Source: Pleurocapsales cyanobacterium LEGE 06147
Lineage (GTDB): Bacteria; Cyanobacteriota; Cyanobacteriia; Cyanobacteriales; Xenococcaceae
Assembly: GCA_015207585.1 (NCBI GenBank)
Contig: JADEWQ010000045.1
Coordinates: 1 to 43,131 of the forward strand
Reading direction: 5' to 3'
Length of the DNA: 43,131 bases
A program made the position numbers and the translations under genes. Below the pieces are notes generated by a model. That model did not search any database. It was not told the origin of the DNA and saw nothing but the letters and a program-made list of their open reading frames with translations. Below, in pieces: positions 1 to 43,131 of this stretch; within the stretch, counting starts at the first letter, position 1, and every line of letters starts with the position of its first letter.

Positions 1-74
1 CACTTACGCAACGTTTCTACTGACACGCCTAGCAAGTTAGCTGCTGCTCCAATCTTGATAAATCTGTTTTCCAT
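1..74 (-). CDS. IS607-type recombinase N-terminus (cut by window edge)
   Basis: Only the first 24 codons are in the window; the gene runs out of the left edge. The start is an ATG at 72-74 on the minus strand. The peptide (KIGAAANLLGVSVETLRK core) is a MerR-like helix-turn-helix of the kind that opens IS607-family OrfA serine recombinases, where it precedes the catalytic serine domain. Those elements usually pair this gene with a TnpB gene. A MerR-type regulator or an excisionase is also possible because the catalytic part is not visible. Confidence 0.5.
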   Translation of the reverse strand, partial: MENRFIKIGAAANLLGVSVETLRK

Positions 75-181
75 AGTTAGAGATTATAACAGATTTTACT
101 AGATTTTAGCTAACTGTTTCTATCCCTGTTCCTAAAGACATTATCTGAAAAACTAAGGTTTTCAAAGTAGACGCGATTTAG

Positions 182-1228
182 CTAATTTTTGAGCAAATAA
201 TCAATTTGATTTTGTAGCTTGACTCGCAACTGTTGTGCTTGAAGGTAAGCTGAAGAACGATTTAATTGTTTCAGCTCGGATTCCCGTTGTTGTTCTGACG
301 AACTCTGAAAATCTTTTGGTGTTTTAGACTGGAATACTTCAGACCAAGGCTGGTAGAGAGGCTGAATATAGTAACTGAGGCGGCTTCTACTTGCCCAAAC
401 TCCCATTGAGGGAAAGAGAATAAAAGCAAACATCAAAATAGAAATGGGCAAAAAAGGAAGTTTCAATCGTCTCGCCCATCTTTTCAGATTTAACGACCAA
501 GGATGAAGAGATTCATTTCCCAAACAAACCACTGGTAGAATTGGAATGCGGTAGCGATCGCTCAATTGAATAAAACTTGGATGAAAGCGTTCTAATTGAT
601 AACGCCTTTTCCAACCTTTTTGAGGACCGCGCAGCCCCTCGGGAGCGTAAAGTAGAACAATGCAGTCGCCTAAAACTGTTTTAAAATCATTTAGTTCTGC
701 TTTGACACCTCCTAAAACTTGTGACCATCCTGGTGGCAACCACCACTTAACCCAAGGATGTTCAAACAACGAAATTCCAGCTAAGGGGCGAACCATCCAA
801 GAACGATTTTGACCTAACAGACAAGCTAATCCTAAAAAGTCCCAGGGAAAACACATTCCCGCATGGTTCATAGCAACAATTAATGGTCCGTTTTGCGGTA
901 AATTCTCAATTTGTTGGAGTGAACCGCGAAAATAATACTTCAAGATAGGAGCGAGGATTTCATCTCGGAAGGCTTGTTGATAACTAGGATCGAACTGACG
1001 CTCTTCCCACTGAGGCGAACGACAGCCAAGGCGCAACCAACGCAGCAGTAGTGCTAAATAAAAGCCACCTGGAAGAAGAAATAAGCCATATTCAAGCCAA
1101 TTCCAACCATCGCGATCGACATGATAATGTTGCCAGTGGCGGTTAAATAAAATCAGCCAGCCTGGAGGATAGATCAGACAAAACCAATCAAACCAACTGA
1201 ATTGATAAGAATTAATGTGAGGTCTCAC
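182..1228 (-). CDS. PlsC-like lysophospholipid/glycerol-phosphate acyltransferase family protein
   Basis: A 348-aa membrane-associated protein that probably transfers an acyl chain to a lysolipid or glycerophosphate acceptor. The N-terminus has two hydrophobic stretches (about residues 10-30 and 45-65). Around residue 118 lies NHAGMCFPWDF, in the place of the acyltransferase NH-x4-D motif but with seven residues between His and Asp. YAPEGLRG near residue 195 matches the substrate-binding PEGTR-type block. The start is GTG at 1226-1228, the first usable codon, with no strong ribosome binding site. It stands alone, 367 bp from relA. The family assignment is reasonable; the acceptor cannot be told. 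Confidence 0.6.
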   Translation of the reverse strand: MRPHINSYQFSWFDWFCLIYPPGWLILFNRHWQHYHVDRDGWNWLEYGLFLLPGGFYLALLLRWLRLGCRSPQWEERQFDPSYQQAFRDEILAPILKYYFRGSLQQIENLPQNGPLIVAMNHAGMCFPWDFLGLACLLGQNRSWMVRPLAGISLFEHPWVKWWLPPGWSQVLGGVKAELNDFKTVLGDCIVLLYAPEGLRGPQKGWKRRYQLERFHPSFIQLSDRYRIPILPVVCLGNESLHPWSLNLKRWARRLKLPFLPISILMFAFILFPSMGVWASRSRLSYYIQPLYQPWSEVFQSKTPKDFQSSSEQQRESELKQLNRSSAYLQAQQLRVKLQNQIDYLLKN

Positions 1229-1595
1229 TAATAACCAAGTTGCTAGTTATGCTGCCAAGCGCTCGTAAGATGTAAGTTAAGCAATAAAATCCCTTCCAGT
1301 GAGAAAATTTGGAGAGGTATATGGTAAAAGAAATAATTACATTTATGCTAACATTGACAATCTGTTGATGGCGATCGCTCATCATGAAAGCTTTTTTAAT
1401 TGAATATTGAATCTAATTATTTAGATCGAAAAGGACAACCACTGCCCTAACCTATGCAAACATCAATCTCCTCTTTTTTTCGCAGTCTAAGCTGTTGTTC
1501 ATTTAAATTGCATATTATTTAATTAGGAAATAAACCGTCAAACTCTCTCCCCGTCTCCTTTCTACCCACAAGGGTTAAAATGAATGCGTGAGAGC
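1229..1595. other. Intergenic region, no gene seen
   Basis: 367 bp of A+T-rich DNA between two minus-strand genes. It holds one HIP1 octamer (near 1370) and a 15-codon reading frame at 1321-1368 behind GGAGAGG, which I do not call a gene. It must contain the acyltransferase promoter, but no clear -10/-35 pair is evident. Confidence 0.5.
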
Positions 1596-3851
1596 CTATT
1601 CACCATCTACCTGACTGATACGACGGATATTGATAACATCGCCCATATTCTTAATTCTGTTGAGAATATACTCGAATTGTTGGCGATCGCGAATCTCTAT
1701 ACTCAGATGAATTAAGGCTGGTTTACCCGGGCTAGTTTTTACTCCCGCGTTGCGTACGTTAATGTTTTGATCGCTCAAGCGTGCCAAGATATCCTTAAGT
1801 ACGCCCACTCGGTCAATCGCTTCAATTTGAATATCTACGGGATATGTGAGGGGTCTTCCATTGTTGTCGATAGGATTCCAGTTAACGGGAACTAACCGTT
1901 CTCCCGGTACATTTTCGACGTTATGACAGCCTTGACGATGAATCGAAATTCCTCGCGAACTGCGAGTAACCACGCCGATAATTGATTCCCCTGGTAAGGG
2001 TTTACAACAGCCAGCTAGATGATATAGTAATCCTTCTACTCCGGCAATAGGAGACTTTTTGCTATTGGTAGTACTGGGTGGATTGGGAAGCGAACTAGAA
2101 GTAATTAACTCTTCTATGTTTGATTCCGTTTCAACTTCTTCAACTGGTTGCTGTTCTTTGACTACATCTCGCAGACGATTTACTACCTGACTTAAAGTCA
2201 CTTCGCCATATCCTAAAGCAGCCAGTAAGTCTTCAGCGTTTTGATAATTACAGCGTTGAGCGGTTATTTGCATCGGTTCGGATTTTAGCAAAGCATCTAA
2301 ACCGCTTTTACCCAGTTCTTTTTCCAGTAATTCTCGTCCGCGAGCCAGATTTTCCTCTCGGCGCGATCGCTTGTACCATTGGCGAATCCGATTGCGAGCG
2401 GTGGGAGTAACGACAAAGTTTAACCAATCCAGGCTGGGGTGACTATTTTTGCTAGTAATAATTTCAACAATATCCCCATTTTGTAAAGGTCGGTCTAAAA
2501 CTGACCAACGACCGTTCACCCTCGCTCCTTTCATATGATTGCCTACTTCAGTATGAATGCGGTAAGCAAAATCAACGGGAGTTGCTCCTTGTGCCAAGAC
2601 GATTACATCTCCATTCGGGGTGAAGACATAGACATCATCTTCAAATAAGTTATCTTTTAGGCTATCAATGTATTCCTGAGCATCTTTGAGGTCGTTTTGC
2701 CACTCGATTAGTTGCCGCAGCCAGGTAAATTTCTCATCTTCGGAACTTAGCTTTATCTCGCTCGAACCAGTTTCTTTATACTTCCAGTGAGCGGCAATTC
2801 CGTATTCGGCGATGTGGTGCATCTCGATGGTGCGGATTTGTATTTCTAAAGGACAACCGTTCAATCCGACTACCGTGGTATGAAGGGATTGATAGCGATT
2901 GGGTTTGGGTAAACCGATATAGTCTTTAAACCTTCCTGGAATTGGTTTGAAAGCGTCGTGAACTACAGCAAGAGCGCGGTAACACTCTTCATTGGTTTCC
3001 ACAATAATTCTTACAGCAGCAATGTCATAGATTTCGTGAAATTCTTTTTGCTGCCGATACATTTTTTGATAAATGCCATAAAGGTGTTTTGGTCTTCCTT
3101 TGAGTTCAAAAACGTGAATTCCTAATTTTTCGAGGCGCGATCGCAGGAGTTCGGTTACTTTTTCCAGTCTGGCTTCGCGGTCAGTCCTTCTTTCTGCTAC
3201 TAATGCTTGTATTTGCCGATAGGCTTCTGATTCGAGATATTTAAAGGCTAGATCTTCTAGTTCCCATTTAAACCGCCCGATTCCCAAACGATTAGCCAAA
3301 GGAGCAAAAATTTCTCTCGTTTCTAGAGCAATCCGTTCTTGTTTTTCTGGCTTGAGATGCTCTAAAGTGCGCATATTATGCAGTCTATCTGCCAGCTTCA
3401 CCACAATAACGCGAATATCTTTTGCCATTGCCAAAAACATCCGGCGGAAGTTTTCTGCTTGGCGTTCGGTTTTGCTGGAAAAGTTAAACTTAGATAGCTT
3501 AGTTACTCCTTCTACTAGCTGCCGTACGTCCGTTCCAAAACGTTCTTCAATTTCTTCTAAAGTGATATCCGTATCTTCTACTACGTCATGAAGAAATCCT
3601 GCAGCGATGGTAACGCTATCTCCACCAAGATCCCGCAATAGTCCTGCTACCGCTATAGGGTGGGCAATATAAGGTTCTCCCGACTTTCGATATTGACCTT
3701 CGTGTAGCTGATAAGCAAAATTAAAGGCGCGACAGATCAAGTCGGTATCTCGATCTTCCCCACCAGACTGCTGGTTAATAAGACATTCTTGTAACCAGGG
3801 GGGAAGTTCGAGGTCGGTAGATGGTTCTTGCAAGAGGGAGATAGCAGTCAT
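1596..3851 (-). CDS. relA/spoT: Bifunctional (p)ppGpp synthetase/hydrolase (RelA/SpoT, Rsh)
   Basis: A 751-aa enzyme that makes and degrades the stringent-response alarmones ppGpp and pppGpp in the cytosol. Domains in order: HD hydrolase (about residues 35-200, with HD and ED of the metal site at 88-93), RelA_SpoT synthetase (about 240-355), TGS (about 405-470) and a C-terminal ACT regulatory domain (about 672-748). The HD motif is intact, so hydrolase activity is expected; the synthetase block DIAAVRIIVETNEE also looks intact. Length is normal for a cyanobacterial Rsh, which are usually the only long RSH in the genome. The start is ATG at 3849-3851. It appears monocistronic. Confidence 0.93.
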   Translation of the reverse strand: MTAISLLQEPSTDLELPPWLQECLINQQSGGEDRDTDLICRAFNFAYQLHEGQYRKSGEPYIAHPIAVAGLLRDLGGDSVTIAAGFLHDVVEDTDITLEEIEERFGTDVRQLVEGVTKLSKFNFSSKTERQAENFRRMFLAMAKDIRVIVVKLADRLHNMRTLEHLKPEKQERIALETREIFAPLANRLGIGRFKWELEDLAFKYLESEAYRQIQALVAERRTDREARLEKVTELLRSRLEKLGIHVFELKGRPKHLYGIYQKMYRQQKEFHEIYDIAAVRIIVETNEECYRALAVVHDAFKPIPGRFKDYIGLPKPNRYQSLHTTVVGLNGCPLEIQIRTIEMHHIAEYGIAAHWKYKETGSSEIKLSSEDEKFTWLRQLIEWQNDLKDAQEYIDSLKDNLFEDDVYVFTPNGDVIVLAQGATPVDFAYRIHTEVGNHMKGARVNGRWSVLDRPLQNGDIVEIITSKNSHPSLDWLNFVVTPTARNRIRQWYKRSRREENLARGRELLEKELGKSGLDALLKSEPMQITAQRCNYQNAEDLLAALGYGEVTLSQVVNRLRDVVKEQQPVEEVETESNIEELITSSSLPNPPSTTNSKKSPIAGVEGLLYHLAGCCKPLPGESIIGVVTRSSRGISIHRQGCHNVENVPGERLVPVNWNPIDNNGRPLTYPVDIQIEAIDRVGVLKDILARLSDQNINVRNAGVKTSPGKPALIHLSIEIRDRQQFEYILNRIKNMGDVINIRRISQVDGE

Positions 3852-4144
3852 AGAACGGTCAATGGGTAAATTTACAAATCCAAAAAAACTTTTTGAAAAA
3901 TTTAGGGATGATTTTATTGATTTTATCTATATCCGCTTGCAATACCGATGCATTCAGTCAAAAATTCGTGTTTAATTTTCGTATTTCCTATTTGCCCCAC
4001 CGTTTAGGTGTTAATCGCCAAAATTGATAATTTATACAGTTATTTTATTTAAAATATGAAACTAAAAATAGACGATATCTAGATCTCATGACAAGCTAAA
4101 GATCGAGTCTATTTAGTAAAATTTTACTTTAAAATCCCTAAAAA

Positions 4145-4504
4145 ATGTTACCTACTTCACATAATCAAGCATATCAGGAATTTTTATCTTTACTTCAGCA
4201 ACTTCAACGAGGCTGTATTCATGCTAACGAGATAAACTTAGCTTCCCTACAACAACAGTTTCAGACGATGCAAACATACTTCGAGCAGCGAATAGTACCT
4301 TTAACCAACGAGGAATTGGATGAGTCGATTGCTCCTCGTTGGCAATCGCTACAGACAGAATTAAGGCGAGAGTTGCGCCTGTTGACTACAGACATGATCT
4401 TTTTGGGTTCGTCTCGCCAACCAGAAACAAAAGAAGCAAGACTAAGCTCGATACGAGATCGCCTTGAAAAAATTAATGGTTATTGTCAGGTAATGATTGC
4501 ATAG
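4145..4504 (+). CDS. PatD-like small cytosolic protein
   Basis: A 119-aa, mostly alpha-helical protein without signal peptide or membrane segment. Length and the segments LRLLTTDMIFL, SRQPETKEAR and a closing RLEKINGYCQ resemble the cyanobacterial PatD family, named for its effect on heterocyst frequency in Anabaena but also present in species without heterocysts. I infer a role linked to cell division or cell-fate control only from the family. ATG at 4145 is the first start after an A+T-rich leader. It converges with the AI-2E-type permease 118 bp downstream, and no obvious terminator hairpin lies between them. Confidence 0.55.
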   Translation: MLPTSHNQAYQEFLSLLQQLQRGCIHANEINLASLQQQFQTMQTYFEQRIVPLTNEELDESIAPRWQSLQTELRRELRLLTTDMIFLGSSRQPETKEARLSSIRDRLEKINGYCQVMIA

Positions 4505-4622
4505 GAAGCAATCTAATTCACTATTAAGTTATAAATATTAGTTACTGGCTAAATAGTTGAGTCAGCAATTGTATTCGTGCATCTCCCTGTTGAGATAAAA
4601 TTATTCGCCGTTTATCTTTACT

Positions 4623-5660
4623 TTAAGGCTTATCAAACAGATTTTTGAACCGAAACTCTTGTAACAGTATTTGAACGGTGATAGCTAAAGGCAAAGCTAG
4701 TAATAATCCTAAAAAGCCAAAAAAAATAGCAAAAACTAATTGAACTAATAGGGCAAATGCCGGTAACAAAGATACCTGTCTCTGTATAACTCGAGAGGTT
4801 AAAATGTTGTTTTTTATTTGCTGAATCAAAATATAAAGAACTACTACTGCTATTGCTTTCCAAGGAGTGATGAGCAAAGCAAGTATGACTGGAGGAATGA
4901 CACTTAAAATTGGTCCAATATTAGGTATTAGGGTCAGCAAACCTGCTAAGAAAGCATTTGCCCACGCTAGCGGTACGCTCAAAATAGACAAACCAATTCC
5001 AGTAAAAATTGTAACTATACTCATGTTAAAGAGGGTACCGAGGGACCATCCGGCGATCGCTTCTTCGCAGCGGGTAAGAACACGATCGACTCGTCTGCGC
5101 AAAAAAGCAGGGAACAACTGAATAAATGCCTTTCGATACTGGGATGGATCTTCGAGCATCATTAAACTCAAAACCAGAATGAGCAATGTACTCAAGATTA
5201 CATTCAAGATATTAGAAAAAAAGGCAAAAAAGTTTTCCCAAATTTGCTCAATCAAGGGTTGAGGTCTCCTGATTGCCCTCTCTAGAGAATCCTGTAGATC
5301 TTCTAGAAGTGAATCGGGTAGTTGAGTTTGCCATTGAATAAACCACTCACTCAATTTTTGGATTCCTAGAGGAACTTGTTCGATTAACTCTTGAAATTGA
5401 GTAACTAGAGGAGGTGCGATCGCCAAGATAAAAATAACTATTAGCACGATAACGAAGCTAATGGTAAGCAAAACGGCAATGCTGCGTTTAATACCATTTT
5501 TGTGCAGTAATCGCACTACTCGATTCAAAACAGTTGTCAGAACCACTGCGGTCAATGCTAGTAAAATAATTTGTCTAATTTGCCACAAAATGTAGAGTGC
5601 AATAAGAAAAGTTACTATACCAAGCCATCGAATAGATTTCAACGCATTTACATCTCCCAA
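4623..5660 (-). CDS. AI-2E family transporter (PerM/YdiK-type permease)
   Basis: A 345-aa inner-membrane protein with an N-terminal pair of helices (about residues 12-40), a third helix around 60-85, a soluble loop (about 90-145, QELIEQVPLGIQKLSEWF), and a C-terminal bundle of helices from about 150 to 330. The blocks LAGLLTLIPNIGPILSVIP and a closing run of hydrophobic helices are typical of the AI-2E transporter superfamily, whose members include AI-2 exporters and Na+/H+ antiporters. The substrate cannot be inferred. Start ATG at 5658-5660. Confidence 0.85.
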   Translation of the reverse strand: MGDVNALKSIRWLGIVTFLIALYILWQIRQIILLALTAVVLTTVLNRVVRLLHKNGIKRSIAVLLTISFVIVLIVIFILAIAPPLVTQFQELIEQVPLGIQKLSEWFIQWQTQLPDSLLEDLQDSLERAIRRPQPLIEQIWENFFAFFSNILNVILSTLLILVLSLMMLEDPSQYRKAFIQLFPAFLRRRVDRVLTRCEEAIAGWSLGTLFNMSIVTIFTGIGLSILSVPLAWANAFLAGLLTLIPNIGPILSVIPPVILALLITPWKAIAVVVLYILIQQIKNNILTSRVIQRQVSLLPAFALLVQLVFAIFFGFLGLLLALPLAITVQILLQEFRFKNLFDKP

Positions 5661-6117
5661 ATTCCAAATTTTTCTCGAGCAATATCGATTTCCTGTTGGT
5701 AATTTATATAAGTTATTTTTCTATTTTTTTCCTCTATCTATAGTAGAGTTTTATTTAGATTGTTATTAGCAGTATGAATTATTGCTATATATTTCTTGAA
5801 AATCGCTCAAAATTAGATTTGCTAGTTTAAATTAGTTGACTTCTTAGCCCAGTAATTATTTTTTGTTTGATTTCTTTCTTTAGATGGATTAATTTTAAAA
5901 AAAATAGCTCGAGCAGTTATAGCGATAAAATTAATACTTATGCTGAATCAAAAATTGCTTGATAGTAAAAAAATACTTGAATCTATGTTTGCTATTTACA
6001 TCTATGGTTTCATTCCAACCAATTAAAAGATTTGCCTATCAAATGAGGGATGAAAAGTTTAATTATTTTTTCTCAAATAAATGAAAACCCAAAAATTTAG
6101 CAAACAAAAGATTAGCA
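5661..6117. other. A+T-rich intergenic region
   Basis: 457 bp between the divergent permease gene and the gap remnant. It is very A+T-rich, with many A and T runs and no recognisable RNA or repeat. It probably holds the former gap promoter and the permease promoter. Confidence 0.5.
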
Positions 6118-6527
6118 ATGGCAAAAGTAGCAATTAATGGTTTAGGCAGAATTGGCAGAGCCGCCTTAAAAATTATTTTAGATACACCAACACTAGAATT
6201 AGTTGCGATTAACGACTTAGTATCCCCCGACAATTTGGCTTACTTGTTAAAATACGATACCGTTTATGGGAGATATGACAAGAAAGTAGACTGTAGTTCA
6301 AGAAGAAGCAAACAGTGAACGATATGTATGAAGGAATTTTGGGCGTTGCTGAAGACCCAATCGTTTCCTCAGACATTATTCAAGATCTCCGTGCCTCAAT
6401 TGTCGATTTAACCATGACCCAAGTTGTTGATGGCGATCTGGTCAAAATCATGAGTTGGTATGACAACGAGTGGGGATATGCCAGTCAGATGGTTAAAGAA
6501 GCAGTACGTTTAGTCAAAGCAGCTTGA
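6118..6527 (+). pseudogene. gap: Glyceraldehyde-3-phosphate dehydrogenase remnant (internal deletion plus frameshift)
   Basis: The first about 56 codons encode a normal NAD-binding start (KVAINGLGRIGRAALK ... LLKYDTVYGRYDKKV). The downstream part (about 6290-6527) encodes the C-terminus (GILGVAEDPIVSS ... SWYDNEWGYASQMVKEAV). Between them roughly 200 residues, including the catalytic Cys (SCTTN block) and His, are missing, and the junction is not in frame. A second lesion is a tandem TATGTATG at 6323-6330: removing one TATG joins SERY to EGILG in one frame. Known Gap proteins have about 335-340 residues. The product cannot be an active dehydrogenase, so a functional gap must lie elsewhere. 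Confidence 0.9.
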
Positions 6528-6595
6528 CGAAGTCCAAGCACGGGTGCGGAGGTAAAAATATATTTTCCAATTTAGTTTGACAAGAAGGAGTTTAA

Positions 6596-7033
6596 ATGCA
6601 TCTGCGCAATGGCGGACTTGTAAAATTAGTTTGTGGCAGCATACTTATGAGTTTGTCAGCTATTTCCTTTCCCCTAGCAGTACTGGCACAACGACCACCC
6701 CTGGAAAAGCAACAAGAAACAGCTGCGGCAGTTACATCGACTGATGGTACGGTTATGGTTAAATTGAGCAATAATACCAACACCCAGATTTCTTATAGAG
6801 CAATCGGACATACAGAAAATAGAGTGCTTCTAGGTGGAGAAGAAATAGTGCTTCGGGATTTACCAGTTCCCATAACGATTGTTGCCGTTCGCGAGGATGA
6901 CGGGTTACTCAATTTCATTGTCACGGGTTCTGAATCAGACTTTTTAGAAGTCAGTTTGAATGAAGTACCATCTCCAGACAAGAGCGAAAATACTATTAGA
7001 ATTCAAAATGATGGACAGATCTTTTTGTACTAA
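6596..7033 (+). CDS. Secreted protein of unknown function
   Basis: A 145-aa protein with a Sec signal peptide: hydrophobic core at about residues 9-28, probable cleavage after VLAQ near residue 32. The mature part looks beta-rich (GTVMVKLSNNTNTQISY, VPITIVAVREDDG) and has no cysteine, so it is probably a periplasmic beta-sandwich domain. I do not recognise the family. AAGGAG five bases before the ATG gives a strong ribosome binding site and fixes the start. The next gene starts 7 bp after its stop, so the two are probably cotranscribed. Confidence 0.75.
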   Translation: MHLRNGGLVKLVCGSILMSLSAISFPLAVLAQRPPLEKQQETAAAVTSTDGTVMVKLSNNTNTQISYRAIGHTENRVLLGGEEIVLRDLPVPITIVAVREDDGLLNFIVTGSESDFLEVSLNEVPSPDKSENTIRIQNDGQIFLY

Positions 7034-7040
7034 TTAAGCA

Positions 7041-7634
7041 ATGCTAACTATTCCTACTGTCGAAGTCCGCTGGTTCGAAGAGGGAACTATACCTGCAGTG
7101 GTAAAAAACTGGTTTTATCAAGATTGTCCTGGTGAACCGCTGGGATTTCCAGAACAACGGAAAGATTTGTATCTCTATTTACCAAATTGTGAAGTTGTGA
7201 GCTTTAAACTACGCCAAGAAAAATTGGAACTTAAATGGCGTAAGGCAGAGTTTGGAACCAGGCAATTTGGTAAAGCAAAGGTAAATTATTGGGAAGGAAA
7301 ACTAGAACAATGGTTCAAGTGCAGTTATGAAGACTTAACGCCATTGAAGATCGACTATGACTATGCAGAGGGATTAGCTGCAAAATCTTGGATTGAGGTT
7401 AAGAAGATTCGCTGGCAACGCAGCTATCAAGATGTCGCTTGCGAACTAACTCAACTGACTGTCAGCGATCGCATTTGGTGGACTATCGGTTTGGAAATGG
7501 AACAAAATAAGACAAACAACAGCGACTATTTTGAGAACATTGTCAGCGAGATCGGCATAACTTATCGAGGTCCACAACTAGCAGCAGACAAGTCTTATGG
7601 CTATCCGGCATGGTGTAAAGATAGAGTAAAATAA
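7041..7634 (+). CDS. Conserved-looking protein of unknown function
   Basis: A 197-aa cytosolic protein, rich in aromatic and charged residues, with no signal peptide or membrane segment. The pattern VEVRWFEEG near the start, alternating strands such as KLELKWRKAEFG and WIEVKKIRWQRSY, and SDRIWWTIGLEME suggest a mixed alpha/beta barrel-like fold. The opening E-x-R-W is faintly reminiscent of CYTH-type proteins, but the full ExExK motif is absent and I make no functional claim. It follows the secreted-protein gene by 7 bp and precedes the DUF1823 gene by 59 bp, suggesting one transcript. Confidence 0.65.
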   Translation: MLTIPTVEVRWFEEGTIPAVVKNWFYQDCPGEPLGFPEQRKDLYLYLPNCEVVSFKLRQEKLELKWRKAEFGTRQFGKAKVNYWEGKLEQWFKCSYEDLTPLKIDYDYAEGLAAKSWIEVKKIRWQRSYQDVACELTQLTVSDRIWWTIGLEMEQNKTNNSDYFENIVSEIGITYRGPQLAADKSYGYPAWCKDRVK

Positions 7635-7693
7635 GGTGCGAGCGAGTAGCTTCAGCTAGACTCCGACCTACTAGAAGTAATTATCAATTATCT

Positions 7694-8071
7694 ATGTCCG
7701 ATCTACCACCTTTAAATGCAGATACCATCTGGGCAATTCTCAAGGAAGAAATTGATGATGCTACTGTCAATCGATTAGTGTGGCATTATTTGGGCTATCG
7801 TTACAATAAATCCAGTCAAAGTTGGGATACCAGTAATGTAGCAGAAGATTGGCGCGAAGAATATCCCGAACCCCCCGATTTTATTGCCAACCGTCCGCCA
7901 ACAGTTAAATTGACTCGTTCGATTGCTAAAGAAAATAAACAACTTCTAAAAGAAAAATTAGGCTTTAAAGGTTATCAAATTGGCGAATTTGGACCTAGGC
8001 AAACTCGTCGCGCTACTGCTGCTAATTGGCTTTTAAGTTATATGCAGCAGCAGGGAATTAATATTAAATAA
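7694..8071 (+). CDS. DUF1823 family protein
   Basis: A 125-aa soluble protein. The order of blocks LNADTIWAILKEEIDD, VNRLVWHYLGYRY, NVAEDWREEYPEPPDFI, TVKLTRSI and FGPRQTRRATAANWLL is characteristic of DUF1823, a family found in cyanobacteria and chloroplast lineages with no assigned function. Length is normal and complete. It lies between the 197-aa unknown gene and bioF on the same strand. Confidence 0.8.
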   Translation: MSDLPPLNADTIWAILKEEIDDATVNRLVWHYLGYRYNKSSQSWDTSNVAEDWREEYPEPPDFIANRPPTVKLTRSIAKENKQLLKEKLGFKGYQIGEFGPRQTRRATAANWLLSYMQQQGINIK

Positions 8072-8126
8072 TTATCTCACATCAAGCACTAAAATTTAGT
8101 TTAGGGCAAAGTGGAAAATACTTATT

Positions 8127-9314
8127 GTGAACGAGGCAGCAAAACAACATTCTGCTTATAAGTGGTTAGAAAAATCTTTAGAGACTATTCACCGTGCCAA
8201 CTGGTATCGTTCTGTTAAAGCGATCGCTGGTCGTCCTGGAGCCGTAGTAGAGTTAGAAGGACGTAAGGTAATTAATTTCGCCAGTAATGACTATTTGGGA
8301 CTAGCTGGGGATGAACGGCTTATTCAAGCAGCAGTAGCGGCAACTCAAACCTATGGTACGGGTAGCACTGGTTCTCGCTTACTCAGCGGACATCGAGAAT
8401 TGCACAAAGAATTAGAAAAAGCGATCGCCTCTCTCAAACAAACAGAAGATGCACTAATATTTAGTTCGGGATATTTAGCCAACTTAGGTGTGATCGCCGC
8501 CTTAGTAGGAACGAAAGATTTAATTCTCTCGGATAAATACAATCATTCCAGTTTGAAAAATGGAGCTAAACTGAGTGAAGCAAAAGTTATCGGGTACGAT
8601 CGCCGCGATATTACCGATTTAACTGCTAAATTGCATCAATATCGTTCTCAATACCGTCGCTGTCTCATTATTACCGATAGCGTTTTCAGTATGGACGGCG
8701 ACTTATGCCCCTTGCCAGAATTACTGTCTCTAGCGGAAGCTTTTGACTGCATGGTATTGGTAGATGAAGCCCATGCAACGGGAGTATTAGGTAATACTGG
8801 AGCTGGCTGCGTCGAACATTTTGGCTGTACGGGCAAAGAATTAATTCAGATTGGCACTCTCAGTAAAGCTTTAGGCAGTTTAGGCGGTTATGTAGCTGGT
8901 TCTAATACTCTTATCGATTTTTTACGCAATCGCGCTCCCAGTTGGATCTATACTACGGGGCTTTCTCCAGCAGATACAGCCGCCGCTTTAGCTGCTATTA
9001 GAATTATTAGAGCAGAACCCCAGCGACGAAAAAGGTTATGGCAAAACGTTAATATTCTTAAACAGCAACTAGCGAAACTAAATTTATTACCTTCCCAATC
9101 CCCAATTATCTGCATCAGTCTTTCTACCCCAGCAGAAGCACTTAATCTGGCAGAAATACTAAAACAAGCAAATATTTTTGCTCCTGCTATTCGTCCTCCT
9201 ACCGTACCTACCAGTCGTATTCGGATTTCGGTAATGGCAACCCATCAACCCGAACACATCCAACAGCTAGTTAAAGCATTAAAATTAAACCAAAAATTTA
9301 TGGCTTATCCATAG
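8127..9314 (+). CDS. bioF: 8-amino-7-oxononanoate synthase
   Basis: A 395-aa PLP-dependent enzyme of the alpha-oxoamine synthase family. It condenses pimeloyl-(ACP or CoA) with L-alanine to give the biotin precursor 8-amino-7-oxononanoate. Diagnostic blocks are [41 protein letters not shown] (the Asp that binds the PLP ring nitrogen) and [12 protein letters not shown], whose Lys near residue 240 forms the Schiff base. The start is GTG at 8127. Length is usual. Other bio genes are not in the window. Its last 17 bp overlap the end of the convergent exoprotein gene. Confidence 0.92.
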
Positions 9315-11613
9315 ATGGCTTTCCAGAATTTAATTGACAAGCAAAAGATTGCAACTGAGAAGATGCAGGAGTTTGGGCAATTAATTCGATATTACCTTCT
9401 CGATCGATCGTCCAACTTGTCGCTTCCACAATTGGTTGGTTCTTGACAGAAGAAGTTTCCTCTTCTACAAGAATAGACTTTACGTCAGAATCTTCTTTTC
9501 CTACAGTCCTTCTTGTTAAAGGCAAAGAAGGATCGGAGACAATTGAGGGTGCAGTCTCTTCTTCAGTTCCTAAGTCTCCTAAAACATCTTCCATAACAAC
9601 TTCTTGGAGAGGATTTGATGGTAATCCGCCACGACCAATATAGTTGAACTGGTTATGAGCAAAATCGGTGCCTGGACCACAACCAGTATAGATTGTATCT
9701 TCTGAAGCTAGAGGAGCTTGCTCTTGTTCGACGATATTAATTTTTGAGTCTACCTCGGGAGTAACTATTTCCACCACTCCATCAGTTCCTAGGTTAGAAC
9801 TAGCTGTAATTTGACTGTCAGGAGCAATAAATAGACCTTGAGTATTAATTTGAATGTTACCCCCTGTTCCTGCAAAAGCATTGGCATCAATCTCACTTCG
9901 ATTCAACAAAACGATAGTATCGGCAGTAATACCAATGTTTCCTCCATCTCCATCTCGAGCAGCAGTAGTAGAAATAGTGCTATCGTCGCGCAATAGGATC
10001 GAATCAGCGGTCAGTGCAATCGATCCACCTTCACCAGAAGCAGTAGTAGCGATAATGCTACCTCCTTGTCTTAAAGTCAATTGAGAAGCATTAATTTGAA
10101 GCTCCCCTGCATTTTCAAGTCCAAAGTTGCTGACAGATATTTGGGCATTATTTTCGATGAGGAGCTTGGGGGTATTAACAACTAAGTTACCGCTTTTACC
10201 ACCAGGTTGTAATTCAGGAGGTACATTTTCAAAGCCAGAGGAAGCAAATAAACCACCATTAAATACTCTGCCACCAATAATAGAAGGGCTGCCGAATAGT
10301 TCGATAGATTTTGTAGCATTGATGGTTAAAGTGCCTGCTTGACCCGCACCGAAAGAAGCCGCTCCTATTATTGAACCATCTCGAACTACTAGTCTGCTCG
10401 TATTAATAGTTAAAGAGCCTCCTGTTCCTTCACCTGCGGTAGAAGTAGTTAGAAGATTAGAGAGTGATAGTGATTCATCCTTACCTGACAATTCAACTAA
10501 ATCCGTAGCATTAATAGTTAAATTACCGCCATTACCTTGACTGAGAGTATCCGTGGAGACAATAGAACCTCTATTAAGAGTAATTTTTTTGGCTTCCATG
10601 GATATATTTCCGCCCGATCTATTTCCGTCATTGCCAGCAATTATTTCTTCAGGGTTTTGATTTTCTTCTATTTGGGTAGCCAAACCACTTCTATCTAAAT
10701 AAATTGATTCTCTGGCAATCATGCGGATATTGCCACCATCTCGCTCGGGAGAAGTAAGGTTTAAAATTCTTGAATTATCTATTATTTCAATATTTTTACC
10801 TTGGAATTGAATTGTACCGCCGAAACCACTAGTATCAACTGTGGTTCCTTGCATCAGTCGAATTTGTCCCAATTCTTCTACTCGATCGTAACTAAACTGC
10901 CAACCATCACTATAAGGCTGTAAATTAACTTGTCCTTCGCCCACTATACTCCCAATCTCTACGCTGCCTGAGTTGGCATTAAGATTCGTCCCTCTAAGCT
11001 CAACATCTCCGCCTACTAAAGCGAGAGTATGACCGGAAGTTACTGCTAATTGAGCAGAGGGAAAACTGACAATTGCTCCTGGTGTTGTTCCGTACTGTAA
11101 ACCAATAGGAATATTTATAGTTAGTAGAGGTGCTGCCAAGGAATCTACTGCACTAAATTGAGTTCCATCAGCAAAAATAATGCTATTAGCTGTCGTTGCG
11201 ATAAACGATCCACCCAAGTTTAATTGAGCATTGGGACCAAAGATAATTCCTGCTGGGTTGAGTAAAAATAAACTAGCATTTCCGTTAGCTTTGAGAATGC
11301 CATCTATGTTTGAAACTGCTCCTCCGGTGATGCGACTGAAGATGTTGTTAATTGCAGGGTTATTATTAAAATAAGCAACAGTACCGGTCGGAACAGAAAA
11401 CTGAGAAAAGCTATGAAATAAATTTGTTTCTACCCGTGTTCCCCCAGTTATCAATTGCTGATTACCCACCTCGTTGATTTGACTACCTAAGGTATCATCA
11501 CTAGTAATTTGAGCTTGAATTGGTAAACTGTATAAATTAAAGCCAAAGCCAATAGCGATTAATGTCCAAATACTTGGCTTGTTTACTAAAACATCAAAAA
11601 TAGAAAAAGACAT
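9298..11613 (-). CDS. Two-partner secretion exoprotein, filamentous-haemagglutinin N-terminal domain
   Basis: A 771-aa secreted protein of the TpsA type. After a signal peptide (about residues 1-34, ending IQAQ) comes the TPS domain with its hallmark block [19 protein letters not shown] near residues 117-136. Residues 250-620 form a repetitive right-handed beta-helix (repeated [30 protein letters not shown]-type turns). A low-complexity acidic linker follows, then a short C-terminal block ([14 protein letters not shown]) common in cyanobacterial members. Known relatives pass the outer membrane through a TpsB/Omp85-type partner, which is not in this window. Start ATG at 11611-11613. It may act as an adhesin or surface fibre. 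Confidence 0.87.
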
Positions 11614-11874
11614 TGCTTCAGCAGTATAAAATTCTGAAGCAATGGTAACCTATTCAAGCTCAGAGAGGTATAATTTCTACTACTCGTTCGGCATATTCTA
11701 AGACAATTTAGCTCATCGAACTAAAAGATTAATTGGTACTTAAAATTTTGTTTTCCGTTATCAGTTTGCCATTGTTAACGGTATGAATTGAGATACAAGC
11801 AGGACAAACAGAGAATGTAACCGATATAAATCAATTAAGTTAACTTCCCCTTTTCTATCCTTACATCTTTAAAA
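11614..11874. promoter_or_regulatory. Leader region of the exoprotein gene
   Basis: 261 bp between the 62-aa peptide gene and the exoprotein gene, both on the minus strand. I see no terminator hairpin with a U-tract after the peptide gene, so readthrough into the exoprotein gene is possible. No promoter could be fixed by eye. Confidence 0.3.
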
Positions 11875-12063
11875 CTACCAACGGCAAAAGCCCGGCCAAG
11901 CAGTACAAAAAGATGAGGTAGTAGCTTCTTTGATTTGCTCTTGAGCAGATTGCGATGGCTGAGCATTGGGTTCTGCGGTCAATTGCTCATTTACTGCTTG
12001 AGCTGGTAAAACGCTGAGGCTAATAGCAGTTACAGATAATAATGTATTGATTAGTTGTTTCAT
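11875..12063 (-). CDS. Small secreted peptide with two cysteines
   Basis: A 62-aa precursor. Residues 1-23 form a clear Sec signal peptide (hydrophobic core LLSVTAISLSVLPAQA). A Gln/Pro/Ser-rich linker follows, and the C-terminus ends SFCTAWPGFCRW. The two Cys are six residues apart, so after export a small disulfide loop around Trp-Pro-Gly is plausible. AAGGAA seven bases before the ATG supports translation. It sits upstream of the exoprotein gene on the same strand and after 1.3 kb without genes. I do not know the family; it could be a signalling peptide, a toxin-like peptide or just a small envelope protein. Confidence 0.6.
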   Translation of the reverse strand: MKQLINTLLSVTAISLSVLPAQAVNEQLTAEPNAQPSQSAQEQIKEATTSSFCTAWPGFCRW

Positions 12064-12818
12064 TGCTTTCCTTAAAGTTTGCTCTGCTAATTAAATTGAC
12101 TGAGTTGAAATGACCGTGATTTTCTAGTTATTTACTAGAGAAATGGGCAAGAAAAATCATGAAATAAATCCAATCAGCATAAAGAAATAATAAAGTAATT
12201 AAACAAATCCATCTGTGATGTCGATCGCCTTAGCTATTGATACTAATTTTTGGTAATTCATGATTAGTATCATGCTCTTTATGAAAGCAAAGACATCAAT
12301 GATAGATTGAACTTCATCAATTCTTATACCTCAATCGGTAATCAGTGCAAAGATAAATTAAAATCTTGCATTTCTTAGCCTCAATTTGATGTTTTTATTT
12401 TGCTTTATGAAAACTCAGTCACAATCAGAAAAAGCACTGAAAAATATTTAGTAAATCTTGTATTTAATAGCGGTTTATACTGAATAAATATATCCAAAAT
12501 CAAAGATATCCTTGGCAAACCAAGAAATTTAACTGTTTTTAGCTTGCTAACTCTCCAGGATTCACTTGCAGGAAAAGGCAATAAAACTATGAAATCTCAG
12601 AGTACAGTCTAGATTAGACAAATGCTCAATAGCATTTTAGGAATGATTTCTTTTCTATTTGAGCTGGGCTAGCTAAGAGGATGTCTGAAAAGTAGATTCA
12701 GCTCAGTTTTAAGTTTTTCGCTCCCCCTAAATCCCCCTTACAAAGGGTAGAGCTGTTGCCAAGTCCAATAAATTAATGATTTTAGAAGATAAAGGGATGG
12801 GGAACTGGGGTAATGGGT

Positions 12819-12854
12819 AAATTAACCTAAATTAGCTTTTTTTTAGGTTAATTT
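12819..12854. repeat. 13-bp perfect inverted repeat
   Basis: Arms AAATTAACCTAAA (12819-12831) and TTTAGGTTAATTT (12842-12854) flank a 10-base loop. It lies in the gene-free region and is not next to a gene end, so a terminator role is not supported; it may be part of a repeat element. Confidence 0.6.
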
Positions 12855-12943
12855 AGTTTTTAACCTTTTTCTAAGTATTCTGGTTAAATCAACTGAAATT
12901 ACTAAAAATCCGTTAACTGACACAAATTATTGTTGACTAAATC

Positions 12944-13045
12944 ATCTGAGAATCTAGCGTATTTGGGGAAAATTCCCCGATTCTTTTCCCCCCTTGACAA
13001 GGGGGGCTAGGGGGGATCGAATGTAGCAAATAAGACTTCTCAGAT
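12944..13045. repeat. MITE-like palindromic element
   Basis: A 102-bp segment bounded by 9-bp perfect terminal inverted repeats ATCTGAGAA (12944-12952) and TTCTCAGAT (13037-13045). Inside are two nested hairpins: GGGGAA/TTCCCC (12965-12978) and CCCCCC/GGGGGG around TTGACAA (12988-13006), followed by CTAGGGGGGATCGA. C/G-tract repeats of this sort are widespread in cyanobacterial intergenic DNA. No clear target-site duplication is visible. Confidence 0.55.
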
Positions 13046-13389
13046 AACCTCTAAGGCTCATAATTTCAATGGGGCAATATTTTATATTTTCTAAAGGTTT
13101 AGCAGTCAAATATCTATCTTATTAGCGATCGCCAGTTAAGTTAGTGGTTAGCTAAAAGCATTAATCATGAATTTAAAAGTAAAACAAAATTATATAGTTT
13201 TCTCTAGCACTGGATATTGAAGATGTAATGCTGATTTCGATTACACCTAAGATTATTGTTGATACGATTGACTTACAGTGACTTTCATCAAGATCCCGCC
13301 AACAGGCTAGTTGTGGCTACAGAAAGAATGAACGACTGTCCACTTGCAACAGCAGATAGAGAGATACTAAAACTACGGCAACATCAAAC

Positions 13390-13460
13390 TCCCCAGGTAG
13401 GATTCGAACCTACGACCAATCGGTTAACAGCCGACCGCTCTACCACTGAGCTACTGAGGA
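13390..13460 (-). tRNA. trnN-GUU: tRNA-Asn (GUU)
   Basis: The reverse complement folds as a 71-nt tRNA: acceptor TCCTCAG/CTGGGGA (one T-G pair), D arm GCTC-AGTGGTA-GAGC, anticodon stem GTCGG/CCGAT with loop CTGTTAA giving anticodon GTT, and T arm GTAGG-TTCGAAT-CCTAC. The CCA end is not encoded. It stands alone between the repeat-rich region and a forward-strand gene. Confidence 0.96.
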
Positions 13461-13601
13461 ACGTTAGCAACGATTATCTATAATAGCGAGAAAAAAATCC
13501 CTTGACAAGTACTTCCGTAGATTTTTTTCGCAATTTTTAGTCTACCGATCCATCCGATATTAGAGATATCTTAGGAATGTTAGATAAATTTATAACTCTT
13601 C

Positions 13602-14081
13602 ATGCTCGCCCATTATCGTAAAAGCGTTTGTCTATCCCTTTTTTCTACCAACTTGCCTGTCGGAGAGCAGTTCGACAGTACGGCTTACATATATCAAAAA
13701 GATCGAGAGAAGTTTCATTTGTTATTAAATCTACACAATATTTCGCCGTCATCTTTCACTGTTTCCACTCGCAAAGAAGCTAATTCTAAAAAAGGATTGC
13801 TGTGGCTAGAAATTTCTCCTTATCGAGTAATCATGACGATGCAGAGAAATGAAAGTCTTAGTTACCGTCATTTCTGGGAAGCAGGGATTTATGGAGTGAG
13901 TCGCTACTGGCTCAATGGCAATCCGCCAAAAACAAGCGGCTCTTTGCGATTGCGTAACTATACTCGTTATTTAAAATTAGACGGTTGTCCCTTACCAACA
14001 AATTTAAGAATAGAGTACGAATTGTGGTCGGGTAAATTACCTTTGGGGTCTTATAATTTACATCTTGATATTAATTGCTAG
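13602..14081 (+). CDS. Protein of unknown function
   Basis: A 159-aa protein without signal peptide or membrane segment. It is rich in aromatic and basic residues, with strand-like segments (GLLWLEISPYRVIMTM, LRIEYELWSGKLPLGSYNLHLDI) that suggest a compact beta domain. I do not recognise a family. ATG at 13602 is the first start; the true start could lie a few codons in, because the first 20 residues look less ordered. It precedes the SLC13-type carrier gene by 51 bp on the same strand. Confidence 0.55.
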   Translation: MLAHYRKSVCLSLFSTNLPVGEQFDSTAYIYQKDREKFHLLLNLHNISPSSFTVSTRKEANSKKGLLWLEISPYRVIMTMQRNESLSYRHFWEAGIYGVSRYWLNGNPPKTSGSLRLRNYTRYLKLDGCPLPTNLRIEYELWSGKLPLGSYNLHLDINC

Positions 14082-14132
14082 CAATCAATACAGCGATCGC
14101 TAAAGAAAGTCGATCTTTTTTAATCAAGCCGA

Positions 14133-15923
14133 ATGTCTATTGTTTTAACTCTGAGCGTTTTAACGCTAGCTCTAATCGCTTTTATGTTTGAGTGGCTACC
14201 TATCGATCTGACAGCACTCGTGGTTGCCGTTGTCTTGATGTTATTGGGTTTGGTTACGCCAGAAGAGGGAATTGCTGGTTTTGGTAATTCAGCCACGATT
14301 ACGGTGATGGCGATGTTTATTCTCAGTGCTGGCATTACTCGTACTGGTGCAATTCAAGTAATCAGAGACTGGCTGATGCAATGGGGAGGAAAGCGAATTT
14401 CGCAGCAAATCTTAGTTATGGGTTTGCTTGTCGGTCCTATCAGCGCGTTTATCAACAATACTGCCGTGGTAGCTATTTTTTTACCCATTATTGAGGATTG
14501 GTGTAGAAAACAAAATATTTCTGCTTCTAAACTTTTAATGCCCCTCTCGTATGTCTCTATCTTGGGTGGCACGCTTACCTTAATCGGTACTTCCACTAAT
14601 ATTTTAGCCAGTGGCTTATCCCAACAACTGGGTTATGGACAATTCCAATTATTTCAATTTACGGGATTGGGAATAATTGTTTTTTTAGTAGGAATATTTT
14701 ATTTAGCTTTTTTTGCTCCGAGAATTTTACCCAATCGCAAAAAACCGAGTAGCGGTTCGCTCAGTCAAGATTATGGTTTAAAAGACTATGTTACCGAGGT
14801 TGTAGTTACGTCTCGTTCGAGTTTGATCGGACAAACTTTACGCCAAAGCGAGATTCAACGCAAGTTCGATTTAGACATACTTGAGTTAATCCATAATGGC
14901 AGCCATTTCCCTCAACCAATTGCAGATAAGATTATCAGTGCAGGAGATATTCTCATCGTCCATGGCAGTCGGGAAGATTTGCTAAGTATCAAAGATCAGA
15001 GAGGACTGGAAATATTACCGGATGTTAAGTTCAATAATGGATCTCTGGAAACAGAACTAAATACTGGGGAAGAAAAGATTGGCGAAGTTTTGATTCTGTC
15101 TAATTCCCGCTTAATTGGTTCTACTCTTAAAGATTTACGCTTTCGTCAACGTTATAACGCAACGGTATTAGCTATTCGTCGCGGACAAGAGTTGTTGCGA
15201 GAAAGATTGGGGAAAGTTCCCTTACGTTTCGGCGATTTATTGTTAGTACAAGGTCCCAAACAAAGTTTTTTGGGGTTGCAAACCACCCGAGAGTTACTGG
15301 TAATCGAACAGCGAGATGTGGAAAATTTACGAATGGATAAGGCAAAAATCGCTGTGGCTATCTGTGTAGGGGTAGTTGCTGTTGCTGCTATTAATTTGAT
15401 TCCTATTCTTGTCAGTGCTTTGGCAGGAGCGATCTTGATGGTATTAACTGGCTGTCTCAAACCAGGGGAAATTTACGGTGCGATTCGCTGGGATGTAATT
15501 TTCCTTTTAGCTGGATTGATTCCTTTAGGAACGGCAATGGAGAATTCTGGTGCAACCCAATGGCTGGCAAAACCTATCCTAACTGCAGGTAGTAATTTAT
15601 CTGGTTATTGGATTTTATTGTTTTTCTACATCGCTACTTCTATACTGACATCGATTCTTTCTAATAATGCCGCAGTCTTACTAATGATTCCGATTGGCGT
15701 TGAGGTAGCTAAATTTCTCAGTTTAAATCCTTTGGGAATTATGTTTGCAATTACTTTTGCTGCTTCTAATAGTTTTATGACCCCAATTGGTTATCAGACC
15801 AATACTATGGTGTATAGTCCTGGGGGATATAGATTTATTGATTTTATTCGATTGGGAACACCTCTTAGCCTTCTAATGGCAGTAGTTACGCCATTGTTTA
15901 TTTTGTTGCTTTATGGGTTGTAG
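14133..15923 (+). CDS. SLC13/DASS-type anion permease with two RCK_C domains
   Basis: A 596-aa inner-membrane carrier. Residues 1-195 hold the first half of the transmembrane bundle, including NNTAVVAIFLPI near residue 108 and LGGTLTLIGTSTNI near residue 146. Two soluble TrkA/RCK_C domains follow (about 215-285 and 310-378, each ending in a GDxLLVxG-type strand). Residues 400-596 hold the second half with SNNAAVLLMIPIGVE and SFMTPIGYQTN. This split architecture is typical of bacterial SLC13 permeases for sulfate or dicarboxylates. Which anion is moved is not evident. Start ATG at 14133; length is normal. Confidence 0.88.
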   Translation: MSIVLTLSVLTLALIAFMFEWLPIDLTALVVAVVLMLLGLVTPEEGIAGFGNSATITVMAMFILSAGITRTGAIQVIRDWLMQWGGKRISQQILVMGLLVGPISAFINNTAVVAIFLPIIEDWCRKQNISASKLLMPLSYVSILGGTLTLIGTSTNILASGLSQQLGYGQFQLFQFTGLGIIVFLVGIFYLAFFAPRILPNRKKPSSGSLSQDYGLKDYVTEVVVTSRSSLIGQTLRQSEIQRKFDLDILELIHNGSHFPQPIADKIISAGDILIVHGSREDLLSIKDQRGLEILPDVKFNNGSLETELNTGEEKIGEVLILSNSRLIGSTLKDLRFRQRYNATVLAIRRGQELLRERLGKVPLRFGDLLLVQGPKQSFLGLQTTRELLVIEQRDVENLRMDKAKIAVAICVGVVAVAAINLIPILVSALAGAILMVLTGCLKPGEIYGAIRWDVIFLLAGLIPLGTAMENSGATQWLAKPILTAGSNLSGYWILLFFYIATSILTSILSNNAAVLLMIPIGVEVAKFLSLNPLGIMFAITFAASNSFMTPIGYQTNTMVYSPGGYRFIDFIRLGTPLSLLMAVVTPLFILLLYGL

Positions 15924-15944
15924 TATCTGCGATTATTCTGTAGT

Positions 15945-17012
15945 TTAATCCGAGACCATCGAGCAGTAAGCTAAGAGAAGGGTGATACAGTTAGCGATCG
16001 CACCTAGATGAGCGATTTCGTAACCGTGAGTATTAGCAGTAGGAAATCCCAAACAAGCTGCCCGCGCTACGTGACCGAATTTCATGGCAATGGAGGCATC
16101 ACTGCCAAAACCGCTAATCGTAGCAAATTGTAGGGGAATACCTTTTGTTGCTGCCGCTTTTAGTAATTGAGAATTTAAATTTTCATCATAAATTCCATAA
16201 CCGTCTTGAGAGAGCAGCACGGGTGCTTTTCCTTCTTGAATGGGATATTCCTCAGAAAGAGGACAAACTTTTAAAGCAATTAATGCATCGAGATCGTGGT
16301 TTTGAGTAAAATATAATGCCCCAATTGCACCTACTTCTTCCTTTGCTGAAGCAACTAAATAAACATCAACCGCTGGTTGTCTTAGATGTTCTGCTAATGC
16401 TAATAAGATAGCCACAGCAGCTTTGTTATCCAGGGTATAGCTAGCAATATACTCTTTGAGACGAATTGGCTGTTTGCGGTGCTTTCCTACAACTACCCGA
16501 CTGCCAGGACGTATTCCTGCTACTTCTAATTCACCGAGACTGCGCTTAGTTTCTACCCAAACATTTTCCCATAACAGAGGTGCATCTACTTGTTGTGTTT
16601 TCTGAGGCGATTCGTGGGAAACATGACGGGAACCAAAAGAGAGGATACCGCTAATAGTCTCTTCGTCCCCTAAAATATCGACTACTCCTTCTCCATATAT
16701 CCAAGGAAAAGATCCTCCCAGCTTCCGCACTTGCAAACATCCTTTCTCGTCAATAGATTTGACAATTGCTCCAATTTCGTCTTTGTGTCCGGTAATGGCA
16801 ATAGCTTTTTCTGGATCTCGCCCTTCAATTCGGGCAATAATATTTCCCGCTCGATCTTGCCAAGTTTCTACTCCCAAAGCGGTAAAACGACTGAGTAAGA
16901 GTTGGTCGATTTCTTCTTCTACGCCGCTAGGAGAATGATGCAACACCAATTCGGCGATCGTCTCATATAAGCTATCGTAATCTACTAAAGGCTTTTTGCC
17001 ATTTGATTCCAT
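15945..17012 (-). CDS. M42-family metallopeptidase
   Basis: A 355-aa cytosolic aminopeptidase-like protein if read from the ATG at 17010-17012. An upstream ATG at 17084 would add 24 residues that do not look like the family. Visible blocks are ITGHKDEIGAIV (metal His), YTLDNKAAVAILL (bridging Asp), AKEEVGAIGALYF (catalytic Glu and a metal Glu) and PTANTHGYEIAH (last metal His). The segment expected to give the remaining acidic metal ligand reads ALKVCPLS, with Lys where an acidic residue is usual, so activity should be checked. M42 enzymes bind two metals and often form dodecamers. It converges with the SLC13-type permease, whose stop is 21 bp away. Confidence 0.8.
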   Translation of the reverse strand: MESNGKKPLVDYDSLYETIAELVLHHSPSGVEEEIDQLLLSRFTALGVETWQDRAGNIIARIEGRDPEKAIAITGHKDEIGAIVKSIDEKGCLQVRKLGGSFPWIYGEGVVDILGDEETISGILSFGSRHVSHESPQKTQQVDAPLLWENVWVETKRSLGELEVAGIRPGSRVVVGKHRKQPIRLKEYIASYTLDNKAAVAILLALAEHLRQPAVDVYLVASAKEEVGAIGALYFTQNHDLDALIALKVCPLSEEYPIQEGKAPVLLSQDGYGIYDENLNSQLLKAAATKGIPLQFATISGFGSDASIAMKFGHVARAACLGFPTANTHGYEIAHLGAIANCITLLLAYCSMVSD

Positions 17013-17425
17013 ATCTTTAGTTTTTTCAATAGGTAAGACTTTTTCGATCGGGTTTGGAAACAAGTCAAGCAAAATTGAAATCAAGCTCGTTATTGAAGAC
17101 TCAGTTTTAGTTTTTCTAAACTTTTCTCATTTAAATTTAAGCTTAATCTAGCTAGAAAACAAACCTAAGAGTTACGCAGTGAAAGAAAAATTAGAGGTTT
17201 TGCAGAAGTAAAGTTAGTGACCAGTCAACAGTCATCAGCAGAGAGTGTAAATAAAAACTGATGACTGATAACTGAAAACTATTTTAACTGTTCTTCATTT
17301 CCCCTTAACCGATAAGTATTAAAGGATGACCAAATTCCCTGATTATGCGTAAGTTCTAGTTTTTTCTCGGAATAGTGAAAGCACTGCGCTTCCTGCGCTG
17401 GAAATAAATTCCCGCGCCAGCGCAC
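17013..17425. other. Intergenic region with inverted repeats
   Basis: About 410 bp upstream of the peptidase and downstream of the PEP-CTERM gene. It holds the 10-bp inverted repeat CAGTCATCAG/CTGATGACTG (17229-17238/17258-17267); the related string AAAACTGATGACTGAAAACTG occurs again near 24974, marking a short interspersed repeat. Near the PEP-CTERM stop there is a G+C-rich hairpin TGCGCTGG/CCAGCGCA. Confidence 0.5.
17394..17424 (-). terminator. Possible terminator hairpin of the PEP-CTERM gene
   Basis: Arms TGCGCTGG (17394-17401) and CCAGCGCA (17417-17424) with a 15-base loop lie directly after the stop codon of the minus-strand PEP-CTERM gene. There is no U-tract on the downstream side, so this is a stem-loop of uncertain function. 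Confidence 0.35.
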
Positions 17426-18118
17426 TCAAACCTTTTGGCGACGAGACGTAGCCAATGCTGCACCTACTAATCCTAAACCTAGTAAAGTAGCAGGTTCGGG
17501 AACAGGTTGAGTGGTGAACAAACCACCAGAAAAAGCCAGATTATTTACCAAACCTCCGCTACTGAGAGTCGTTTGAACATTAGTAACGTTTGTATTGTTA
17601 ACTTGGAAAGTTAGATTACCTTGTCCTTTAGATGTAGTTCCATCAGTACTGGTAAAGAATCCAGATAATGCTAAGTCAATAGCTACGTTGGCACCACTTT
17701 GTTTCAGTCCGTAGCTAGCGGACTGCAAAGTAAACGTATTGATTCCGTCTATTATTGAGGTAGCATCACCAGGAGTCAGACCAATTACACCTGGAAGAAG
17801 AGTATGACCAAAATCAAGAAAAGGATTGTCTGCTTGGAAAGGAGAACTAAAGGAGATAATATTACCTATGTTTGCCGTGTTAAACCCTTTGAAACTATCT
17901 GTTTGAGCAGAGAGTGCAATTGGTGTTATGGGCTGAGGCGAAAAAGTTAAAGCGTTACTAGATAATGTAACCAAGCTATTTCCTGTTGGAACAGTAAAGC
18001 CACCATTTAGCTGAAACTCACCTATTAATGCGGCTGCATTAGCAGAACCAGTCAAAGCAAAAAAGCCAACAGTAGCAAAAGGAATTGTAGCAAGAGAACC
18101 AATAAGTGTTTTATTCAT
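17426..18118 (-). CDS. PEP-CTERM sorting-domain protein
   Basis: A 230-aa exported protein. Residues 1-28 are a signal peptide (core IPFATVGFFALTGSANAAA). The mature part is low in Cys and charge and looks beta-rich. The C-terminus is a classic PEP-CTERM tripartite signal: PEPATLLG, a hydrophobic helix and the basic end SRRQKV. Known family members are anchored and then cleaved by exosortase and are often exopolysaccharide-associated; no exosortase is in this window. Start ATG at 18116-18118. Confidence 0.88.
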   Translation of the reverse strand: MNKTLIGSLATIPFATVGFFALTGSANAAALIGEFQLNGGFTVPTGNSLVTLSSNALTFSPQPITPIALSAQTDSFKGFNTANIGNIISFSSPFQADNPFLDFGHTLLPGVIGLTPGDATSIIDGINTFTLQSASYGLKQSGANVAIDLALSGFFTSTDGTTSKGQGNLTFQVNNTNVTNVQTTLSSGGLVNNLAFSGGLFTTQPVPEPATLLGLGLVGAALATSRRQKV

Positions 18119-18560
18119 GGAAATTATTCTTGTGTTTAAAAAATAATTGTGATTATTTGTCTGTGTGTAAGTACGTATCGGTAATTACGTATCTTGTCCT
18201 AAGATATTCAATTTAATAAATAATGAAAAGAGGTAACACTACTTTTTAGTAAAAGCTTTAAATTCAACTATTTTTATTTGATATTTTCATGAATTAATAG
18301 CCAATAATTTAGAGAGATGCTATTGTTTGTTACTATTTTAATTTTTGAATAGCAATGCAATTTAATTGTGAGAGGATTTCTGAATAGTTAAAAATTATGC
18401 AAAACGTCTCAGCATAATTCGCATCATAGCAACCTGAATTATCGTCTTATACTAATTTTAAAAATTATTGCTACACATCAATCTCCGCATCCCCGTGTTT
18501 GGAGCGTCAATCTTATTTATAACTATTCGAGCGGACTCGATTCAGACATCCTCTCACTAC
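18119..18560. other. Intergenic region between PEP-CTERM gene and argS
   Basis: 442 bp of A+T-rich DNA containing the PEP-CTERM promoter side and the argS 3' side. I see no RNA gene, repeat or strong terminator in it. Confidence 0.4.
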
Positions 18561-20318
18561 TTACATTCTCTCTAAAACAGAAATACCTAAGAGAGAAAGA
18601 CCGAGTTTCAGAGTACGCGCTGTCAGATCGGCTAGTATTAAACGAGAGGTACGCTGGGGTTCATCTGCTTGTAAAACTGGACAGCGATCGTAAAATTGAT
18701 TAAATTTTTGACTCAGTTCAAATAAGTATTGACACAAACGATTGGGTAATAAATCTCGTTCTACTTCTTCAATTATTTCTCCCAAATGAAGAATGTGTTT
18801 TGCTAAAATTAATTCTGTTTCTTCTTCTAAAAGAATGCTGCTATCTTGTCTCAACTGTTGAAAATCAATATTACCTTTGCGACTAATTCCCTGTACCCTT
18901 ACATAGGCATAGAGTAAATAGGGAGCAGTATTACCCTGAAGAGCAAGCATTTTCTTATAGCTAAATTTGTAATCGGTAGTGCGGTTTTGACTGAGATCGG
19001 CATATTTAACTGCGCTGATACCGACTACTTTAGCTACGCGATCGCAAAATTCTTTCGTTTCTTTTCTACCTTCTTCTTTTAGTCTCGTTTCTAGATCGGC
19101 ACGAGCAAGAGCGATCGCTTCATCTAATAAATCTTTCAGTTTAATTGTATCTCCAGAACGAGTTTTTAATTTTTTGCCATCTTCTCCTAATACTAGACCA
19201 AAAGGTACGTGCTCGACTTCTACATTTTCTGGTAAAAATCCTGCCCGTTTAGCTACTTGAAATACTGCAGCAAAATGATTGGCTTGTCCCGCATCGGTAA
19301 CATAAATAATTCTATCTGCTTCGTCTTTCTGTATGCGATATTTGAGAGCAGCTAAATCGGTAGTAGCGTAGTTATAACCTCCATCAGATTTCTGCACGAT
19401 TAGCGGCAATGGTTCACCTTGTTTATTGGTAAATCCTTCTAAAAAGACACATTTTGCTCCTGCATCTTCTTTTAATAAACCTTTTTGCTCTAACTCATCA
19501 ACAATATCGGGTAGAAGAGGATTATAAAATGATTCTCCTCTTTCTTGTAACTCGATATCAAGTAGATCGTAAATTACTTGAAACTCTCGGCGAGATTGAT
19601 CGCAAAGCAATTGCCATGCATGTCGGCTATCTTCTGCACCTGCTTGTAATTTCACTACTTCTTTTCTGGCAGTTTCTCGAAACTCTTCATCTTCATCAAA
19701 ACGAATTTTGGCTTTTTTATAAAAATCCACTAAATCTCCTATATCCAAAGCATCGGCAGTAGTTAAAGCTTCGGGATAGACTTCTCTCAGATAAGCAATT
19801 AACATGCCAAACTGCGTACCCCAGTCACCAACATGATTTAGACGCAGGACGTCATGACAACGAAATTCGAGGATGCGAGCGATAGAATCACCAATAATTG
19901 TAGAACGTAGGTGCCCTACGTGCATTTCCTTGGCGATGTTGGGACTGGAAAAATCAACTATTACTTTTTGTGACTCTTTAGCTTTAGCTACTCCTAAACG
20001 TTTATCTGTTTGAATAGCACTTAGTTGCGCGGCGAGATAAGAGGGTTTAATTGTAAAATTAATAAAGCCAGGACCTGCTATTGTTGGTGTTTCACAAAAA
20101 TCATTGACTTGCAAATGGTTGACAATTTGTTCGGCGATCGCTCTTGGTGCTTGTTTTAATTGTTTCGGAAGAGATAAGGCAACATTGGACTGATAATCTC
20201 CGAATTTAGGATTGCTGGCAGCAACAACTAAAGGATCGTTCTTCGCTAATTCTTTCCCAAAAGCAGTAATTAATGCTTGACTAACTGAATTTTTTAGCTT
20301 TTCAAGTATAGATTTCAT
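18561..20318 (-). CDS. argS: Arginyl-tRNA synthetase
   Basis: A 585-aa class I aminoacyl-tRNA synthetase that charges tRNA-Arg with arginine. The N-terminal Arg_tRNA_synt_N (Add-1) domain covers about residues 1-90. The HIGH-type motif appears as [10 protein letters not shown], and the KMSKS region as [12 protein letters not shown]. The C-terminal DALR anticodon-binding domain includes [14 protein letters not shown] and ends [13 protein letters not shown]. The frame stays open upstream to 20477, but those 53 residues ([12 protein letters not shown] and so on) do not fit; ATG at 20316-20318 gives the family's usual length and first residues. Confidence 0.93.
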
Positions 20319-20530
20319 ATTATAGATATTAACTAGAATCTTTATTTTATTGGTCTGCTGAACTCGGAAGACAAGTTCTACTGTCATATAAACAACTTTA
20401 TAGTATATATACCAATAGACAGAAAAGTTAGGACGCACAAAATAGCAAAAGGGCGAATGGTCATTCGTCCCCACCATTAAATATTCTGTTCCAACCTATA
20501 TAACTATTACCATGTGGTTAAAGGTACTCT

Positions 20531-20550
20531 GCTTGGAAAATTTTCCAAGC
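20531..20550. repeat. 20-bp perfect palindrome
   Basis: GCTTGGAAAATTTTCCAAGC has no spacer and lies 21 bp after the hsp20 stop and about 210 bp upstream of the argS start, all on the minus strand. It lacks a following U-tract. It could be an operator for argS or a transcript 3'-end structure of hsp20. Confidence 0.5.
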
Positions 20551-20571
20551 CGGAGACCTTCGACTTCGTCA

Positions 20572-20889
20572 TTAATTTTCTTCACTTTTTGGCATAATTA
20601 CTGTTAAAACTCCGTCAATTAATTCTGCGATCGCTCGCTCTGAACGGACAGGCTTTGGCAGAGGAACGACTCGTAGAAATCTACCAGGATGTAATTCTTG
20701 ACAAACCAAGCTTTTAGGATCCCAGCTTTGTTCGCGATGCTCTCCAGTAATTAAAATTGTTTCTGATTCAATGCGAACGCTCAACTCTCTCGTTCTAACT
20801 CCAGGGACTTCTGCTTTTAAAATTAAGTCGGTTTCTGTCTCTTGCAAATCGATTGCTGGTTTCGAAGTAATAGTACTGTCCGCTAACAT
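20572..20889 (-). CDS. Short Hsp20/alpha-crystallin family protein
   Basis: A 105-aa small heat-shock-type chaperone consisting almost only of the alpha-crystallin domain. Visible strands are PAIDLQETETDLILKAEVPGV, ELSVRIESETILITGEHR, GRFLRVVPLPKPV and the closing DGVLTVIMPKSEEN. The family usually has about 145 residues. Here the N-terminal arm is under ten residues and the C-terminal I-x-I tail is absent, so large oligomers are unlikely. Start ATG at 20887-20889. No CIRCE-type operator is visible upstream. Confidence 0.8.
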   Translation of the reverse strand: MLADSTITSKPAIDLQETETDLILKAEVPGVRTRELSVRIESETILITGEHREQSWDPKSLVCQELHPGRFLRVVPLPKPVRSERAIAELIDGVLTVIMPKSEEN

Positions 20890-21382
20890 TTTTTTCCCTC
20901 TTTATTCAAACGTATCGCTTCTCACTCTTTTAGCTTTAGCGATCTTGGAATCTATCTAAACCCGTTGCAGAGTTGATGTTAATTAATAGTTAGTTATGCT
21001 CTTTTAGCTGTTCTCACTTTTCAGGTCTAATTACTAACTGTCTTACCAAAAATCCCAAAAATCCTAAGATCGCTGCACTTCTAGATTAAGCAGCAAATGT
21101 GAGAAACTTGTGAGCGGGGATCGCTTAAGTCGAGTGAGAATTTAGCGAGAAAACGACAAGCATACTTTGAAAGAGTATAATGTAATCAACGCATTGGACA
21201 GCTGCGTTTAATGCATTTTATAGTAGCCATTGAGTCGTAAGTTTAACTATAATCAAAACCTAACTAAAAATTAACTTTACATAATCCCTGAAAGTATTAC
21301 AATAATATACAGTGTTTTTGTAACTATTTTGACAGATTTTTTTGTTTTGATTTTACCGAGCAATTTTAGCTCTGAATTTAGC
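20890..21382. other. Intergenic region upstream of hsp20 and a small ORF
   Basis: 493 bp between divergent genes. Only a 6-bp hairpin AACGCA/TGCGTT (21188-21208) stands out. The A+T-rich stretch around 21285-21320 is the likely promoter zone for the small forward gene, but no box is definite. Confidence 0.4.
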
Positions 21383-21562
21383 ATGAATAGTATTGCAGAA
21401 CAACACAAAGAAAATTATGGGGAATTGGTGAACCCAAACAGCGATAAATTTAATTTTGAATTATGGGCGATCGCTGTTCGTCATCAAATGTTAAATGTTC
21501 TTCAACAACAATTTAATAATGAAAGTTTAGAAGAGAAAAAAGCAATAGAAACTGACAATTAA
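21383..21562 (+). CDS. Small protein of unknown function
   Basis: A 59-aa acidic cytosolic protein if started at ATG 21383. An upstream start at 21329 would add 18 hydrophobic residues of unlikely origin. The core KFNFELWAIAVRHQMLNVLQ looks like an amphipathic helix and resembles short cyanobacterial proteins I cannot name. No close neighbour shares its strand. It is possibly a genuine small gene, but by eye the evidence is only helix quality and codon use. Confidence 0.45.
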   Translation: MNSIAEQHKENYGELVNPNSDKFNFELWAIAVRHQMLNVLQQQFNNESLEEKKAIETDN

Positions 21563-21894
21563 AACAAGTATTTTTTATAGCTACGTAGTAGTAACTTCCA
21601 CAATGCAAAGTGCTCTAATACATAACAATTTTCCCTCTTTAAGATAGGAGCTGGATTGATTGTAGTATTAAGCCGCATTAAGTAAGTCGGCACAAATCAA
21701 GCTAACTAGCGAAGGTTGTCATTTGTCCTTGGTCATTGGCAAAGATTTCAAGCGGGTTTATGTTTCGTAACATAGTTGGGTTTATTCCCACCGCCTTACT
21801 TAATTTAATACTTGCTGTTTTCCTTTTTCCCTATTTCTTTTTTCTCTTCCCCCGGATAAAAGCAAGAAGTCTTTAGTCGATCGCTCAGCACTAA
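21563..21894. other. Intergenic region downstream of two convergent genes
   Basis: 332 bp between the small ORF and the Crp-family gene, whose 3' ends face each other. It has short imperfect repeats (GGGTTTA at 21756 and 21780) but no clear terminator, tRNA or coding frame. Confidence 0.4.
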
Positions 21895-22509
21895 CTATTG
21901 CGCTTTTTTGATAATTAGATGGCGATTTTTATCAAAAGCAATTAATCCCCGACACTGAAAATCTCCTAAAATTCTAGTAATAGTTACTCTTGTAGTACAA
22001 ATAACATTAGCTAAGTTTTGATGAGTAAAGCGAACGGTTAAGCGAGTACCTTCTAAAGTGGACTGACCCATTTCTTCTGCAAGCAACAATAATAGTTGCC
22101 ATAGACGATCTTCAACTCGTCGCAGTCCTGTTACAGTTAATAATTGTTCGGCTCTAATTAAACGAAGACTTAATTGAGTCAACAACATGTGCGCTAAAGA
22201 GGGATACTTTTCTATTACCGTGGGTGAAAACCATCTTATATATACATCTGATAAAGCTTGAGCTCGATAACTAGAACTAGGAGAATGGTCTAACCAATTA
22301 CCAAAACAATTGTTAGCTGTTGCCCATCCTAGGATCACCTCTTGTCCTTTTTGATTAATTCTACTGAGCTGTACTACTCCTCGATAAACCTGCCAACATC
22401 CAGGCTCCAAAAGAGGTATTTCTTCTCCTTTTTCATAAGAGTGTAGTAGAAGTTCTTTCTCATTTCTCTCTGAGACTGCTATGGGCATTAATTGATGAGT
22501 CAGAAGCAT
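21895..22509 (-). CDS. Crp/Fnr-family transcription regulator, IdiB-like candidate
   Basis: A 204-aa DNA-binding regulator. The N-terminal half forms the cyclic-nucleotide-binding-type jelly roll (KGEEIPLLEPGCWQVYRGVVQL, GQEVILGWATANNCFGNW). A long dimer helix (HMLLTQLSLRLIRAEQLL) and a winged HTH follow, with the recognition region LANVICTTRVTITRILGDF. I use ATG at 22507-22509; a TTG at 22536 would add nine residues inside the operator. A Fur-type box lies directly upstream, implying induction in iron limitation. IdiB of Synechococcus is a Crp/Fnr-family, iron-deficiency-induced activator, so this may be its counterpart. NtcA looks less likely because the recognition helix differs. Confidence 0.82.
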   Translation of the reverse strand: MLLTHQLMPIAVSERNEKELLLHSYEKGEEIPLLEPGCWQVYRGVVQLSRINQKGQEVILGWATANNCFGNWLDHSPSSSYRAQALSDVYIRWFSPTVIEKYPSLAHMLLTQLSLRLIRAEQLLTVTGLRRVEDRLWQLLLLLAEEMGQSTLEGTRLTVRFTHQNLANVICTTRVTITRILGDFQCRGLIAFDKNRHLIIKKAQ

Positions 22510-22535
22510 AGTTGGCAAATTCCCTTGTGAACGCA

Positions 22536-22561
22536 AATGATTATCATTTTTAATGATAATC
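22536..22561. promoter_or_regulatory. Fur box (iron operator) upstream of the Crp-family gene
   Basis: On the minus strand AATGATAATCATT (22536-22548) is a 6-1-6 inverted repeat identical to the core 13 bases of the classical 19-bp Fur consensus. A further half-site makes a 10-bp perfect inverted repeat (22539-22548 with 22552-22561, spacer TTT). It ends about 27 bp before the ATG at 22509, where a bound repressor would block transcription. The box is seen directly; Fur binding is inferred. Confidence 0.75.
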
Positions 22562-22620
22562 TAGATAATTGAGGTAAAAATAGTTTAGCTAGTTAAAGTA
22601 AACGTAGAATAATCCCTAGG

Positions 22621-23175
22621 TTAAGCTTTAAATGTCTCGATCGATTGTTCGTATTTCCTTTTAATAGACCATAAAAAGCTCAACCACGATCGGGCGGGAC
22701 GGTCGTAAAAAGTAAAAATGTCTCCGTAGGCTAAATCGGCATTTTGGTGATGTAACCAATGCCGTTCGGGAGTAGTAATACACAAACAATTACATAAATT
22801 CAAGATCGGCTTAGGAGTCTGCCATTTATTCGTGGAAAGGTGTCGCCACAAAACGTGCAATTCTCCCAAAACTAGTCCTAAAACAGTGCCTAAAGGAGAA
22901 ATAGACCAAAACCAAGGTATAAAAAGAAAATAAGGCAGCACGCCGAGAAATCCGTTAAAAAGTACTAAAGGATTTTTAGTTATCAGCGCATAGCGCACAA
23001 AGCTGCGATTTGTGCCATGATGAACGATGGTATGAAACTTGCCAAAAACGTGTTCTGGTACATGATAAAGGAAAGTAGATAAAAAATCGGCAATAAGTAA
23101 TAAAAACAGGGCAACTAGAAAGATTTTAACCACAAACACAGCCAACTCCTCACTACCAGGAGCTAGCTTATTCAA
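22621..23175 (-). CDS. Membrane fatty-acid hydroxylase/sterol desaturase family protein
   Basis: A 184-aa inner-membrane di-iron protein. Three histidine clusters are visible: H48-TIV-HH (48-53), H107...H112 (HVLWRH) and H139-WL-HH (139-143). Hydrophobic segments occur at about 12-32, 68-88 and 92-106. This is the pattern of the fatty acid hydroxylase superfamily, which includes carotenoid and sterol hydroxylases; the substrate is unknown. The protein is short but complete, with all clusters present. Start ATG at 23173-23175. It lies upstream of the Crp-family gene on the same strand, but an own promoter and operator for that gene argue against a simple operon. Confidence 0.8.
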   Translation of the reverse strand: MNKLAPGSEELAVFVVKIFLVALFLLLIADFLSTFLYHVPEHVFGKFHTIVHHGTNRSFVRYALITKNPLVLFNGFLGVLPYFLFIPWFWSISPLGTVLGLVLGELHVLWRHLSTNKWQTPKPILNLCNCLCITTPERHWLHHQNADLAYGDIFTFYDRPARSWLSFLWSIKRKYEQSIETFKA

Positions 23176-23318
23176 CTAAAGTTAAGATTATTTTAATTTC
23201 TATTTAAGTTTTTCGCTTTTTTTGCCAAAACAAGTAAATTCAAGCTATTCACTTCAATAATGTTAGTGTAATCTCGCTCGGGGTAAAGTTGAGGGTATTG
23301 TTATAATTATTTAGAAGC

Positions 23319-24776
23319 ATGATCGCGATCGCTAGCAATCAACCCTTATCGTTTGAACAGCAGCTCGACCAGTCCCGGTTGACTCGTCCAATGTGGTTGT
23401 TGTGGCTGCTATCTGCTGGACTAATTGCTCTTGACGGTTTCGACTTTTTCGTTATTGGCGTAGCCATGCCCTTTATCGAGCGGGATTTTGGCATCGATGC
23501 TGCCAATGTGGGAACTATCGCTGTTGCTGCCGTCGCCGGCTCTCTTGTGGGCTCCTTAACTCTTGGTCCTATTACTGACAAAGTGGGTCGTCAGCGTATG
23601 CTGGTGGTAGATATCCTCATTTTCGTGATTGCCTCAGCCGCTACTGCTCTATCTTGGAATGCTACGTCTCTGATCCTCTTCCGCTTCCTGGTGGGAGTTG
23701 GTATTGGTGCAGACTATCCCATTAGCGTTTCCTACATTACCGAGAACGTGCCTTCCCGTTTTCGGGGAAGGATGGTAATTGGAGCGTTCAGTTTTCAGGC
23801 GGTCGGAGCCTTGCTAGGAGCTGTAGTCGGTCTGGTCGTTATTTGGGCATTTCAGCAGCTCTATCCCGACTCGGCAGAACCAGCCATTCGCTATGCTTGG
23901 CGATGGATGTTGGGGATGGGATTGTTATTGGCAATTTTGGTAGGCATACTTCGATTTCAGTTCTTGTTGGAAAGTCCTCGCTATTACATCGCTCGAGGAG
24001 AATATGACGAAGCTTCCAAAGCAGCTGCAGAACTACTAGAGCAGCCAATAGTCATTACTCCTGAAACCGATCCACCTAGCCGAGAACCCAGCCTGAGCTA
24101 TGGCGCGCTTTTCTCCCCCCGCTATTTCCGACGTACTATACTAGCTTCAATCCCTTGGTTCTTACAAGATATTGCCACTTATGGCATCGGCATTTTTACA
24201 CCGCTGATCATTGTTACCCTCGCATTCTCCAACGAGGGTAACTTAATGACGCGGGAAATGAATGCTGCCCTCGGCTCTGCTTTTGTGGACGTTTTTTTGA
24301 TTCTGGGATTTTCGCTGGCGATCGCTCTAATCGACCGGATAGGACGCATTCGGCTACAAATCGTTGGCTTTTTGGGCATGGCAGTGGGTCTAGTCGTTTT
24401 GGCCCTGGCTGGAGATCCCATGATGGCTGGCGCGTCAAATTTAGGTCTTGTCTTGACTGGCTTCATCATCTTCAACTTACTAATGAACGCGGGTCCCAAC
24501 TCTACCACTTTTCTGCTTTCTGGGGAAGTCTTTCCCACATCCATCCGGGCAAGTGGAGCAGGGTTTGCTGCTGCATTTGCAAAAGCAGGAGCCGTGTTCG
24601 GAACCTTTGCACTGCCAATTCTCAAGCAGTCTGTAGGCGTTGCCAATCTGCTGTTATTACTGGCATTTACCTGTGTACTGGCGGCGATTATCACCTATAT
24701 ATTTCGGGTTGAAACTATGGGTCGTTCTTTAGAAGCGGTTGGCGAAGAAGAAACTGTTACCCTCGAACAAGTGTAA
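23319..24776 (+). CDS. MFS transporter (sugar-porter/metabolite:H+ symporter type)
   Basis: A 485-aa inner-membrane carrier with about 12 helices. The signature DKVGRQRM follows helix 2. LVGVGIGADYPISVSYITE in helix 4 with PSRFRGRM after it is shared by sugar porters and proton symporters of phosphate or aromatic acids. FPTSIRASGAGFAAAFAKAG marks helix 10-11. Hence it probably imports an organic or inorganic anion or a sugar; the substrate is open. Start ATG at 23319 within HIP1-like sequence. The gene is visibly richer in G+C, especially at third positions, than its neighbours, suggesting relatively recent acquisition. Confidence 0.85.
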   Translation: MIAIASNQPLSFEQQLDQSRLTRPMWLLWLLSAGLIALDGFDFFVIGVAMPFIERDFGIDAANVGTIAVAAVAGSLVGSLTLGPITDKVGRQRMLVVDILIFVIASAATALSWNATSLILFRFLVGVGIGADYPISVSYITENVPSRFRGRMVIGAFSFQAVGALLGAVVGLVVIWAFQQLYPDSAEPAIRYAWRWMLGMGLLLAILVGILRFQFLLESPRYYIARGEYDEASKAAAELLEQPIVITPETDPPSREPSLSYGALFSPRYFRRTILASIPWFLQDIATYGIGIFTPLIIVTLAFSNEGNLMTREMNAALGSAFVDVFLILGFSLAIALIDRIGRIRLQIVGFLGMAVGLVVLALAGDPMMAGASNLGLVLTGFIIFNLLMNAGPNSTTFLLSGEVFPTSIRASGAGFAAAFAKAGAVFGTFALPILKQSVGVANLLLLLAFTCVLAAIITYIFRVETMGRSLEAVGEEETVTLEQV

Positions 24777-25014
24777 CGACTCTAACAACAAAGAGAAATA
24801 CTAAAAAATATCTGCTGGATCGACAGCACTTAACTTACATATTGCGATCGCACCAGAGGCAGAGCACATTAATTTAGTGTTGGCTGGTAGGTGGTAGGTT
24901 TTAGGTAAATTATTATTTAACCGCCCCGACGCTGGAATCAAATTACAGCGACTCTGCCACCTCAAACTTAATAAAACTGATGACTGAAAACTGCTTACCG
25001 TTCACTTTTATTCT

Positions 25015-26094
25015 TCAATCATCCATTTGCCAAGGCTCCATAATATTGTTTTCGTCTAGTATCTTTTTCGGTCGCAGTACTAAAATCAATTGACCCAGAA
25101 TAGATAAATTAGGTTCTTCTTCAAACCACTGCAATGCTAATTTTTCCTCTTTTTCGACTAAAAAATAACTGTTAGGGTTCCATTGTTGAACAGCTCGGTC
25201 TAAAATTACTAAGACTTCTTCTACTTTGCCAGGAAGGGGTTTGGGTAAGCGATGGCTCGGCCAAAAAAAACCAACCGGATCGACTGCTTTTAGTACGACC
25301 TGCCAGCCAGGAACGGGAACAAAAGTGCCATAACTAACAACCTGAATAGTGCGAAAAGGTTCTTGTACGTCTATTCGAGCAACTATCTCTATTTCCTGGC
25401 GGGATATTGGAAAAGAACCAGCTACGGGGATAATGCGGGGCAATTCACTATCTGATTCCAAACGATATACGGGCAAAAGAGGAGCAGTTTTAGTAGGAAC
25501 GACGGTAAAATCGCTCAGTAGTGTTTCGATGGCTTCTCTAGCAGTTTGGGAGCGAGCAAATTTTAATCCTTGAGCAATCAAGCGCGATCGCTCTTGTAAA
25601 TCCTTTTTTTGTCGAGCGCGTTTCCAACACAGATAAGCGACTACATCCCCTGGATCGCTAGTAAAAGCTTCTGGTAGTTGAGAGAAGCGACTCACTTCTT
25701 TAACTGCTTTGGCTACTTCATGAGCCCCATCTACATCTAGCTTTTTTTCGTAAGCTAATTCTGCTGCTGCTGCTCGTTGTTTTTGATTAAGAATGCGAAA
25801 TTCATACAAAACATCGCTCTTGGGTCCTTGAAAATAAGCCGATACTTCTTCAGAAACCCCTGCTTGCACTATACTGTCGTAAACTTGAGCGGCAACTATA
25901 ACTAAATTTTGCTGACTTGCTTGAAGACCGGTTTGTTCAAAGATTTGCTGCGGACTATAACCTGCTTTTTGCAATTGTTGACAAGCTTTTCCCCAGTCTA
26001 CCCAAGTACCTTTTTTTTGTCGTAGCGATCGCATTAATTCTTGAGCTTCTTCTTCGGACAGATGAGCTTGATTATTGTGAGGCAAGTTATTCAT
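25015..26094 (-). CDS. raf1: RuBisCO accumulation factor 1
   Basis: A 359-aa cytosolic assembly chaperone. In known systems Raf1 dimers bind the RbcL dimer after folding and help form the RbcL8 core. Visible parts: N-terminal alpha domain with a helix-turn-helix-like start (GTWVDWGKACQQLQKAGYSPQQIFEQTG), the helical segment to about residue 180, a flexible linker (about 185-205) and the C-terminal beta domain (RIIPVAGSFPI, PGWQVVLKAVDPVGFFWPSH, ending EPWQMDD). I start at ATG 26092-26094; an upstream ATG would add 11 residues unlike the family. It lies downstream of psaB on the same strand, separated by a strong terminator, so it has its own promoter. Confidence 0.92.
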   Translation of the reverse strand: MNNLPHNNQAHLSEEEAQELMRSLRQKKGTWVDWGKACQQLQKAGYSPQQIFEQTGLQASQQNLVIVAAQVYDSIVQAGVSEEVSAYFQGPKSDVLYEFRILNQKQRAAAAELAYEKKLDVDGAHEVAKAVKEVSRFSQLPEAFTSDPGDVVAYLCWKRARQKKDLQERSRLIAQGLKFARSQTAREAIETLLSDFTVVPTKTAPLLPVYRLESDSELPRIIPVAGSFPISRQEIEIVARIDVQEPFRTIQVVSYGTFVPVPGWQVVLKAVDPVGFFWPSHRLPKPLPGKVEEVLVILDRAVQQWNPNSYFLVEKEEKLALQWFEEEPNLSILGQLILVLRPKKILDENNIMEPWQMDD

Positions 26095-26391
26095 TATCGC
26101 GTTCCAGGCAAGGAAAAAGGTACACAAATCATTTTAGAGGCAATACAGTATTGTCCTGACTAGTATGTACCGACTTTTTCAGGAGTTTTTCCAAGGCAAT
26201 ACCACTTTTCAAATCTTAAATTTTAAAGAAAAATACTTATTCTAGCCGCCAATTATACCATTTATAGTCATTCCAATTAATTTCCTTGTAGTGTGTCAAA
26301 CAAGGAACGGGAAAGAAGAGTTTGAGCTATAGCTTACTGTTTTTATTTGGAACGAATATATTAAACAATACCCAACTATCCAAAAAAAACA
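26095..26391. promoter_or_regulatory. raf1 leader region
   Basis: About 300 bp of A+T-rich DNA between the psaB terminator and raf1; it must hold the raf1 promoter. I cannot fix a box with confidence. Confidence 0.4.
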
Positions 26392-26417
26392 AAATCCCCT
26401 ATAGGGATAGGGGATTT
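26392..26417 (-). terminator. Rho-independent terminator of psaAB
   Basis: Arms AAATCCCCTAT (26392-26402) and ATAGGGGATTT (26407-26417) make an 11-bp perfect stem with a 4-base loop. On the minus strand it is followed by TTTTGTTTTTTTTG, a clear U-tract. It sits 35 bp after the psaB stop codon. Confidence 0.9.
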
Positions 26418-26451
26418 GTTTAACTATCTAACTCTATCGCTCGTTAGCTTC

Positions 26452-28680
26452 TTAACCGACTCTACTAGCAACAGAGGCAATTAGAAAAGCGGCAAAGGTT
26501 AGTATGTAGCCAACCGAAAAGTGAACTAGACCGACTAAACGACCTTGGACGATAGACAGGGCTACCGGCTTATCCTTCCAGCGAACTAGATTAGCTAGAG
26601 GAGTACGCTCGTGTGCCCAAACAAGAGTTTCGATCAACTCTTGCCAGTAACCGCGCCAAGAGATCAGGAACATGAAACCTGTTGCCCAAACTAAGTGTCC
26701 GAAGAGGAACATCCAAGCCCAGACAGACAAATTGTTAACACCGTAGGGGTTGTAACCGTTAATCAGAGAAGCAGAGTAGCCCCAGAGATAATCGCGGAAC
26801 CAACCCATGAGGTAGGTAGAATTTTCATTGAACTGAGCCACATTACCTTGCCATACCGCTAGGTGCTTCCAGTGCCAATAGAAGGTTAACCAAGCCAAGG
26901 TATTCAGCATCCAGAAAACAGCGAGATAGACGGAATCCCAAGCAGAGATGTCGCAAGTACCGCCCCGACCTGGACCATCACAAGGGAAGGCAAAACCAAA
27001 GTCTTTTTTATCGGGCATTAGCTTGGAACCCCGAGCATCTAGAGCACCCTTCACCAAAATCAAGGTAGTAGTGTGCAGACCGAGAGCGATCGCGTGGTGA
27101 ACGAGGAAATCTCCCGGACCAATGGTCAGGAACAAGGAGTTAGTGCCACTATTAATTGCTTCGAGCCAACCAGATAACCAGACATTACCGTGGTTAGGCC
27201 AAGCGGTGTAAGCAATACTATCGGGATTGGATAGCAGTGTATCGAAGCCGTAGAGAGCTTTACCATGAGCTGACTGAATAAACTGAGCAAATACTGGCTC
27301 GATCAGAATTTGCTTTTCGGGAGTACCAAAAGCAACCACTACGTCATTGTGAACGTAGAGACCTAAGGTGTGGAAACCGAGAAAGAGAGATACCCAGCTT
27401 AGGTGAGAGATAATTGCTTCCTTATGGTCTAGCACCCGCGCCAATACGTTATTCTTATTAGTTTCTGGATCGTAATCTCGCACCCAGAAAATGGCTCCAT
27501 GGGCGAAAGCACCAACCATAATGAAGCCTGCAATGTACTGGTGGTGAGTATAGAGAGCAGCCTGAGTTGTATAGTCCCTGGCCATGAAGGCATAGGGAGG
27601 CATCGCATACATGTGCTGAGCTACTAGAGAAGTAATTACTCCTAAAGCAGCTAAGTGCCATCCTAACTGGAAGTGCAAGGAATTATTGTAAGTATCGTAG
27701 ATACCTTTATGACCTGCACCCAACCTGCCACCAAAGGGAGTTCCTTCTGGGGGTCTGTGAGTTTCTAGAATCTCTTTGATGCTGTGACCGATACCGAAGT
27801 TGGTACGGTACATATGACCGGCAATGATAAAGATAACGGCGATCGCTAAGTGGTGATGAGCGATATCCGTTAGCCACAGAGATTCTGTTTGGGGATGGAA
27901 ACCACCTAAGAATGTTAAGATAGCCGTTCCCGCTCCTTCAGAAGTACCAAATATGTGATTGGCTGTATCTGGATTTTGAGCGTATGCACCCCAGTTAAAA
28001 CTGAAGAAGGGTCCTAAGCCTGCTGGGTGGGGAGGAGTAGATAGAAAATTGTCCCAACCTACGTGCTGTCCGCGAGATTCGGGGATGGCGACGTGAATTA
28101 GGTGACCTGCCCAAGCCAAGGAACTAACCCCAAACAAACCAGCTAAGTGGTGGTTGAGACGAGACTCGGCATTTTTGAACCAAGCCAAGCTAGGACGGAA
28201 TTTAGGCTGTAGGTGTAACCAACCAGCAAACAAGAACACGGAAGCGAGTAGTAATAAAAAGATCGCTCCCTGATAGAGATCTTGATTGCTGGTCATACCA
28301 ATGGTGTAAAACCAATGATACACGCCAGAGTAGGCAATATTTACTGGATAGGAAGCTCCACCTTGAGTAAACGCATCAATAGCTGCTTTACCAAATTGAG
28401 GGTCCCAGATTGCATGAGCAATAGGACGTACGTTTAAAGGATCTTTAATCCACTGTTCAAAGTTACCCTGCCAGGCTACGTGGAATATGGTTCCGGAAGT
28501 CCACAAGAAGATAATAGCGATGTGACCGAAGTGAGAAGCGAAAATCTTTTGATAAAGATTTTCCTCGGTCATACCATCGTGTAGCTCAAAGTCGTGAGCT
28601 GTGGCAATTCCGTACCAGATTCGCCGTGTTGTTGGGTCTTGTGCAATATCCTGGCTAAATTTAGGAAATTTAGTTGCCAT
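26452..28680 (-). CDS. psaB: Photosystem I P700 chlorophyll a apoprotein A2
   Basis: A 742-aa thylakoid membrane protein with eleven membrane helices. Together with PsaA it forms the photosystem I core, binding the P700 special pair, the chlorophyll and phylloquinone electron chain and the FX cluster. [12 protein letters not shown] near residue 560 carries the two Cys ligands for FX. Many conserved His ligands ([20 protein letters not shown]) are visible. Length and both termini match the family. The start is ATG at 28678-28680 following AGGAG about 16 bases away. It is cotranscribed with psaA upstream across a 270-bp spacer. Confidence 0.99.
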
Positions 28681-28760
28681 AGGTCTTTAGGAATTCTCCT
28701 AGTAGGGAAAAATGAGACTAATACAAATTAATTTTTGCCGCTCATTATTCTGCTTTATTT

Positions 28761-28790
28761 ACTACCTAAAACTAAAAGTTTTTAGGTAGT
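28761..28790 (-). repeat. 11-bp inverted repeat in psaA-psaB spacer
   Basis: Arms ACTACCTAAAA (28761-28771) and TTTTAGGTAGT (28780-28790), loop CTAAAAGT of 8 bases. It lies about 80 bp before psaB. Confidence 0.7.
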
Positions 28791-28845
28791 ACGAGTCTTA
28801 AAAAGGTTCTTTTCAGAACTTTGACGCTTTGTTTTATCTATCGAT

Positions 28846-28873
28846 CTTACTTCCTTTCGAGTTAGGAAGTAAG
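28846..28873 (-). repeat. 10-bp inverted repeat in psaA-psaB spacer
   Basis: Arms CTTACTTCCT (28846-28855) and AGGAAGTAAG (28864-28873), loop TTCGAGTT of 8 bases. It lies about 77 bp after the psaA stop. Confidence 0.7.
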
Positions 28874-28950
28874 TTGCCAATCTCTGCGGGATAGCAAAAG
28901 CTTTTAACCGTAACCATCCCAACAGGATTGGTCGAGAAAGGGGAATAGTT

Positions 28951-31206
28951 TTAACCTAACGAAAGAGTTCTCGCTAAGAAGAATGCCCAAGTTGTGACAA
29001 TTCCTCCCAGGAGATAGTGAGCTACACCAACTGCTCGACCCTGAATAATGCTCAGAGCACGAGGCTGAATTGACGGTGCCACTTTCAGTTTATTATGAGC
29101 CCAAACAATTGACTCGATCAATTCTTGCCAGTAGCCACGACCACTGAAGAGGAACATTAAGCTAAAGGCAAAGACAAAGTGACCGGCTAGGAACATAATG
29201 CCATAGGCTGACAGAGCCGAGCCGTAGGAGTTAATCACCTGAGCAGCTTGCGCCCACAAGAAGTCGCGCAACCAACCGTTAATCGTAATTGCACTTTGAG
29301 CCCAGTTGCCGTTGGTGATGTGATTTACAGTACCATCTGGCGATACCGTTCCCCATACATCCGATTGCATCTTCCAACTGAAGTGGAAAATCACGATCGA
29401 TAGGGAATTATACATCCAGAACAAACCAAGGAACACGTGGTCCCAACCAGATACCTGACAAGTACCGCCCCGTCCCGGACCGTCGCAAGGGAAACGGAAG
29501 CCCAAGCTCATTTTGTCGGGAATTAGGCGAGAACTGCGGGCGAATAAAACGCCTTTAAGCAGGATCAAGACAGTTACGTGGATGGTGAAGGCATGGATAT
29601 GATGCACCAGAAAATCTGCCGTACCCAAAGTAATGGGCATCATTGCTACTTTGCCAGCCACAGCGACTACATCTCCGCCGAAGGCATAGCTTGCGGGTGC
29701 TAGTGCGGTAGGAGCAGTATTGCCAGGAGCTACTGTGTGGATGTTTTGCACCCACTGAGCAAAGACAGGCTGTAGTTGAATCGCCGTATCCGAGAACATA
29801 TCTTGGGGACGACCCAAGGCTCTCATGGTGTCATTGTGTACGTATAAACCGAAGCTATGGAAGCCTAAGAAAAGACATACCCAGTTCAAGTGAGAGATAA
29901 TCGCATCTCGGTGACGAATCACACGGTCTAACAAGTTGTCTACATTCTTGGCCGGATCGTAATCCCGTACCATGAAGATCGCGCCGTGCGCTCCTGCACC
30001 TACGATTAGGAAGCCACCAATCCAGACGTGATGGGTAAACAGAGAGATCTGAGTAGCATAATCAACCGCCTGGTATGGATAAGGAGGCATAGCATACATG
30101 TGGTGCGCCACAATAATGCTCAGCGAACCTAACAAAGCTAGGTTAATTGCCAACTGAGCGTGCCAAGAAGTAGTCAGGATTTCATAGAGACCTTTGTGTC
30201 CTTCACCAGTGAAGGGACCTCTGTGCGCCTCTAGTATTTCCTTCATACTGTGACCGATACCGAAGTTAGTACGGTACATGTGACCGGCGATAATGAATAG
30301 TACCGCGATCGCCAAGTGATGGTGTGCCGAATCAGATAGCCACAAGCCACCGGTTACTGGATTTAAACCACCCTTAAAGGTGAGGAAGTCAGAATAAACT
30401 CCCCAGTTAAGAGTAAAGAATGGCTTTAATCCTTGAGCAAAGCTTGGGTACAATTCCACCATCTTGCTGTTGTCGAGGATGAATTCGTGGGGTAGAGGAA
30501 TATCACTAGGAGCAACCCCCGCATCCAAGAGCTTGTTGATCGGCAAAGACACGTGGATTTGGTGACCGGCCCAAGCCAAGGAACCCAAACCCAACAAACC
30601 TGCTAGGTGGTGGTTCATCATCGACTCCGCATTCTGGAACCATTCCAGTTTGGGAGCCCTTTTATGATAGTGGAACCAACCAGCAAACAGCATCAAGGCA
30701 GCCATTACCAAACCACCTATTGCCGTGCAGTAGAGCTGGAAAGTGTTAGTAAAACCGGAGGCTCTCCAGAGATAGAAGAAACCAGAAGTAATCTGGATTC
30801 CGTGGAAGCCACCGCCTACATCGGCATTTAAGATTCCTTGACCAACGATCGGCCATACTACCTGCGCGCTAGGTTTGATAGTGGTGGGATCTGCTAGCCA
30901 AGATTCGTAGTTGGAAAAGCGAGCACCGTGAAAATACATGCCGCTTAACCATACAAAAACTACTGCTAAGTGACCGAAGTGCGCGCTGAAGATTTTCCGG
31001 GAAATATCTTCTAGGTCACTGGTATGACTATCAAAATCGTGTGCATCGGCGTGGAGGTTCCAAATCCAGGTAGTGGTTTTGGGACCTCTTGCTAGAGTAC
31101 GGTCAAAATGTCCAGGCTTACCCCACTTTTCAAAAGAAGTAGGTACTGGATCTTTATCAACCGCCACTTTGACTTTCGCCTCTTGTTTTTGAGGACTGAT
31201 TGTCAT
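28951..31206 (-). CDS. psaA: Photosystem I P700 chlorophyll a apoprotein A1
   Basis: A 751-aa thylakoid membrane protein, the other half of the photosystem I reaction centre core. [19 protein letters not shown] near residue 577 supplies two FX cluster Cys. Conserved helices such as [26 protein letters not shown] bind antenna chlorophyll. Length and end (ARTLSLG) are normal. The ATG at 31204-31206 is preceded by AGAGGAG eight bases away, a strong ribosome site. It is first gene of psaAB; the divergent lipoprotein gene starts 426 bp away. Confidence 0.99.
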
Positions 31207-31632
31207 GAGGGTTCTCCTCTCTCGACAATAAATTTAATTTTTCCTATTTGTAATAGGTTTTTGGTTTTCAATTAATTGGTATTGAATAAGAAAAGCTCGG
31301 TTAAGTCCACTGCTTTTCTCATTGGAGGTCGATCTGCCCAGCTTAATTGAATTTTAGCCGCAAGCATTAATTAAGATGATAAGACTTAGCCATCTGCGAT
31401 ACCGGATATGCTTAACAAATTTTAAACCATTGTAATTACTGATTTCGCGCTGTTTGTAACAAAACCGAATCGAGCTAAAGTCAAGAAAAAACCAACTTTC
31501 TTTACAAAACGAAATAAGATGTTCAAATATAAAGTTTGGCAACATCTTAGTGTAGTTTATTCATTAGAAATTAGCGGTTCGATCTGGTTAGGAGGGATTA
31601 AAGTGTTGGGCTTGAAAGATAGAGTAATTTCA
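31207..31632. promoter_or_regulatory. Divergent promoter region of psaA and a lipoprotein gene
   Basis: 426 bp, A+T-rich. On the psaA strand TTACAA occurs at 31430-31435 and 31454-31459; TTACA-type repeats are bound by RpaB in cyanobacterial high-light-regulated (HLR1) promoters, but here the spacing is too wide for a standard HLR1. A short inverted repeat CCTATT/AATAGG (31243-31257) lies in the psaA leader. No -10/-35 pair is certain. Confidence 0.4.
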
Positions 31633-33129
31633 ATGAAAAATATTTGTTTTTATTTATTATTGATTTGTTTAAGTTGGAGTTTGTTGAGTTGTGGAGAACA
31701 AAAAATTGGCGCGCACCGCTTTGAACCAACACCGGGATTGTCCCTAAAACCAGTATCTACAGCTACATTTTCCGGTAAGCTTTCAGAAGTAGCCCCTCCT
31801 AATGTTATTCAACAACTACGTAAAAATTTAGACCAATATTATCCTCAAGTCTCTATTATTGCTCCCCGAGCCGACGAAGTTTTTCAACAGACAACGGTAA
31901 GTGTCAAACTACAGGTGCAAGACTTGCCAATCTTCAAAGACGAACAATTAGGTATGGGTCCACACTTGCATCTAATTCTAGATAATGAACCCTATCGAGC
32001 TATCTATGATTCGGATAAACCGATCGCTTTAGAAAACTTAGCTCCAGGTACCCATACTCTAAGGGTGTTTGCCTCTCGTCCCTGGTATGAAAGTTTTAAA
32101 AATGAAGGAGCTTACGCCCAAACTACCTTTCATATTTTGACCAAAACTAACAATAACCGACCCGATCCGACTCTACCCTTATTAACTTACAGCCGTCCCC
32201 AAGGTACTTATGGAGCAGAGCCAATCATGCTCGATTTTTACCTTACTAACACACCCCTACACTTAGTAGCCCAAGAAAACCCCAAAGATGAAATTAAAGA
32301 CTGGCGCATTCGGGCAACTGTCAATGGAGAAAGTTTTATTATTGATGAATGGCAACCAATGTATCTTAAGGGTTTTCAGAAAGGTAACAATTGGGTGCAG
32401 TTAGAATTGCTCGATGAAGATGGCAATAATATTGAGAATGCCTTTAATAATACGGTGAGGTTAGTAAATTACGAACCCAAAGAAAAAGATACTCTAGCTA
32501 AATTAGTAGAGGGTAAGATTTCTGTAGAGGAAGCTCGTCCCATCGTAGAGGCTGGATATCGAGCTAAGGTCGCTCCTATTCCTGAAGCTACAGAAACTCC
32601 CATATTCGAAGAAAAGGAACCAGTTAAACCAGAGATTAAACAAGAAGAGGAAGCTACAGAACCAGAAATTACAACCGAATTACCTTCTTCAGAAAGAATT
32701 CCATCTCCAGAAACAGAAATTCCTATTGTAAAACCACAAGCACCATCAGAAGAAAAAGAGATTATCGAAGAAAAAAGCCAGCGATCGAAGCCAGCAACAA
32801 CCTATACCCCTCCGTCGGTGACAGAGAAATTAAATCCACCAACCCAAGAAATAATCGAAACTAGGGAAACAACCTTAGATGCAGTACCAATTTCCGAACA
32901 AACTTCTGTTGAAGAAAAAACAGTAGAAACTACTACGGAAATACCTACTACTCTAAAAGAAAAAAAACGCGAGTTTAAAACACCTCAGTGGCTCAAAAGC
33001 TTCCGCAGTCGTATTCAACGGATTAGGGATAATGCCGACGAGTTACTAGAGGAGACTGCCTCCTCAACAGTAATCGAAAATGCTGAGGAGAACGAAACAA
33101 AGCAACCAGAAATAGACACAATAGAATAG
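31633..33129 (+). CDS. Lipoprotein of unknown function with a disordered C-terminal tail
   Basis: A 498-aa predicted lipoprotein when started at ATG 31633. The signal MKNICFYLLLICLSWSLLSC has its lipobox Cys at residue 20. An upstream start at 31519 would add 38 residues and bury the signal. Residues 65-310 form an ordered region with two beta domains (GPHLHLILDNEPYRAIYDS, PGTHTLRVFASRPWYESF; NPKDEIKDWRIRATVNGE, LKGFQKGNNWVQLELLDEDG). Residues 320-440 are a long Glu/Pro/Thr-rich tail, then a basic helix KTPQWLKSFRSRIQRIRDN. It looks conserved rather than random, but I cannot name it. It is divergent from psaA. Confidence 0.75.
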   Translation: MKNICFYLLLICLSWSLLSCGEQKIGAHRFEPTPGLSLKPVSTATFSGKLSEVAPPNVIQQLRKNLDQYYPQVSIIAPRADEVFQQTTVSVKLQVQDLPIFKDEQLGMGPHLHLILDNEPYRAIYDSDKPIALENLAPGTHTLRVFASRPWYESFKNEGAYAQTTFHILTKTNNNRPDPTLPLLTYSRPQGTYGAEPIMLDFYLTNTPLHLVAQENPKDEIKDWRIRATVNGESFIIDEWQPMYLKGFQKGNNWVQLELLDEDGNNIENAFNNTVRLVNYEPKEKDTLAKLVEGKISVEEARPIVEAGYRAKVAPIPEATETPIFEEKEPVKPEIKQEEEATEPEITTELPSSERIPSPETEIPIVKPQAPSEEKEIIEEKSQRSKPATTYTPPSVTEKLNPPTQEIIETRETTLDAVPISEQTSVEEKTVETTTEIPTTLKEKKREFKTPQWLKSFRSRIQRIRDNADELLEETASSTVIENAEENETKQPEIDTIE

Positions 33130-33137
33130 AGTGCTTA

Positions 33138-33902
33138 ACTCTCGATTCCTTAGATAAAATAAATGGATTTTCCTTAAATAAATATACAAAAGTTTTAGCA
33201 GATGAGCTTGAATTTCCTTTGGTTAAAACTTTAAATTCAACGGCTAGACAAGCTTCAGCGGAACGAGCTTGGGGCTCTATATCAAGATTCTACGAAAACT
33301 GGAAAAAGAAAACAAAAGGTAAAAAAGGTTTTTCCCAAGTTAAAAAATTCTCGAGAAGTGTTGAATATAAAACTTGTGGTTGGAAGTTATCAGAAGATAA
33401 AAAGTATTTAACAATAACCGATAAAACACGAGTTGGTAGATTAAAGTTAGTTGGCTCAATTGATTTAAACTTTTATCAAATCAAGCAAATAAAAAGAATC
33501 AGACTTGTTAAAAAAGCTGATGGATATTACCCTCAGTTTGGTCTAGACCAAGATAGAAAGGAGATTACACCTAAGACAGGGAGTTTACTTGGAATTGATC
33601 TAGGTTTAGAAAGTTTTTTAACTGATAGTAACGGTAAAAAGCTTGAGAATCCTAGATTTTTAAGAAAATCTGAGAAGAGATTTAAAAAACTTCAACGTAG
33701 GTTATCGAAGAAGGTTAAAGGTAGTAACAATCGGAAAAAAGCTCAAAATAGACTAGGTAGAAAGCATTTAAAAGTAAGTCGCCAGCGTAAAGAAGGATTG
33801 AGTATTGCGGGAAGCGCAAGAATTAACGCTCTTGGACAGAATAACCTCTGTGTTGTAAATGAAAGTTTACAAGATAAGTTAGCTGGCAAAAAATCATTAT
33901 AA
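33138..33902 (+). pseudogene. tnpB: Internally deleted tnpB (IS605/IS607-type OrfB)
   Basis: The frame matches TnpB from the middle of its N-terminal domain (LNSTARQASAERAWGSISRFY) through the RuvC-I block GIDLGLESFLTDSNGK, whose first catalytic Asp is kept, to HLKVSRQRKE. There it jumps to the usual extreme C-terminus (INALGQNNLCVVNES). The RuvC-II Glu, the zinc finger with its CxxC pairs and the RuvC-III Asp are absent, and so are about 60 N-terminal residues. A TTG at 33219 could start translation, but homology extends upstream to about 33138. It cannot be an active nuclease. Its end and the 120 bp after it may retain the element end and guide-RNA region. Confidence 0.85.
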
Positions 33903-34068
33903 ACAATTTTTAGCGCTCGCCCATCTCCTTTAACAAGGGTAGGTTTTTAACGCTCAAAGTGAGCAAGCACTCTTGTCGGCAAGAAAAATTAGGGTTTTCC
34001 CTATTTAATCAGAGCCATTAATGTCAAAAACCTACACCTGTAAGATCTTTCTTTCCTATTCCCCAACC

Positions 34069-34416
34069 CTATTTATTTTCTGTTTTAGATTCGGACGAAG
34101 ACGATTGCTCTTGTTGCCTAAACCGCTCTTGTTGCAGTCGTTTAAACTCTTCTGCAGAATTTTGGATATTGATTTGCGAGTCATTATTAAATTCGTCCAT
34201 ACCACGACGATTCATCATATTAACTCGATGCATTAGTTCTAGAGGGTTTAAACCACTAGAACTATTACCAAACAATGCATCTTGCTCGTTGGATTGATAG
34301 CCATCGTTTTCTGGAGTTTGAGATTGGGCTAGGGTAGCTCGATCTAAACCGAAAATTAGAGCTAAGGCAAACCCTAAACTCAGAGTAACTCCCCAAGGAA
34401 AAATTTTATTTTTCAT
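34069..34416 (-). CDS. Small exported protein of unknown function
   Basis: A 115-aa protein with a signal peptide (hydrophobic core VTLSLGFALALIFGL, probable cleavage near TLAQ, residue 31). The mature part is polar, with LNPLELMHRVNMMNRRGMDEF, then a Gln/Glu-rich helix (AEEFKRLQQERFRQQEQ) and a Ser/Glu tail. No Cys. I infer a periplasmic helical protein. It lies 46 bp downstream of the ABC permease gene on the same strand, so it may be the last gene of that transcript. Confidence 0.65.
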   Translation of the reverse strand: MKNKIFPWGVTLSLGFALALIFGLDRATLAQSQTPENDGYQSNEQDALFGNSSSGLNPLELMHRVNMMNRRGMDEFNNDSQINIQNSAEEFKRLQQERFRQQEQSSSSESKTENK

Positions 34417-34462
34417 ACTATATCAACTAAATTAATCAATCTAAGTTTTATGCAGTTAATTT

Positions 34463-35359
34463 TTAGGCAAAACGGCGACGTAATAAAGGTTGAATGGTAA
34501 ACAAGACTAAAGCATCAAATGCTAACAATACCAGAATATCACTGCCAAAACTGACCGATCCCCAAGGAGTATTCATTACCATGCTACTTAATGTCCAATC
34601 ACTATGGAGATAAAGATAGCGAATGGGTTGGATCGCATAGGTGAGAGGATTGAGACTGGCAATAACCTGCAGCCATCCTGCCATAAAGTTTAGGGGTGCT
34701 AGAGCAGTACTGGCAAACAACAAGGGCAAGTTAGTTACGAAGATAACCGCAATCAGCTCGATATGTCCGGGTAGGGCAAAGGCTAAACCGAGACTCACAG
34801 CAGTTACCCCCAAGACGATCAGGAAAACGATCAGCACGATCGCACTTAAACCTTCCAGACTGGGTAAACCTGCTCCTAAAAAGGCACCAGCTGCAATAAT
34901 AACTGCTGTTTGGATAAAACTGAGAGTAATAATATAGATTGTCGAAGCTGCCACAATCGAATAGCGAGAAGCTAGAGGCGCAACTAACAGACGATTGAGA
35001 AAGCCAAATTCGCGATCGAACATGACGGGTAAACCAGCATTTAATGCTCCAGAAAAGGCAGTAAAGACAATCACACCAGGAGCGAGAAATCTAGCATAAC
35101 TGAGATCGTCTCCAAATAAGCTTTGAGGAGCTTTGCTGAATAGTGCGCCAAACAGCACCAACCACATAAACGGTTGAATCACTCCTGCTATCAGAGTTGA
35201 AGGACGACGTTGCAGTTGAATAAACAGACGCTTCGTTAAAGCTAAAGTTTCCTGAATAAAATCTCTCCAGAGACTACCAGTATAGTTGAATTGTTTGGCA
35301 GGCGAAGAATTAGGAGCTAGAATTGACTTGGCTTTTGATGATGTAATTCTCTGACTCAT
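34463..35359 (-). CDS. ABC-2 type exporter permease
   Basis: A 298-aa inner-membrane protein with about six helices (around residues 60-80, 95-115, 142-162, 172-195, 202-220 and 272-290). The block LAPGVIVFTAFSGALNAGLPVMFDREFGFLNRLLVAP is typical of DrrB/NodJ-type ABC-2 permeases. It is 58 bp downstream of the ATPase gene on the same strand and surely forms one exporter with it. Family members export drugs, lipids or polysaccharide; the cargo is unknown. Start ATG at 35357-35359. Confidence 0.88.
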   Translation of the reverse strand: MSQRITSSKAKSILAPNSSPAKQFNYTGSLWRDFIQETLALTKRLFIQLQRRPSTLIAGVIQPFMWLVLFGALFSKAPQSLFGDDLSYARFLAPGVIVFTAFSGALNAGLPVMFDREFGFLNRLLVAPLASRYSIVAASTIYIITLSFIQTAVIIAAGAFLGAGLPSLEGLSAIVLIVFLIVLGVTAVSLGLAFALPGHIELIAVIFVTNLPLLFASTALAPLNFMAGWLQVIASLNPLTYAIQPIRYLYLHSDWTLSSMVMNTPWGSVSFGSDILVLLAFDALVLFTIQPLLRRRFA

Positions 35360-35417
35360 AAATTTTTTTCCCGCGATCTTTAATTAATAATTACTACTAA
35401 ATAACAATCAACTCAAA

Positions 35418-36437
35418 TTATTTCATCTGCTGTTTCTTTTCTTTTTTTAAATCTCGGGTTTCTACAGCAGCAAGTTCTGCATCCATTAAAGTTTGTCCCG
35501 TAGCTGCCAGATAGACATCATCTAGACTAGGACGAGATTGAGCGAGGCTGAAGGTAGGCAAACCTATTTCTGCTAAAGATTGTTCGATTTTACTCAAGGA
35601 GTTGTTGCCTGGTTTGACTATGAGGTTGAGAGAGTTGCCTTGAGCGGTGTTGATAATTACTTCTTCTACAAAAGGAAGGGATTGCAATATATCTTTTGCT
35701 TTCTCGGCTTCTTCAACAGGAGTAAATTCACGGATGCGCAGAGTTACGCGATCGCCACCTATTTTATCTTTTAATTGGGAAGGAGTACCCTCATCTATAA
35801 CGACTCCCCTATTAATAATTGCCAGGCGATCGGCTAAAGCATCAATTTCTTCTAAATAGTGACTGGTAATAAGAACCGTCGTTCCTGATGCTTTTAGTTT
35901 CCTTAAAAAATCCCAGACTACGATCCGAGTTTCGATATCTAAGCCTGCAGTCGGTTCATCTAAAATTAGTAACTCCGGTTGATGTAGTAATCCTGCCGCT
36001 AAGTCCAAGCGCTTGCGGATACCACCAGAATAAGTACCGGTTTTTTTATCGGCGTAGTCTGTTAACCCTAACAGTTGCAGTAATTGCTTGATTCTTTCTT
36101 TCGCCACCGCTTTAGGAAGATGATATAGTGCAGCTTGCAGTTGCAATAATTCTCTTCCTGTCAATACTTTATCTATCGCTACTTCTTGTGCTACATAACC
36201 CAGCCTGCGTCGCACCTCTTTTGGACGATCGACGACAGAAATACCACTAACTTCAATTTTGCCCCCATCAGGTTTAGCAAGGGTACACAAGCAACGAATA
36301 GTAGTTGTTTTTCCCGCACCATTAGGACCGAGTAAACCAAAAATTTCTCCTGGTTGTACAGTAAAGGAGATGTCTTTTACCGCTTGGACATCGCCATAGC
36401 TTTTTTGCAGATTTTTAATTAAAACGGCAGCAGCCAT
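35418..36437 (-). CDS. ABC transporter ATP-binding protein (DrrA type)
   Basis: A 339-aa cytosolic ATPase that powers the permease encoded next to it. Walker A is GPNGAGKT (residues 37-44), the signature YSGGIRKRLDLA lies near 136, and Walker B with LLILDEPTAGLD follows. The C-terminal about 100 residues, with RPSLDDVYLAATGQTL, are the DrrA-type extension. Start ATG at 36435-36437. First gene of the exporter operon. Confidence 0.92.
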   Translation of the reverse strand: MAAAVLIKNLQKSYGDVQAVKDISFTVQPGEIFGLLGPNGAGKTTTIRCLCTLAKPDGGKIEVSGISVVDRPKEVRRRLGYVAQEVAIDKVLTGRELLQLQAALYHLPKAVAKERIKQLLQLLGLTDYADKKTGTYSGGIRKRLDLAAGLLHQPELLILDEPTAGLDIETRIVVWDFLRKLKASGTTVLITSHYLEEIDALADRLAIINRGVVIDEGTPSQLKDKIGGDRVTLRIREFTPVEEAEKAKDILQSLPFVEEVIINTAQGNSLNLIVKPGNNSLSKIEQSLAEIGLPTFSLAQSRPSLDDVYLAATGQTLMDAELAAVETRDLKKEKKQQMK

Positions 36438-36693
36438 AAATAAAATATGTCTCTACGCTACTTCAAAAGAATAGTCTTTGTTCTACTGATTATTGTAATT
36501 GGTTGGCTTGGAGAGGGTTGCCAGAGTTTGGTAGAATCTCTGTTTAGTTTGAGCAAGACTAAAGATTAATACCAGTCTATGTCTTTATTTTAGGTAGATT
36601 TACTTTCTTGTAGTTAAGTTTCAGAAACAATAGCAGTTTGCCACATTTGAGGTGGCATAATTTTTGTATAATCTGGTTCTCGACAAAATGGAA

Positions 36694-37181
36694 CTACTTC
36701 GGGCTAAGGTATACCAGAAGCCACAAGGCAAAGCGTTCTAGTCCAACCAACAAAGCAGTGATGTCCACAGCCAAACCAAACAAAACTAGGTTGTTTTCAT
36801 TGCCAGCTCTTAAAGCAAAGCTTAAGGATGTGGCAACGGCTGGAGGATGCATAACATCTAACAGGATCATCAGCACGATTGTGATGATCATTGCGGTGCC
36901 ACCAGACACATAACCCGAACTAACAGCATCTATGTTACAAAACCGATCCCCGCTGCCATCATTTGGGAAATGACTAGAGTTCGCACCGTATTTGTACCGT
37001 GCTGGGGATCGAGATAAATGAGAAAGGCACTAGAGGCAAGAGACGCAAACAACAAACGCTGACGGGTTAGTACCTCCACTAGGGCAAACACGCTCAATAT
37101 GACCACTGTTGGGGCAGTGGGTAATGCTATACTCACCCTTCCAATTGAGGCACTGCGGAGCGAGCTATTCGTACCTCTCAA
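36694..37181 (-). pseudogene. HPP-family membrane protein, frameshifted
   Basis: Two minus-strand frames together make one HPP protein. The first (37181-36930) reads ASSAFLIYLDPQHGTNTVR ... MMAAGIGFVT and hits a stop; the second continues VSGGTAMIITIVLMILLDVMHPPAVATSLSFAL to 36694. Losing one base near 36928-36933 explains the break: with it restored the frame reads through a Gly-Tyr-Val-Ser-Gly-Gly junction. HPP proteins have about four membrane helices and in cyanobacteria have been linked to nitrite transport. Whether the break is a real mutation or a sequencing error cannot be told here. The N-terminus is also poorly matched. Confidence 0.8.
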
Positions 37182-37416
37182 AGGTTTTAATAAGTGCTAG
37201 AGGAAATAACAAATTAATCAATAAATCCCTTGATGCCTCTGGTTTCATACTTTTCTATTTCAATAATAAAGAGAGACATTGCTTGAGCCAAATGCCTGGA
37301 AACCTGCACACTCGATTCTAAGGGTAGGGCTGTTTCATTTTGTAGTTATCTGGAAAACGTCAGTATAAGTTAGGCGGCAATTCTGGGGTTGCTAAAATAC
37401 AGCAAATTCTTACTAG

Positions 37417-38331
37417 CTATCGGGGTGAACGAAACATACGCCGATAATCCCCAGGTGTCACGTTGACGATTCGCTTGAACAAGCGGCGGAAAAATGACGG
37501 ATCTTCGTACCCAACCTTCCAACTAATCTCATCGATCGCAGTTTCACTGTTTTCTAGGTATTGCTTGGCATTTTCGATGCGAAGGTGTTGAACATACTTG
37601 ATGGGTGTAAAGCCCGTAGCATCTTGAAAGTGGCGTTTGAATGTCCGATCCGTTAAACCTGACTCGTGAATCATGCCAACGACAGGATTAGGGTCTCGCC
37701 AATGCTCCTGCAACCATACTTGGGTTTTGAGGATGGGACTATCTCCACGATCTCTAATGTCCTTGAAAGTTAGATAGGGCGCTTGTCCGTCTGTATGCCA
37801 TTGCAGCATGAAAAACTTGGTCGCCGCCTGTGCCGTCGCTGGTCCAGCGTATCGCGCTATTAGGTACAAAGCTAGATCGTGCCAGGCCGCTGAAGCACCC
37901 GACATGATTAATCGTTCATCATCACCCGTGACAATGAGTTCACGCTCAAGCCTCAGATTGACGTTTGGGAAGTTTTTCTTCAGGGTGTCCTCCAGCACCC
38001 AATGGGTCGTAACATCCTTGCCATCTAAAATCCCGGTTTCAGCCAGCAGGGTGCCCCAGAACACGTTGAACAGAGCGAGGAGCCTTTTGCTATACATTCG
38101 GTTTAACCACTGAGTGACATCGGGGTAGCGTCCTGTTTCCCAGCAAGCATCCCCGACGACTGAAGTAGGAATAATCACCACGTCAGTGGAGGCGATGTTA
38201 ACTCGATTTCGATACTGAGCCAGGAGAGTTTCTGTTACCGAAGCGGGTGTCCACTTTGGGGTGACTGCTTTGTAAACAATTGCATATCCTAGTAAAGGTT
38301 TAAAATTTTGCGTTTTTGGTGACTGTGGCAA
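37417..38331 (-). CDS. GlxA-type AraC-family regulator with a scarred DJ-1/PfpI domain
   Basis: A 304-aa protein: truncated N-terminal DJ-1/PfpI-like domain (about 45-185) and C-terminal AraC HTH pair (about 205-300; GLTDRTFKRHFQDATGFTPIKYV, SWKVGYEDPSFFRRLFKR). The start is TTG at 38329-38331, and the usual first about 60 residues are missing. Residues 81-93 read SKRLLALFNVFWG; the next frame over the same bases encodes AKGSSLCSTCSGA, the expected nucleophile-elbow motif. So one base was gained near 38091 and one lost near 38053, restoring the frame afterwards. DNA binding may survive. The region is G+C-richer than its surroundings. Confidence 0.75.
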   Translation of the reverse strand: MPQSPKTQNFKPLLGYAIVYKAVTPKWTPASVTETLLAQYRNRVNIASTDVVIIPTSVVGDACWETGRYPDVTQWLNRMYSKRLLALFNVFWGTLLAETGILDGKDVTTHWVLEDTLKKNFPNVNLRLERELIVTGDDERLIMSGASAAWHDLALYLIARYAGPATAQAATKFFMLQWHTDGQAPYLTFKDIRDRGDSPILKTQVWLQEHWRDPNPVVGMIHESGLTDRTFKRHFQDATGFTPIKYVQHLRIENAKQYLENSETAIDEISWKVGYEDPSFFRRLFKRIVNVTPGDYRRMFRSPR

Positions 38332-38408
38332 ACCCCTGTCAGATTAAACTACAATCCTTCTGTAATCTAAAAAAAATTAACTTTTCATTGGTAAAACTCT
38401 AATTTTTT

Positions 38409-39200
38409 ATGTGTCGCTTACTGGGCTATATTGGTTCGACCATTCAACTAGATCGATTATTATACAAGCCAAAACACTCTCTCATCGTTCAAAGTTATCA
38501 ACCCCGTGAAATGACTTCGGGGTTACTTAATGCCGATGGTTTTGGTATTGGTTGGTATCATCCAGAGAAAGAGGTATATCCCTACACCTACAAACATACT
38601 TTGCCAATCTGGAGTGATATTAATCTTCCTCAGCTCAGTCGCTATGTGGAAACTCATTGTAGCTTAGGCTATGTTCGCAGTGCTACTCCTGGATTGCCAG
38701 TGGATTTAATTAATTGTCAGCCTTTTACTCGCGAAAATCTCTTATTTATTCACAATGGGTACATCGAGAATTTTCGTCAGAGTTTATATCGACCGATACG
38801 CAATACTTTAAATGACTCTACTTATCAAGCAATTAGCGGTACTACTGACTCTGAACATATTTTTGCTTTGATTATCAATGAGTTACATAAATCTCCCTCT
38901 CCCAATCTCGAACAAGCCTTAGCTAATGCCTTAAGGGAACTAACCAGTTTAGCCCAAACTTATCAAGCTTATTTCTCTGCCAATCTCATTGTCAGTAATG
39001 GTCGCCAATTAGTTGCTTCTCGTTATTCGAGTCAATTCCCAACTCCCTCTCTTTATTGGTTGCGCGACGATCCTATCTATTCCGATTCTGTCATTATTGC
39101 TTCTGAACCTTTATTTGAGGGAAACTGGAAAAGTTGCCCGGAAAAGAGCATTATTAGTGTGGGGGAAGATCTTGAAGTTAACATCGATTCAATCTTGTAG
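38409..39200 (+). CDS. egtC: EgtC-like class II glutamine amidotransferase
   Basis: A 263-aa Ntn-hydrolase. The mature protein begins with Cys2 (MCRLLGYIG), the catalytic nucleophile exposed after Met removal. Supporting blocks are LNADGFGIGWYHPE, YVRSATPGLPVD, FTRENLLFIHNGYIENF and TTDSEHIFALI. In known ergothioneine synthesis EgtC removes glutamate from the gamma-glutamyl-cysteinyl-hercynine sulfoxide made by EgtB. The gene directly after it is egtB, which supports the call over an unrelated amidotransferase. Start ATG at 38409. Confidence 0.85.
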   Translation: MCRLLGYIGSTIQLDRLLYKPKHSLIVQSYQPREMTSGLLNADGFGIGWYHPEKEVYPYTYKHTLPIWSDINLPQLSRYVETHCSLGYVRSATPGLPVDLINCQPFTRENLLFIHNGYIENFRQSLYRPIRNTLNDSTYQAISGTTDSEHIFALIINELHKSPSPNLEQALANALRELTSLAQTYQAYFSANLIVSNGRQLVASRYSSQFPTPSLYWLRDDPIYSDSVIIASEPLFEGNWKSCPEKSIISVGEDLEVNIDSIL

Positions 39201-40425
39201 AGAAGAGATTCTAGAGGCTTTACATCAGTGTCGCAGCCAAACTCTAAATTTATTTGCTGCCATTGACTCAGATACTTTTTATCTACAAGTCCATCCTGAT
39301 TTTAGCCCTGTTGGCTGGCATCTCGGTCATATTGGTTTTACAGAAGCTTATTGGATTTTAGAACAAGGTGCTAATTATGCGCCTTTATTTCCTGAGTATC
39401 GAAAGCTATTTGCGGCTGATGGTTTACCGAAAGCAGAACGAGCAAATTTACCTTCTTTAGAGGTTATTCAAAATTATTTAGATACAGTCAGGAGTAAAGT
39501 TTTTCGTTATTTGGAAACTGCACCACTAGAAAAAGAAGAACGTCTTTGGCGTTGGTTAATTCAACACGAAAGTCAACATAACGAAACGATTATTTTTATC
39601 TTGCAACTCCATCACTGGCAAAAAAACCTAATTTCAAGTTCTGTAAAAAGTCAAAAAAGTTACTCAATTCCCAATGTCTCAGATATGGTAGAAATTTCTG
39701 CTGGTGAGTTTATGATGGGAAGCGATGCCATTGATGCTCAGGATAACGAACGTCCTGCTCATCAAATTTATTTAGATACTTACTGGATAGATCGCTATCC
39801 CGTTACCTGTAGGCAATATAGAAAATTTATGACGACTGAGGGTTATCAAAATCATCAATGGTGGTCTGAGGAGGGTTGGCAATGGTTACAAGCTAATTCC
39901 GTATCTCAGCCTTTATATTGGTCAAATTCTAAAGATTGGGATAACCATCCTGTCTGTAGTCTTAGCTGGTATGAAGCAGAAGCCTACGCTAACTTTGCGG
40001 GAAAAAGATTGCCCACCGAGGCTGAATGGGAAAAAGCCGCTAGTTGGAATGCAGTCAAAGGAAAAAAAGTCACTTATCCTTGGGGAGAAGATCGACCAAA
40101 CAAACGGTTTTGCAATCATGATTGTCTCATCGGACAGACAACCCCTGTAAATGTCTATCCAGACGGTCAAAGTCCTTACGGTTGCTATGATATGCTTGGT
40201 AATGTGTGGGAGTGGACAGCATCTTGGTTTGCTGGATACGATAGATTTGCTAGCTATCCTTATCCGGGTTATTCCCAAGCCTATTTTGATAAACAACACC
40301 GCGTCCTTAAAGGAGGAAGTTGGGCAACTCGTTCTTGGAGTTTAAGAACAAGTTTCCGCAACTGGTATCATCCTTGGGTTAGACAAATTTTAGCTGGCTT
40401 TCGTTGTGCCGCAGATCGATCTTGA
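39172..40425 (+). CDS. egtB: EgtB-like iron-dependent sulfoxide synthase
   Basis: A non-heme iron enzyme of about 417 aa which, in known pathways, joins a cysteine-containing thiol to hercynine. The N-terminal DinB-like domain carries the metal His as WHLGHIGF and QHESQHNE. The C-terminal FGE-sulfatase (SUMF1-like) domain covers about residues 175-415 (AGEFMMGSD, RLPTEAEWEKAA, YDMLGNVWEWTASW, VLKGGSW, AGFRCA). I place the start at TTG 39172 because homologous proteins begin just before REEILEAL; GTG at 39157 is the alternative. Either way it overlaps the end of egtC in another frame, implying coupled translation. EgtD is not in the window. Confidence 0.85.
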   Translation: MKLTSIQSCREEILEALHQCRSQTLNLFAAIDSDTFYLQVHPDFSPVGWHLGHIGFTEAYWILEQGANYAPLFPEYRKLFAADGLPKAERANLPSLEVIQNYLDTVRSKVFRYLETAPLEKEERLWRWLIQHESQHNETIIFILQLHHWQKNLISSSVKSQKSYSIPNVSDMVEISAGEFMMGSDAIDAQDNERPAHQIYLDTYWIDRYPVTCRQYRKFMTTEGYQNHQWWSEEGWQWLQANSVSQPLYWSNSKDWDNHPVCSLSWYEAEAYANFAGKRLPTEAEWEKAASWNAVKGKKVTYPWGEDRPNKRFCNHDCLIGQTTPVNVYPDGQSPYGCYDMLGNVWEWTASWFAGYDRFASYPYPGYSQAYFDKQHRVLKGGSWATRSWSLRTSFRNWYHPWVRQILAGFRCAADRS

Positions 40426-40725
40426 ACTTTTAATTGTGGACGAATTAAATTGTTTAATCCAAAATCTTTTTAGACAGACTTAGCATATCTAGCTACAGTT
40501 TATAAGAATTATGTCTTTTTCTAAATCCCAGAGAAAAGATTTTGCTGTAAGCAAAGCTGCTACAGTCCTAAAATCAAAAGGTTGATTCAATTAGAATATT
40601 TAAAAATTTGATTAAGTTTACTTGTAAAAATGAAAAGAAAGGAACTTATGCCACCAAAAATAATTCAAGAACAACTAGCTAACTAATAATGCTCGACCGA
40701 GCTTATCGCGTTTTTGTTGTTTATT
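40426..40725. other. Intergenic region
   Basis: 300 bp of A+T-rich DNA between egtB and the DUF4168 gene. A 12-codon frame at about 40650-40688 is too short to support. No terminator is obvious after egtB. Confidence 0.4.
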
Positions 40726-41211
40726 ATGTTGACGATTAACTTTACTTCCTGCAAATTAAATAAAATCTTGGCTCCCTTTTTCACTAGTGGTATCCTAGCA
40801 GCAATGGGTATCTTTAGCGGTCTAGTTCCGGAAATTTTTCCTCAATTTCCTAACTTTAGTTTTGTTGCTTATGCCTATGCTCAAGATTATACTAAAGAAG
40901 AGGTAGTCAACTATGCTAGAGCGGGTTTTGCCGTTGAGATGCTGCGGCAACAAGTTTATCAAGAAATTAAAGAAATTATCAATGAGCCGCCCCCCGATAT
41001 TGTCTGCAATCAACCAGAGACTTTTCAGAATCTCTCTAGTGATGTGAAAGAAATTGCGATTAGATATTGTAATGATTCCAGTCAAATTGTCAAAAATAAT
41101 AACTTAAGCGTTCCTCGTTTTAATGAGTTAAAGCAAGTTTACGATCGCGGTGGAGATTTTTATCATCAAGTTCAAAATGTTTTAATTAACCTGCAAAACT
41201 CAAATCCTTAG
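40726..41211 (+). CDS. DUF4168 family exported protein
   Basis: A 161-aa protein from the ATG at 40726; TTG codons at 40714 and 40717 could add a few residues. A hydrophobic segment (about 16-35, APFFTSGILAAMGIFSGLV) and VAYAYAQ before residue 55 form a long signal peptide. The mature domain DYTKEEVVNYARAGFAVEMLRQQVYQEIKEII ... FNELKQVY fits DUF4168, a helical family of unknown role in bacteria and cyanobacteria. Two Cys lie in the mature part, CNQP and RYCNDS. Confidence 0.75.
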   Translation: MLTINFTSCKLNKILAPFFTSGILAAMGIFSGLVPEIFPQFPNFSFVAYAYAQDYTKEEVVNYARAGFAVEMLRQQVYQEIKEIINEPPPDIVCNQPETFQNLSSDVKEIAIRYCNDSSQIVKNNNLSVPRFNELKQVYDRGGDFYHQVQNVLINLQNSNP

Positions 41212-41303
41212 AATCAATTATTATTGTTCTTAGAATATTTCTGTTATTGCTCCTCCGCTTTAGGTATTACCCTAAAAATCCCAAAATTAATTATACATAT
41301 TAC

Positions 41304-41324
41304 AGGGTGGGGCATACCCACCCT
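41304..41324. terminator. Hairpin between convergent genes
   Basis: Arms AGGGTGGG (41304-41311) and CCCACCCT (41317-41324) with loop GCATA; TTATTATTCTTT follows on the plus strand. It lies 93 bp after the DUF4168 stop and 5 bp beyond the ArsA-like gene's stop, and could serve either transcript. Confidence 0.55.
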
Positions 41325-41328
41325 CTTA

Positions 41329-42516
41329 TTATTCTTTAGCTACATCAGCAAAGCGAATTTTTAAAAAATCTTCTTCCATTTTTGCCCCGATTGGTTTTAG
41401 TGAAGCCAAAGCTTGAGGTAAAACTAAATTACGCCGATGATTGCCAATTCGGATGTTTAATTCATCGCCTGTTTTATTCAGTTGTATTTGTTCTTTAGGA
41501 ATATTTGGTAAGTAAAGTTCTAAACTATAATTATTTTGGTCTTGAACAACTCTTACTGTATTTTCTTGGTAATAAACCTTGGCTGGATCTTCGTCTTCAT
41601 AAAGAGTTTCTTTCAGTTTTTCTAAAGCAGCCAAACCACACATTTCTGTCGAAAAAAGAGGAACTTCTTTAACTGGTAAAGGATGAAAGTTATCGTAAAT
41701 TTCTTGTTTATATGTTTGCTGATTTTCTTTCCACTTTTGAAAGAAAGGATCGTTGACTTCCTCTGGAATAATGCGATTGGCAATGATTAAATCTGTAGCC
41801 ACATTATATAAACTGAGATAAGCATGAGCGCGAAGAGATTCTTTGATGACCATCTTTTCTGGATTCATTACCAATCGCACAGAAGTCTGGGTATTATCCG
41901 TCAAGACTTTTTCTAACGCTTCAATTTGTAGATAAAATTCATAAGGAGCGTCCATAACTTCCTTATCGGGAAGAGAAAATCCAGCAATCGGTCGAAAAAT
42001 CGGCTCGAATAAAGGTCTTAAAGCTGCTGACATTCCTTGTAAAGGTTTGTAAAAGCGTCTCATGTACCAACCTCCTACTTCGGGAAGACTCAATAACCTT
42101 AATGCCGTTCCCGTAGGAGCAGAATCGATAATGAGAACATCAAAATCTCCCTCGTCGTGGTGACGTTTCATTCTTACCAAGCCGAATATTTCATCCATTC
42201 CTGGCAAAATTGCCAATTCCTCAGCTTGAACCCCTTCCAAGCCTCTAGCTTGCAAAACTTGAGTGATATAACGTTTAACTGCTCCCCAATTACCTTCTAG
42301 TTCCATTAATGCATCCAGTTCTGCACCCCAGAGATTAGTAAGAATTTGTCGCGGTTCGTGACTCAATTCTAGGTCAAAACTATCGGCAAGGGAATGAGCC
42401 GGATCGGTACTTAATACTAGGGTTTTATAGCTGAGTTCGGCACAACGGAGACCAGTAGCTGCTGCTACGGAGGTTTTCCCCACGCCTCCTTTTCCAGTCA
42501 TTAAAATTACGCGCAT
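41329..42516 (-). CDS. ArsA/Get3-like ATPase with C-terminal alpha-crystallin-like domain
   Basis: A 395-aa cytosolic SIMIBI-class ATPase. The P-loop is GKGGVGKT (residues 8-15), the switch-like [12 protein letters not shown] lies near 36, and [13 protein letters not shown] near 130. The last about 80 residues ([40 protein letters not shown]) form the ArsA_HSP20 domain, seen in cyanobacterial and plastid homologues but not in yeast Get3. No CxxC of eukaryotic Get3 or arsenite-binding Cys triad is visible. A tail-anchored-protein or general targeting role is more likely than arsenite extrusion. Start ATG at 42514-42516. Confidence 0.88.
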
Positions 42517-42550
42517 AGAGCGACTCGATTTTATCTGAGAGTTTTTTACA

Positions 42551-42964
42551 TTACTTATTATGATTATGAACCTTATTTACAGAAATGAAATTTTGTTTGA
42601 GTACATCCCATCGAGAAATATGCCAGTAATCTATGTGAGAAATAATTAATTCTTCGGGGTTTAGCTTTAGTTCACTCCAGCCGGGAATGGCAAGACGAGG
42701 TTTCCACGGTAGAGGAGGAGTCATTCTAAGAGTCCATTCAGTTTTAATAATATTTCCGTTGCGACTAATGTCGTGAAGTTCTAATTCAATATCTTGAAAG
42801 AAGGTACCTAAAAAGCCAATCATTTTGCGATAGCGTTCGACTCCTCGAAATTCATTAAGAGGATCTTTGAAATAAACATCCTTGGCATAAATATCAAAAG
42901 TCTGATTCTCCGGAAAATTTTGATAATCTTGTTTCAAAATTTCGGTAATATCTTGATTAATCAT
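42551..42964 (-). CDS. DUF2358 family protein (NTF2-like)
   Basis: A 137-aa soluble protein from ATG 42962-42964; an upstream start would add 9 residues (MPVLCSLFP) made of repeat sequence. The blocks [51 protein letters not shown] and [12 protein letters not shown] mark DUF2358, an NTF2-like cone fold found in cyanobacteria and plants. Function is unknown; related folds bind small hydrophobic ligands. It lies 34 bp upstream of the ArsA-like gene on the same strand, so the two are probably one operon. Confidence 0.8.
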
Positions 42965-43131
42965 TGGGAATAGGGAACAGAGAACGGGCAACAGGGAACA
43001 GAACAGGTATTAGGTATTAGTGACAAGTTAAGCGTGAAAGCTAGTTGTCAAGAGGGAAAAGGAGATAAATCGAGAGGTAGTTTGGCTCGTTTCGGGCGAG
43101 GGGATTTAACTATCCCCAAATCGCGATTTTC
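42965..43131. repeat. GGGAACAG-type direct repeats at the window's right end
   Basis: Between 42965 and 43020 the motif GGGAACAG or close variants recurs (for example around 42973 and 42993), followed by TTAGGTATTAGT. These low-complexity strings are typical intergenic filler of cyanobacteria. No gene is visible in the remaining bases. Confidence 0.45.

Follow-up and report, generated by a model that had tools for sequence, protein, structure and literature searches.

A decaying, chimeric GlxA-type regulator ORF with its cysteine elbow out of frame, most likely a pseudogene, in Pleurocapsales cyanobacterium LEGE 06147

Regulators that combine a DJ-1/PfpI domain with an AraC-type helix-turn-helix (HTH) are referred to here as GlxA-type, which we take to be the name of this architecture. 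The closest relative found for the ORF under study is an intact 328-aa copy from Leptolyngbyaceae cyanobacterium M33_DOE_097 (metagenome-assembled genome, DVDV01000136.1; hereafter L021), which has ∼70 residues ahead of the DJ-1 domain strand TDVVI. Structural modeling of L021 and of the ORF was carried out with the same nine sequences as rows. The L021 model is confident (mean pLDDT 83.4) and resembles structures of the DJ-1 family (3er6, isocyanide hydratase). It shows a strand at residues 109–113 leading into a helix that starts at residue 114, and C114 occupies the turn between them, the arrangement expected for a nucleophile elbow. Its N-domain aligns with the Pseudomonas isocyanide hydratase/DJ-1 structures 3nor, 3non, and 3er6, and C114 pairs with the Cys of their CSG motif. 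This residue is presumably the catalytic Cys101 of isocyanide hydratase, consistent with the structure titles naming C101S and C101A. Among NCBIfam models, the best match of the ORF was to the FtrA-like regulators (PRK09393.1; residues 95–302, E 2.3e-40). Both the ORF (138.8 bits) and L021 (166.5 bits) score under the cut-off of 425 bits, and hence neither is FtrA by that model. Short stretches read out of frame within an open gene also have a precedent: when Bacillus subtilis 168 was resequenced, a number of the corrections reportedly concerned compensating frameshifts, and better-conserved internal motifs came back once these were mended (PMC2885750). Those cases resemble the present one in the short out-of-frame stretch, the untouched ORF boundaries, and the hidden conserved motif. 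They were corrected as sequence errors, whereas the gene around the present stretch is truncated and its neighbor is broken. A literature search, judged by title, returned no paper matching a compensatory-frameshift pseudogene of this kind in bacteria.

The ORF lies in a window of 43,131 nucleotides, the whole stretch of DNA analyzed, at 37417–38331 on the minus strand. It comprises 304 codons from a TTG start at 38331 to a TAG stop, and an in-frame TAA stop precedes it at 38346. Codons 1–18 form a leader (38278–38331), codons 19–43 a segment of other origin (38203–38277), and codons 44–80 the in-frame remainder of the DJ-1/PfpI domain ahead of the shifted stretch (38092–38202). Codons 81–93 are out of frame (38053–38091); the frame is regained in codons 94–214, the C-terminal part of the DJ-1/PfpI domain with a linker (37690–38052), and codons 224–298 encode the AraC-type HTH (37438–37662). 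Homology to L021 extends across codons 40–304 with 74% identity. The HTH is intact (PF12833, 80.7 bits, E 1e-22, cut-off 33.6), whereas codons 48–304 scored 17.4 bits with the DJ-1/PfpI model against 40.5 for L021 (cut-off 26.6), and DJ-1_PfpI was absent from the Pfam matches of the whole ORF at E 0.001. An earlier note, made from the letters of the DNA and a list of its ORFs, had described a GlxA-type regulator that retains its DNA-binding domain; both points are borne out, the name itself being that of the note. The ORF thus shares with L021 the C-terminal HTH and the CSTCSG elbow, the latter in a shifted frame, and differs from it in lacking the first 60–70 residues, part of which is replaced by the tail of a plasmid gene, and in having the elbow out of frame. 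The structural model of the ORF is poor and reaches a fair level only in the DNA-binding half, with a mean pLDDT of 56.7, values <50 in residues 1–60, 83–91, 128–150, and 172–195, and the best values in residues 201–250 (78–89; ∼80–90 in 211–240 and 60–79 in 241–300). Compared with the isocyanide hydratase/DJ-1 structures, the ORF is without the first strands, the helix, and the elbow, and a DJ-1-type site is therefore not expected there.

In the annotated frame, codons 81–93 read SKRLLALFNVFWG; shifted to the next frame, these bases give AKGSSLCSTCSGA. The latter matches the elbow of L021, CQGTVLCSTCSGV (wider stretch LYCQGTVLCSTCSGVLLLAETG), so that the claim of odd residues in the annotated frame over a canonical motif in the next proved correct to the residue. 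Alignment to a homologue at the nucleotide level, which the earlier note had proposed as a check, showed that, relative to L021 DNA, the ORF has a surplus base near 38088 and lacks one near 38051, about 37–40 bases apart; these opposite one-base changes agree with its estimate of some 39 bp read out of frame at the cost of the Cys elbow. The alignment also contained gaps upstream of 38200, where homology ends. A further gap pair at ∼37768–37762 was dismissed as an aligner artefact because codons 95–304 compare gap-free at 81% amino-acid identity. In codons 81–94 the annotated frame agreed with L021 at 0 of 14 codons. Over the 10 codons that could be paired in the shifted frame, the differences numbered 2, 1, and 7 at the first, second, and third positions, which is, to judge by their distribution, the coding pattern of the shifted frame. 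In a survey of 24 aligned relatives (L034, a repeat of L021, and L031–L033, with the HTH only, were dropped), four rows (L026, L029, L040, and L043) were set aside as broken or truncated; the elbow residue is Cys in 19 of the 20 usable relatives and Gly in L038, as compared with Val in the translated frame of the ORF.

The strength of the shift was compared with a control drawn from 20 stretches of the same genome and the window (410,131 bases), searched against 1,603 ORFs of ≥100 aa from 1.6 Mb of a relative of the same family (G024). Keeping best matches of ≥90 bits and ≥45% identity, one per place, left 52 orthologous stretches with 17,021 codons, each scored by the largest gain from reading any run of 12 codons in another frame. 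The elbow stretch scored 60 (alternative minus annotated frame, against L021), and the control scores had a maximum of 17 and a 99th percentile of 13.4. Inner stops were found in 0/52 stretches and frame changes in 2/52, both in locus L062; one of them falls in a repeat ORF that looks spurious and the other in what resembles a transposase remnant, as judged by eye. Hence, no ordinary gene of the control sample showed a frame change.

The N-terminus had been reported as missing, which is correct but not the whole picture: the first 60–70 residues of the relatives have no detectable counterpart, and some of the space is taken by a piece of another gene. The DNA upstream of TDVVI is unlike the N-terminal DNA of L021 (score 11.5, shuffle mean 12.0, equaled in 159 of 300 shuffles), a profile of the relatives' N-termini found only their last part in the window, and a remnant of the true N-terminus was searched for upstream and not found. 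A search of the own genome with 38222–38420 gave matches of 96% (at C230) and 93% (at C22) over 28 bases, close to the 3′ ends of two ORFs (210 and 185 aa, respectively). Codons 19–42, VYKAVTPKWTPASVTETLLAQYRN, share 13 of 24 residues with the tail of this plasmid gene family, VREAVNPKWTPAELADRILSQYRS (tblastn E 5e-05 against the whole window), and the DNA alignment of 38270–38202 to the plasmid-gene tail scored 33.5 against a shuffle maximum of 17.5. The same similarity, spanning PKWTPA...AQYR in the ORF, was seen with at least 16 further members of the family. Since codons 19–42 resemble the C-terminal tail of an unrelated plasmid gene, the ORF is a chimera of a plasmid-type gene tail and, joined to it in frame, a regulator that has lost its N-terminus. 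The junction lies at ∼38214–38196, its exact point being uncertain. Two other interpretations of this DNA were given up: the frame reading KVDTRFGN as a shifted remnant of the regulator, as the same bases are the plasmid-gene tail, and an insertion-sequence terminal repeat at 38247–38268, as the other two copies (C230 and C22) lie inside an ORF.

Of the 27 genomes in the taxonomic family, 13 carry the plasmid gene family, the own genome among them. It was also found on 16 plasmid records, every one from a cyanobacterial genus; 6 of these cover ≥80% of the query and 14 have <60% identity. Pfam gave no match above its cut-offs, and searches of NCBIfam and PHROGs at E 0.01 were likewise negative. 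The C22 copy adjoins a ParA-like gene. Members at L153 (951–1583) and L154 (277–834) belong to this uncharacterized cyanobacterial family with the C-terminal motif PKWTPAELADKILAQYRS, and in one instance a member stands beside a ParA-like gene and is followed by an overlapping P-loop-like ORF.

As to the regulator itself, the own genome is the only one among 27 of the family with a match at E up to 1e-30. In the class, at least 16 of 388 genomes match at E up to 1e-25, own included, with up to six candidates scored per genome. An intact paralogue was not seen in the own genome, where the other 22 matches all fall within residues 189–302. Matches to L021 with <60% identity occur in 2,285 of 72,556 plasmid records, of which 993 cover ≥80% of the query. 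Some relatives are also defective: L040, L043, and L029 are regulator relatives without the N-terminal part, and L026 is interrupted by a stop ahead of the elbow and changes frame close to its end.

The gene that follows the regulator downstream, also on the minus strand, encodes an HPP transmembrane-family protein (36694–37181) and is broken by an in-frame TAG at 36930–36932 with a frame change just after it, as compared with the 190-aa open frame of its relative L050. The HPP fragment was matched in 3 of 80 genomes of the order, own included; the match in genome G302 contains two stops too. Upstream of the regulator, on the other strand, lie homologues of what we take, from their domain pattern, to be egtC and egtB. 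A match to egtC was found in 20 other genomes of the family, and in 19 of these loci (L156–L174, flank ≤1.5 kb) neither the regulator nor the HPP gene was seen beside egtC. The listed start of the egtB-like ORF (39013–39200, plus strand) falls inside egtC; translation probably begins further downstream, because in 14 of the 19 loci from relatives the alignment starts only at residue 36–39. Each of ten large genes scanned elsewhere in the window aligns to almost the full length of a Pfam model and, against this comparison, the broken genes seen lie together. A shortened ORF of the IS605-type OrfB/TnpB kind (227 aa) is present at 33219–33902 on the plus strand; a copy at C192 is 96% identical over residues 1–156 only and, as the identity stops there, the C-terminal part of the ORF may be altered or deleted. 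At 36400–38500 there was no Rfam match at gathering score. Promoter-like matches at 36500–38500 numbered 5, compared with 3.3 ± 2.1 in shuffles, and terminator signals were likewise not above shuffles.

Outside the shifted stretch the regulator has the signature of a constrained gene. The 210 codons 95–304 differ from L021 at 30, 11, and 106 first, second, and third positions (dN ∼0.11, dS ∼1.9) and need no further frame change. With six outgroups, unique changes in these codons numbered 8–12 in the window copy and 7–11 in L021, without a clear excess; at 79 columns invariant in the outgroups there were 4 and 1, respectively, a slight lean. The absence of a clear substitution excess and of any further frame change indicates normal constraint until recently. 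As the rest of the gene keeps a strong coding signature, the lesions would be recent relative to the split from the closest relative, or else the frame changes would be errors.

Taken together, it is probable that the ORF is a chimeric regulator copy in decay, still open through its AraC-type HTH and belonging to an already known type, the GlxA-type regulators. Two lesions against intact relatives were found, two being the least taken to mark a pseudogene: the N-terminal loss with its chimeric start, and the paired frame changes. The replaced N-terminus and the broken neighbor point to a decaying locus rather than to a remodeled regulator. The intact HTH and the lack of a clear substitution excess outside the shifted stretch count against decay. 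It is also conceivable that both frame changes are base-count errors at short runs and that the true elbow is canonical, in which case the truncated chimeric N-terminus would stand. Both sites are at or beside short homopolymer runs (four A; three C near four G), the remainder of the regulator gene evolves normally, and the genome is a draft assembly in 244 contigs; in addition, compensating frameshifts in a reference genome have reportedly been traced to errors (PMC2885750). However, this would take two independent errors within 40 bp, and the control sample showed no frame breaks in ordinary genes, which indirectly makes a pure assembly error, named in the earlier note as what would refute it, unlikely. 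Moreover, the HPP neighbor carries a stop codon and a frame change and the regulator itself is truncated and chimeric, so that a broken gene is to be expected at this place.

A different possibility is that the C-terminal half yields a sensor-less DNA-binding protein maintained by selection, perhaps translated from one of the in-frame ATG codons 79, 143, and 175. It would act like the small single-domain AraC proteins MarA and SoxS. In line with this, the HTH is intact and modeled fairly well in residues 211–300, internal start codons are available, and the normal frame is regained before the shifted frame would reach its next stop, at 38027. Two of the relatives from at least 15 non-own genomes (L040 and L043) are cut at or after the elbow with the HTH half open, and on their account the idea is retained, though at a decidedly low probability. 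Against it stand the broken HPP neighbor, promoter-like matches no more frequent than shuffles give, and the finding that two random opposite indels would also leave such a body open in ∼10–15% of placements. Under free decay an open frame is, by that figure, mildly unexpected, and it is weak evidence for selection, but the case was picked for being open. Also against decay, the lesion occurs in one assembly only. The wider proposal that cyanobacterial GlxA-type regulators repeatedly lose their DJ-1 sensor half with the AraC half left open, and with a plasmid-gene tail captured here as N-terminus and the sensor-less regulator selected, appears quite doubtful. Programmed recoding, in which ribosomes would shift +1 and then −1 to give the canonical elbow from the DNA as assembled, is hardly credible. 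The expected motif is indeed encoded in the shifted frame, but two opposite shifts in 40 bp bring no known gain, no recognizable pair of slip sites was seen by eye, and the N-terminal sensor part is gone regardless. Nor is a need for such a shift conserved: of the 20 relatives whose elbow can be read not one requires it, and the window copy stands alone.

Under decay, the course of events may be pictured as a rearrangement that truncated the N-terminal sensor half and left it preceded by a plasmid-type gene tail; the tail and the truncation are present in the sequence, and the rearrangement is the mechanism that would account for them. A one-base insertion and a one-base deletion ∼40 bp apart would then have swapped the Cys elbow for unrelated residues, this order being a supposition, and in the assembly the frame stays open after the paired indels into the AraC DNA-binding domain. 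The short interval between the ABC-transporter gene and egtC would accordingly be non-functional leftover sequence, an appearance that it owes to the HPP neighbor being broken as well. A working product from the sensor domain is not likely. The earlier reading is therefore supported in part: the frameshifts, the loss of the elbow and of the N-terminus, and the retained HTH stand, and it had missed the chimeric N-terminus with its plasmid-gene tail and the broken HPP neighbor, both of which are new here.

The locus illustrates that a dead sensor site can hide in an open, well-annotated frame, where it is visible only by frame-aware comparison, and it calls for caution in that altered active sites in single draft genomes are not to be taken as new biology. 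It is an example of a scrap of a plasmid gene turned into the apparent start of an ORF, and otherwise of ordinary biology.
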